Of a stretch of DNA of 36,504 bases, positions 1-36,504 are shown piece by piece. This DNA comes from Candidatus Saccharimonadota bacterium (lineage in GTDB: Bacteria > Patescibacteriota > Saccharimonadia > Saccharimonadales > Saccharimonadaceae). The notes under the pieces are model-generated. The model ran no database searches, was not told where the DNA came from, and was given only the letters and a program-made list of their open reading frames with translations. Position numbers and translations under genes: made by a program. How positions within the stretch are numbered: position 1 is the first letter of the stretch; each line of letters starts with the position of its first letter. The stretch lies in NCBI GenBank assembly GCA_017447485.1, contig JAFSNI010000008.1:1-36504 (forward strand), in the 5' to 3' direction.

Positions 1-1463
1 GGATCGTCATATTTTTCTTTCATGGCGAGGAGTTCTTCTTTAACTACGCGGAGAACTTCTTTTTCATCGGCGAGAATTGCCTCAAGTTTCTTGATTAGCT
101 CGTGGAGTTGTCTCAATTCATCTTCGATTTTATCGCGCTCTAGCCCTTGGAGGCGGCGAAGTTGCATCTGGAGGATGGCGTTCGCCTGGATTTCAGAGAG
201 GCCGAAGCGAGACATGAGTTGTTTGTCAGCATCGTCATAAGAGGAGCGGATGACTTTAATCACCTCGTCGATGTTATCGAGAGCAATTTTCAACCCCTCA
301 AGGATGTGGGCGCGTTCTTTAGCCTTTCTTAAATCGAACTCGGTGCGGCGACGGATAACCTTTTGGCGGTGTTTAATAAACTCGGCTAAAATCTCTTTGA
401 GCCCGAGAATGCGAGGCTGAATGCCATCGACCAGCGCGAGCATATTATAATGGAAAGAAGTCTGGAGCGGAGTGAGTTTGTAGAGTTGGTTCAAGATTTT
501 CTTCGGGAAAGCATCTTTTTTCAGCTCAACAACCACGCGAACCTTACCACGAGCGGACTCATCGCGAGCATCGGCGATGTGGTCGAGTTTTTTCGCGAGC
601 ACGAGGTCACGAACCTTGTCAATAAAATCTTCCTTGCTCATGCCATATGGAACTTCGGTAATGACGATATTATAACGACCGTTTTTGCGTTCCTCAATGT
701 TCGTTACGGCGCGAATCACGACCGAACCTTTACCAGTTGCATAAGCCTGCTTCATCGGCGCGCCGCCATAAACTTCGGCGCCGGTCGGGAAATCTGGACC
801 CTTAACATATTTCATCAACCCTTCAAGCGTAATGTCCGGATTATCAATTTGGGCGACAGTAGCATCAACAAGTTCGCCAAGGTTATGCGGTGGGATGTTA
901 GTTGCCATACCGACAGCAATACCCATCTGTCCGTTTAAGAGAATATTCGGAACTGCAGACGGAAGAACTGATGGCTCTTTCTCAGTGCCATCGAAGTTAT
1001 CGCGAAAATCAACGGTTTCCTTTTCGATATCGGCAAGGAGCTCGGCGCCGACCTTATCAAGACGAGCCTCGGTGTAACGGGAAGCTGCGGCTTCATCGCC
1101 GTCCATTGAGCCAAAGTTACCCTGGCCTTCGACGAGAGTATAACGCATTTTCCAAGGTTGCGCGAGGTTTACCATAGCTTCGTAGATTGAAGAATCACCG
1201 TGCGGGTGGTATTTACCCATGACTTCACCAACGATACGGGCAGACTTGACGGTTGCGTGCGGAGCCTTCCAACCGTTTTTGTTCATAGCATATAAGATAC
1301 GGCGGTTAACTGGCTTTAAACCATCACGAACATCAGGGAGGGCGCGATCAACGATAACCGAGAGCGAATAACGCAAAAAGTAATCTTCCATGGTGTTTTC
1401 GACGGTGCGAAGTTCAATGCCATTCTCGGCGATATTTTCTGGTTTTTTGTTCTCTTCTTCCAT
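1..1463 (-). CDS. gyrA: DNA gyrase subunit A (3' part outside window)
   Basis: This is the ATP-independent DNA cleavage and rejoining subunit of gyrase, which introduces negative supercoils together with GyrB. The first 487 codons are visible and the gene runs off the left edge, so the C-terminal DNA-wrapping domain is not seen. The N-terminus reads [15 protein letters not shown], followed by the typical stretch around [20 protein letters not shown]. The catalytic tyrosine lies in [10 protein letters not shown] and is intact, with [13 protein letters not shown] and [11 protein letters not shown] upstream of it. The ATG at 1463 follows an AAGGAGG site that overlaps the gyrB stop codon. The intergenic gap is 9 bp, so gyrB and gyrA form one operon. 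ParC is an alternative name, but pairing with GyrB and the motif set favour GyrA. Confidence 0.96.
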
Positions 1464-1472
1464 AGTTCCTCC

Positions 1473-3452
1473 TTAAAAGTCCAAATCGTCAAGGTCGACG
1501 CTGGCGGCGCGAGCCTGAATAAAGTTTTTGCGAAGTTCAGCTTGGTCACCCATGAGTTTGCTGAAAATAGCGTCAGCTTTTTCGGCATCCTCGATGTTTA
1601 CGCGAATCAAAATACGATTTTCTGGGTTCATGGTGGTTTCCCAGAGCTGAGAGGCGTCCATCTCGCCAAGACCTTTAAAGCGCTGTTGAGCGGTGTAGCC
1701 GGCTTGTTTGAAGCGTTCGGCCTCTGGGTCGATATTAACCCCGGCAGCTTTTCTTTCTTCAATCTTCTTCGTCAAAGTCTCCTCGAGAGCTTGTTCGTCA
1801 TAAATATAATCGATTTTACGGCCGTTGCCGGTCCCCTTAATAAGGCCAAAGAGGGGCGGCTTCGCAAGATAGACGTGGCCGGCCTTAATTACCTCTGGCA
1901 TGTAGCGGAAGAAGAAAGTCAGAAGCAGGGTCGAGATATGAGAACCATCGACATCGGCATCGGTCATGAAAACGATTTTGTGATAGCGGAGACCGTCGAT
2001 ATTAAATTGGTCACCAATTCCGACACCAAGTCCCTTAATTAGAGAAACAAGCTCCGCATTCGCGAGCATTTTGTCGAGACGGGCGCGCTCGGTGTTCAAG
2101 ACTTTACCACGGAGTGGCAAGATGGCCTGGATTTTCGAATCGCGACCTTCCTTGGCGGAACCGGCAGCGGAGTTACCCTCTACGATGAAAAGCTCACAAT
2201 CTTCAGCGGTACGACTTGAACAGTCGGCAAGTTTAGATGGGAGATTTAGGCCCTCGAAAGCACCTTTTCTAATAACATTGTCGCGAGCGGCGCGGGCAGC
2301 TTTTCTAGCGCGGGCAGCAAGGGTCGCTTTTCCGACGATTTTCTTGGCAATTTGCGGATTCTCTTCAAGATAGTAACCGAAATATTCAGTGATAATTTTA
2401 TCGACAATACCGCGGATCTCTGGGTTGCCAAGTTTGTTCTTGGTTTGACCTTCAAACTGTGGGTCTGGGAGTTTAACCAAAATGACGGCGGTAAGGCCTT
2501 CTTTGATGTCGTCACCGGTAAGATTATCTTCTTTTTCTTTCAAGAGGCCGTTTTTCCGAGCATAATCATTCACTGTGCGGTTTAGGCCCGTTCTAAAGCC
2601 AACTACGTGCATGCCGCCATCAGGGGTGAGAACGTTGTTCGCAAACGGTTTCATAATTTCAGCGAAGGTATCATTATATTGTAAAGCGACCTCAACGCCG
2701 ACTTCGCCGACTTGCTTGTCAACATAGAAAATATCTTCAGAAAGAAGTTCCTTGCCCTGATTTAAGCGCTTAACATAGCTCTTAATGCCGCCTTCAAAGT
2801 AAAAAGACTCTTCGTTGCCGGTCCGCTCATCTTTAACGGTGATTAAAATGCCTTTAGTGAGGTAGGCTTGATGGCGAGCGTAGTTAGAAGCCCAATCATA
2901 ATCAAAAGTGGTAGTTTCCTTGAAGATAGTCGGATCTGGATAGAAAGTAATAGAGGTACCATGTTCGCGCGGAGAGCCTTTCGTGACTTTTAAGTCCATA
3001 GTCGGCTTGCCGGTGTCAAATTCAATGTGATGAGTCTTGCCATCTCGATAGACCTCAGCTATCATATGGGTAGAAAGGGCATTCACAACAGAGGAACCGA
3101 CGCCGTGAAGACCAGAAGAAACCTTATAGCCACCGTCACCAAACTTACCACCGGCGTGAAGCACGGTCAAGACTGTCTCAAGGGTGGACTTTTTAGTTTT
3201 TGGGTGAATATCAACAGGGATACCGCGACCATTATCGTCGACGCGAACGCCGCCATCTTTTAAGATGGTAATATCGATTTTATTGGCAAAACCAGCGATA
3301 GCCTCATCGATAGAGTTATCAGCAATTTCCTTAATTAAGTGGTGAAGACCGTCATAGCCGGTCGAGCCAATATACATACCCGGCCGCAAACGAACAGGCT
3401 CCAACCCTTCCAGAACACGAATTTCAGACGAATCATAGGCTTCTTTGGCCAT
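1473..3452 (-). CDS. gyrB: DNA gyrase subunit B
   Basis: This is the ATPase subunit of gyrase, 659 residues long and full-length for a GyrB without the proteobacterial insert. Seen in the sequence: a GHKL ATPase domain (EIADNSIDEA, DNGRGIPVD, GLHGVGSSVVNAL), a Toprim domain with EGNSAAGSAKEGRD near residue 420 and DADVDGSHI near 495, and the C-terminal QRFKGLGEMDA signature. The start was placed at MAKEAYDSSEIRVLEG, which has AAGAAGAGG 7 bp upstream. An in-frame ATG 42 bp further upstream overlaps the predicted -10 element (TATACT, 3483-3488) and is therefore unlikely to be transcribed. It precedes gyrA in the same operon. ParE is a less likely alternative. Confidence 0.96.
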   Translation of the reverse strand: MAKEAYDSSEIRVLEGLEPVRLRPGMYIGSTGYDGLHHLIKEIADNSIDEAIAGFANKIDITILKDGGVRVDDNGRGIPVDIHPKTKKSTLETVLTVLHAGGKFGDGGYKVSSGLHGVGSSVVNALSTHMIAEVYRDGKTHHIEFDTGKPTMDLKVTKGSPREHGTSITFYPDPTIFKETTTFDYDWASNYARHQAYLTKGILITVKDERTGNEESFYFEGGIKSYVKRLNQGKELLSEDIFYVDKQVGEVGVEVALQYNDTFAEIMKPFANNVLTPDGGMHVVGFRTGLNRTVNDYARKNGLLKEKEDNLTGDDIKEGLTAVILVKLPDPQFEGQTKNKLGNPEIRGIVDKIITEYFGYYLEENPQIAKKIVGKATLAARARKAARAARDNVIRKGAFEGLNLPSKLADCSSRTAEDCELFIVEGNSAAGSAKEGRDSKIQAILPLRGKVLNTERARLDKMLANAELVSLIKGLGVGIGDQFNIDGLRYHKIVFMTDADVDGSHISTLLLTFFFRYMPEVIKAGHVYLAKPPLFGLIKGTGNGRKIDYIYDEQALEETLTKKIEERKAAGVNIDPEAERFKQAGYTAQQRFKGLGEMDASQLWETTMNPENRILIRVNIEDAEKADAIFSKLMGDQAELRKNFIQARAASVDLDDLDF

Positions 3453-3482
3453 AATAATACCTCTTCTTAAATATACCTCTCT

Positions 3483-3488
3483 AGTATA
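3483..3488 (-). promoter_or_regulatory. Predicted gyrB promoter -10 element
   Basis: TATACT read on the minus strand, about 30 nt before the gyrB ATG. This gives a short leader that contains a Shine-Dalgarno, in contrast with the leaderless arrangement of the divergent iscS gene. No convincing -35 is seen. Confidence 0.5.
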
Positions 3489-3523
3489 CACCATTTTTTA
3501 GATTATTTCAAGATAGGAATCTG

Positions 3524-3532
3524 TGGTATAAT
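3524..3532 (+). promoter_or_regulatory. Extended -10 promoter of iscS (leaderless)
   Basis: TGG followed by a perfect TATAAT, ending 6 nt before the iscS ATG. Transcription normally begins about 7 nt after the -10 hexamer, so the mRNA should start at the ATG itself. No Shine-Dalgarno is present. Confidence 0.7.
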
Positions 3533-3538
3533 CTGACT

Positions 3539-4603
3539 ATGATATATCTAGATTACGCTGCGACGGCGCCAGTTTTGCCAGAAGTGCGGACGGCGATGCA
3601 TAAAGCGGAGGAGCAATTCTTTGCAAATGCCTCTGCGCTACATACCCCTGGGCACTTAGCTATGAATCAGATTGAACATACGCGTAATTTGCTGGCGAAA
3701 TTGATCAATGCCAAGCCGGAGGAAATTATTTTTACCTCTGGTGCGACAGAAAGTAATAATACTGTTATTCGGACTTTTGAGGGTTGCAAAATTGAGACTT
3801 CGCCGCTTGAGCATCATTCGCTGATTAAGGCGGCCGAAATATATGGCGGAGAGGGACAACCAAAATTGTATTCTTATATGTTAGTGAATAATGAAATCGG
3901 TGAAATTCTTAAGATGCCGAGAGTAGAAGAGGGAGCGTATCTGCATTCGGACTTAACGCAGGCTCTAGGCAAAATACCGATTGATGTGAAGGCGTTAAAA
4001 TTGGACTATGCGACATTTAGCGCGCATAAGATTGGCGGGCCGATGGGGGTGGGAGCGCTTTATGTGAGAGATGGCGTGCCGTTTAAGCCTTTGATGGTGG
4101 GAGGAAACCAAGAGAAGAAACGGCGAGGCGGGACTTATAATACGGTAGGGATTATTGGATTTGGGGCAGCACTAGAGAAGATTTTAAATGAAGAAAGTTG
4201 GAAAAGATATGATACGGAGATAAGGAAGCTCAGAGATGTTCTAGCAGAACGAATTTTAGCAGAAGTGCCTGGCAGTTCGCTAAATACCGACTTAACACCT
4301 GGTGCTTCCCTGCCAAATATCTTAAACGTTTCTTTCAGGGCGGCAGAAGGAGAGTCGATTCAACTTTATCTTGACGCTGAAGGCATTATAGTCTCGACAG
4401 GGTCTGCCTGTGCGGCAGGAGACATTAAACCTTCCCATGTGTTGATGGCTAAAACTGGCGACGCCGAAGTGGCACACTCCTCGATTAGGTTCTCTTTTGG
4501 ATTAGATAACACGATGCAAGACGTTGATGCCGTGATGCGAGTATTGCCAGATATAGTCAATAGATTGCAACAGATGAGCACAATACCGATGCTAGCTAGC
4601 TAG
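3539..4603 (+). CDS. iscS: Cysteine desulfurase (IscS/NifS family)
   Basis: This is a PLP-dependent enzyme that removes sulfur from cysteine as a persulfide for Fe-S cluster assembly and tRNA thiolation. It has 354 residues, somewhat short for the family. Seen: the N-terminal MIYLDYAATAPV, the ATESNN motif, HHSL, the PLP lysine in FSAHKIGGPMGVGALYV (about residue 164), and the catalytic cysteine in STGSACAAG (about 291). The family usually delivers sulfur to an IscU scaffold, and an iscU gene converges on this one with an 8 bp overlap of the 3' ends. The start lacks a ribosome binding site and follows an extended -10 by 6 nt. The exact subtype (IscS, NifS or SufS-like) is not certain. Confidence 0.93.
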   Translation: MIYLDYAATAPVLPEVRTAMHKAEEQFFANASALHTPGHLAMNQIEHTRNLLAKLINAKPEEIIFTSGATESNNTVIRTFEGCKIETSPLEHHSLIKAAEIYGGEGQPKLYSYMLVNNEIGEILKMPRVEEGAYLHSDLTQALGKIPIDVKALKLDYATFSAHKIGGPMGVGALYVRDGVPFKPLMVGGNQEKKRRGGTYNTVGIIGFGAALEKILNEESWKRYDTEIRKLRDVLAERILAEVPGSSLNTDLTPGASLPNILNVSFRAAEGESIQLYLDAEGIIVSTGSACAAGDIKPSHVLMAKTGDAEVAHSSIRFSFGLDNTMQDVDAVMRVLPDIVNRLQQMSTIPMLAS

Positions 4604-5000
4604 TGCTACGGTATTTATTAATAGCTTCTCTTAAAGCGTCGTGACCTAAAATTGAACAGTGGAATTTATGTTTAGGAAGTTTGCCAAGATAATCATCTAT
4701 GTCTTCGGCGGTGATACTAAGAGCTTCATCGAGAGTTTTGCCCTTGGCGAGCTCGGACAGGGCGGAAGTCGAAGCGATTGCCGAAGCGCAGCCGTAGGTT
4801 TTCCAGCGAAGATCGGTGATTTTATCAGTTTTAGGATCAATCTTTAAGAACATCTTCATTTGGTCACCACAGATAGGGTTGCCGACGATGCCAGAGACGT
4901 CATAATCAAAGTTAGATTCGTCGCCCATCAGATAGTTGCGCGGGTTCAAAAAGTGGTCCTTAACAATATCAGAATAAATCCAATCTTGGCCTTCTTGCAT
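4596..5000 (-). CDS. iscU: Fe-S cluster assembly scaffold (IscU/SufU/NifU N-domain)
   Basis: This is a small scaffold on which [2Fe-2S] clusters are built from sulfur supplied by the neighbouring desulfurase; 134 residues. The three ligand cysteines of the family are visible: NPICGD (C44), YGCASA (C71) and the segment KLPKHKFHCS (C115), with the conserved aspartate D46. The LPxxKxHCS form resembles both IscU and SufU; no SufU-type insertion was noticed. Its 3' end overlaps iscS in a convergent arrangement, so the two are not co-transcribed despite acting together. The start lies 7 nt after an extended -10 element with no Shine-Dalgarno between. Confidence 0.92.
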   Translation of the reverse strand: MQEGQDWIYSDIVKDHFLNPRNYLMGDESNFDYDVSGIVGNPICGDQMKMFLKIDPKTDKITDLRWKTYGCASAIASTSALSELAKGKTLDEALSITAEDIDDYLGKLPKHKFHCSILGHDALREAINKYRSTS

Positions 5001-5007
5001 AAAAGAT

Positions 5008-5016
5008 ATTATAGCA
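5008..5016 (-). promoter_or_regulatory. Extended -10 promoter of iscU (leaderless)
   Basis: TGC-TATAAT on the minus strand, ending 7 nt before the iscU ATG. It lies just after the stop codon of the upstream ATPase gene (5019-5021). Confidence 0.65.
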
Positions 5017-5018
5017 TA

Positions 5019-7589
5019 CTACTTTCGATTCAACCAGCCGTCCAAAAACCCTCCCTGAGCAGAATTTTGGCCTGCAGGCGAGGCGTTTGGGGCAGAGCCG
5101 TCACCTATACCGGGTTCGGTAGATACGGTGCTTGTGGCGGTTTTTGTGGCGTTCCAGCGGGCATTAATTTCACGTTCTACCTCGGCGCGAGTTTTAGCAT
5201 ATTTAGTGGCGGAATAAACTTTAAGCGACTCCATGAGATTATTGTTTGGCTCACCCATAGGGGCTGGGAGGCTAATAGTAAAGGCGCTCGACGGCATACC
5301 GAACATCATGACTTTGGCAACGGCGGCGTGATTCGGGGTTTTGGTGAGGTCTTCGGCAGTGAAGGTTGGAGTGAAAGCCTTGACCATCAAGTCGGCATCC
5401 GTAACCCCGACGCGACCACAGATGATGGTGCCGACGTTACCGAGAAGGGCTTCCCTGATTTTATCGGTGAGCTGAGTCATAAACTGATTGGCAACGATGA
5501 GATTGAGGCGATATTTACGGGCCTCGCTTAAGATAGACTCAAAGGAGTCAGTGGCGAAGTTCTGAAACTCGTCAACGTAGAGGCAGAAATCTTTACGCTC
5601 TTCCTCTGGAATATCCTGACGAGACATGGCGGCCTGTTGGAATTTCATCACAAAAATCATACCGAGGAGATTAGCATTGATGTCACCGAGGCGGCCTTTA
5701 GAGAGGTTAACGAGGAAAATCTTCTTGTTGTCCATGATTTCGCGAATGTTGAAGCCGGATTTAACCTGGCCAAGGGTGTTTCGCATGATAGTGTTAGAGA
5801 GGAATGGGCCCCATTTACTAGCAAACCAGGTGATGACTTCGCCGGCGTCGCTGGATTTTTGGGAGGCTGGAAATTCTTTAGTCCAATAGTCATAAACGGC
5901 TTTATCGGTGACATATTTAAGTTTAGACTTGACGAATTCGGGGTCGGTGAAACACTGCGGGATATCAATGAAAGTGGCACCTTTGGGGTCTGCCATCAAG
6001 AGAAGCGCGGCATTTCGGAACATGTGCTGACCGCGAGGACCAAAAAAGCCCTGGTTATTGGGATCAAAGAGCGACTGGAGCATGCTAATTCCCTCTTGGA
6101 CGATGAAATCTTTTTGGTCTTCAGAGGTAAATTCGAACATATTCATGCCGACTGGATGTTCAATATCGGCAGGGTCGAAATAGATAACGTCATCGATTCT
6201 CTCTTCCGGAACGCGTTTTAAGAGAGCTTCAACGGCGTCGCCGTGCGGGTCAATAAAAGCAAAGCCGCGCCCGTCACACATATCTTGAAAAGCGATATTT
6301 TCAAGAAAGACAGATTTACCCATACCGGTTTGACCAATAACGTACATATGGCGACGACGATCATCGTCAGAGAGATAAATCGGTTTTTTATTCCCTCTAT
6401 ATTCATTTGTGCCGAGAAAAACTCCTTCGGTAGCTAGTTTAGCTGGACCATCTACCTGCTTAACCAACTGGCGTTCCACTTGAGAGCTTGGGATGGCGTT
6501 CTGGTCTGGCAGGTGGAAAATGCTAGCTAGCTCAACACTGTTTAAAATATTTGTTCGGGTTTTTAAGGGGAAAAATCGGAAAGTATAGTCAACTGCAAGC
6601 TTTTTGGGGTTTTTAAACATATTAACCTTAAAACCATTAAACTCTGGGGAGTTGAACTGGGAAAAAGCGCTAATAACACCGCCTAGGAGCGCATCTGAGC
6701 GTGGTTTCGTGTCGGAGCTGGCTATCACCCTAATCAAGGTCTCAAAACCTGGGTAGCGCATTTTGTTGGTGATAGCGGTGATTTCGTCTTGTTTAACACT
6801 AGAAATTTGCGTTGTAACCTCATGCCTTTCATGTTCTTCGGGGACTTCAAACGGGGCCTTGAGTACATCGAGAGCGAATTGGCCAACGCCCGCCCCCACG
6901 GTTTTAGTTTTATTGCCCTTGCTGACGTTTTCAATGTATTCTTTGGCGGGCGCAAACCAGTTTTTTTGTGCAGGGCGAAACAAAATTTGTACAGCTGCGC
7001 CTTCATTTTTACCAACACTAGAGAGTGCGTTTAAGATAGCCATAGAAGCATCACGTTTGTTATCTTCGTAGGTGGAAATCGGCAGGTAAAACTCTTTATT
7101 TAAGGTTAATTCAGCCCCCGCAATGGAATCTAACTTGCCGTTAGGGGCGAAAATGTTTTCTTCTTTCTTTTCCTCAATGCGCGCCGCTGGATAAGCGGAC
7201 TGAATCGCTTGCTTAACAGTTTCTTTCAGGGAAGCTGGGACGATTGCATAGTACCTGATAAAACCGTCTTTGGCGATAATCTCAAAGGAGAAATGACGCT
7301 GACCATAGAGGCGAGTCTTGAAGCCTTTGGTCAGGGTCGAAGCCAAGATAGAATAGGTGACTTGCGCTTTAGAAATGACTTCATTCGCGATATCGCGCTT
7401 GTCGCGCCCACTGGCCTCAATGTCATCCGTGGAAGGTGGGAGGTGAATCAGGAGAGACGTCATTCTGAGGCTACGCTCGTATTTTTTGGCTTTACGAAGT
7501 TTAGAGACGCGCGAAGCCGAGATGACCGATGCTATCAGGATAATAGCTACTATGACCATTAAAATAATTACCCACGATTTGTCGCTCAT
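5019..7589 (-). CDS. TraG/VirB4-like membrane ATPase
   Basis: A large 856-residue protein with one N-terminal membrane helix (around WVIILMVIVAIILIASV), a long middle region of unknown fold, and a P-loop ATPase core like those of type IV secretion and conjugation ATPases that act on DNA or protein substrates. Walker A is GQTGMGKS (about residues 419-426) and a Walker B-like AFIDPHGD follows at about 442. Later conserved-looking blocks are YVDEFQNFATDSFESILSEA, LIVANQFMTQL and IICGRVG, typical of TraG/VirD4/DUF87-type ATPases. The C-terminus is a polar Gly/Ser/Asn tail. The start is the ATG at 7589, which overlaps the stop of the preceding gene as ATGA, so the two are translationally coupled. 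No other secretion genes flank it, so the substrate is unknown; roles in pilus/DNA uptake or surface export are possible. Confidence 0.75.
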   Translation of the reverse strand: MSDKSWVIILMVIVAIILIASVISASRVSKLRKAKKYERSLRMTSLLIHLPPSTDDIEASGRDKRDIANEVISKAQVTYSILASTLTKGFKTRLYGQRHFSFEIIAKDGFIRYYAIVPASLKETVKQAIQSAYPAARIEEKKEENIFAPNGKLDSIAGAELTLNKEFYLPISTYEDNKRDASMAILNALSSVGKNEGAAVQILFRPAQKNWFAPAKEYIENVSKGNKTKTVGAGVGQFALDVLKAPFEVPEEHERHEVTTQISSVKQDEITAITNKMRYPGFETLIRVIASSDTKPRSDALLGGVISAFSQFNSPEFNGFKVNMFKNPKKLAVDYTFRFFPLKTRTNILNSVELASIFHLPDQNAIPSSQVERQLVKQVDGPAKLATEGVFLGTNEYRGNKKPIYLSDDDRRRHMYVIGQTGMGKSVFLENIAFQDMCDGRGFAFIDPHGDAVEALLKRVPEERIDDVIYFDPADIEHPVGMNMFEFTSEDQKDFIVQEGISMLQSLFDPNNQGFFGPRGQHMFRNAALLLMADPKGATFIDIPQCFTDPEFVKSKLKYVTDKAVYDYWTKEFPASQKSSDAGEVITWFASKWGPFLSNTIMRNTLGQVKSGFNIREIMDNKKIFLVNLSKGRLGDINANLLGMIFVMKFQQAAMSRQDIPEEERKDFCLYVDEFQNFATDSFESILSEARKYRLNLIVANQFMTQLTDKIREALLGNVGTIICGRVGVTDADLMVKAFTPTFTAEDLTKTPNHAAVAKVMMFGMPSSAFTISLPAPMGEPNNNLMESLKVYSATKYAKTRAEVEREINARWNATKTATSTVSTEPGIGDGSAPNASPAGQNSAQGGFLDGWLNRK

Positions 7590-7981
7590 GCCGCCCAATT
7601 CTCCGTTGCGATTTTAGACATTTCACTAATTTCATCGTAAAAATCACTGATGTTACCAGTCTGGCTGAGCTCATTTTCGGCACGATGAATTTCAGCCATA
7701 GCACTGGCAGTGAACTTATCACCGAGAACGGTCTTAAGCTTTTCAGAATTATAGGGCGTCTCTTGGCGGGCTGGGGTGTTTTCTAGTTCTATAATCGGAG
7801 GCGGGGTAAGGTCAACGATTTGTCCTAGCTCTTCGGCAGGCGATTCAGTTAGAGTTTTTACGGCTTCGCTAGAAGCAACCACTCTGTTGCCGATATTGCG
7901 AGTGTCGCGTTCCGCGCCCCAATTCTCTAAATTGAGATTATCCCTCGGGTCTTCAAAATGCTGTTTCTCGCCATAATCCAT
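7586..7981 (-). CDS. Small acidic protein coupled to the TraG/VirB4-like ATPase
   Basis: A 131-residue soluble protein that I do not recognise. It has no signal peptide or membrane segment, is rich in Glu, Asp and Asn, contains a proline-rich stretch (DLTPPPIIELENTPA) and probably ends in helices. Its stop overlaps the start of the large ATPase gene (ATGA), which implies co-translation and perhaps a partner or adaptor role; this is inferred from context only. The ATG follows a TGA-TAAAAT extended -10 by 6 nt, with no Shine-Dalgarno. Confidence 0.75.
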   Translation of the reverse strand: MDYGEKQHFEDPRDNLNLENWGAERDTRNIGNRVVASSEAVKTLTESPAEELGQIVDLTPPPIIELENTPARQETPYNSEKLKTVLGDKFTASAMAEIHRAENELSQTGNISDFYDEISEMSKIATENWAA

Positions 7982-7987
7982 ATGCTT

Positions 7988-7996
7988 ATTTTATCA
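7988..7996 (-). promoter_or_regulatory. Extended -10 promoter of the coupled ATPase operon (leaderless)
   Basis: TGA-TAAAAT on the minus strand ending 6 nt before the ATG at 7981, just downstream of the stop codon of the upstream membrane protein gene. Confidence 0.6.
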
Positions 7997-8000
7997 CACT

Positions 8001-8354
8001 TTAGATTCTTTTGTACACTAAAAATTCCGCTAAAGACAAAAACAGGATGATTAGTACAATCGTCCAAAGATTGATGGCGCCAAAAGATCGAGCCATCAAC
8101 AGCATAATAGGGCCAAACGCCAGGACGGCGGAGTAGAGGTATTCCTTATGACTGAGCGCAGGCTTTTTCATAGTGAAGTAAAAAAACGCCTGCATAGCGA
8201 GCGTCAAGATTCCGAAAATGAACACATATAATGTTGTAAAAAATAATAAAACACCGACGGGGCCAATTTCTGTCGGAGAAGTAAAGTTCAACATCAACAT
8301 TAAAACTGCGAGTCCGATGATGCTGATACTAATGATAAAACGATTATGCTTCAT
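8001..8354 (-). CDS. Small integral membrane protein, unknown function
   Basis: A 117-residue hydrophobic protein with about four predicted membrane helices (around ISIIGLAVLMLMLNF, LLFFTTLYVFIFGILTLAM, SAVLAFGPIMLLMARSF and LWTIVLIILFLSLAEFLVY). Between helices two and three lies a polar, lysine-containing loop. I do not recognise a family. An in-frame ATG 6 nt upstream (8360) is possible, but it sits only 1 nt after the TATAAT at 8362-8367. Starting at MKHNRF (8354) restores the 7 nt spacing seen for other leaderless genes here, so that start was chosen. Confidence 0.7.
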   Translation of the reverse strand: MKHNRFIISISIIGLAVLMLMLNFTSPTEIGPVGVLLFFTTLYVFIFGILTLAMQAFFYFTMKKPALSHKEYLYSAVLAFGPIMLLMARSFGAINLWTIVLIILFLSLAEFLVYKRI

Positions 8355-8361
8355 TAACATG

Positions 8362-8370
8362 ATTATAGCA
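8362..8370 (-). promoter_or_regulatory. Extended -10 promoter of the small membrane protein gene
   Basis: TGC-TATAAT on the minus strand, 7 nt before the ATG at 8354. It decides the start codon, because the alternative ATG at 8360 would probably lie outside the transcript. Confidence 0.6.
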
Positions 8371-8405
8371 TAGATAGTTCAAACCCCCAAGATTTTTATG
8401 GGAGA

Positions 8406-8637
8406 GGCGGGGGTTATCTGGCCACTTAAAACTTAACTATTTGCCACAACCCCTACGCTTCCCTTTTTGACCGCTTCACGCTAGGTGAAGCATGGATCCT
8501 TGCTGGTATTTCTTTCGTTCTGGTTTATGTTTTTCTAATGTACTAACGGAAGATTTCCAACGCGCTCAACGTTTTTAGCGGAGCTCTAGGTAATTCCTAT
8601 TTGTAATTTATGGCTAGAAATTACCTTTTCGCCCGCC
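8406..8637 (-). ncRNA. Candidate multi-stem structured RNA, unassigned
   Basis: A region without a credible ORF that can fold into a closed multi-branch structure. GGCG (8406-8409) pairs with CGCC (8634-8637). GGGGTT (8410-8415) pairs with AACCCC (8448-8453) and continues into GGC/GCC (8420-8422 with 8443-8445). GCTTCAC and GTGAAGC (8473-8479, 8485-8491) form a 7 bp hairpin. GGAA/TTCC (8548-8558), CGCT/AGCG (8563-8580) and GGTAATT/AATTACC (8589-8595, 8619-8625) add further stems. The strand is inferred from a possible minus-strand promoter at 8730-8758. I could not match it to SRP RNA, 6S RNA or a known riboswitch by eye. The structure was worked out by hand and has not been computed. Confidence 0.4.
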
Positions 8638-8833
8638 AAATTCTATGGTTTCTTAATTCTTTTTTTGACTTTTTTCATAGCCACTCTTGTTTGTTTTATG
8701 TTTTTGTTTTAGTCATCTCGACTGTTTTCATGTTAACACAAGAATTATAAAAAATCAATAGATTTGTTCAGGATTTTTGATGTATTTTTTACAACATTTT
8801 ATCTATTGCTTCCCTGTTCTACTTTTTTGTTCA
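8638..8833. other. AT-rich non-coding stretch
   Basis: Very T-rich on the plus strand. It contains a possible minus-strand promoter (TTGATT at 8753-8758, 17 bp spacer, TAACAT at 8730-8735 preceded by TGT) that could drive the structured region at 8406-8637. It also has an 11-codon basic reading frame at 8643-8678 with a weak ribosome binding site, which I do not annotate as a gene. Nothing else is recognisable. Confidence 0.4.
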
Positions 8834-8858
8834 TTTTGTTGTAAATCTTACAACAAAA
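8834..8858. repeat. Perfect inverted repeat TTTTGTTGTAA / TTACAACAAAA
   Basis: Eleven-bp arms separated by 3 nt, directly downstream of the tmRNA terminator on the minus strand. A half-site-like ttttacaacattt occurs about 45 bp away (around 8788-8800). It could be a second terminator stem or a repressor operator. Confidence 0.5.
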
Positions 8859-8876
8859 TACGCCCTGGTGGGCGCT
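8852..8876 (-). terminator. Rho-independent terminator of tmRNA
   Basis: On the minus strand CGCCC, loop ACCA, GGGCG (8874-8861) is followed by TATTTTGTT. It lies 15 nt after the encoded CCA end of tmRNA. Confidence 0.75.
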
Positions 8877-8890
8877 GAATGTTACTTTGC

Positions 8891-9241
8891 TGGTGGAGCT
8901 GCCGGATACTGCCTCCGGGTCCGAGCTATCACGTGGTTACGATTCTACATACATAGTCTTCTGTTTCATTTTAGCAAATATCGTCAGCTGCAAAAGACTA
9001 AACTGACGATTGCCGTGGCTGATTTTTCGAGCTGTGCGGCGCCGCCCGCACGGCCTTATTCCCGTTGTATGATAATTTACGTTCTACGGAACCTCAAACG
9101 CAAACCAGCCTAGAATTTAGGCATAAGCTGGCATGTATGCAACATGCGCAGTTTTCGTGTTTTTAGCACTTATTAATACTTACGGTATTTAATCGGTATG
9201 CCTCGTAACTGTTAATAGTCCGTCTAAGCTTTGTCAGCCCC
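8891..9241 (-). ncRNA. ssrA: Transfer-messenger RNA (tmRNA)
   Basis: tmRNA rescues stalled ribosomes and adds a degradation tag to the unfinished protein. The 5' end GGGGCTG pairs with CAGCTCC before the encoded ACCA, giving the tRNA-like acceptor stem. The T-arm region carries GGACCCGGAGGCAGTATCC, with a T-loop unlike the usual TTCRA. The length is 351 nt, normal for one-piece tmRNA. The tag frame begins at the GCT at 9167-9165 and runs to the TAA at 9119-9117, encoding AKNTKTAHVAYMPAYA (16 residues), after a 5' flank ATAAGT that corresponds to ATAGTC in E. coli. A TGT-TAAAAT -10 with TTGTCT 17 bp upstream (9252-9280) probably drives it. The exact tag frame is inferred by analogy. Confidence 0.9.
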
Positions 9242-9251
9242 AACTGGTTTA

Positions 9252-9280
9252 ATTTTAACATAATTTTTATCCAAAGACAA
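9252..9280 (-). promoter_or_regulatory. Predicted tmRNA promoter
   Basis: TTGTCT (9275-9280) and TAAAAT (9252-9257) on the minus strand, separated by 17 bp, with an extended TGT before the -10. Initiation about 7 nt downstream would leave only a few nucleotides to be trimmed by RNase P. Confidence 0.5.
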
Positions 9281-9388
9281 GAAGAAAGCCGGTAACTGCG
9301 AGGAAAACCGGCTTTCTAAGTAGAGTGTGGAGTTATTTTGGCTATATTTTTGTTTTTACCTTTTGAATAATTTTTTTATTCAAAAGCT
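9272..9388 (-). ncRNA. Candidate small RNA with consensus promoter and terminator
   Basis: A minus-strand transcript is predicted from the perfect promoter at 9395-9423. It would begin with a hairpin (CTTTTGAATAA paired with TTATTCAAAAG, 9360-9386). An A-rich unpaired linker follows, containing AACTCCACACTC, which is complementary to GGAG-type ribosome binding sites. It would end in an 11 bp stem (AGAAAGCCGGT/ACCGGCTTTCT in plus-strand terms, 9283-9293 and 9307-9317) followed by a T-rich tail TTCTTGTCTTT. This is the classic layout of a trans-acting sRNA, but it could instead be a long 5' leader of tmRNA. There is no homology evidence. Confidence 0.45.
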
Positions 9389-9394
9389 ATCTCT

Positions 9395-9423
9395 ATTATA
9401 GCGCCCAAAAATGCTAATGTCAA
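9395..9423 (-). promoter_or_regulatory. Consensus sigma-70 promoter (TTGACA, 17 bp, TATAAT)
   Basis: On the minus strand TTGACA (9423-9418) and TATAAT (9400-9395) are both perfect matches, with exactly 17 bp between. No ORF begins downstream on that strand, so it must serve an RNA: the candidate sRNA at 9272-9388 and/or tmRNA. Confidence 0.75.
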
Positions 9424-9488
9424 TATATTTTTTGAACAATTTTTGTATATTTTTCGGCGAGTTTTCCACAGGAAAAGTAGGTGGGGGG

Positions 9489-9517
9489 TTGAAAAGATTT
9501 TTAACCTGTGCTAAAGA
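9489..9517 (+). promoter_or_regulatory. Predicted comM promoter
   Basis: TTGAAA (9489-9494), 17 bp, TAAAGA (9512-9517) preceded by TGC. The -10 ends 6 nt before the comM ATG, the same spacing as at the other putative leaderless genes. Confidence 0.5.
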
Positions 9518-9523
9518 GGGCGC

Positions 9524-11038
9524 ATGATAAGCAAAATATATTCAGCAATACCGTATGGCTTCGACGGCAAAATGGTAGAAGTCGAGGGGGACATGAATCG
9601 CGGGCTTCCCGCGTTTAATATTGTGGGCATGGCAAATAAAACTATCAATGAGGCGCGAGAGCGCGTTCGAAGCGCAATCGTGAACTCGGGTTTTAGTTTT
9701 CCGGACAAGAAGGTCACGATTAGTCTCGCGCCGGCCGATCTAGAAAAAGATGGTTCACACCTGGATTTGCCAATAGCGTTGTCAGTTCTCATGCTGTCTG
9801 GCCAGCTTCTAAAAATGGACGTTCTGGACAAGCTGTTTGTCGGGGAGCTATCCCTAAACGGCGAGCTCCGTCCGGTTAGGGGCATAATTAATATCGTGGA
9901 GACGGCCAAGTTGCGCGGTTTTAAGGAGGTTTATGTGCCCCTCCAAAACTTGCAACAAGCGGCGATGGTGAAAGGAGTAACGATTTTCGGGGTGAGAAAT
10001 CTGCAAGATTTATTTTTGCAGTTAAAACAGCAAGGTGACGTATGCGAGACTAATTTGGATTTAAAACCGCCGAGAACGGCCAAAAAAGCGGTTTCTGGGC
10101 CATTTTTAGACCACATCCGTGGACAAAAAATCGCTAAACGCGCAATGGAAATTGCGATTGCAGGACATCATAACATCCTGATTTCAGGGCCGCCAGGGGC
10201 GGGAAAAACTTTGCTCGCAAAAGCAGCGGCGAATTTACTGCCGGATTTAACGGCGGAGGAAAAGATTGACATCACAAAAATCTACTCGATCGCCGGCATG
10301 GCGACGGACGAAGTGGTTGAGACGCGCCCATTTAGAAGCCCACACCACACGGCAAGTACAACCTCTATTATCGGTGGAGGAACCGGGGCGACGCCAGGTG
10401 AAATTTCGCTAGCGCACAAAGGTGTATTATTCCTGGATGAAATACCAGAGTTTCAAAGACCGGTTTTAGAGGCGTTGAGGCAGCCCCTAGAAGATAAAAA
10501 GATTTCGATTTCGAGGGCTAACCGCAAGAATGTGTATCCGGCAGATTTTATGCTAATTGCGACGATGAATCCTTGCCCGTGTGGCTATCTGGGAGACCCC
10601 GCGCATGAGTGCAAGTGTTCAGAAAACCAAATCCAAAATTATCAGAAAAAACTCTCGGGACCGTTGTTTGATAGGATTGATATGTATGTCAGTGTTGAGA
10701 AAGTTGGTAACGAAGACTTAATGAAACCGGTCGTCGAATCTACAGAGGAGCATAATGTTGTAAAAAATACTATAACAGGGGCGTTGGGGCGACAAAAGGC
10801 CCGCTTTGGTCAAGACGGAATTTATAACGCTTCCCTTTCCTCCTTTCAAGTTTCAAAGCTCCTTAAAATGGAGCCGGCGGCCGAAAAATTGCTAGGCGAG
10901 GCTTCGGAAAAATTAAACCTCTCGGCGAGGGCTTATTTTAAAACTATCAAAGTGGCCCAGACCATCGCAGACCTAGAAGGGGCGGAAATTATCTTGGCAA
11001 AGCACCTAGCCGAGGCGTTGACATATCGAAAAAGATGA
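9524..11038 (+). CDS. comM: ComM/YifB-family Mg-chelatase-like AAA+ ATPase
   Basis: 504 residues, the usual length of the YifB/ComM family. In Vibrio, ComM is a hexameric helicase that promotes branch migration of incoming DNA during natural transformation. Seen: an N-terminal Lon-protease-like fold region (PYGFDGKMVEVEGDMNRG, then DLEKDGSHLDLPIAL), Walker A GPPGAGKT (about residue 221), HTASTTSIIGGG, Walker B LFLDEIPEF (about 300), and the cysteine-containing NPCPCGYLGDP typical of the family. The gene is intact. It lies upstream of infC, whose promoter -35 is inside the last comM codons. The start has no clear ribosome binding site and follows a -10-like element by 6 nt. Its presence suggests an ability to integrate foreign DNA. 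Confidence 0.93.
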   Translation: MISKIYSAIPYGFDGKMVEVEGDMNRGLPAFNIVGMANKTINEARERVRSAIVNSGFSFPDKKVTISLAPADLEKDGSHLDLPIALSVLMLSGQLLKMDVLDKLFVGELSLNGELRPVRGIINIVETAKLRGFKEVYVPLQNLQQAAMVKGVTIFGVRNLQDLFLQLKQQGDVCETNLDLKPPRTAKKAVSGPFLDHIRGQKIAKRAMEIAIAGHHNILISGPPGAGKTLLAKAAANLLPDLTAEEKIDITKIYSIAGMATDEVVETRPFRSPHHTASTTSIIGGGTGATPGEISLAHKGVLFLDEIPEFQRPVLEALRQPLEDKKISISRANRKNVYPADFMLIATMNPCPCGYLGDPAHECKCSENQIQNYQKKLSGPLFDRIDMYVSVEKVGNEDLMKPVVESTEEHNVVKNTITGALGRQKARFGQDGIYNASLSSFQVSKLLKMEPAAEKLLGEASEKLNLSARAYFKTIKVAQTIADLEGAEIILAKHLAEALTYRKR

Positions 11039-11046
11039 GGTATAAT
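11018..11046 (+). promoter_or_regulatory. Consensus promoter of the infC ribosomal operon
   Basis: TTGACA (11018-11023), 17 bp, TATAAT (11041-11046), both perfect. The -35 is inside comM and the comM stop TGA lies in the spacer. The predicted leader before the infC start is about 29 nt. Confidence 0.85.
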
Positions 11047-11081
11047 GTTTACAGGTTAATTCAAGAGAAGAAAGGACTACC

Positions 11082-11600
11082 ATAAAAACTACATCACGCA
11101 CCCGAATAAATGGAGAAATTCGTTATCCGGAGGTTCGCGTTATAGGTCCGAGCGGCGAGCAGCTTGGCATCATGTCAAGTCGTGAGGCGCAGCTTCTGGC
11201 GAAGGAACAGGGAGTGGACTTAGTGGAGATTGCCGCTAGTGCCAATCCGCCGGTCGTTAAAATCATTGACTGGGGTAAATACCAGTATCAAAAGATGAAA
11301 GAAGAGGCTAAAAATCGAAAGAAGGCTCGTGAAAAGCAGTCAGAGCTAAAACAGATGAAAATTGGCCTTAAGATTTCAGAGAACGACCTTAACATTAAAG
11401 TCCGAAAAATGCGTAGCTTTATTGAAGATGGCGACCGCGTAAAAATTATGATTGTCTTTCGGGGACGAGAGATGACTCATAAAGAAATCGGTCAAGAGCT
11501 ACTCGATAAAGTCGTTGGCATGATGGGGGAAGACGCCGTGGCTGAAGGTAAAGCACAATTTAACGGACGGAATCTATCAGTGCAGATTCGGAAGAAGTAA
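11082..11600 (+). CDS. infC: Translation initiation factor IF-3, starting at ATA
   Basis: IF-3 keeps 30S subunits free and checks start codons. The protein reads (M)KTTSRTRINGEIRYPEVRV and continues through GPSGEQLGIMSSREA, giving 172 residues, the normal IF-3 length. The first in-frame ATG (11172) would remove 30 conserved N-terminal residues. Upstream, no ATG, GTG or TTG occurs in frame after the stop at 11043. The codon at the expected first position is ATA, placed 5 nt after AAAGGA. E. coli infC uses the rare ATT, which lets IF-3 repress its own translation; ATA should behave in the same way, by inference. It heads infC-rpmI-rplT-rpmB and is preceded by a consensus promoter. Confidence 0.9.
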   Translation: MKTTSRTRINGEIRYPEVRVIGPSGEQLGIMSSREAQLLAKEQGVDLVEIAASANPPVVKIIDWGKYQYQKMKEEAKNRKKAREKQSELKQMKIGLKISENDLNIKVRKMRSFIEDGDRVKIMIVFRGREMTHKEIGQELLDKVVGMMGEDAVAEGKAQFNGRNLSVQIRKK

Positions 11601-11663
11601 TTTCCTACTTCCACGGTCTCCTGGTTGTACCTTGAATAATAATTTTAAACTAAAGGAAAACCT

Positions 11664-11858
11664 ATGCCAAAACTAAAGACGCATAAAGGCACCGCGAAGC
11701 GGATTAAGATTACCGGTTCTGGTAAGATTACGCGCGAGCGGGCTTTCGGGAATCACATTCTCGCAAAAAAATCTAAGGCCAGGAAGCGCAACATGAAAAC
11801 TGCTGCAGCAATCAATGGCAAAATTAAGAAAAACATTAAGACTGCATTAGGGGTTTAA
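11664..11858 (+). CDS. rpmI: 50S ribosomal protein L35
   Basis: 64 residues, a normal L35: [20 protein letters not shown], followed by a lysine/arginine-rich segment KKSKARKRN. An AAAGGAAAACCT site precedes the ATG. It lies 63 bp after infC and 2 bp before rplT, the usual IF-3/L35/L20 order. In E. coli this operon is repressed by L20 binding to the mRNA; no matching pseudoknot was identified here by eye. Confidence 0.97.
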
Positions 11859-11860
11859 TC

Positions 11861-12208
11861 ATGAGAGTGAAACGTGGTGTAGCCGCAATGGCTCGACATA
11901 AGAAAATTTTGAAAGCTGCGAAGGGGATGCAGCATGCCCGCACTCGGAGCTTCCGACTTGCAAATCAGGGCGTAATTAAGGCCCTTCGATATAGCTACCG
12001 CGATCGTCGTAACAAAAAACGCGATCTCCGGGCGCTTTGGATTACACGCATCAACAACGCCTCGAGAGAGCTTGGCCTTTCCTACTCGCAGCTAATTGCT
12101 GGGATGAAGACGAAAAACATTAACCTCGATCGCAAAGTTTTAGCTGATCTTGCAGTGAATAATCCTGAAGCATTTAAGGCAATTGTTAACGCAGTGAAGG
12201 AGAAATAA
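11861..12208 (+). CDS. rplT: 50S ribosomal protein L20
   Basis: 115 residues, standard length. The N-terminus [20 protein letters not shown] and the central [20 protein letters not shown] match L20, an early assembly protein binding 23S rRNA. It follows rpmI by 2 bp, so translation is probably coupled. The C-terminal globular part ([20 protein letters not shown]) is present. Confidence 0.97.
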
Positions 12209-12209
12209 G

Positions 12210-12425
12210 ATGGCGATTTGTGAAGTTACCGGAAAAGGCAAGATGTATGGCCACAACGTGTCGTTCTCCCAGAGACACACACGCAAGGTGTTCAAGCCAA
12301 ATGTTTCGAAGCGCACTTTGATCATTAACGGTCAAAAAGTGAAATGCAATATTTCGACTTCTGCGCTCAGGACTTTGAAGAAGAAAGGGCTGGTTGAGAG
12401 CCCAAAGGCGCGAGCCGAGAAATAA
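12210..12425 (+). CDS. rpmB: 50S ribosomal protein L28
   Basis: 71 residues: MAICEVTGKGKMYGHNVSFS, then RHTRKVFKPNV and KVKCNISTSALRTLKKKG, typical of L28. It starts 1 bp after the rplT stop, with AAGGAG inside the end of rplT as ribosome binding site. L28 is more often paired with L33 (rpmG), so its place at the end of the IF-3 operon is worth noting. A strong terminator follows immediately. Confidence 0.95.
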   Translation: MAICEVTGKGKMYGHNVSFSQRHTRKVFKPNVSKRTLIINGQKVKCNISTSALRTLKKKGLVESPKARAEK

Positions 12426-12436
12426 GCTTCTGATCA

Positions 12437-12466
12437 AAAATCCACCCTTTCGGGTGGTTTTTTGAT
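12437..12466. terminator. Bidirectional terminator between rpmB and rnpB
   Basis: CCACCC, loop TTTC, GGGTGG (12442-12457), with TTTTTT on the plus side and ATTTTTGATC on the minus side. It ends the infC operon and lies just after the 3' end of RNase P RNA on the other strand, so it serves both. Confidence 0.9.
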
Positions 12467-12467
12467 A

Positions 12468-12806
12468 TGAGCCATTGATAAGCCGGGTTCTGTACTCCCA
12501 CGAATGAAAGTGGCAATCATCTATCTAGATACTACATTGCTATAGTATTCGAGCGGTGAGCGTGCGTCCTCGGGCAGAGGCTAATAGCACTCCTTGCAAC
12601 AGGTAGGGTTTGCCTCCGCGCCGTATCGCTACAGTGCGCTGTGGGCTCTTACCCCACTCTTTTCACCCTTACTCCCGCGAACGGGGGCGGTATAAGTTTC
12701 TGTGGTACTTTCCCTATCCTTGCGGACGGTCGCCGTTAGCGACTACCTTGCCCTATGTTGCCCGGACTTTCCTCTTGGAAACCAAGCGATTGCCTTTTTG
12801 GCTCCC
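12468..12806 (-). ncRNA. rnpB: RNase P RNA (class A)
   Basis: This is the catalytic RNA that matures tRNA 5' ends. The universal segment GAGGAAAGTCCGGGC is present near the 5' end (plus coordinates 12760-12774) and ACAGAACCCGGCTTAT near the 3' end (12478-12493). These two form the conserved P4 core. GAGCCA near the 5' end pairs with TGGCTC at the 3' end as P1. The length is about 339 nt. A -10 TGA-TATAAT lies just upstream (12811-12819) and a terminator follows. The ends are approximate by a few nucleotides. Confidence 0.95.
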
Positions 12807-12810
12807 ATAT

Positions 12811-12843
12811 ATTATATCATACAACAGATAGATATGATATACT
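12811..12843. promoter_or_regulatory. Back-to-back extended -10 promoters (rnpB / gene at 12850)
   Basis: Minus-strand TGA-TATAAT (hexamer 12811-12816) drives rnpB. Plus-strand TGA-TATACT (hexamer 12838-12843) ends 6 nt before the ATG at 12850. The hexamers are 21 bp apart and the two 10-mers form a near-perfect inverted repeat. A -35 for either promoter would fall on the opposite -10. Confidence 0.65.
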
Positions 12844-12849
12844 TTTAGT

Positions 12850-13725
12850 ATGACGGTAAAAGATTATTATTATCAACATTTTGAAGAGCTCGGCCCGGAA
12901 AAAAAGTTTCATTTTGCAACCAGAATGAAAAATTATTTTAAAACCCACGATTTTGATAGATATCTGGCAGATAACCGGCCTAGCGACAATTTAGCTGAGG
13001 TATTAAATAATAATGATTTTTCAAAGGTTAGTAATTATATTCTTCGGAAACCGTTTTTCGAGAAATACGACGGCGTTTATGGAGTAGAGGCAACGCTTTT
13101 TAGAGTGCATCATCTTTTGGCAGAATATAATTTCGATACAAGAACGAATTTTTTGGAACTTTATCCGCAAGATAGCCTATACAAGTTAGCAGACGATTTA
13201 ATGCGAGACGAAGAAGCCTTGAGAATACTGTCGACGTGGGCGGTTAATGTAATTTATCTAACCGAAGAGCTCTTCCCGAGAGGTAAAAATGTAATCCGAG
13301 AACTGTCGGAATGGGCGCTAAGACTAGATACAAAAACCTGCGACCCAACACTAATGTCTTATTTATGTACACACATCGTACTATGCGAGTCGAGCTTCTA
13401 TAAGAAGAATTTGCTAGAATCGCCGAATCTAAAAATCTTGAGAAAGTTAATCGAAAAAGACGCTGCGGTAGTCAGGGATAACATTGAGACGATTTCACTA
13501 GATGCTGCAATTGAATTTTTAGTTTGTTGTAATATGACGGGATTGGACTATCCAGAGATAAGGGCGGCGATTAGCAAGATTTGTAAAGGATTCAAAAAAG
13601 ATTCGCCATATTTGATAAATTATCGGCGCGCCAAATCTCCAGACAGTCATTTGCGCACGCTAAGTGGCGCTGAACACATTAATGTACTTTATATCATGAG
13701 TGGACTAGACGCAGATAATTATTAA
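12850..13725 (+). CDS. Hypothetical protein, predicted all-helical
   Basis: A 291-residue soluble protein that I do not recognise. It has no signal peptide, membrane helix or known motif. The composition (many Leu, Glu, Lys, Asp, Tyr) and segments such as EALRILSTWAVNVIYLTEEL and NVIRELSEWALRLDTKTCDP suggest a bundle of helices, possibly with a repeat-like, HEAT-type arrangement; this is inference. There are five cysteines (in KTCDP, YLCTH, LCESS, CCNMT and SKICK regions). It is transcribed alone from what appears to be a leaderless promoter divergent from rnpB, and its 3' end overlaps the ATP-grasp gene by 4 bp in a convergent arrangement. Confidence 0.8.
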   Translation: MTVKDYYYQHFEELGPEKKFHFATRMKNYFKTHDFDRYLADNRPSDNLAEVLNNNDFSKVSNYILRKPFFEKYDGVYGVEATLFRVHHLLAEYNFDTRTNFLELYPQDSLYKLADDLMRDEEALRILSTWAVNVIYLTEELFPRGKNVIRELSEWALRLDTKTCDPTLMSYLCTHIVLCESSFYKKNLLESPNLKILRKLIEKDAAVVRDNIETISLDAAIEFLVCCNMTGLDYPEIRAAISKICKGFKKDSPYLINYRRAKSPDSHLRTLSGAEHINVLYIMSGLDADNY

Positions 13726-14591
13726 TATTGAATAAGTTTTTTAAGCACATCAATTTTGGCATCAATGAATGAGCCCGAAATGAGTTGTGGCGTGCGATTG
13801 ACTTCAAGCACCGTTAAATCGCCCGTGCCTTTTTCCGCCAATATATCAGCGCCGGCAATCTTAATATCTAGAGATTTTGTGGCGGAAATAGCCAATTGGA
13901 GAATCTGCGGAGAAACCTGGTCAAGTGGCACCAAAGTGGCTTCACCGCCAAGCGAAGTATTGTTTCTAAAATCTTTACCACGAGAAGAGCGATAAATAGC
14001 TAACTTAGGTTCAAAATTAACCAGCACGATGCGCCAATCGCCCTCGTTAGGTATAAAATTTTGTAAAACAAAGCGCGTGTCTGGATTTTGTTCTATGATT
14101 TGGCGTAGTTCCGATTCTGAGTGAATTAAATAGTTGTCTCGACCTTTGGTTCCCTGTACTGATTTAAGAATGCACGGCAGTCCGAGCGCGTCTAATTTTT
14201 GAACCATAAACCCAACTGGTCCGAACACCGTTTTGGCAACTGGGATTTTAGATTCCCAAAAGCGCCACAAGGCATACAATTTGCCGTCTGTATTGGAAAA
14301 ACTGTCGTCTAACATGGTGACGCCATATCGGCGGCAATAACAAGCTAGTGCGCTAAAGATATAATTTTGGCGATGAAAGGCGGATGTCGCAAGGACGATA
14401 ACCTTAGAGAACTCTTTAATATCTTCTCCGGTAGAAAACAGAGTGATAGCAGTATTATTCCCATCGATGTAAAAAGAAAGGTTTCGGTATGAGCAGGTGG
14501 AAATTGCGGTTTTTTCATCGGAGAGCGACTGAATAAGAGGCTCATATTTGGCGCCGTCGTCGCTACCAACGATGAGTAAAATTTTCTTCAT
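13722..14591 (-). CDS. RimK-like ATP-grasp ligase, second gene of the rimB-rimK operon
   Basis: 289 residues with an ATP-grasp fold. ATP-grasp enzymes join a carboxylate to an amine through an acyl-phosphate. Seen: LPCILKSVQGTKGRDNYLI (nucleotide-binding strand with lysine and glycine-rich loop), RFVLQNFIPNEGDWRIVLV, and the metal-binding end IAGADILAEKGTGDLTVLEVNRTPQ (D and ExN). The N-terminal third (KKILLIVGSDDG) resembles a pre-ATP-grasp Rossmann-like domain but is divergent. It starts 3 bp after the rimK stop, so the two are one operon. The substrate is unknown; ribosomal or other peptide glutamylation is suggested by context only. Confidence 0.75.
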   Translation of the reverse strand: MKKILLIVGSDDGAKYEPLIQSLSDEKTAISTCSYRNLSFYIDGNNTAITLFSTGEDIKEFSKVIVLATSAFHRQNYIFSALACYCRRYGVTMLDDSFSNTDGKLYALWRFWESKIPVAKTVFGPVGFMVQKLDALGLPCILKSVQGTKGRDNYLIHSESELRQIIEQNPDTRFVLQNFIPNEGDWRIVLVNFEPKLAIYRSSRGKDFRNNTSLGGEATLVPLDQVSPQILQLAISATKSLDIKIAGADILAEKGTGDLTVLEVNRTPQLISGSFIDAKIDVLKKLIQY

Positions 14592-14594
14592 ATA

Positions 14595-15503
14595 TTAGGC
14601 CCCCACCCTGTCTCTATCGTTACGGCGCGGGGCATTGCCCTCGATGTATTCAATAATCTTAGAGGCAACGTCTTTGCCAGTAACTTTTTCGATGCCAAAG
14701 CCCGGCGAGGCATTGACTTCGAGCACTAGTGGCCCGCGCGAAGAGCGCATGAGATCGACGCCGCAAACGTGAAGCCCCATAGCACGAGCAGCCTTCAGGG
14801 CGATTTTCTTTTCTTCGACAGTAAGTTTAATAGGAGTGCCCTGACCACCTTGATGGAGATTGGAGCGAAAATCATCGTCTAGAGAGGCTCGCTCCATAGA
14901 GGCAACAACCTTATTTCCTACTACAAAGGCACGGATGTCGGTGCCAGCGGATTCTTTAATGAACTCTTGGAGTAAAATGTTAGTACCATCCTCGTTATAA
15001 AGATAGAAGGCTTGAAGAGCAGACTTGGCGGCTTTCCGAGTGTCAGCCAAAATAACACCATTGCCGTGCGTGCCGGTTGCGAGCTTGATAATAACTGGGA
15101 GACCAATCTGTTCCAGAAGATCATCGATATCGGACGTGTTGCGCGAAACTAGAGTTTTTGGCGTATCGACGTCATATTTAGCGAGAATTTGGGCGGCGCG
15201 CAGTTTATCGCGAGCGCGCGTGATGGCCACAGAGGTGGCGGAAGTCCAAACACCCTGCATTTCGAACTGACGCACCACGGCACAACCGTAACGCGTCATG
15301 TTATTAGAAATGCGCGGCAAAATTGCATCAAATTTTTCAAGCTTTTCGCCATCATAGTAAACATCTGGGTGTTTATCGTCGAGCGAAAGATAACAATTTT
15401 TATACTTAATAACCCGGACGTCGTGGCCACGGTTCTTGGCCTCTTCAACAAGGCGTTTGGTGGAATAATTTCCTGGCCCATTGGATAAAATAGCAATTTT
15501 CAT
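14595..15503 (-). CDS. rimK: RimK family alpha-L-glutamate ligase
   Basis: 302 residues, matching E. coli RimK (about 300), which adds glutamates to the C-terminus of ribosomal protein S6. Seen: the N-terminal MKIAILSNGPGNYSTKRL, PRISNNMTRYGCAVVRQFE, the ATP-grasp core PVIIKLATGTHGNGVILAD and LLQEFIKESAGTDIRAFVV, RSNLHQGGQGTPI, and the metal site VDLMRSSRGPLVLEVNASPGFGIEK. A GGAG site precedes the ATG. It follows the RimB-like protease gene by 17 bp and precedes a second ATP-grasp gene by 3 bp. In Pseudomonas, RimK acts with RimA and RimB, which supports a protein-modification role; the actual target here is not shown. Confidence 0.88.
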   Translation of the reverse strand: MKIAILSNGPGNYSTKRLVEEAKNRGHDVRVIKYKNCYLSLDDKHPDVYYDGEKLEKFDAILPRISNNMTRYGCAVVRQFEMQGVWTSATSVAITRARDKLRAAQILAKYDVDTPKTLVSRNTSDIDDLLEQIGLPVIIKLATGTHGNGVILADTRKAAKSALQAFYLYNEDGTNILLQEFIKESAGTDIRAFVVGNKVVASMERASLDDDFRSNLHQGGQGTPIKLTVEEKKIALKAARAMGLHVCGVDLMRSSRGPLVLEVNASPGFGIEKVTGKDVASKIIEYIEGNAPRRNDRDRVGA

Positions 15504-15520
15504 TTGTTTTCTCCAGTATA

Positions 15521-16027
15521 TTATTTAACATATTTTTGATGAAACTCATAGGGGTTTTCTTGCAACTCCTGGTTGAGATGCGTTGAGCTGTGGGGGACTT
15601 TACGGGGGACGGACATTTTCCTGACATCTACAAGAAAATTACCTTCAAGTGCGCGGCGGCCAATTAAAACTGGGAAATGGTTTTTGGAGCGATTTGCTAG
15701 AGTAAAAGCTGCTGTAAAAGTTTTATTATTAAGTTTTATTGGCAACATGACGCGATAACGAATCTGTTTATTGCCATTAGACGAGCGGATGTCTTTAGCT
15801 TTATAATCGGTGGTTTTTAAGCGGTTCCCAGTATAGAAAGGCGATTGTTTATCAAAAAGCGAAAAAATAAGAGTGCCATCTTCTTCCATATCGATATCAG
15901 AGGCCCAGATAGACGAGCTGTCGGCGCCGGTGTCAATTTTAGCCGGAATGTTTTTAACCCCAGCAACTTCGACAAATTCAGTCGAGCCGACAATCTCTAG
16001 ACCTAGTTTTTCCGCTGTTTTGTCCAT
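15521..16027 (-). CDS. rimB: RimB-like retropepsin (RimK-associated aspartic protease family)
   Basis: 168 residues of the family annotated as ATP-dependent zinc protease or RimB. The retropepsin active-site motif is seen as AKIDTGADSSSIWA (DTGA at residues 32-35), followed by the family's YRVMLPIKL and FPVLIGRRALEGNFLVDV blocks. In Pseudomonas, RimB is reported to act on glutamates added by RimK, so this protein may trim or remodel what RimK adds. It is the first gene of the rimB-rimK-ligase operon. Its ATG is 8 nt after a TGA-TATAAT element, and the intervening AAAAGG may be a weak ribosome binding site. Confidence 0.8.
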   Translation of the reverse strand: MDKTAEKLGLEIVGSTEFVEVAGVKNIPAKIDTGADSSSIWASDIDMEEDGTLIFSLFDKQSPFYTGNRLKTTDYKAKDIRSSNGNKQIRYRVMLPIKLNNKTFTAAFTLANRSKNHFPVLIGRRALEGNFLVDVRKMSVPRKVPHSSTHLNQELQENPYEFHQKYVK

Positions 16028-16035
16028 ATCCTTTT

Positions 16036-16044
16036 ATTATATCA
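16036..16044 (-). promoter_or_regulatory. Extended -10 promoter of the rimB-rimK operon
   Basis: TGA-TATAAT on the minus strand, 8 nt before the rimB ATG. The transcript would be leaderless or have a leader of 1 to 2 nt. Confidence 0.6.
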
Positions 16045-16078
16045 CACTATTGCTTAAAAGTCAATGCCAGCACGTCTG

Positions 16079-16930
16079 TTACCTCTGTAAGATACGGTCA
16101 ATCGCAAGATTGGCTTCGCGGTCGGCAATGGAATTTTGGCTACGCGAAACGTGCGTAAAAGAGATTGAGTCAAAAAGCTCAATTTTCTTTTGGATCTCTC
16201 GATAAATTGGCAAAATGTCTTGGTTTTTGACCGTAAAGATACCGTTTAATTGGTTGACTACCATCAGACTATCAGAGATAAAATGGGCAGATTTAAGGCC
16301 AAGTTCAAGGGCGTGCTCGATGCCGTTTTTCATGGCATAATATTCGGCTACTCTAGAGGTGGCGAAGCCGATAAAACGACCCGACCGCTCCAGGACTTGA
16401 CCGTCCACGCCAACAATATAGCAGCCAATGCCAGAAGGCCCTGGATTGCCGCGAGAAGCACCGTCCACATAGACAGTGGCGGCAGAGGCGGTGTCTCGTG
16501 AGGAAACCCGATTAGAAATAACTTTACCCTCGATAATTTCAAAAACAGAGAGGCTAGCCTCGTTCAGGTGAATGTTTGCGGTAGTGAAGTCTTTGATATA
16601 TTTATAGCTAGTGTAGCGATCGCGGGGAGTGGGCCTTGTATCGGTGTCTGAAATACCGACTTCATAGATGATATAGAGATTACTGAGGCGATTTGAGCCT
16701 TCAAGAGCCAAAAACGTAATTACGTCTCTAATTTTGATTGAGCTGGCGGTAAGCCCAACATATTCTGAGAGCGAACGCGTCATGGCTTCTTCAGGTTGCT
16801 CGCCAAACTTGATTTTCCCTGTTGGCAGCTCCCAAAAAACCGGTGCCTCGGAACGGCCACGGTTTCGCTTCAAAACTAAAATCCCCTCCTCTGTTCTAAT
16901 AATTCCAGCTACACGAATTCTTTGTTTCAT
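16079..16930 (-). CDS. Fusion of a degenerate Nudix domain and ribonuclease HI
   Basis: 283 residues. The N-terminal half (1-135) is a Nudix fold: the box at residues 38-60 keeps the first G, E44, R52, E56 and G59, but two canonical catalytic glutamates are replaced (S53 and Y57, MutT-like numbering). The C-terminal half (about 150-283) is RNase HI, which cuts RNA in RNA-DNA hybrids. Its four acidic residues are present: D156 in VYVDGASRGNPGPSG, E196 in RVAEYYAMKNG, D220 in FISDSLMVV and D270 in QNSIADREAN. So the RNase H part is probably active and the Nudix part may only bind a nucleotide or has altered chemistry. AGGGTGG precedes the ATG, and a TATAAT (16969-16974) gives a leader of about 35 nt. 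Confidence 0.88.
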   Translation of the reverse strand: MKQRIRVAGIIRTEEGILVLKRNRGRSEAPVFWELPTGKIKFGEQPEEAMTRSLSEYVGLTASSIKIRDVITFLALEGSNRLSNLYIIYEVGISDTDTRPTPRDRYTSYKYIKDFTTANIHLNEASLSVFEIIEGKVISNRVSSRDTASAATVYVDGASRGNPGPSGIGCYIVGVDGQVLERSGRFIGFATSRVAEYYAMKNGIEHALELGLKSAHFISDSLMVVNQLNGIFTVKNQDILPIYREIQKKIELFDSISFTHVSRSQNSIADREANLAIDRILQR

Positions 16931-16968
16931 ACCACCCTTTTAGGGCCCCATCGGCCTGTTTTCCCCGT

Positions 16969-16974
16969 ATTATA
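16969..16974 (-). promoter_or_regulatory. Predicted -10 of the Nudix-RNase H gene
   Basis: TATAAT on the minus strand, 38 bp before the ATG. The leader contains GGCC/GGGCCC segments able to form a short hairpin close to the ribosome binding site. Confidence 0.45.
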
Positions 16975-16999
16975 TACAGGTGGGTAAAATCTTATGCGA

Positions 17000-17015
17000 C
17001 ACAACCACGGTTGTG
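17000..17015. repeat. Inverted repeat CACAACC-AC-GGTTGTG
   Basis: Seven-bp perfect arms with a 2 bp centre, upstream of the Nudix-RNase H promoter and 59 bp after the end of the site-2 protease gene. It lacks a T-run on either side, so an operator is as likely as a terminator remnant. Confidence 0.35.
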
Positions 17016-17074
17016 AGCCACGAAATCCCGTAAACAAGATTATTCAGAAAATCATGCTGCCGATAGGGCTAATA

Positions 17075-17713
17075 CTATTGTATCAGATTATAGAATAATT
17101 GTAAAATCCCGTTCATACCGTTTGCCATCAAATTGGAAAAGATGTCGCTAAAAAGGAATATCAAGATATATACTATAATAAAGCCATAGCGTTCTACAGA
17201 GGAAAGAAAATTGCGAATGAAATCTGGCGAGATGGCATAGAGGACACGAGAGCCGTCAAGGGGCGGGATTGGGATGAGATTGAAGAGCATAAAGCCGAGA
17301 TTGATATAGATAATTTCGGCAAAAATAAACTGAGACAAACCCGCCTCAACGCTTTGAAGAATACCGGAGAAATACCCGATAAGAAAAGCGATGAAAGCTA
17401 GCAGAAAATTAGTAAACGGCCCCGCCAGCGCGACAAGAGCCAACCCCCACTCGCGCCATTTTAAGTTATGCGAATTGATGGGGACTGGTTTAGCCCCGCC
17501 AAAAACTGGGGCGTTTAAGAGATAAAGGATGACTGGGACTAAAATCGACATAAATGGGTCGATATGTTTTAAGGGGTTTAAGGTGAGGCGGCCGGCCTCT
17601 TTGGCGGTGCGGTCGCCAAGCAAGAAAGCTACTACGCCATGAGAAAGTTCGTGCAAAATAACAGATACTAGTATAATAACAATTACTATTATCAGATAGA
17701 GCGGGTCTCTCAT
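17075..17713 (-). CDS. Site-2 protease family (M50) membrane metalloprotease
   Basis: 212 residues with about five membrane segments. The zinc-binding HELSH lies in the first helix (residues 21-25) and the third ligand in NLIPIPPLDGSR (about 145-156), the two signatures of the M50 family that cut proteins inside the membrane. GGAKPVPIN and LALVALAGPFTNFLLAF are also typical of the rhomboid-unrelated, PDZ-less small S2P group. Its start overlaps the upstream stop as TAATG, so it is coupled to the metallo-beta-lactamase-like gene. Substrates are unknown; membrane-anchored regulators or signal peptides are usual for the family. Confidence 0.9.
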   Translation of the reverse strand: MRDPLYLIIVIVIILVSVILHELSHGVVAFLLGDRTAKEAGRLTLNPLKHIDPFMSILVPVILYLLNAPVFGGAKPVPINSHNLKWREWGLALVALAGPFTNFLLAFIAFLIGYFSGILQSVEAGLSQFIFAEIIYINLGFMLFNLIPIPPLDGSRVLYAISPDFIRNFLSSVERYGFIIVYILIFLFSDIFSNLMANGMNGILQLFYNLIQ

Positions 17714-18159
17714 TAGCTTAACACCACCACTTCTTTAGCGGCAGGGAGTGATTCAAGATTCTTGATTTTGAGTTTTTTCTCGGCGCGAGCAGACAGCTTC
17801 AATTCCGAGACCATAGCGTCGACGTTGCCCATGGCAATGATGAGCTTTGGCTCGATTTCACGAATTGAACGGACACTGGAGGTACAAAGAATGTCCGCGA
17901 CAATGTCGTCGAGTTTTTCTTCGATGTTGCCAAGAATACCGATATGAACGCCGCCGATTTCAACGTCGTAGATGGTCTTTTGGCTTTCGGTCAAAATGCC
18001 TCTGATAGTAGCATCGCCAATCTCGAATTCGCCTGGGCCAGTAATCTTACCGACAGCGAGCCCGGCGTCGATAGTAGCGGTAGCGATATTGAACTTAATC
18101 GCACCTTTTTTAGTGGTAATGACGATTTCGTCTGGATTTTTACTCTCAATTTCAAACAT
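17713..18159 (-). CDS. Metallo-beta-lactamase-like domain protein lacking metal ligands
   Basis: 148 residues. Beta-rich segments such as GPGEFEIGDATIRGIL, KTIYDVEIGGVHIGILGNI and EPKLIIAMGNVDAM resemble the second half of UlaG-like metallo-beta-lactamase folds, but there is only one histidine and no HxHxDH motif, so hydrolase activity is unlikely. An AAGGAGG site is 4 nt before the ATG. It is sandwiched between a winged-helix regulator (8 bp upstream) and the site-2 protease (overlap), forming an operon. A regulatory or structural role is possible; the family call is tentative. Confidence 0.6.
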   Translation of the reverse strand: MFEIESKNPDEIVITTKKGAIKFNIATATIDAGLAVGKITGPGEFEIGDATIRGILTESQKTIYDVEIGGVHIGILGNIEEKLDDIVADILCTSSVRSIREIEPKLIIAMGNVDAMVSELKLSARAEKKLKIKNLESLPAAKEVVVLS

Positions 18160-18167
18160 GTTCCTCC

Positions 18168-18770
18168 TTATTTAATGATTTTATCTGGGTCGATGATTTC
18201 GCTAATTTCCATCTCTAGGATATCTTCTATAAAACGGTCCTTGACGCTTTTTCGATAAGTAAAATCGTCTGCCGACATAATAACGTAGTTGATAGGTTTT
18301 CCCTGCTTTTTCTCGACGACCTCAGCCCAACGGGTGAGCTTTTTGGTTTTGTCATTGCCGATGATTAAGAGGTCGACGCCGTCTTGGCCTGGAAGACGGT
18401 TAGTAACGACAAGGCCTTTCAGATAGTTTTTAACCGGGCGACAATATTCTTCCCAAGTAGTTTCGTGAATATCCTTTTCGCGAGTGCTTTCGATTTTTTT
18501 GGAGAAAATGTCGACTAACGGGCGCGCGAATGGATGTTTATTGTTGGCTGAATAATAAACTTTGTTGTCAAAAGTTTCGTTTTTAATGACGCCGATGCTT
18601 TCAAGGTTGAGCAGTTCCCTACGCACTGAATTAATCTGTTCGTCAATCACGCGAGTCATTTCACGGACGTAAAAAGATTTTTCGGGATTTTCGAAAAAAA
18701 GTTTTAAAAGTTTAGCGCGGGTTTTGGAACCAAATAATTTTTCTATAGGTGTACTATTTTCTTTGCTCAT
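18168..18770 (-). CDS. Winged-helix regulator with a nucleotidyltransferase-like C-terminal domain
   Basis: 200 residues. The N-terminal 80 residues form a winged helix (GSKTRAKLLKLFFENPEKSF, then YVREMTRVIDEQINSVRREL and NLESIGVIKNE), similar to regulators that dimerise and bind operators. The C-terminal part (KGLVVTNRLPGQDGVDLLII) looks like a minimal nucleotidyltransferase fold, but the usual GSxxxG and catalytic aspartate pair are not clear. This combination is frequent in CPR genomes as far as I recall. It overlaps the end of miaA by 17 bp and has a TGA-TAAAAT element 9 nt before its ATG inside miaA. Confidence 0.7.
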   Translation of the reverse strand: MSKENSTPIEKLFGSKTRAKLLKLFFENPEKSFYVREMTRVIDEQINSVRRELLNLESIGVIKNETFDNKVYYSANNKHPFARPLVDIFSKKIESTREKDIHETTWEEYCRPVKNYLKGLVVTNRLPGQDGVDLLIIGNDKTKKLTRWAEVVEKKQGKPINYVIMSADDFTYRKSVKDRFIEDILEMEISEIIDPDKIIK

Positions 18771-19512
18771 TCTGTATATATTTTATCACGTATGGATAAA
18801 TTTTTGCAAGTTCGAGCCAAATGATATTTTGATTACGTTTAAACCAAGTAAGCTGACGCTTGGCGAGATGATAGTCTTCATAAAAACATTGTTCTTTGGC
18901 TGTCTCCAGGCTCAATTCCCCCTGTAGATATTTCCAAGCATATTCATAAATGTCGCTTTTCATAGCACCACTATCCCAACCGTATTTTGAGACAAGTTTT
19001 TTAGTCTCGACGTAAAGTTCTGGACAGAACATCCCGTTGATACGTTTTTTGAGGCGCTCGCGAAGTTCTTCCGTGGACCATTTAACGCCAATGATGAGAT
19101 AGTCGCCTTTTATCTCTGTTCGGTCTGAACAACTTTTTTGTTCAATATCGCCAATTTTCTGTCCAGTCGGGCCGCGGAAATGATAGTCGTAGATTAGAGC
19201 ATCAATATAGAGGCCGGTGCCGCCCACGATAATAGGGATTTTACCACGAGCCTTGATCTCTTCGATTTTCTTTTCAGCGTAGGCTTTCCAGTCGGCGACG
19301 GTGAATCTTTCGCCGGGCTCGACCAAATCAAGACCCCAGTGAGGGATACCGTTCATTTCTTCTTTAGTCGGTTTTGCGGTGCCGATATCCATGCCCTTGT
19401 AGATAGCGCGTGAATCAGCGGAAATAATCTCACCACCAATAGCCTTGGCGATTTCGATAGAAACTCCAGTTTTACCGGAACCGGTCGGGCCTAGAATTAT
19501 GATAGTTTGCAT
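18754..19512 (-). CDS. miaA: tRNA dimethylallyltransferase
   Basis: This enzyme adds dimethylallyl to N6 of A37 in tRNAs reading UNN codons. It has 252 residues, shorter than the usual 300 or so. Seen: the P-loop GPTGSGKT (8-15), ISADSRAIYKGMDIGTAKPT, IVGGTGLYIDALIY, and the C-terminal YHLAKRQLTWFKRN, all family signatures. The middle insertion domain, which helps to grip the anticodon stem, is reduced. Its first 16 bp overlap the end of thrS and its last 17 bp overlap the winged-helix gene. Confidence 0.95.
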   Translation of the reverse strand: MQTIIILGPTGSGKTGVSIEIAKAIGGEIISADSRAIYKGMDIGTAKPTKEEMNGIPHWGLDLVEPGERFTVADWKAYAEKKIEEIKARGKIPIIVGGTGLYIDALIYDYHFRGPTGQKIGDIEQKSCSDRTEIKGDYLIIGVKWSTEELRERLKKRINGMFCPELYVETKKLVSKYGWDSGAMKSDIYEYAWKYLQGELSLETAKEQCFYEDYHLAKRQLTWFKRNQNIIWLELAKIYPYVIKYIQNEQRK

Positions 19513-21257
19513 AAATATTCGGCGAGTTTGGCGAGTTTGACCTTTTCTTCTTTATCGCGAAGGCGGATGGAGACGATCCCCTCTTCGGCGTCTTTTGGAC
19601 CAACGACAAGGACAGCCGGGATTTTCATATCCGTGGCGCGTTTGATTTTTTTGCCAAGCGAATCAGCGGATTCGTCAACAGTGTAACGTAATTCATTATA
19701 TTTCAAAGGTTTATCAAGAACGATCCCGTCTAAAATATCGGTAATTTTTTTGACATAATCAGATATTTTATCATTAACCGTGACAATACGAACTTGTTCC
19801 GGCGCACACCAGAATGGGAACCAGCCGCCGGTGTGTTCGATAAAGACCGACAGGAAGCGTTCGATGGAGCCAAGCGTGGCGTGATGGATCATAACTGGGC
19901 GTTCTTTTTCGCCTTTTTCATTGACAAATTCAAGACCAAAACGCTCCGGTTGGACGAAATCTAGCTGAATCGTAGCAAGTTGGTGCTCGCGGCCGATAGC
20001 GTCTTCAGCCATAAAATCAATCTTCGGGCCGTAAAAAGCGGCTTCGCCTTCTTGTTCGAAGTAATCTAGGCCGTTGTCGATAGCGGCTTGCTTGATTTGG
20101 TTCTGGGCCATTTCCCAAAGTTTCTTGTCGCCGAGATATTTATCTTCGTCCGAACGATAAGAGAGCCGGGCGCGGAGTTTTTGCATACCCATGGTCGTGT
20201 AGAGTTCTTTGACAATGGCGACCAGGCGCTTAACTTCGTCTTTAATCTGGTCGTTGCGACAGAAGACGTGGGAGTCGTCCTGAGTTAAAGAACGTACGCG
20301 CGACAGGCCACCGAGCTCGCCGGTCTTCTCATCGCGGTAATCGGTGGTAGCTTCCATGTAGCGCACCGGCATCTCTTTATAAGTGCGCGGGCGCGAAGCA
20401 AAAATCTGAGCATGGTGCGGGCAGTTCATCGGCTTCATGGCGAAATCTTCGCCGTTAACCTGGGAATGAACCATAAACAACTCGTCGCCAAACTTAGCGT
20501 AGTGACCAGAAGTCTTATATAAGTCAGTTTTGGTGATATGCGGGGTCCAGACCTTCTTAAATCCTTCGCGGCCGCGGAGGCTCAGAGAGTAATTAGCCAT
20601 CAGCTCACGAAGCTCGGTGCCACGAGGAGTGAAGAGCGGGAGGCCGGCGCCGACTAAATCGGAGAAACAGAAAAGGTCGAGCTCCTTGCCGAGCTTGCGG
20701 TGGTCGCGGGCTTTAGCTTCTTCCTGACGTTTTAAGTATTCAGCTAGCTCTTCGTCCGTCTCAAAAGCGACGCCATAGACACGGGTGAGCATTTCCCTTT
20801 TCTCGTCGCCGCGCCAATAGGCGCCAGCTACGCGGACTAGCTTAAAGGCGCCGACTTCGTTAGTGTTTTTTACGTGCGGGCCCTTACAGAGGTCGGTAAA
20901 GATGTCGCCTAGATCATAAAAAGAAATCTCGGCGTCTTCCGGCAGCTCTTCGATAAGTTCAATCTTGTAATCCTGTTCGCGATCTCTCGCCCAGTTCAAG
21001 GCATCCATTTTAGAGACGACACGCTTGGTCATTGGGAGCTTGCGTGCGATGATATCGCGCATCTTTTTCTCGATTTTTCCAAGATCGGCGTCGGAAACTT
21101 TGGTGTCGCCAAAATCAATATCATAATAAAATCCGTTATCAATAGCAGGGCCGATGCCGAATTTCGCTGTAGGATAAAGCTCTGTGACCGCGGCAGCAAG
21201 CACGTGGCTTAAAGTATGTCTCATTTTCTGTAAATCGTCTTCTCTCGACTCTTTCAT
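19497..21257 (-). CDS. thrS: Threonyl-tRNA synthetase lacking the TGS domain
   Basis: 586 residues against about 640 in E. coli; the N-terminal TGS domain is absent. The editing domain is present (HTLSH at 14-18 and DLCKGPHVKN near 120, which remove mischarged serine). The class II catalytic core follows: FAMKPMNCPHH with the zinc cysteine, motif 2 around DYRDEKTGELGGLSRVRSLT, motif 3 HHATLGSIERFLSVFIEH, and an anticodon-binding domain at the end. The ATG follows AAAGGATAAAG and lies about 25 nt after a TGA-TATAAT promoter (21284-21292) that overlaps the stop codon of the transporter gene upstream. It heads thrS-miaA-regulator-MBL-like-site-2 protease. Confidence 0.96.
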   Translation of the reverse strand: MKESREDDLQKMRHTLSHVLAAAVTELYPTAKFGIGPAIDNGFYYDIDFGDTKVSDADLGKIEKKMRDIIARKLPMTKRVVSKMDALNWARDREQDYKIELIEELPEDAEISFYDLGDIFTDLCKGPHVKNTNEVGAFKLVRVAGAYWRGDEKREMLTRVYGVAFETDEELAEYLKRQEEAKARDHRKLGKELDLFCFSDLVGAGLPLFTPRGTELRELMANYSLSLRGREGFKKVWTPHITKTDLYKTSGHYAKFGDELFMVHSQVNGEDFAMKPMNCPHHAQIFASRPRTYKEMPVRYMEATTDYRDEKTGELGGLSRVRSLTQDDSHVFCRNDQIKDEVKRLVAIVKELYTTMGMQKLRARLSYRSDEDKYLGDKKLWEMAQNQIKQAAIDNGLDYFEQEGEAAFYGPKIDFMAEDAIGREHQLATIQLDFVQPERFGLEFVNEKGEKERPVMIHHATLGSIERFLSVFIEHTGGWFPFWCAPEQVRIVTVNDKISDYVKKITDILDGIVLDKPLKYNELRYTVDESADSLGKKIKRATDMKIPAVLVVGPKDAEEGIVSIRLRDKEEKVKLAKLAEYLCKLS

Positions 21258-21283
21258 CTTTATCCTTTCTATTAGTATATATT

Positions 21284-21292
21284 ATTATATCA
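21284..21292 (-). promoter_or_regulatory. thrS promoter overlapping a stop codon
   Basis: TGA-TATAAT on the minus strand. The TGA of the extended -10 (21292-21290) is also the stop codon of the AEC transporter gene. Confidence 0.65.
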
Positions 21293-22225
21293 CAGATTAG
21301 AGGAAAGAAGGAGAAAGACCATGAGGGGCATCGTAAAAATCGAGAAAATAGTCGAGATAGTGACAAGTTCAGAGGACTCCGTAGCGTTACCGCCATATTT
21401 AATGGCAAAAAGGCCTAGCGAAGTAGCCGTAGGTAGAGCTTGAATTAAAGTGCAGACTGCGATAACTTCGGCTGGGAATTGCAAAATGGAAAGAAGCCCC
21501 CAAGTGACGAGCGGGCCTAGAGCCAGCTGAATAATCGCTGTGAGCATCAGGCGCCATTTTTTGAACACTTTTATTAACTTGGCTTCCGACAACATATAGC
21601 CAATACAAATCAAAGAGAGTGGAGTGGTGGCATTGCCAACATAGCCGACGGCATCCATAATAAAATTCGGCAGGTTGAAGTTAAAAATGAACAAAATCAT
21701 GCCCAAGATGACCGCGATGATGTTGGGATTTAATAAAATATTTAAGAATAATTTTGGAGTGATTTTGCGTTCAAAAAGCCAGATGCCATAAGAGAAGAGC
21801 GCGATATTAAAAGCGATAATAAAGCCACAATAAGCGAGGATGCCGCTTGGCCCGAAAGTGCCGACTACGATTGGGTAGCCGAGAAAGGTGGCGTTGTTAA
21901 AAATTAAAGCAAACTGCGATTCGTTGATTAGTTCCCCCTTCATCCAACTTTTATTAAAAATGATTTTAGCAAGGATAATTAAAATTAGCATGACAACCGC
22001 GCCAGCGCCAAGCCCGGAAAGAAAAAGATTGAACAAATTTTCGTCGTAGCTAGATGGAAAGGCCATAAATAATGAAGCCGGCATAAAAACAGTGAGCAAT
22101 AAATTGGCCAGCTCGCGGTTGGTTTTATTGCTAATTAATTTTAGTTTACCAAGCAAAAAGCCGAGCGCCATGATGAGACCAATGGCACCAAGACGAGCAT
22201 AAAAACTACCGAGTTCAATTTGCAT
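21290..22225 (-). CDS. AEC-family (auxin efflux carrier type) transporter
   Basis: 311 residues with about ten membrane helices, the usual size. The family includes malate and amino-acid permeases. Seen: LSNKTNRELANLLLTV-like N-terminal repeat (KLISNKTNRELANLLLTVF), GYPIVVGTFGPSG, and a second repeat with GYVGNATTPLSLICIGYML and LPTATSLGLFAIKYGGNA. Segments with Asn and Pro within helices fit the family's crossover helices. The substrate cannot be told. The start is 8 nt after a TGT-TATAAT element that also contains the stop codon of the racemase-like gene, with no Shine-Dalgarno. Confidence 0.85.
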   Translation of the reverse strand: MQIELGSFYARLGAIGLIMALGFLLGKLKLISNKTNRELANLLLTVFMPASLFMAFPSSYDENLFNLFLSGLGAGAVVMLILIILAKIIFNKSWMKGELINESQFALIFNNATFLGYPIVVGTFGPSGILAYCGFIIAFNIALFSYGIWLFERKITPKLFLNILLNPNIIAVILGMILFIFNFNLPNFIMDAVGYVGNATTPLSLICIGYMLSEAKLIKVFKKWRLMLTAIIQLALGPLVTWGLLSILQFPAEVIAVCTLIQALPTATSLGLFAIKYGGNATESSELVTISTIFSIFTMPLMVFLLLSSNL

Positions 22226-22233
22226 ATGTTTTA

Positions 22234-22242
22234 ATTATAACA
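22234..22242 (-). promoter_or_regulatory. AEC transporter promoter overlapping a stop codon
   Basis: TGT-TATAAT on the minus strand, 8 nt before the transporter ATG. Read in the upstream gene's frame the same bases are TTA TAA, the last Leu codon and the stop of the racemase-like gene. Confidence 0.65.
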
Positions 22243-22900
22243 CACGCTTTTTGCCAGAACGACCACGTAAATTAAGTACTTTGTAGGTTTCATCAATGGT
22301 ATCTTCAAAACTGTCAACAATGCGAATATTGTGGCCGAAAAAATTACGTAGCTCCGGCTTTAATTCCGTGAATTGGCTGCAGGCGAGAAAAACTTGTTTT
22401 GGCACAAACTTTTTAATTTGACCCACGGCGGATTGAAGGTCGGATTCAAGATTTTCTTTCGTGAGTTCGCCATCATCAATCAGTGCAGGCCAGCGATCTA
22501 GGCAAATTGTTTTAGCCCTTAAACGGTGGGTGAAGTTGAAATAAGCAAAATTTTTCGTGATTGCTTTTGTTGTAAGGATGAGGGTAGGTCTGCCAGGAAT
22601 AATGCGTCTTGGCGTTAGTGTAAAACCAATGAACTTTTGGTCTTTGTATTTGCGGCGGAAATATTTGAGACTAGTGGCCGAAACCAGATAGTTCGCGACG
22701 ATGATTAGGTCAACCTTGCCAATAAAAGGGCGCAAGGCTTTCTCGGCTAGAATACGAGCGCGCTTAGAATTTGCTAAGATGATATCTGCGCTACGCCAAT
22801 CTATGACTCTAATAATTTCCGTGGTGGGAAGTTCAGACTCCAATCGGTCTGCAAAATTTTCACCACCATAGCCGCTATCAAAAATCACTATTTTTAGCAT
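22235..22900 (-). CDS. Glutamate racemase-like protein missing one catalytic cysteine
   Basis: 221 residues, shorter than MurI (about 260-290), which makes D-glutamate for peptidoglycan. The N-terminal IVIFDSGYGGENFADRL matches the MurI DSGVGG motif. The second catalytic site is recognisable as FLACSQFTEL (C174; MurI has GCTHYP). At the first site, MurI VACNTASA is replaced by VANYLVSA, so the proton-transferring cysteine is Asn70, and the histidine near the second cysteine is Gln. Two-base racemisation is therefore doubtful. It may be a degenerate racemase, an enzyme with one-base chemistry, or a regulator. Two GGAG-type sites precede the ATG. Confidence 0.7.
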   Translation of the reverse strand: MLKIVIFDSGYGGENFADRLESELPTTEIIRVIDWRSADIILANSKRARILAEKALRPFIGKVDLIIVANYLVSATSLKYFRRKYKDQKFIGFTLTPRRIIPGRPTLILTTKAITKNFAYFNFTHRLRAKTICLDRWPALIDDGELTKENLESDLQSAVGQIKKFVPKQVFLACSQFTELKPELRNFFGHNIRIVDSFEDTIDETYKVLNLRGRSGKKRVL

Positions 22901-22965
22901 ATCTCTCCTTCACCTCCGTGAGCCGATTTTATCACGAACCAAAAAGAGATTTTGGACGCTTTTTT

Positions 22966-22993
22966 GAGAAACACTACAAATGTAGTGTTTCTC
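22966..22993. repeat. 28 bp perfect palindrome containing TACA-AA-TGTA
   Basis: Arms GAGAAACACTACA and TGTAGTGTTTCTC with a 2 bp centre, between the tRNA-Val terminator and the racemase-like gene. The core TACAnnTGTA is the operator consensus of the BlaI/MecI/CopY repressor family. There is no convincing T-run on the minus strand, so a terminator is less likely than an operator. Confidence 0.55.
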
Positions 22994-23021
22994 GATTTTT
23001 CGGAAAAATAATAGAGGTAAC

Positions 23022-23045
23022 AAAAAAGCCCCGGTACTGGGGTTC
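23022..23045 (-). terminator. Terminator of tRNA-Val
   Basis: On the minus strand CCCC, loop AGTACC, GGGG, then CTTTTTTG, starting 9 nt after the encoded CCA of the tRNA. Confidence 0.85.
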
Positions 23046-23051
23046 TATGGC

Positions 23052-23128
23052 TGGTGGGTGATGAGGGGCTCGAACCCCCGACCTTCTCGGTGTAAACGAG
23101 ACGCTCTAGCCAACTGAGCTAATCACCC
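23052..23128 (-). tRNA. tRNA-Val (anticodon UAC)
   Basis: A complete 77 nt cloverleaf with encoded CCA: acceptor GGGTGAT/ATCACCC, D-arm GCTCAGTTGGCTAGAGC, anticodon stem CTCG/CGAG around loop TTTACAC (anticodon TAC), and T-arm GGGGGTTCGAGCCCC. It has an extended -10 promoter (23138-23146) and its own terminator. Confidence 0.97.
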
Positions 23129-23137
23129 GCTCTTTTG

Positions 23138-23170
23138 ATTATACCATATTCCGAGAGAAAATGGTATAAT
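23138..23170. promoter_or_regulatory. Back-to-back promoters of tRNA-Val and the FNT gene
   Basis: ATTATACCAT (23138-23147) and ATGGTATAAT (23161-23170) are exact inverted copies. Each is a TGG-TATAAT extended -10 facing away from the other, with 21 bp between the hexamers. Confidence 0.7.
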
Positions 23171-23190
23171 TGGGGTCAGACGGAGGTAAA

Positions 23191-23787
23191 ATGAAATTAA
23201 AAAACTATGTAAGGGTGGCACGACTTGCGGCGGGCGCCAGTTTGCTGATTGGCTTGGGAGACTATGCCTTATTAAAGATCGGCACGCCGCTAGGTCCTTT
23301 CCTGTTTGCGTTTGGGCTTTTGGGGGTTTGCGTTTTAAAATTAAACCTTTTCACAGGAAAATGTGGCTTTTTGTTTGAAGATGGCTTAAAGCTCTCTGAG
23401 CTAATTGTGATTTTGGTGGCGAATTTAGTTTTTGGATATCTAGTTGGCATGCTCTTTGGACTAATTGATGAGGAAGTTTTTATGGCGGCTAACAATAAAA
23501 TGGCGAGCTGGGAGTTTTCAGGCGAATTTTTCTTAAAATCGGCACTCTGTGGGGTGATTATGTATCTTGCGGTAGCAATTTATAAAAAAGGCTCGCCTTT
23601 AGGAATCCTGCTGGGCGTGCCACTATTTATTTTTTGCGGGTTCCAGCATTCCATCGCCAACGTTATCACGATGGGGGCGGCGATGGGGTTGGATTGGTCG
23701 GTACTTTTGTGTGCGGCGGGAAACTTTGTGGGCGCGTTGGTGGCCTGGGCGCTATGCAGTGGCATAGTCAAAAAATCTACTTCTTAA
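23191..23787 (+). CDS. Formate/nitrite transporter (FNT) family channel
   Basis: 198 residues with six likely membrane helices. FNT proteins are pentameric channels for formate, nitrite, hydrosulfide or lactate. Seen: LLIGLGDYALLKIG, the LNLFTGKCGFLFED segment corresponding to the family's LFTGN region, a central helix break, and AAGNFVGALVAWAL near the end, the GNxxGA signature. It is shorter than FocA (285). The start is the ATG at 23191 with GGAGG 4 nt upstream; an in-frame TTG at 23170 overlaps the -10. Its end overlaps the glycosyltransferase gene by 11 bp in a convergent arrangement. The substrate cannot be told; formate or lactate efflux would fit a fermenting cell. Confidence 0.82.
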   Translation: MKLKNYVRVARLAAGASLLIGLGDYALLKIGTPLGPFLFAFGLLGVCVLKLNLFTGKCGFLFEDGLKLSELIVILVANLVFGYLVGMLFGLIDEEVFMAANNKMASWEFSGEFFLKSALCGVIMYLAVAIYKKGSPLGILLGVPLFIFCGFQHSIANVITMGAAMGLDWSVLLCAAGNFVGALVAWALCSGIVKKSTS

Positions 23788-25402
23788 TGACTTTTTTGGT
23801 AACATCGAACTTTTCCATATAAAGTCCGAACATGAGGCGAGTCTGTGCATAGTAGGCGGCGAGCGACTGATAGAGGATAGAAGTAATTGGCATCAGAATC
23901 CATTGCAAGAGCATAAGAATATTACGCCCTTTGCGGTATCTTGGTGGGCGTTCTGGTAACATCCGGAAAGAAATTAAAACAGTGGCGATGAGACCGACCA
24001 TTGCAAAAGTCTCGACCCAACTAACGATGTTTGGAAGATTGTAGCCGACCATGGCGTGTGAAGAAAAGTTCATCAACATTGGCACCCAGCCGCCAAAAGT
24101 AATGAGTGGCGCCATGATGGCGAGCGTAACGTGGCCATCAAGCAGACGCCAGAACTTAGGAAAAAGTTGCTGGAACGGGACCGGGCGTTGTTCTTTTTTG
24201 ACAAAGAGTTTGCTGCCAACATAGGCAACGTCAGAAGCGCCATAATACCAGCGACGAACCTGCACAAATTGGGCCTTAACAGTTTTCCAAAAAGTTTCGT
24301 CAACAACGGCATCTTGATAAATCGGGATACGAATTGGCAGAACCGAGTAGTCGCCGCCGAAGAAGAAAAGGCTACGCCAATATTGGTGGCCGTCTTCAAC
24401 AATGGTGCGTTTACTCCAAAAATGCATAGCTTCGAGAGCCTGAAAAGGTTGTGAATGCGAAGCAAAGTTGCGGAGCGAGTGCGGACGCATGGTAGAGATG
24501 ACATTGAAAAACGAGTTGGAGACGGCGATGACGCGAGTAGGAGCAGGAGCATCCCAAATGTTGTTCATGAAAAGTGAAACTGGCTGATAGCTCAAGTGCT
24601 GACGGCGTGGATGCGTGATAAATTCGTAGGCAACAGAGTCGAGATACTTTTTGTGCATATGATTGTCACTATCAAGGGACGTAACAATGATGTTTTCGGC
24701 TGGGAGATGTTTTTTCTTGACGTATTCCGAAAGCACTTCGCCAGCAAAAGTGAGGTTCGGGCCTTTACCGACGATTTCACCAGGGATATTTTCTGGATGC
24801 CGAGACAAAATAAAATCTTTAAAGGTGTCTTTGTATTTTGCGCGAAGCTCTTTGACAGTTTTTTCCATAGCTTCCCCGCCACGGGCTTCGTAGGCCAGTA
24901 TAACAATAATATGGTCATTCGGGAAAGTGTTATTGCTAATGGCGGCGATAGATGGGTCGAGAATCTCAATTCCTTCGTTGTAGGCCGTAACGATAACGGC
25001 ATGATAGATTTTTTCGGGATTAGGATAATCTGGGCGCATGGCGGCCATTAGTTTAAGATTTTCGACGTGTTCGTTAAAATGATAACTTTTATTGTCATCG
25101 TCACGAAGACGCTCAAAAGCTTCGTGGGGGTGGCTCAAGTCCTCCATGCGACTGCGCCAATCAACGCGCTCGGCACTTTTAATTACTTCGTAACCTTGAA
25201 CTGTGCGGTAAGCGACGCTGATGGCCTTGACGAGGGTGCTGGCGATGATAATGAATAAATAAATACTGCCGAGCACTGGGTCGAGCCAAGATAAGACAAA
25301 AAGCAAAATAATTGCGCCATAAGAAATTAGACCAGGAAGGATTTCAAGGAGGCGATAGAGTGGGGTGCGTTTGCCTTGAGGAATTTCGAGATTGCGACGC
25401 AT
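23777..25402 (-). CDS. Membrane-bound family 2 glycosyltransferase
   Basis: 541 residues: two N-terminal membrane helices, a cytoplasmic GT-A catalytic domain, and several helices at the C-terminus, the layout of processive polysaccharide synthases. Motifs: VTAYNEG (about residue 136), SLDSDNH (the DxD site, about 241), IVEDGHQYW (the acceptor ED, about 332) and QVRRWYYG (QxxRW-like, about 377). These suggest a processive polymerase that uses a UDP- or GDP-sugar and pushes the chain across the membrane. The gene is the last of an operon with two small membrane proteins upstream (gaps of 3 and 2 bp), which may be accessory subunits; that is inference. The product could be a surface polysaccharide. 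Confidence 0.88.
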   Translation of the reverse strand: MRRNLEIPQGKRTPLYRLLEILPGLISYGAIILLFVLSWLDPVLGSIYLFIIIASTLVKAISVAYRTVQGYEVIKSAERVDWRSRMEDLSHPHEAFERLRDDDNKSYHFNEHVENLKLMAAMRPDYPNPEKIYHAVIVTAYNEGIEILDPSIAAISNNTFPNDHIIVILAYEARGGEAMEKTVKELRAKYKDTFKDFILSRHPENIPGEIVGKGPNLTFAGEVLSEYVKKKHLPAENIIVTSLDSDNHMHKKYLDSVAYEFITHPRRQHLSYQPVSLFMNNIWDAPAPTRVIAVSNSFFNVISTMRPHSLRNFASHSQPFQALEAMHFWSKRTIVEDGHQYWRSLFFFGGDYSVLPIRIPIYQDAVVDETFWKTVKAQFVQVRRWYYGASDVAYVGSKLFVKKEQRPVPFQQLFPKFWRLLDGHVTLAIMAPLITFGGWVPMLMNFSSHAMVGYNLPNIVSWVETFAMVGLIATVLISFRMLPERPPRYRKGRNILMLLQWILMPITSILYQSLAAYYAQTRLMFGLYMEKFDVTKKVIKK

Positions 25403-25405
25403 AAA

Positions 25406-25768
25406 CTAGACCTTTTCAAGCAGCCTTAATAATACGATGCCGGTGCAAATAATGAGGGCGGTAGTAGCGATGAGAAAGAATTTAGTCATGCCGGCGCCGC
25501 GTTTTTTGAAGATGCGGACGGCGATAAGGTTATGAAATACGCCAAAAATAATAGCAAGCAACGGAAAAGTTAGCATGTCCGCCCAAGAGCCACTACGATA
25601 ACCGCCGATGTCGCCGTAGCCAATTTTAACAACAGCGGCAGATGGGTTTAAATTAACGACGCCGATGACAAAGAGCGCAATCGCCGAGACGGCATTCCAA
25701 ATCATCAAAATAAACATGAACCTTTCTTCTTGATAAATTTGTTTAATGCTAGCGCTAAAATCTTTCAT
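25406..25768 (-). CDS. Small membrane protein in the glycosyltransferase operon
   Basis: 120 residues with three predicted membrane helices (around FILMIWNAVSAIALFVIGVV, LTFPLLAIIFGVFHNLIAV and FFLIATTALIICTGIVLLRL) and a short loop rich in glycine (GYGDIGGYRSG) after the first. I do not recognise a family. It sits 2 bp after the DUF308 gene and 3 bp before the glycosyltransferase, so it is probably part of the same complex or pathway. Confidence 0.75.
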   Translation of the reverse strand: MKDFSASIKQIYQEERFMFILMIWNAVSAIALFVIGVVNLNPSAAVVKIGYGDIGGYRSGSWADMLTFPLLAIIFGVFHNLIAVRIFKKRGAGMTKFFLIATTALIICTGIVLLRLLEKV

Positions 25769-25770
25769 AA

Positions 25771-26355
25771 TTATTTGGTGAGTTTATCCACGACGTTGTT
25801 GACCTGCTGAATGAAGAGAGTATCGCCAATAATGCCAATTAGACCGGAGACAATCATCATCCAACCGATAACAGTAGTAACGTCGTTGAAGGTGACGAAG
25901 ACGCCAAGAACAAGAATGATAACTGATAAGAGGAGGATGTATTTCCAGATGCCGATGCCGGCAGCGTTGAGCTTGATGGCGGTGTTAATGCGGACGAGCG
26001 ATTCGTAGATGATAAAGATGCCGACGACGATGCGGAAGATGTTAGCGATGTCTTCGCCCATGACTAAAGCGGCGATACCGATGAGGGCCGAAACGACACC
26101 CATGAGGAGACCGTTGTTGAAGAAGTCGTTTTGGCCTTTTTCGACAAAATAGTTGATGATTTGGAAGGCGCCTTTTACGATAAAGAAAATCCCGACGACA
26201 TAGGAAATGATTTTCACCATCATGTCTGGCCAAGCAATGAAGAGAATGCCTAAAATTAGAATGGCGAGCGACTCAATAACTGACGACCAAGCGGCCTTTT
26301 TAATGTCGCTGCCGACCCGCTCAATAGGGCGTTTAATAATTTCCATTTTTGGCAT
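25771..26355 (-). CDS. HdeD/DUF308 family membrane protein
   Basis: 194 residues with six predicted membrane helices in three similar hairpins, the layout of HdeD-like (DUF308) proteins, linked in E. coli to acid resistance. Segments such as LAILILGILFIAWPDMMVKI, YVVGIFFIVKGAFQII and ALIGIAALVMG support this. The N-terminus is basic and cytoplasmic. TAGGAG lies 8 nt before the ATG and a TGC-TATAAT promoter at 26379-26387 precedes it. It is the first gene of the operon that ends with the glycosyltransferase. Confidence 0.8.
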   Translation of the reverse strand: MPKMEIIKRPIERVGSDIKKAAWSSVIESLAILILGILFIAWPDMMVKIISYVVGIFFIVKGAFQIINYFVEKGQNDFFNNGLLMGVVSALIGIAALVMGEDIANIFRIVVGIFIIYESLVRINTAIKLNAAGIGIWKYILLLSVIILVLGVFVTFNDVTTVIGWMMIVSGLIGIIGDTLFIQQVNNVVDKLTK

Positions 26356-26378
26356 AGAATTCTCCTATTTATTATATG

Positions 26379-26403
26379 ATTATAGCATAAAATATGGTAT
26401 AAT
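26379..26403. promoter_or_regulatory. Back-to-back promoters of the DUF308 operon and tRNA-Thr
   Basis: Minus-strand TGC-TATAAT (hexamer 26379-26384) and plus-strand TGG-TATAAT (hexamer 26398-26403), with 13 bp between the hexamers. The second should start transcription about 4 nt before the mature tRNA. Confidence 0.6.
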
Positions 26404-26413
26404 GTATATAGGT

Positions 26414-26489
26414 GCCGATGTAGCTCAGTTGGTAGAGCAGCTCATTCGTAACGAGCAGGTCACAGGTTCAAACCCTGCCATCGGCTCCA
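26414..26489 (+). tRNA. tRNA-Thr (anticodon CGU)
   Basis: A complete 76 nt cloverleaf with encoded CCA, very like E. coli thrW. It has acceptor GCCGATG/CATCGGC, D-arm GCTCAGTTGGTAGAGC, anticodon loop TTCGTAA and T-arm CAGGGTTTGAACC in reverse. The anticodon stem has one A-C mismatch at the loop-closing pair. The last 22 nt overlap the 3' end of rel on the other strand. Confidence 0.95.
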
Positions 26490-27907
26490 TTTTTGTTGAT
26501 GGCGCGCATGAGTTTTTGGCGGGCGTGCGGGGTGATAATTTTATCAAGCCAAGACGTTTTAGGAGTCTGGTTTTTAGAGGTTAAAATCTCGACGATGTCG
26601 CCTTGTTCTAATTTTTTGTTCAAATTGCTCATCTTGCCGTTAATCTTAACGCCGATGACATGGTCACCAATTTCGGAATGAAGACGATAGGCAAAATCGA
26701 GCGGGAGTGAGCCTTTTGGCAAGTCAATAATATCGCCTTTTGGGGTATAAACGAAAATCTTATCAGCAAAAAGATTAAGCTTAAGTTTTTTAAGATCGAC
26801 CTTCTTCCCTTCGCGAAGCCTGGCGGCAGTCATTTGAAGTTCAGTAATCCAAAGTAGGTTAGTTGGGAGGTGCTCAATTTTACCCTTTTTATAATTCTCA
26901 GTCAATTTTTGTTCATTATAATAGAAGCTGGCGGCGAGACCGCGTTCGGCATATTCGTGCATTTCTCTAGTTCGAATCTGGAATTCGACAACATGCTTGT
27001 CTTTGGTGATAACGGTAGTGTGAAGAGATTGATAGCCGTTTTGCTTCGGGATGGCGATGTAATCTTTAATGCGACCGCCCATTGGTGTATAAAGCGAGTG
27101 GATAACGCCAAGCGTTAAATAGCAATCAGTAATGTCGTTGACGATTACGCGCAAAGCGGTGAGGTCATAAATTTCGTTGATGTTTTGATTGTGTTTAGCA
27201 AGTTTTTTGTGCAAAGAATAGACAGATTTGACGCGACCAGAAAGTTCAAACTTAATTTTTTCTTTTTTGAGAGCCTCGCCAACTTCTTCTTCGATTTTTT
27301 TAAGCGAACGAGCGGCGGATTTATTGTGCTTGTCGATTAAATCTTTAAGTTCGGCATAGCGCTTCGGATCGACATACTTGAAAGCAAGGTCCGCCATCTC
27401 GACACGCAAGCGTCCCATATTAAGGCGATCGGCGAGCGGCGCAAAAACTTCAAGCGATTCTTTGGCAATTTTCTTCTGCTTGTCTGGCGGAAGCGCGGAA
27501 AGCGTGCGCAGGTTATGGAGACGGTCGGCGAGTTTAATGATTAAAACACGGATGTCATCGCCAAGTGCAATCATAAGACGGAGGAAATTGTCTTTGGTTT
27601 CCGGAAGATAAGTGTCAATATCGCGCATGCCGTTGCGGGCATTGGAGAGTTTAGTGACGCCGTCCACGAGAAAAGCCACAGATTCGCCAAATTCTTTTTT
27701 TATATCGTTCAGAGTTAAATCGGTATCTTCGACGGTATCGTGAAGAATACCGGCAATCACGGTGTCTTCGTCCATGCCCCATTCTTCAAGAATTTTTTTG
27801 ACAGCTAAAGGATGGATAATGTATGGCTCACCGGTTTTACGGAGTTGGCCTTCGTGGGCCTTGGTTGCAACTTCAATCGCGCGCTTAACACGTTCAGAAT
27901 CCTTCAT
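26468..27907 (-). CDS. rel: Bifunctional (p)ppGpp synthetase/hydrolase, truncated after TGS
   Basis: 479 residues; full-length Rel proteins have about 730. It makes and degrades the stringent-response alarmone. The HD hydrolase domain is intact (H32, ILHDTVED at 54-61, KLADRLHN with D128). The synthetase domain has GRVKSVYSLHKKL, the RxKD motif in GGRIKDYIAIPKQNGYQSLH (typical of bifunctional enzymes) and EFQIRT. A TGS domain follows (about 378-450), but the helical, zinc-finger and ACT domains that sense the ribosome are missing. The stop codon lies within the T-loop of tRNA-Thr on the opposite strand. The ATG is 7 nt after a TGT-TATAAT element that contains the parB stop codon, with no Shine-Dalgarno. 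Confidence 0.95.
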   Translation of the reverse strand: MKDSERVKRAIEVATKAHEGQLRKTGEPYIIHPLAVKKILEEWGMDEDTVIAGILHDTVEDTDLTLNDIKKEFGESVAFLVDGVTKLSNARNGMRDIDTYLPETKDNFLRLMIALGDDIRVLIIKLADRLHNLRTLSALPPDKQKKIAKESLEVFAPLADRLNMGRLRVEMADLAFKYVDPKRYAELKDLIDKHNKSAARSLKKIEEEVGEALKKEKIKFELSGRVKSVYSLHKKLAKHNQNINEIYDLTALRVIVNDITDCYLTLGVIHSLYTPMGGRIKDYIAIPKQNGYQSLHTTVITKDKHVVEFQIRTREMHEYAERGLAASFYYNEQKLTENYKKGKIEHLPTNLLWITELQMTAARLREGKKVDLKKLKLNLFADKIFVYTPKGDIIDLPKGSLPLDFAYRLHSEIGDHVIGVKINGKMSNLNKKLEQGDIVEILTSKNQTPKTSWLDKIITPHARQKLMRAINKNGADGRV

Positions 27908-27914
27908 ATAATAT

Positions 27915-27923
27915 ATTATAACA
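27915..27923 (-). promoter_or_regulatory. rel promoter overlapping the parB stop codon
   Basis: TGT-TATAAT on the minus strand, 7 nt before the rel ATG. In the parB frame the same bases read TTA TAA, the last Leu and the stop. Confidence 0.7.
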
Positions 27924-28761
27924 GAGATTCGACGAGTTTTTTCAGTTCAGCGTCGGTTTTACATTTGAAAGTAAGTGATTTGCCGGAGATTTTGACCGAA
28001 ATGCCATATTTTTCTGAGAGAGCGTCTTCGTCTTTGTGGCTGGCGCGTTGTTTCAAAAGCGCGGCACTGGATTTTTTCTTGTTGTCGCTGAAATAACGTT
28101 CAACTTTGCGGGCGGTCCAACCTTCTTTGACAATTTTTGGAAGCACCTTTTTAATAACGGCTTCGTCTTGAGAGACGAGCGGGCGCATCACGCCTTCCGT
28201 GAGTTTTTCTTTGACCATGATTTTCTTGGCTTCGTCTGGCAAATTTAAAAGGCGCATGGTGCCGATGATGGACGCTTCGCTTTTCCCTACCTTTTTCGCA
28301 ATGTCCTCAACTTCCATGTTGAATTGTGACTTCAATTTAGCATAAGCGGTGGCAAGCTCAATGGCGTTTAAATCTTCACGCTGGGCGTTTTCGATAATGG
28401 AGAGCTCGAGGCGGTTTTGGGAATCCAACGTCCTGATAATGGCAGGGATTTTAGTGAGACCAGCGATTTTGGAGGCGCGCCAACGACGTTCGCCGGCGAC
28501 GATTTTATATTTGCCGTCTTCTTTGGTCACAACAATTGGTTGCAAGACGCCGTGCTCTTTAATAGAGGCAGCGAGGGCGTTAATGGCCTCTTTACTAAAC
28601 TCTTGGCGTGGCTGTTCTTCGTCGCGGACGATGTCTTCGATTTTAAGCTGTTTTAGCTCGCCTTTTTCTTCGGTGGCGGTTAAGTCAAACTCTTCATCAA
28701 CTAAATCGGTTGGAATTAGCGATTCAAATCCGCGGCCGAGGCCACTTTTTAGGGCTGTCAT
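27916..28761 (-). CDS. parB: Chromosome partitioning protein ParB
   Basis: 281 residues. ParB binds parS sites, uses CTP to slide along DNA and works with ParA to segregate origins. Seen: the N-terminal KSGLGRGFESLIP, the CTP-binding core with KEHGVLQPIVV and IVAGERRWRASKIAG (GERRxR motif), ENAQREDLNAIE, a helix-turn-helix region VEDIAKKVGKSEASIIGTM, and a C-terminal dimerisation segment. Its start overlaps the parA stop as ATGA. No parS site (TGTTNCACGTGAAACA) was noticed in the window. The end carries the promoter of rel. Confidence 0.95.
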   Translation of the reverse strand: MTALKSGLGRGFESLIPTDLVDEEFDLTATEEKGELKQLKIEDIVRDEEQPRQEFSKEAINALAASIKEHGVLQPIVVTKEDGKYKIVAGERRWRASKIAGLTKIPAIIRTLDSQNRLELSIIENAQREDLNAIELATAYAKLKSQFNMEVEDIAKKVGKSEASIIGTMRLLNLPDEAKKIMVKEKLTEGVMRPLVSQDEAVIKKVLPKIVKEGWTARKVERYFSDNKKKSSAALLKQRASHKDEDALSEKYGISVKISGKSLTFKCKTDAELKKLVESLL

Positions 28762-29534
28762 TTAGTTCTTTCCTCCACTTCTTTAGTAAACTCTTTGTAG
28801 GCTTTAGCGCCTTTACTGAACTTGTCATAAGCACCGACCGGAACGCCGTGACTTGGAGCTTCGGCGACCCGGACATTTCTCGGGATGGTGGTTTCAAAAG
28901 CAAGATTTTTAAAGTATTTCTTGATTTCCTTGAAAACCTGTGTTGAGAGGCTGGTGCGTTTGTCATACATGGTGGCAACGACGCCGAGAAGCTTAAGACC
29001 CGGGTTGGCTTGCTTCATGACGAGTTTCATGGATTCGAGAAGCTGGGCCACACCTTCGAGGGCGTAAAACTCGGTTTGGACTGGAAGCAGAAGATAATTT
29101 GAGGCAATCATACCGTTCACAGTCAAGAGGCTAAGACTTGGCGGAAGGTCAATAATGACATAATCGTAATCATCTTTGACGCTATTAATCGCATCGCGGA
29201 GACGCGTGAACTTTTTTTGCTGGTTAGTGATTTCAACTTCGGCATTGGCGAGCTCGGGCGTGGCAGGAGCAAGGTCGAACCTTTTATATTTAGTGGCGCG
29301 GATACAACTTTTCATGCTGGCAACGCCAAGAACGACCTCGGTCATGGTGGTGCCAAGTTGTTCGGCATCATTTTTTTCGATACCGAGGCCAGAAGTCGCG
29401 TTTCCCTGCGGATCAAAATCAACTAATAAAGTTTTGAATTTGTCTTTGGCGAGATAATAACTCAAATTGACAGCTGTGGTGGTTTTGCCAACGCCGCCTT
29501 TTTGATTTGTCACACAGATTACCTTCGCACTCAT
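28758..29534 (-). CDS. parA: Chromosome partitioning ATPase ParA (Soj)
   Basis: About 258 residues from MSAKVICVTNQKGGVGKTTT, the deviant Walker A of the ParA/MinD family. VDFDPQGNATSGLG and YVIIDLPPSLSLLT are the further ATPase signatures, and RVAEAPSHGVPV is typical of Soj. The ATPase drives origin segregation with ParB, which it overlaps by 4 bp. An in-frame extension reaches 29648 but crosses the rplU terminator (29556-29585), so the inner ATG at 29534 is preferred. It is preceded by a TATAAT 10 nt upstream and has no Shine-Dalgarno. Confidence 0.95.
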   Translation of the reverse strand: MSAKVICVTNQKGGVGKTTTAVNLSYYLAKDKFKTLLVDFDPQGNATSGLGIEKNDAEQLGTTMTEVVLGVASMKSCIRATKYKRFDLAPATPELANAEVEITNQQKKFTRLRDAINSVKDDYDYVIIDLPPSLSLLTVNGMIASNYLLLPVQTEFYALEGVAQLLESMKLVMKQANPGLKLLGVVATMYDKRTSLSTQVFKEIKKYFKNLAFETTIPRNVRVAEAPSHGVPVGAYDKFSKGAKAYKEFTKEVEERTK

Positions 29535-29555
29535 TATGCTTATAATTATATAACA

Positions 29556-29585
29556 AAAAATAAGCCCTTTCAAGGGCTTATTTTT
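29556..29585. terminator. Terminator between rplU and parA
   Basis: A nearly symmetric stem AAATAAGCCCTT/AAGGGCTTATTT with a 2 nt loop and T-runs on both sides. On the minus strand it starts at the rplU stop codon itself and insulates parAB from rplU. Confidence 0.85.
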
Positions 29586-29892
29586 ATCCGATTTTAGTGA
29601 TTTCGATTTCGCTATATTTTTGGCGATGACCGGTTTCCTTGTGGACACGCTTTTTGCTATGGTAGCGAATCACGCGAACCTTGTCACCTTTAACTTCTGC
29701 GGTTTTGACTTTGGCTGAAACCTTAACGCCTTTGACCGTAGGAGTGCCGACTGTGGTTTTGTCGCCATCAATTACGAGTAAAGCATCAGTTTCGAGCTCT
29801 TTAGTGCCTGCCGGGAGGAGGTCCACCCGTAGGGTCTCTTTTTCCTCAACGAGATATTGTTTCCCGCCAACGAGGATAACTGCTTTCTTCAT
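29584..29892 (-). CDS. rplU: 50S ribosomal protein L21
   Basis: 102 residues: KKAVILVGGKQYLVEEKETL at the start and RVIRYHSKKRVHKETGHRQ near the end, characteristic of L21. AAAGGATTTAT precedes the ATG and a TGA-TATAAT promoter lies at 29917-29925. L21 is usually followed by L27 (rpmA); here a terminator overlaps its stop codon and rpmA is not in the window. Confidence 0.96.
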   Translation of the reverse strand: MKKAVILVGGKQYLVEEKETLRVDLLPAGTKELETDALLVIDGDKTTVGTPTVKGVKVSAKVKTAEVKGDKVRVIRYHSKKRVHKETGHRQKYSEIEITKIG

Positions 29893-29929
29893 ATAAATCC
29901 TTTGTTAACTTCATGTATTATATCACAAA

Positions 29930-30835
29930 TTATTGTTTTTGGGAAGAGCGAATTTGCTCTTCAAACCAGTCAATAATAAAATCTGGGATATTGATTTTGG
30001 TGACGGGGATAAAGTTCATCCAACCGGCGGCGAAGTTAGTTTCTAAAATGTAAAACTTTTGAGTTTTAGCATCCTTAATGATGTCGACGCCGGTGTAATC
30101 AAGGCCGGAAACCTCAGCGGCGCGGATGGCAATTTTGTTAAGAATTTTGATAGTTTCGGGGTCTTCTTCGATAAATTTGTGGCGGCCAGCGCTCCAGGCA
30201 ATAAAATCTTCGGGGTGATTTTCGTCGCCAGTCTTGCGCATAATGCCAACAGATTTACCGCCAATCACAAACACGCGCCAGTCGCATTCTGGTTCAATAT
30301 ATTGTTCAATTAGGAGATTACTAAAATCTTTAATTTTATCTAGCTCCGCTTCGTTTTTAACCAGCGTGATGTTTTTACCGGTAGTGCCAAAACGATACTT
30401 CAAAACGATGGGAAAAGAAACGCGTTTACCATCAATATAAGACATGACGTTTGCTTTATTTTTAGCCTCGTAGGTTGGGAGCGCGTAATCTTTAAGGAAA
30501 TCATCGAGCAAGAAAAGGCCTTGCTGAAAATGTTTGTCGGAAGTAGCGGCGCGAGCACCAACCGGTTCCCCGTTCATGATAATGCTACCGCGTTTCTTGA
30601 GATAATACAATAGACGCTCGGCTTCGGCATAATTATTGCCGGTGAGATTGCGGAAAATGACGTAGTCGAGCGGGAGATCATCTAGGTCAAAGCGGGCGAG
30701 CTTATCAGAATTGATAAATTTGATTTGGCGAAACCCCCAGCCGCGTTTTTCAGCGGCTGCTTTGAGGTCTTCGCTAATTTTCTGATTCTCGGGACGGCCT
30801 TCGATAATCGTGAGAACCTTATTTTTTGTGCTCAT
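29930..30835 (-). CDS. RimK-like ATP-grasp ligase in the surface-protein operon
   Basis: 301 residues. The N-terminal domain (LTIIEGRPENQKISEDL, then DYVIFRNLTGNNYAEAERLL) resembles a pre-ATP-grasp domain. ATP-grasp features follow: FPIVLKYRFGTTGKNITLVK, NLLIEQYIEPECDWRVFVIG and the metal-binding end YTGVDIIKDAKTQKFYILET with N three residues later. The reaction would be carboxylate-amine ligation using ATP; the substrate is unknown. Its first 17 bp overlap the end of the DUF11-like surface protein gene, so it is co-transcribed with two surface proteins. That context suggests modification or synthesis linked to the cell surface, which is inference. Confidence 0.75.
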   Translation of the reverse strand: MSTKNKVLTIIEGRPENQKISEDLKAAAEKRGWGFRQIKFINSDKLARFDLDDLPLDYVIFRNLTGNNYAEAERLLYYLKKRGSIIMNGEPVGARAATSDKHFQQGLFLLDDFLKDYALPTYEAKNKANVMSYIDGKRVSFPIVLKYRFGTTGKNITLVKNEAELDKIKDFSNLLIEQYIEPECDWRVFVIGGKSVGIMRKTGDENHPEDFIAWSAGRHKFIEEDPETIKILNKIAIRAAEVSGLDYTGVDIIKDAKTQKFYILETNFAAGWMNFIPVTKINIPDFIIDWFEEQIRSSQKQ

Positions 30836-32222
30836 CGGGTTTTTGGTTGAGATTTTTTGCGTTCTTCTCTTTAGATTCAGTCGGATTTTGTGGTGCGGAC
30901 GGGTTTTTGGTTGAGATTTCTGCGGCGGATTTTTGGTCGCTAATTTTCTCTGTGGTGGATTTCTTGCCAGCGGCTTTATTTTCCACTTTCTTCAAAGTGC
31001 GACGAGTGCGCCAGAAGTAGAAGCCGGCACCGATGATGGCAAGAATCACTAGGACTGCCATTGTGATTTCTAGCGGGCCAGTTTCGACGATTTCTTCTGG
31101 GAGAGGTTCCGGATCCGGTTCTGGGTCTGGGGTTGGCTCTGGCTCTGGAGTGCCCTCGCAAACCACGAAGACATTGGCGTCATTCATAAGATTTTGGTCG
31201 GAGTTATAGCTCGCGGTGATAGTATTCTTCAAAGTTTTGCCGCAATAAGTTTCTTCCTCGGAGACTTTGGCTTGATAGATAACCTGGACGAGAGCGCCAG
31301 CGGCAGCATCGCCAGTGTTATGGCCACTAAGGTCAAGAATGTCGTCGATAATCTTGCCGGAGACGTTGTTGACGTCATAAATCGTGGTGGTACCAGAGCG
31401 GAGTGCGAGGCCAGCGTCGTGAGTGTCTTTAAAGATGACGTTGGTGAGGTTGGTGTTGCCCTCGTTCTTGAAAACGACTTTGTAGGTGACGTAGTCGCCC
31501 GGTTTGGCATTAACAGATTCGGACCAGTTCTCGCCGTCTAGCGAAACTTGTTTTTCAAGTGAAGCGGCAGTGCGTTCAGCGACGAGTGTGTAGGTGATGT
31601 AGCCAGAATATTCGGCGCAGCCTGGGATGCGGCCATCAAGAGTATTGATGCCGATATAAGTGCCAGCTTCGGTGAAAAGGTCGGTCGAGAGGACGGAACC
31701 GTTGACGCGGCCGGCGTTGTGAATGATGGCGGTACCGGTTTTATAACGCAGAGTGACTTCGTCGTAATCAGTGGTAACGTAGGCTTCATCCCAAACTTTC
31801 GGCGGATTGCTATCAGTGGCGGAGATGATGCCACTGATCATGCCCTCTTCGTCTTTTTTAACGACGGTTGGATAGGCGGATGAAACTTTAACGCCGTTGG
31901 CGATGCCTTTGCCGCTCGGGTTAAGATTAGAGGCAGCGTTGTTGTGGTAATAAATATAAACTTCGTATTCTTTGCCCGGTTCGATTTTGAGGCTATCGAC
32001 ATATTGGATAGAGTCACCGCCAAGTTCTGCGACGCGGACGAAATTGCGCTCGTCGCCGATGGCGGCGTTGTTGGTGATAGAGTTAAAAGTAACCTCTGGC
32101 GCAGGGTCATTGTTAGTGTAAGTGGTGCGCTCGGGGCCCCAAGCAAAGGTCGGGGTGGCGAGAATGGTCGCTGATGCGAACGTGGCGATGAGGGTTAAAG
32201 TATATCTCTGGATTTTTTTCAT
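30819..32222 (-). CDS. Secreted, membrane-anchored protein with DUF11-like domain
   Basis: 467 residues. The start was placed at MKKIQRYTLTLIATF, which has AAAGG 7 nt upstream and begins a signal peptide (about 1-27, cleavage after PTFA). The extracellular part has beta-rich segments and a DUF11-like repeat (ASLEKQVSLDGENWSESVNA, then PGDYVTYKVVFKNEGNTNLT and NVIFKDTHDAGL), common in surface stalk and adhesin proteins. Two cysteines (CAEYSG and YCGKTL) and a third in VCEG may form disulfides. A Pro/Glu/Asp linker (EPEPTPDPEPDPEPLPEE) leads to one membrane helix (about 382-403) and a lysine-rich cytoplasmic tail of about 64 residues. VETGP before the helix resembles a sortase signal, but the long tail argues against it. 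Confidence 0.8.
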   Translation of the reverse strand: MKKIQRYTLTLIATFASATILATPTFAWGPERTTYTNNDPAPEVTFNSITNNAAIGDERNFVRVAELGGDSIQYVDSLKIEPGKEYEVYIYYHNNAASNLNPSGKGIANGVKVSSAYPTVVKKDEEGMISGIISATDSNPPKVWDEAYVTTDYDEVTLRYKTGTAIIHNAGRVNGSVLSTDLFTEAGTYIGINTLDGRIPGCAEYSGYITYTLVAERTAASLEKQVSLDGENWSESVNAKPGDYVTYKVVFKNEGNTNLTNVIFKDTHDAGLALRSGTTTIYDVNNVSGKIIDDILDLSGHNTGDAAAGALVQVIYQAKVSEEETYCGKTLKNTITASYNSDQNLMNDANVFVVCEGTPEPEPTPDPEPDPEPLPEEIVETGPLEITMAVLVILAIIGAGFYFWRTRRTLKKVENKAAGKKSTTEKISDQKSAAEISTKNPSAPQNPTESKEKNAKNLNQKPDEHKK

Positions 32223-32259
32223 GGTTTTCCTTTCTTTTGCTAAATTACTTTCACCCATC

Positions 32260-34134
32260 CTAATTTCCTCCTCCAAGATCAAATTCGCCGGCGGCCCAAT
32301 CGGCAGCGTCGCGAGACTCGTCATTAGTGCTCATTTCTTTGGCATGTTGGCGTTCCTCTTCGGCTTTACGGTTAGCTTCTTTTTGAGCGGCAACACGAGC
32401 GGCCTCTTCGTCGGCTCTTTGACGTTCCGCCTCGGCGGCCGCAGCTTGAGCGGCTTCGGCTTCAGCTTGCGCTTTAGCTAAAGCTTCATCGGCGGCAGCT
32501 TTAGCCTCGGCTTCCCTTGCGGCGGCTTCAGCATCAGCCTTCTCGGCGGCGATTCTGGTAGCTTCTTCAGCCTGACGGCGAGCTTCAGCTTCTTCAGCGG
32601 CTTTTCTTTCAGCCTCGGCCTGTTCGGCGGCGACGCGTTCAGCTTCTGCCTTTTTCGCGGCATCTTCTTCTTGTTGCTTACGAATGGCTTCGAAATTGGC
32701 TTGATCCTCTTCTAATATGGTTTTTGGAGTAACTGTCTCATCAAGTTCTAGTGGGGCGACATCTGGGCCAGCGTTGATAATTTCGGCTCCTTCGCTTTTT
32801 GGAGTGAGAGATTCTTCGCTGCCAGTACCTTCGTTTTCAGTGCCTGTGCTTTCCGTACCGGTGCCTTCGGTGCCTGTCCCCTCACTTTCAGTACCAGTGC
32901 CTTCACTCTCGGTGCCCGTGCCTTCACTCTCGGTGCCAGTATCCTCGCCCTCGGAGCCGGTTCCTTCAGACCCAGTGCCTTCTTCGCCAGTTCCTTCAGA
33001 GCCGGTATCTTCGCCTTCGGAACCAGTCCCCTCTTCACCAGTGCCTTCAGAACCAGTATCTTCTAAACCAGTGCCTGGATCGTCTTCTGGGATGAGCGGA
33101 ACGTTTGGTTTTTTGCCGGCTGGAGTGTTCGGTTGGAAACCACAATAAAGGTTCAAGTCAAGCACCTTGACCCAGTTGCCGTCCTTGTCTTTGGCGCGAC
33201 GATAGAGATTGGCTTGTGGCGCGTTGTGGCGCTTGACGGTGCTATAACCTAGGTGCATTTCATCTGGAGTTTGGGTGCCGTCAGAGTTGGCGTCTTCCCA
33301 AATCACATAATAGCTATTTTCATCTTCGTTTTCGTAATTATATTCCCACTTGGTGTTTTCTTTATCGTTTAAAATCACAGCGATGGCGTCGAGAAGTTTT
33401 TGCTGCATGGCAGCCGCCTCTGGGCTGTCTTCGTCACTCATGTATTCCTCAAGCTCTTTTTCGGTCATGTCCCAAATACCGAGTTCCTTTTGCTCGTCCT
33501 CAAAGAAGATACTCTTATAAGAGGCGAGGGCTTCTGGCATGCTTTCGGCCTTTTGTAGGAAGCCGGTGGTGGTTTTTTCGTCGTCACCGTAACAATCTGA
33601 ATAATCAGTGCCATAGGCATTGTGGCTAGACTTGTGCTCAAAGTCGGCCCATTCGGTGTAGTCATACTTGAGCTTTAAGTCGTCCTCTTCGCCGGTAGCG
33701 ACAATTTCTTCGTAAGTGGAAGAAGTCGGAGTTGGGGTTGGCGTGGATTCTGTCTTCTTGAAATGACCGCCGACAATGCCAAGCCCGATAGCGCCAGCAA
33801 GGGCAATGGCAGTCGCGGAAATGAAGACTGTGCGGAGTGCCGAGTTCTTCTTGGCTTTTTTGGTGGTTTCGGCGACGATTGGGGCTGACGTTTCGGACGA
33901 TTCTGTTGTTCCGGATGGCTCCGCAGCCCCAGATGATTCTGCTGCCTTTTTGGCTTCTTGGGCTTCGATTTCTGCAAGACGCTTCTTAATCTCTTCCCGA
34001 CGCTTCATTTTTTCAGCGCGCTCGGCTGCGCTCATGGTTTTCTCGCCGCGCTCTTTGTAGGCTTTATATTTTAGGGATTCCGCAGAGCTGGTAGTTTCTT
34101 CTGGATTTTGAGGGAATTTTTCTGGATTAGACAT
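32260..34134 (-). CDS. Large surface protein with Gly-Thr-Glu repeats and an Ala/Glu coiled coil
   Basis: 624 residues of unknown function. The N-terminal 98 residues are cytoplasmic and charged; one membrane helix follows (about 99-123), so the C-terminal 500 residues are expected outside. The outer part has a Thr/Pro spacer (TPTPTPTSST), a globular region with one Cys pair (DCYGDD and LYCGFQ), and a low-complexity repeat of GTG, SEG and ESE units (about 354-440; DNA 32815-33075). An Ala/Glu/Arg-rich coiled coil (about 455-605) like TolA stalks comes last. GGAGG lies 5 nt before the ATG, and it overlaps the upstream small gene by 8 bp. Repeat number is likely to vary between strains. A contact or host-attachment role is plausible but unproven. 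Confidence 0.78.
   Translation of the reverse strand: MSNPEKFPQNPEETTSSAESLKYKAYKERGEKTMSAAERAEKMKRREEIKKRLAEIEAQEAKKAAESSGAAEPSGTTESSETSAPIVAETTKKAKKNSALRTVFISATAIALAGAIGLGIVGGHFKKTESTPTPTPTSSTYEEIVATGEEDDLKLKYDYTEWADFEHKSSHNAYGTDYSDCYGDDEKTTTGFLQKAESMPEALASYKSIFFEDEQKELGIWDMTEKELEEYMSDEDSPEAAAMQQKLLDAIAVILNDKENTKWEYNYENEDENSYYVIWEDANSDGTQTPDEMHLGYSTVKRHNAPQANLYRRAKDKDGNWVKVLDLNLYCGFQPNTPAGKKPNVPLIPEDDPGTGLEDTGSEGTGEEGTGSEGEDTGSEGTGEEGTGSEGTGSEGEDTGTESEGTGTESEGTGTESEGTGTEGTGTESTGTENEGTGSEESLTPKSEGAEIINAGPDVAPLELDETVTPKTILEEDQANFEAIRKQQEEDAAKKAEAERVAAEQAEAERKAAEEAEARRQAEEATRIAAEKADAEAAAREAEAKAAADEALAKAQAEAEAAQAAAAEAERQRADEEAARVAAQKEANRKAEEERQHAKEMSTNDESRDAADWAAGEFDLGGGN
32815..33075 (-). repeat. 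Degenerate short tandem repeat encoding Gly-Thr-Gly-Ser-Glu units
   Basis: Units of about 12 to 24 bp, recurring as GTGSEG, GTGEEG and GTGTESE in protein. The array is in frame throughout and prone to expansion or contraction by slippage. Confidence 0.8.
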
Positions 34135-34453
34135 CTTTACCTCCTAAAAATTCTTGGCTAAAGCCTTGAATGGCTTCGGTAATTTTTTGTTCAAGGTTAA
34201 CGCCGGCGTTTTGGAAAAAGTTTTGAAAAACTGCAGGGTCTTTTTCTTGGTCATCAAGAAGATTATTGATTTCTTTAAGCTGTTTTTCATTGAGGCTGCT
34301 AAAAACTTGGGTACCGATTTGGTCGTCCAGCTTGCGGATGCTGTCCTCGCGAATTTCGTCAATATTGGCCGGAGGCTCGTCCGGATATTTTTGAGAGAGA
34401 AGCGCGTCTATAATTTTCACTAGAGTATCGCGCTCAATTAAAAATTGTTCCAT
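34127..34453 (-). CDS. Small helical protein, first gene of the surface-protein operon
   Basis: 108 soluble residues, acidic and predicted to be mostly helical (MEQFLIERDTLVKIIDALL at the start, then QVFSSLNEKQLKEINNLLDD). I do not recognise it. It overlaps the large surface protein gene by 8 bp and is therefore translated with it. It may act on the cytoplasmic N-terminus of that protein. A TGC-TAAGAT element (34478-34486) and AAAGG 11 nt before the ATG are the likely expression signals. Confidence 0.75.
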   Translation of the reverse strand: MEQFLIERDTLVKIIDALLSQKYPDEPPANIDEIREDSIRKLDDQIGTQVFSSLNEKQLKEINNLLDDQEKDPAVFQNFFQNAGVNLEQKITEAIQGFSQEFLGGKDV

Positions 34454-34520
34454 ATTTTGATGACCTTTCTTGTATCCATCTTAGCACAAGCATTTATTTT
34501 GGTCAAATTATGGATTACGA

Positions 34521-34546
34521 AAAAACCGAACGTTTGTTCGGTTTTT
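34521..34546. terminator. Bidirectional terminator after the small ORFs
   Basis: AAAAACCGAAC, loop GTTT, GTTCGGTTTTT. On the minus strand the stem is followed by TTTTTTCG. It separates the two tiny ORFs from the surface-protein operon. Confidence 0.85.
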
Positions 34547-34575
34547 ATTTTTCGCGGTGTTTTACGTTAGGATAT

Positions 34576-34674
34576 CTAAATGGCACCGATAATAATAATG
34601 GCTAGATTGTAGATAGGTTCAAAGTATCTTACATCGGTAATCCTTTCTGTTAAAGTTGATATGCTGTCTAACAT
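34576..34674 (-). CDS. Possible 32-residue membrane peptide
   Basis: A short frame with an amphipathic start (MLDSISTLTERITDVRYFEP) and a hydrophobic end (NLAIIIIGAI). It lies 47 bp after the 51-residue ORF and just before a terminator. An AAAAGG is 13 nt upstream, which is farther than usual. It could be a small membrane peptide or chance; proteomic evidence would be needed. Confidence 0.35.
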   Translation of the reverse strand: MLDSISTLTERITDVRYFEPIYNLAIIIIGAI

Positions 34675-34721
34675 GGTTTATTTTTTTCCTTTTCTGTTTG
34701 TTTTTTGAACTGGGCTGCGAG

Positions 34722-34877
34722 TTATAAGTATCGTCCGGTGGAAGCCCCTAAGACTTTTGCACCAATTCTGCTATTTTTGATCCGCTCCGCAGTTTCGTCG
34801 CTGATTTCTGTTGGCGAGACAGTGCCAGCTTCATTATTGAAATATTGAAATGGTATTTTGTAGGTGTTGATCGCCAT
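34722..34877 (-). CDS. Small protein of 51 residues, unknown
   Basis: A frame starting MAINTYKIPFQYFNNEAGTV and ending GAKVLGASTGRYL. An AAAAAGGA lies about 9 nt before the ATG, and a TGC-TATACT promoter is at 34917-34925. A longer in-frame version from 35063 would cross this promoter and the rod-shaped repeat, so the short form is preferred. It has no membrane helix or cysteine and no recognised family. Confidence 0.55.
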   Translation of the reverse strand: MAINTYKIPFQYFNNEAGTVSPTEISDETAERIKNSRIGAKVLGASTGRYL

Positions 34878-35000
34878 ATTTGTTTTCCTTTTTGTTTTAT
34901 TGTTTAACTTATTTTCAGTATAGCACACATGGGCGATTTTGTCAATACTTTTTATGCTTATTTTTGCAAGATTTGTCAAATAACAGGGGTTGGGAATAAT

Positions 35001-35155
35001 AAAAAATAAACCACTTTCGTTCACCTTCGCTTCACGTCCGATAATTCTCGCAATTTCAGGCAAGTCTGCGCCGGAATTTCAGTTCCGTACTCGACTTGTG
35101 AAATTGTTCGAATTATCGGGTTCGCTCAATGTTCGCTCAAGTTGGTTTATTTTTT
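35001..35155 (+). ncRNA. Candidate rod-shaped structured RNA / giant inverted repeat
   Basis: Nested arms cover the whole stretch. AAATAAACCACTT pairs with its complement near 35139-35153 (one bulge). CCGATAATTC (35038-35047) pairs perfectly with GAATTATCGG (35110-35119). CAATTTCA/TGAAATTG (35051-35058, 35099-35106), CAAGTC/GACTTG (35061-35066, 35093-35098) and CGGAA/TTCCG (35072-35076, 35083-35087) complete the rod, with a 6 nt loop. A possible promoter TTGTCA (34973-34978), 16 bp, AATAAT (34995-35000) would start a plus-strand RNA at the base of the rod, and the T-run after 35149 would end it. Alternatively it is an outsized terminator for ileS on the minus strand. Confidence 0.45.
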
Positions 35156-35156
35156 G

Positions 35157-36504
35157 TTAAATCTTCTCTAATGAGATGGTAATGTTTTCGCCGTTTACTT
35201 TGGCGATTTCGTCGTGAGCATAGTTTGCGTTCTTTGCAAAACTGTCGGCAAGAACTTCAGATTTGACCAATTCCTCGAAACCTTCAGGAAGATCGATTGA
35301 GAGTGAGAGTTTAATGCGGTCGTCCATGTTTAGTTTTGCATTTTTGCGAGCAGATTGGACGGCGCGGATGAGATCGCGGGCAAAGCCTTCCCTTTTTAAT
35401 TCTTCGGTCAAGGTTTTGTCAAGAGAGAGTGCCTTGCCATTTTCAACCTCCTTAACATTAACTTCGTCGGCAATAATCTGTTCATAGAAAGCGTCGAGCT
35501 TTTCGCCAGAATAAGTTAGCTTTGAGAGAGGCTGGCGAATTTTAATCTGGTCTTCGGTGTCAGACTTTTGCATCCGGAGAGCCAGAGCGTCGGTGATGAT
35601 AGCACGGGTTCTTTGCATATTCTCGAGAACTTCGGTGTCAATAGCGCCGGCGGTTGGCCAATCCAGGAGATGAACAGATTCATCCTTCCCGGTCATTTTT
35701 TGGTAAAGTTCTTCGGCGAGGAATGGAGTGAATGGGGCGAGGAGCTTTGATATATACATTAATATATAGTAGAGGGTTGCGTAGGCGCTCTGTTTGTCAG
35801 ACTCGTCGTCGTTTTTAGAGAAGCGGCGGCGGGAGCGGCGAACAAACCAGTTCGAGAGGTCATCGATAAACGGCAGCATGCCTTCAAGGGCTTTTGGAAT
35901 GTTGTATTCGTGCATACCTTCGGTGATTGCGTCGCGGAGTTGATAAACGCGAGAAACAATCCAAGTGTCTAGAATATTTTTCGGGTTTAGTTCGAGATCT
36001 TCGCTGTCAATACCGTCGATTTCGGCGTAGGTCGTGAAGAAATCGTAGACATTCCAGAGCATCGCAAGCTTCCGGTTCACATCGGAGACGTCTTTGTCGA
36101 GCAGGGCGAAATCTTCTCCGGAGAGGACTGGGCTGGAAAGGAGCAAGAAGCGGAGGGAGTCGGCGGAGTATTGGTCCATCAGGACGTTCGGGTCGGTGAA
36201 ATTGCCGAGGGACTTGCTCATCTTGCGACCGTCGTTACCGGCAAGAGTGCCGGTCGTGATAACGTTTTTATAGGCGTTTTTGGCGCCATTTTTGGCTTTT
36301 TCGCCGAAAGCACCGACTTCGGCAAGGGCGGTATTGACGGCATGAACATAATAGAACCAAGCGCGGACTTGACCAACATACTCACCGATAAAATCGGCCG
36401 GGTAGTTCGCCTCAAACTTCTCCTTGTTCTCAAACGGATAATGAAGCTGGGCAAACGGCATGGAGCCAGACTCAAACCAGCAGTCGAGGACTTTCTCGAT
36501 GCGA
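35157..36504 (-). CDS. ileS: Isoleucyl-tRNA synthetase (5' part outside window)
   Basis: The last 448 or so codons are visible; the N-terminal half, with HIGH and most of the editing domain, lies beyond the right edge. Seen: VLDCWFESGSMPFAQLHYPF just inside the edge, the class I KMSKS motif in NDGRKMSKSLGNFTDPN, a tryptophan-rich anticodon-binding region (DLSNWFVRRSRRRFS), and a C-terminal domain with LDKTLTEELKREGFARDLIR. The CWFESGSMPFAQ form and this C-terminus resemble the eukaryote-like IleRS type 2 rather than E. coli IleRS; this is from memory. It ends next to the rod-shaped repeat. Confidence 0.95.
   Translation of the reverse strand, partial: RIEKVLDCWFESGSMPFAQLHYPFENKEKFEANYPADFIGEYVGQVRAWFYYVHAVNTALAEVGAFGEKAKNGAKNAYKNVITTGTLAGNDGRKMSKSLGNFTDPNVLMDQYSADSLRFLLLSSPVLSGEDFALLDKDVSDVNRKLAMLWNVYDFFTTYAEIDGIDSEDLELNPKNILDTWIVSRVYQLRDAITEGMHEYNIPKALEGMLPFIDDLSNWFVRRSRRRFSKNDDESDKQSAYATLYYILMYISKLLAPFTPFLAEELYQKMTGKDESVHLLDWPTAGAIDTEVLENMQRTRAIITDALALRMQKSDTEDQIKIRQPLSKLTYSGEKLDAFYEQIIADEVNVKEVENGKALSLDKTLTEELKREGFARDLIRAVQSARKNAKLNMDDRIKLSLSIDLPEGFEELVKSEVLADSFAKNANYAHDEIAKVNGENITISLEKI

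Follow-up and report, generated by a model that had tools for sequence, protein, structure and literature searches.

Translation initiation factor IF3 discriminates against the start codons AUU, AUC and AUA, but not against NUG (PMC4611024), and several infC genes, which encode this factor, are described as beginning with a codon of the first kind. In E. coli, infC starts at AUU and, as far as summarised in PMC5472188 and the references given there, the control is lost when this codon is changed to AUG. For S. aureus, initiation at AUA has been detected by Ribo-Ret (retapamulin ribosome profiling) and autoregulation has been proposed (PMC13009471). The gene starts at ATC in Streptomyces (PMC5472188), at ATT in B. 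subtilis (PMC6097659), and at ATT, with peptides, in Xanthomonas (PMC5559785). No paper that treats Saccharibacteria and infC together was found in the literature searched.

The window, i.e. the whole stretch of 36,504 nucleotides analysed here, belongs, as contig 3, to a genome of 612 kb. The closest named genomes are labelled 'Candidatus Saccharibacteria' and come mostly from the ruminant gut, and the genus includes Ca. Nanosyncoccus alces. The features of the infC region are collected in Table 1.

Table 1. Features of the infC region, in window coordinates.
Feature	Position	Strand	Evidence or remark
infC (translation initiation factor IF3, 172 aa)	11082..11600, including stop codon	+	TIGR00168 174 bits; PF05198 95 bits
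infC start codon ATA	11082..11084	+	in frame with the IF3 ORF; conservation of place and class; substitution periodicity
Shine-Dalgarno AAAGGA	11071..11076	+	sequence; 5 nt spacing to ATA
sigma-70 promoter TTGACA-17-TATAAT	11018..11046	+	12/12 consensus; ~30 nt upstream of ATA
internal ATG (Met31), earliest standard start codon; not accepted as main start	11172..11174	+	
rpmI (L35), ATG start, control gene	11664..11858	+	
rplT (L20), ATG start, control gene	11861..12208	+	

The first-pass annotation had placed an ATA directly before the IF3 N-terminus and behind AAAGGA, had seen no standard start codon in frame after the upstream stop, and had stated that the first ATG would delete 30 conserved residues. 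All of this holds. The stop is the TAA at 11043-11045, the codons from 11046 to the ATA read TGT TTA CAG GTT AAT TCA AGA GAA GAA AGG ACT ACC ATA, with no ATG, GTG or TTG among them, and a start at ATG 11172, the first such codon in the frame, would cut exactly 30 residues off IF3. The protein is IF3 by its match to TIGR00168 (cut-off 60 bits), position 3 of which aligns to residue 5 in the profile search, and the part that would be lost is covered by the solved IF3 chains, which align from residue 2 on. Among the gene-sized, family-matched open reading frames checked in this 36-kb window, infC is the only one whose family profile begins before the first ATG, GTG or TTG. The observation is thus confirmed, and ATA 11082 is the only possible infC start in the window.

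Two further features of the window can be mentioned here. The tmRNA and the RNase P RNA, with the positions 8891-9241 (-) and 12464-12805 (-), lie on either side of comM/yifB-infC-rpmI-rplT-rpmB on the opposite strand, and two RimK-like ATP-grasp ligase genes, at 13725-14594 (-) and 29933-30991 (-), are present in this 36-kb part of a minimal genome.

Homologues of infC were gathered from the window's genus, family, order and phylum and from named GTDB contigs. The invariant N and I residues in R-x-N-x-x-I served as the anchor for all loci, of which 274 distinct ones remained after duplicates had been dropped. With the start assigned from reading frame and Shine-Dalgarno (SD) sequence, 207 of the 208 distinct loci of the order (Saccharibacteria) begin with ATC (95), ATA (68) or ATT (44), collectively ATH. 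The groups agree closely (genus 103/104, named Saccharibacteria 26/26, the family's other genera 29/29, the order's other families 49/49), and the ATA at the window's infC can therefore not be ascribed to chance. The control genes in the same pieces of DNA behave differently, rpmI starting with ATG in 202 cases and GTG in 3, and rplT with ATG in all 149. The alignment of infC leaders suggested at first pass thus bears out the expectation that one of ATA, ATT and ATC is kept behind the SD sequence; it is the class that is kept, however, and not the codon itself, since the three swap freely. In the genus, ATA makes up ~38% of the infC start codons, compared to 7% of the internal Ile codons.

The history of the start codon's third base was followed on a tree computed from the coding sequence of IF3 with the start codon left out. 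This base has undergone at least 51 changes, with exchanges between A and C, C and T, and T and A, and none of them leads to G. One locus (L060), in which the homologous codon does not serve as a start, was left out of this count. For comparison, 23 fourfold columns in these genes have each changed ~70 times, and G is the outcome of 20.3% of the fourfold-site changes that start from A, C or T. The probability of 0 out of 51 is then ~9e-6, a rough value in view of parsimony, tree error and mutation context, although its direction is clear. At the infC start, this base is thus almost as unconstrained as a silent site, with G excluded. As read from the sequences, the rule is any of A, C or T and never G, which is exactly the class that IF3 rejects.

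We consider it quite likely that infC is translated from AUA 11082 and that IF3 exerts feedback on its own mRNA, which together form the best explanation of the data. In the proposed mechanism, fMet-tRNA (anticodon CAU) would pair with the first two bases of AUA 11082, and the good SD sequence would anchor the 30S subunit although the third base is mismatched. Abundant IF3 would repress its own mRNA, because it makes initiation complexes unstable when the codon has a third base other than G, and scarce IF3 would release it, as in E. coli. Any NUG start would break this circuit, while AUA, AUU and AUC would be interchangeable for it, which would be the reason why the start drifts among the three. 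We infer the use of AUA by fMet-tRNA in the cell from sequence; the repression of infC is suggested by the known biochemistry of IF3 together with the never-G pattern.

The main alternative is that the ATH start merely holds IF3 synthesis low, with no IF3 feedback. The conserved pattern also fits selection for low expression, as comparative data cannot tell a weak start from a regulated one, and in S. aureus non-canonical starts yield ~10% of AUG expression (PMC13009471). However, expression could fall by other routes, such as a weaker SD sequence or a GTG or TTG start, and yet the SD sequence is strong and only the third base is protected. An SD match of at least 4 nt lies upstream of infC in 207/208 relatives, with a mean match of 6.0 nt, compared to 6.3 nt for rpmI. 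The 16S 3' end, GGATTACCTCCTTTCTAG in four relatives, contains CCTCC (anti-SD CCUCC); a search of the window's own assembly found no 16S gene. In addition, the E. coli control is conferred by the AUU codon itself (Butler 1987 and Sacerdot 1996, as cited in PMC5472188). A simple restriction of synthesis is therefore improbable as the full explanation.

A special initiator tRNA that reads AUA was also considered and rejected: both tRNA-Met have the anticodon CAU, as has the only initiator tRNA found, the tRNA-Ile(UAU) appears to be an ordinary elongator, and AUA, AUU and AUC interchange. The initiator itself is unusual in another respect. In the window's genome (L377, G000:C4:21563-21639) it has the 1:72 mismatch and the A11:U24 pair of initiators, and its anticodon stem is U29:A41-G30:C40-G31:C39. 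A review describes the three initiator G:C pairs as highly conserved in all domains and states that IF3 shares in their selection (PMC7949028). In the order, U29:A41 replaces G29:C41, the first of these pairs, in 43 of 45 readable initiators (L377, L378-L426), the remaining 2 having GGG/CCC. Exceptions to the three G:C pairs exist in Mycoplasma and Rhizobium. A phylum sample of 27 initiators contains GGG in 17 cases, A29:U41 in 9 and U29:A41 in 1, which belongs to the same order.

One can speculate that the IF3 checkpoint of Saccharibacteria is set differently, with an initiator lacking the first G:C pair and an IF3-sensitive AUH start of infC by which IF3 is adjusted to the changed tRNA. If true, U29:A41 and the AUH start would together mean that the fidelity set-point of a minimal cell has been re-calibrated. 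No covariation of the initiator stem with the infC codon was found, and one genome (G107) has GGG and still uses ATT in infC (L171). We regard this idea as improbable. The U29:A41 finding is perhaps more novel than the infC start.

The place where translation of infC begins can be examined through the substitution pattern. A start at the internal ATG 11172 would yield an IF3 of 142 aa that lacks the initial part of its N-terminal domain, and this ATG is indeed found in 130/130 genus-level sequences. However, this codon encodes a Met that is conserved in the fold and is replaced in 11/29 family and 31/49 order sequences, there is no SD sequence before it, and the conserved residues that would be dropped, e.g. 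RINGEIR...EVRV, are found in solved IF3 chains. In genus pairs, the substitutions at codon positions 1/2/3 number 3893/2810/21346 for the 21 codons that directly precede ATG 11172, a coding pattern that indicates strong protein-level constraint, and 9163/9405/20907 for codons 2-9. The 24 nt before the ATH codon, where the counts are 7351/10852/10425, are not coding. The three-base periodicity begins at ATH and not at ATG 11172, which means that coding begins at the ATH codon. These numbers refute the internal ATG as the sole start, and we consider it very improbable as the main one.

The same counts argue against a start further upstream, either at another non-standard codon in the window or at a standard codon in the relatives, as there is no coding periodicity in the 24 nt before ATH. 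An in-frame ATG, GTG or TTG does occur further 5' of ATH in 45 of the 208 order loci, but these codons are scattered and most of them coincide with the -10 box or precede it, and the frame in the window is closed at 11043. From the 12/12 promoter at 11018-11046 the transcript should begin near 11053, with an expected leader of ~29 nt, and no start codon upstream of this predicted transcription start is usable from that promoter. Where relatives possess an exact TATAAT, it is found 28-37 nt 5' of the start codon in 123/130. This alternative is likewise very improbable. A leader hairpin that masks the SD sequence was tried as well and rejected, the fold of 11053-11120 being weak (-2.6 kcal/mol).

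Finally, shared ancestry is real, but an ancestral codon inherited without selection, or a sequencing or assembly error, for which no support was found, is scarcely credible, since separate assemblies agree in class in all but one case and the many third-base changes without any to G show that the start class is not mere inertia.

The sole exception in the order is L060, from genome G342 of the same genus. Its SD sequence, AGAACGG, is degenerate, the ATH codon is absent, and an ATG lies ~10 nt downstream of the inferred transcription start. In E. coli, mRNAs that are nearly leaderless are likewise sensitive to IF3. The arrangement may represent either another solution or a loss; since both the SD sequence and ATH are gone, the circuit is either not absolutely required or takes another form there. 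Two genomes of the same genus (G188 and G234, 99% complete) give no IF3 match, which could reflect an assembly gap or a real loss. Among the near-complete relatives without an IF3 match, two cases are C-terminal fragments (L250, L251), and the remaining ones may be assembly gaps.

Outside the order, 66 loci, mostly from the phylum's other classes, were considered. No standard start precedes the domain in 34 of them, 28 have a possible TTG, ATG or GTG start, and 4 have an SD-preceded ATH in addition to a standard codon without SD. The strict ATH rule is therefore, in this sample, a property of the window's order and not of all CPR. Among other Patescibacteria (L083-L108, L209-L248) the infC starts are very mixed (ATT, ATA, ATC, apparent TTG or ATG), one locus (L237) has a likely CTG start after AAAGGAG, and several leaders are without any SD sequence.

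The results have consequences for annotation. The first-pass annotation expected automated gene callers to truncate IF3, and this is likely in the 162 of 208 order loci without any in-frame ATG, GTG or TTG before the conserved domain, with a median of 30 residues lost; in the 45 loci with an upstream standard codon, that codon could be chosen instead. IF3 is thus probably mis-started in many CPR annotations. More generally, the comparison of relatives yields a clear mark of selection on a start codon that is sensitive to IF3, in which the base drifts among three letters and avoids the fourth, and the IF3 circuit would have been kept in a genome of ~0.6 Mb. The never-G rule becomes testable across bacteria, and we did not meet the evolutionary argument in the cited infC papers.

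Compared to E. coli, the IF3 gene is likewise the first of infC-rpmI-rplT and has a non-G third base behind an SD sequence. The codon is AUU there and AUA here, with AUA, AUU and AUC in the relatives, and the feedback is known in E. coli while it is inferred here. The upstream neighbour is a comM/yifB-type gene in place of thrS, the gene upstream of infC in E. coli. The Streptomyces, B. subtilis and Xanthomonas genes share the ATH start, which is often misannotated, and differ in codon and lineage. S. aureus belongs to another phylum and has the same codon, AUA, with experimental evidence there and comparative evidence here (PMC13009471); the earlier suggestion of ATA as a different-codon solution peculiar to the CPR has therefore to be abandoned. 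Non-AUG starts of infC, AUA included, are thus already known, and the Saccharibacteria ATA is a well-supported new case of this phenomenon.
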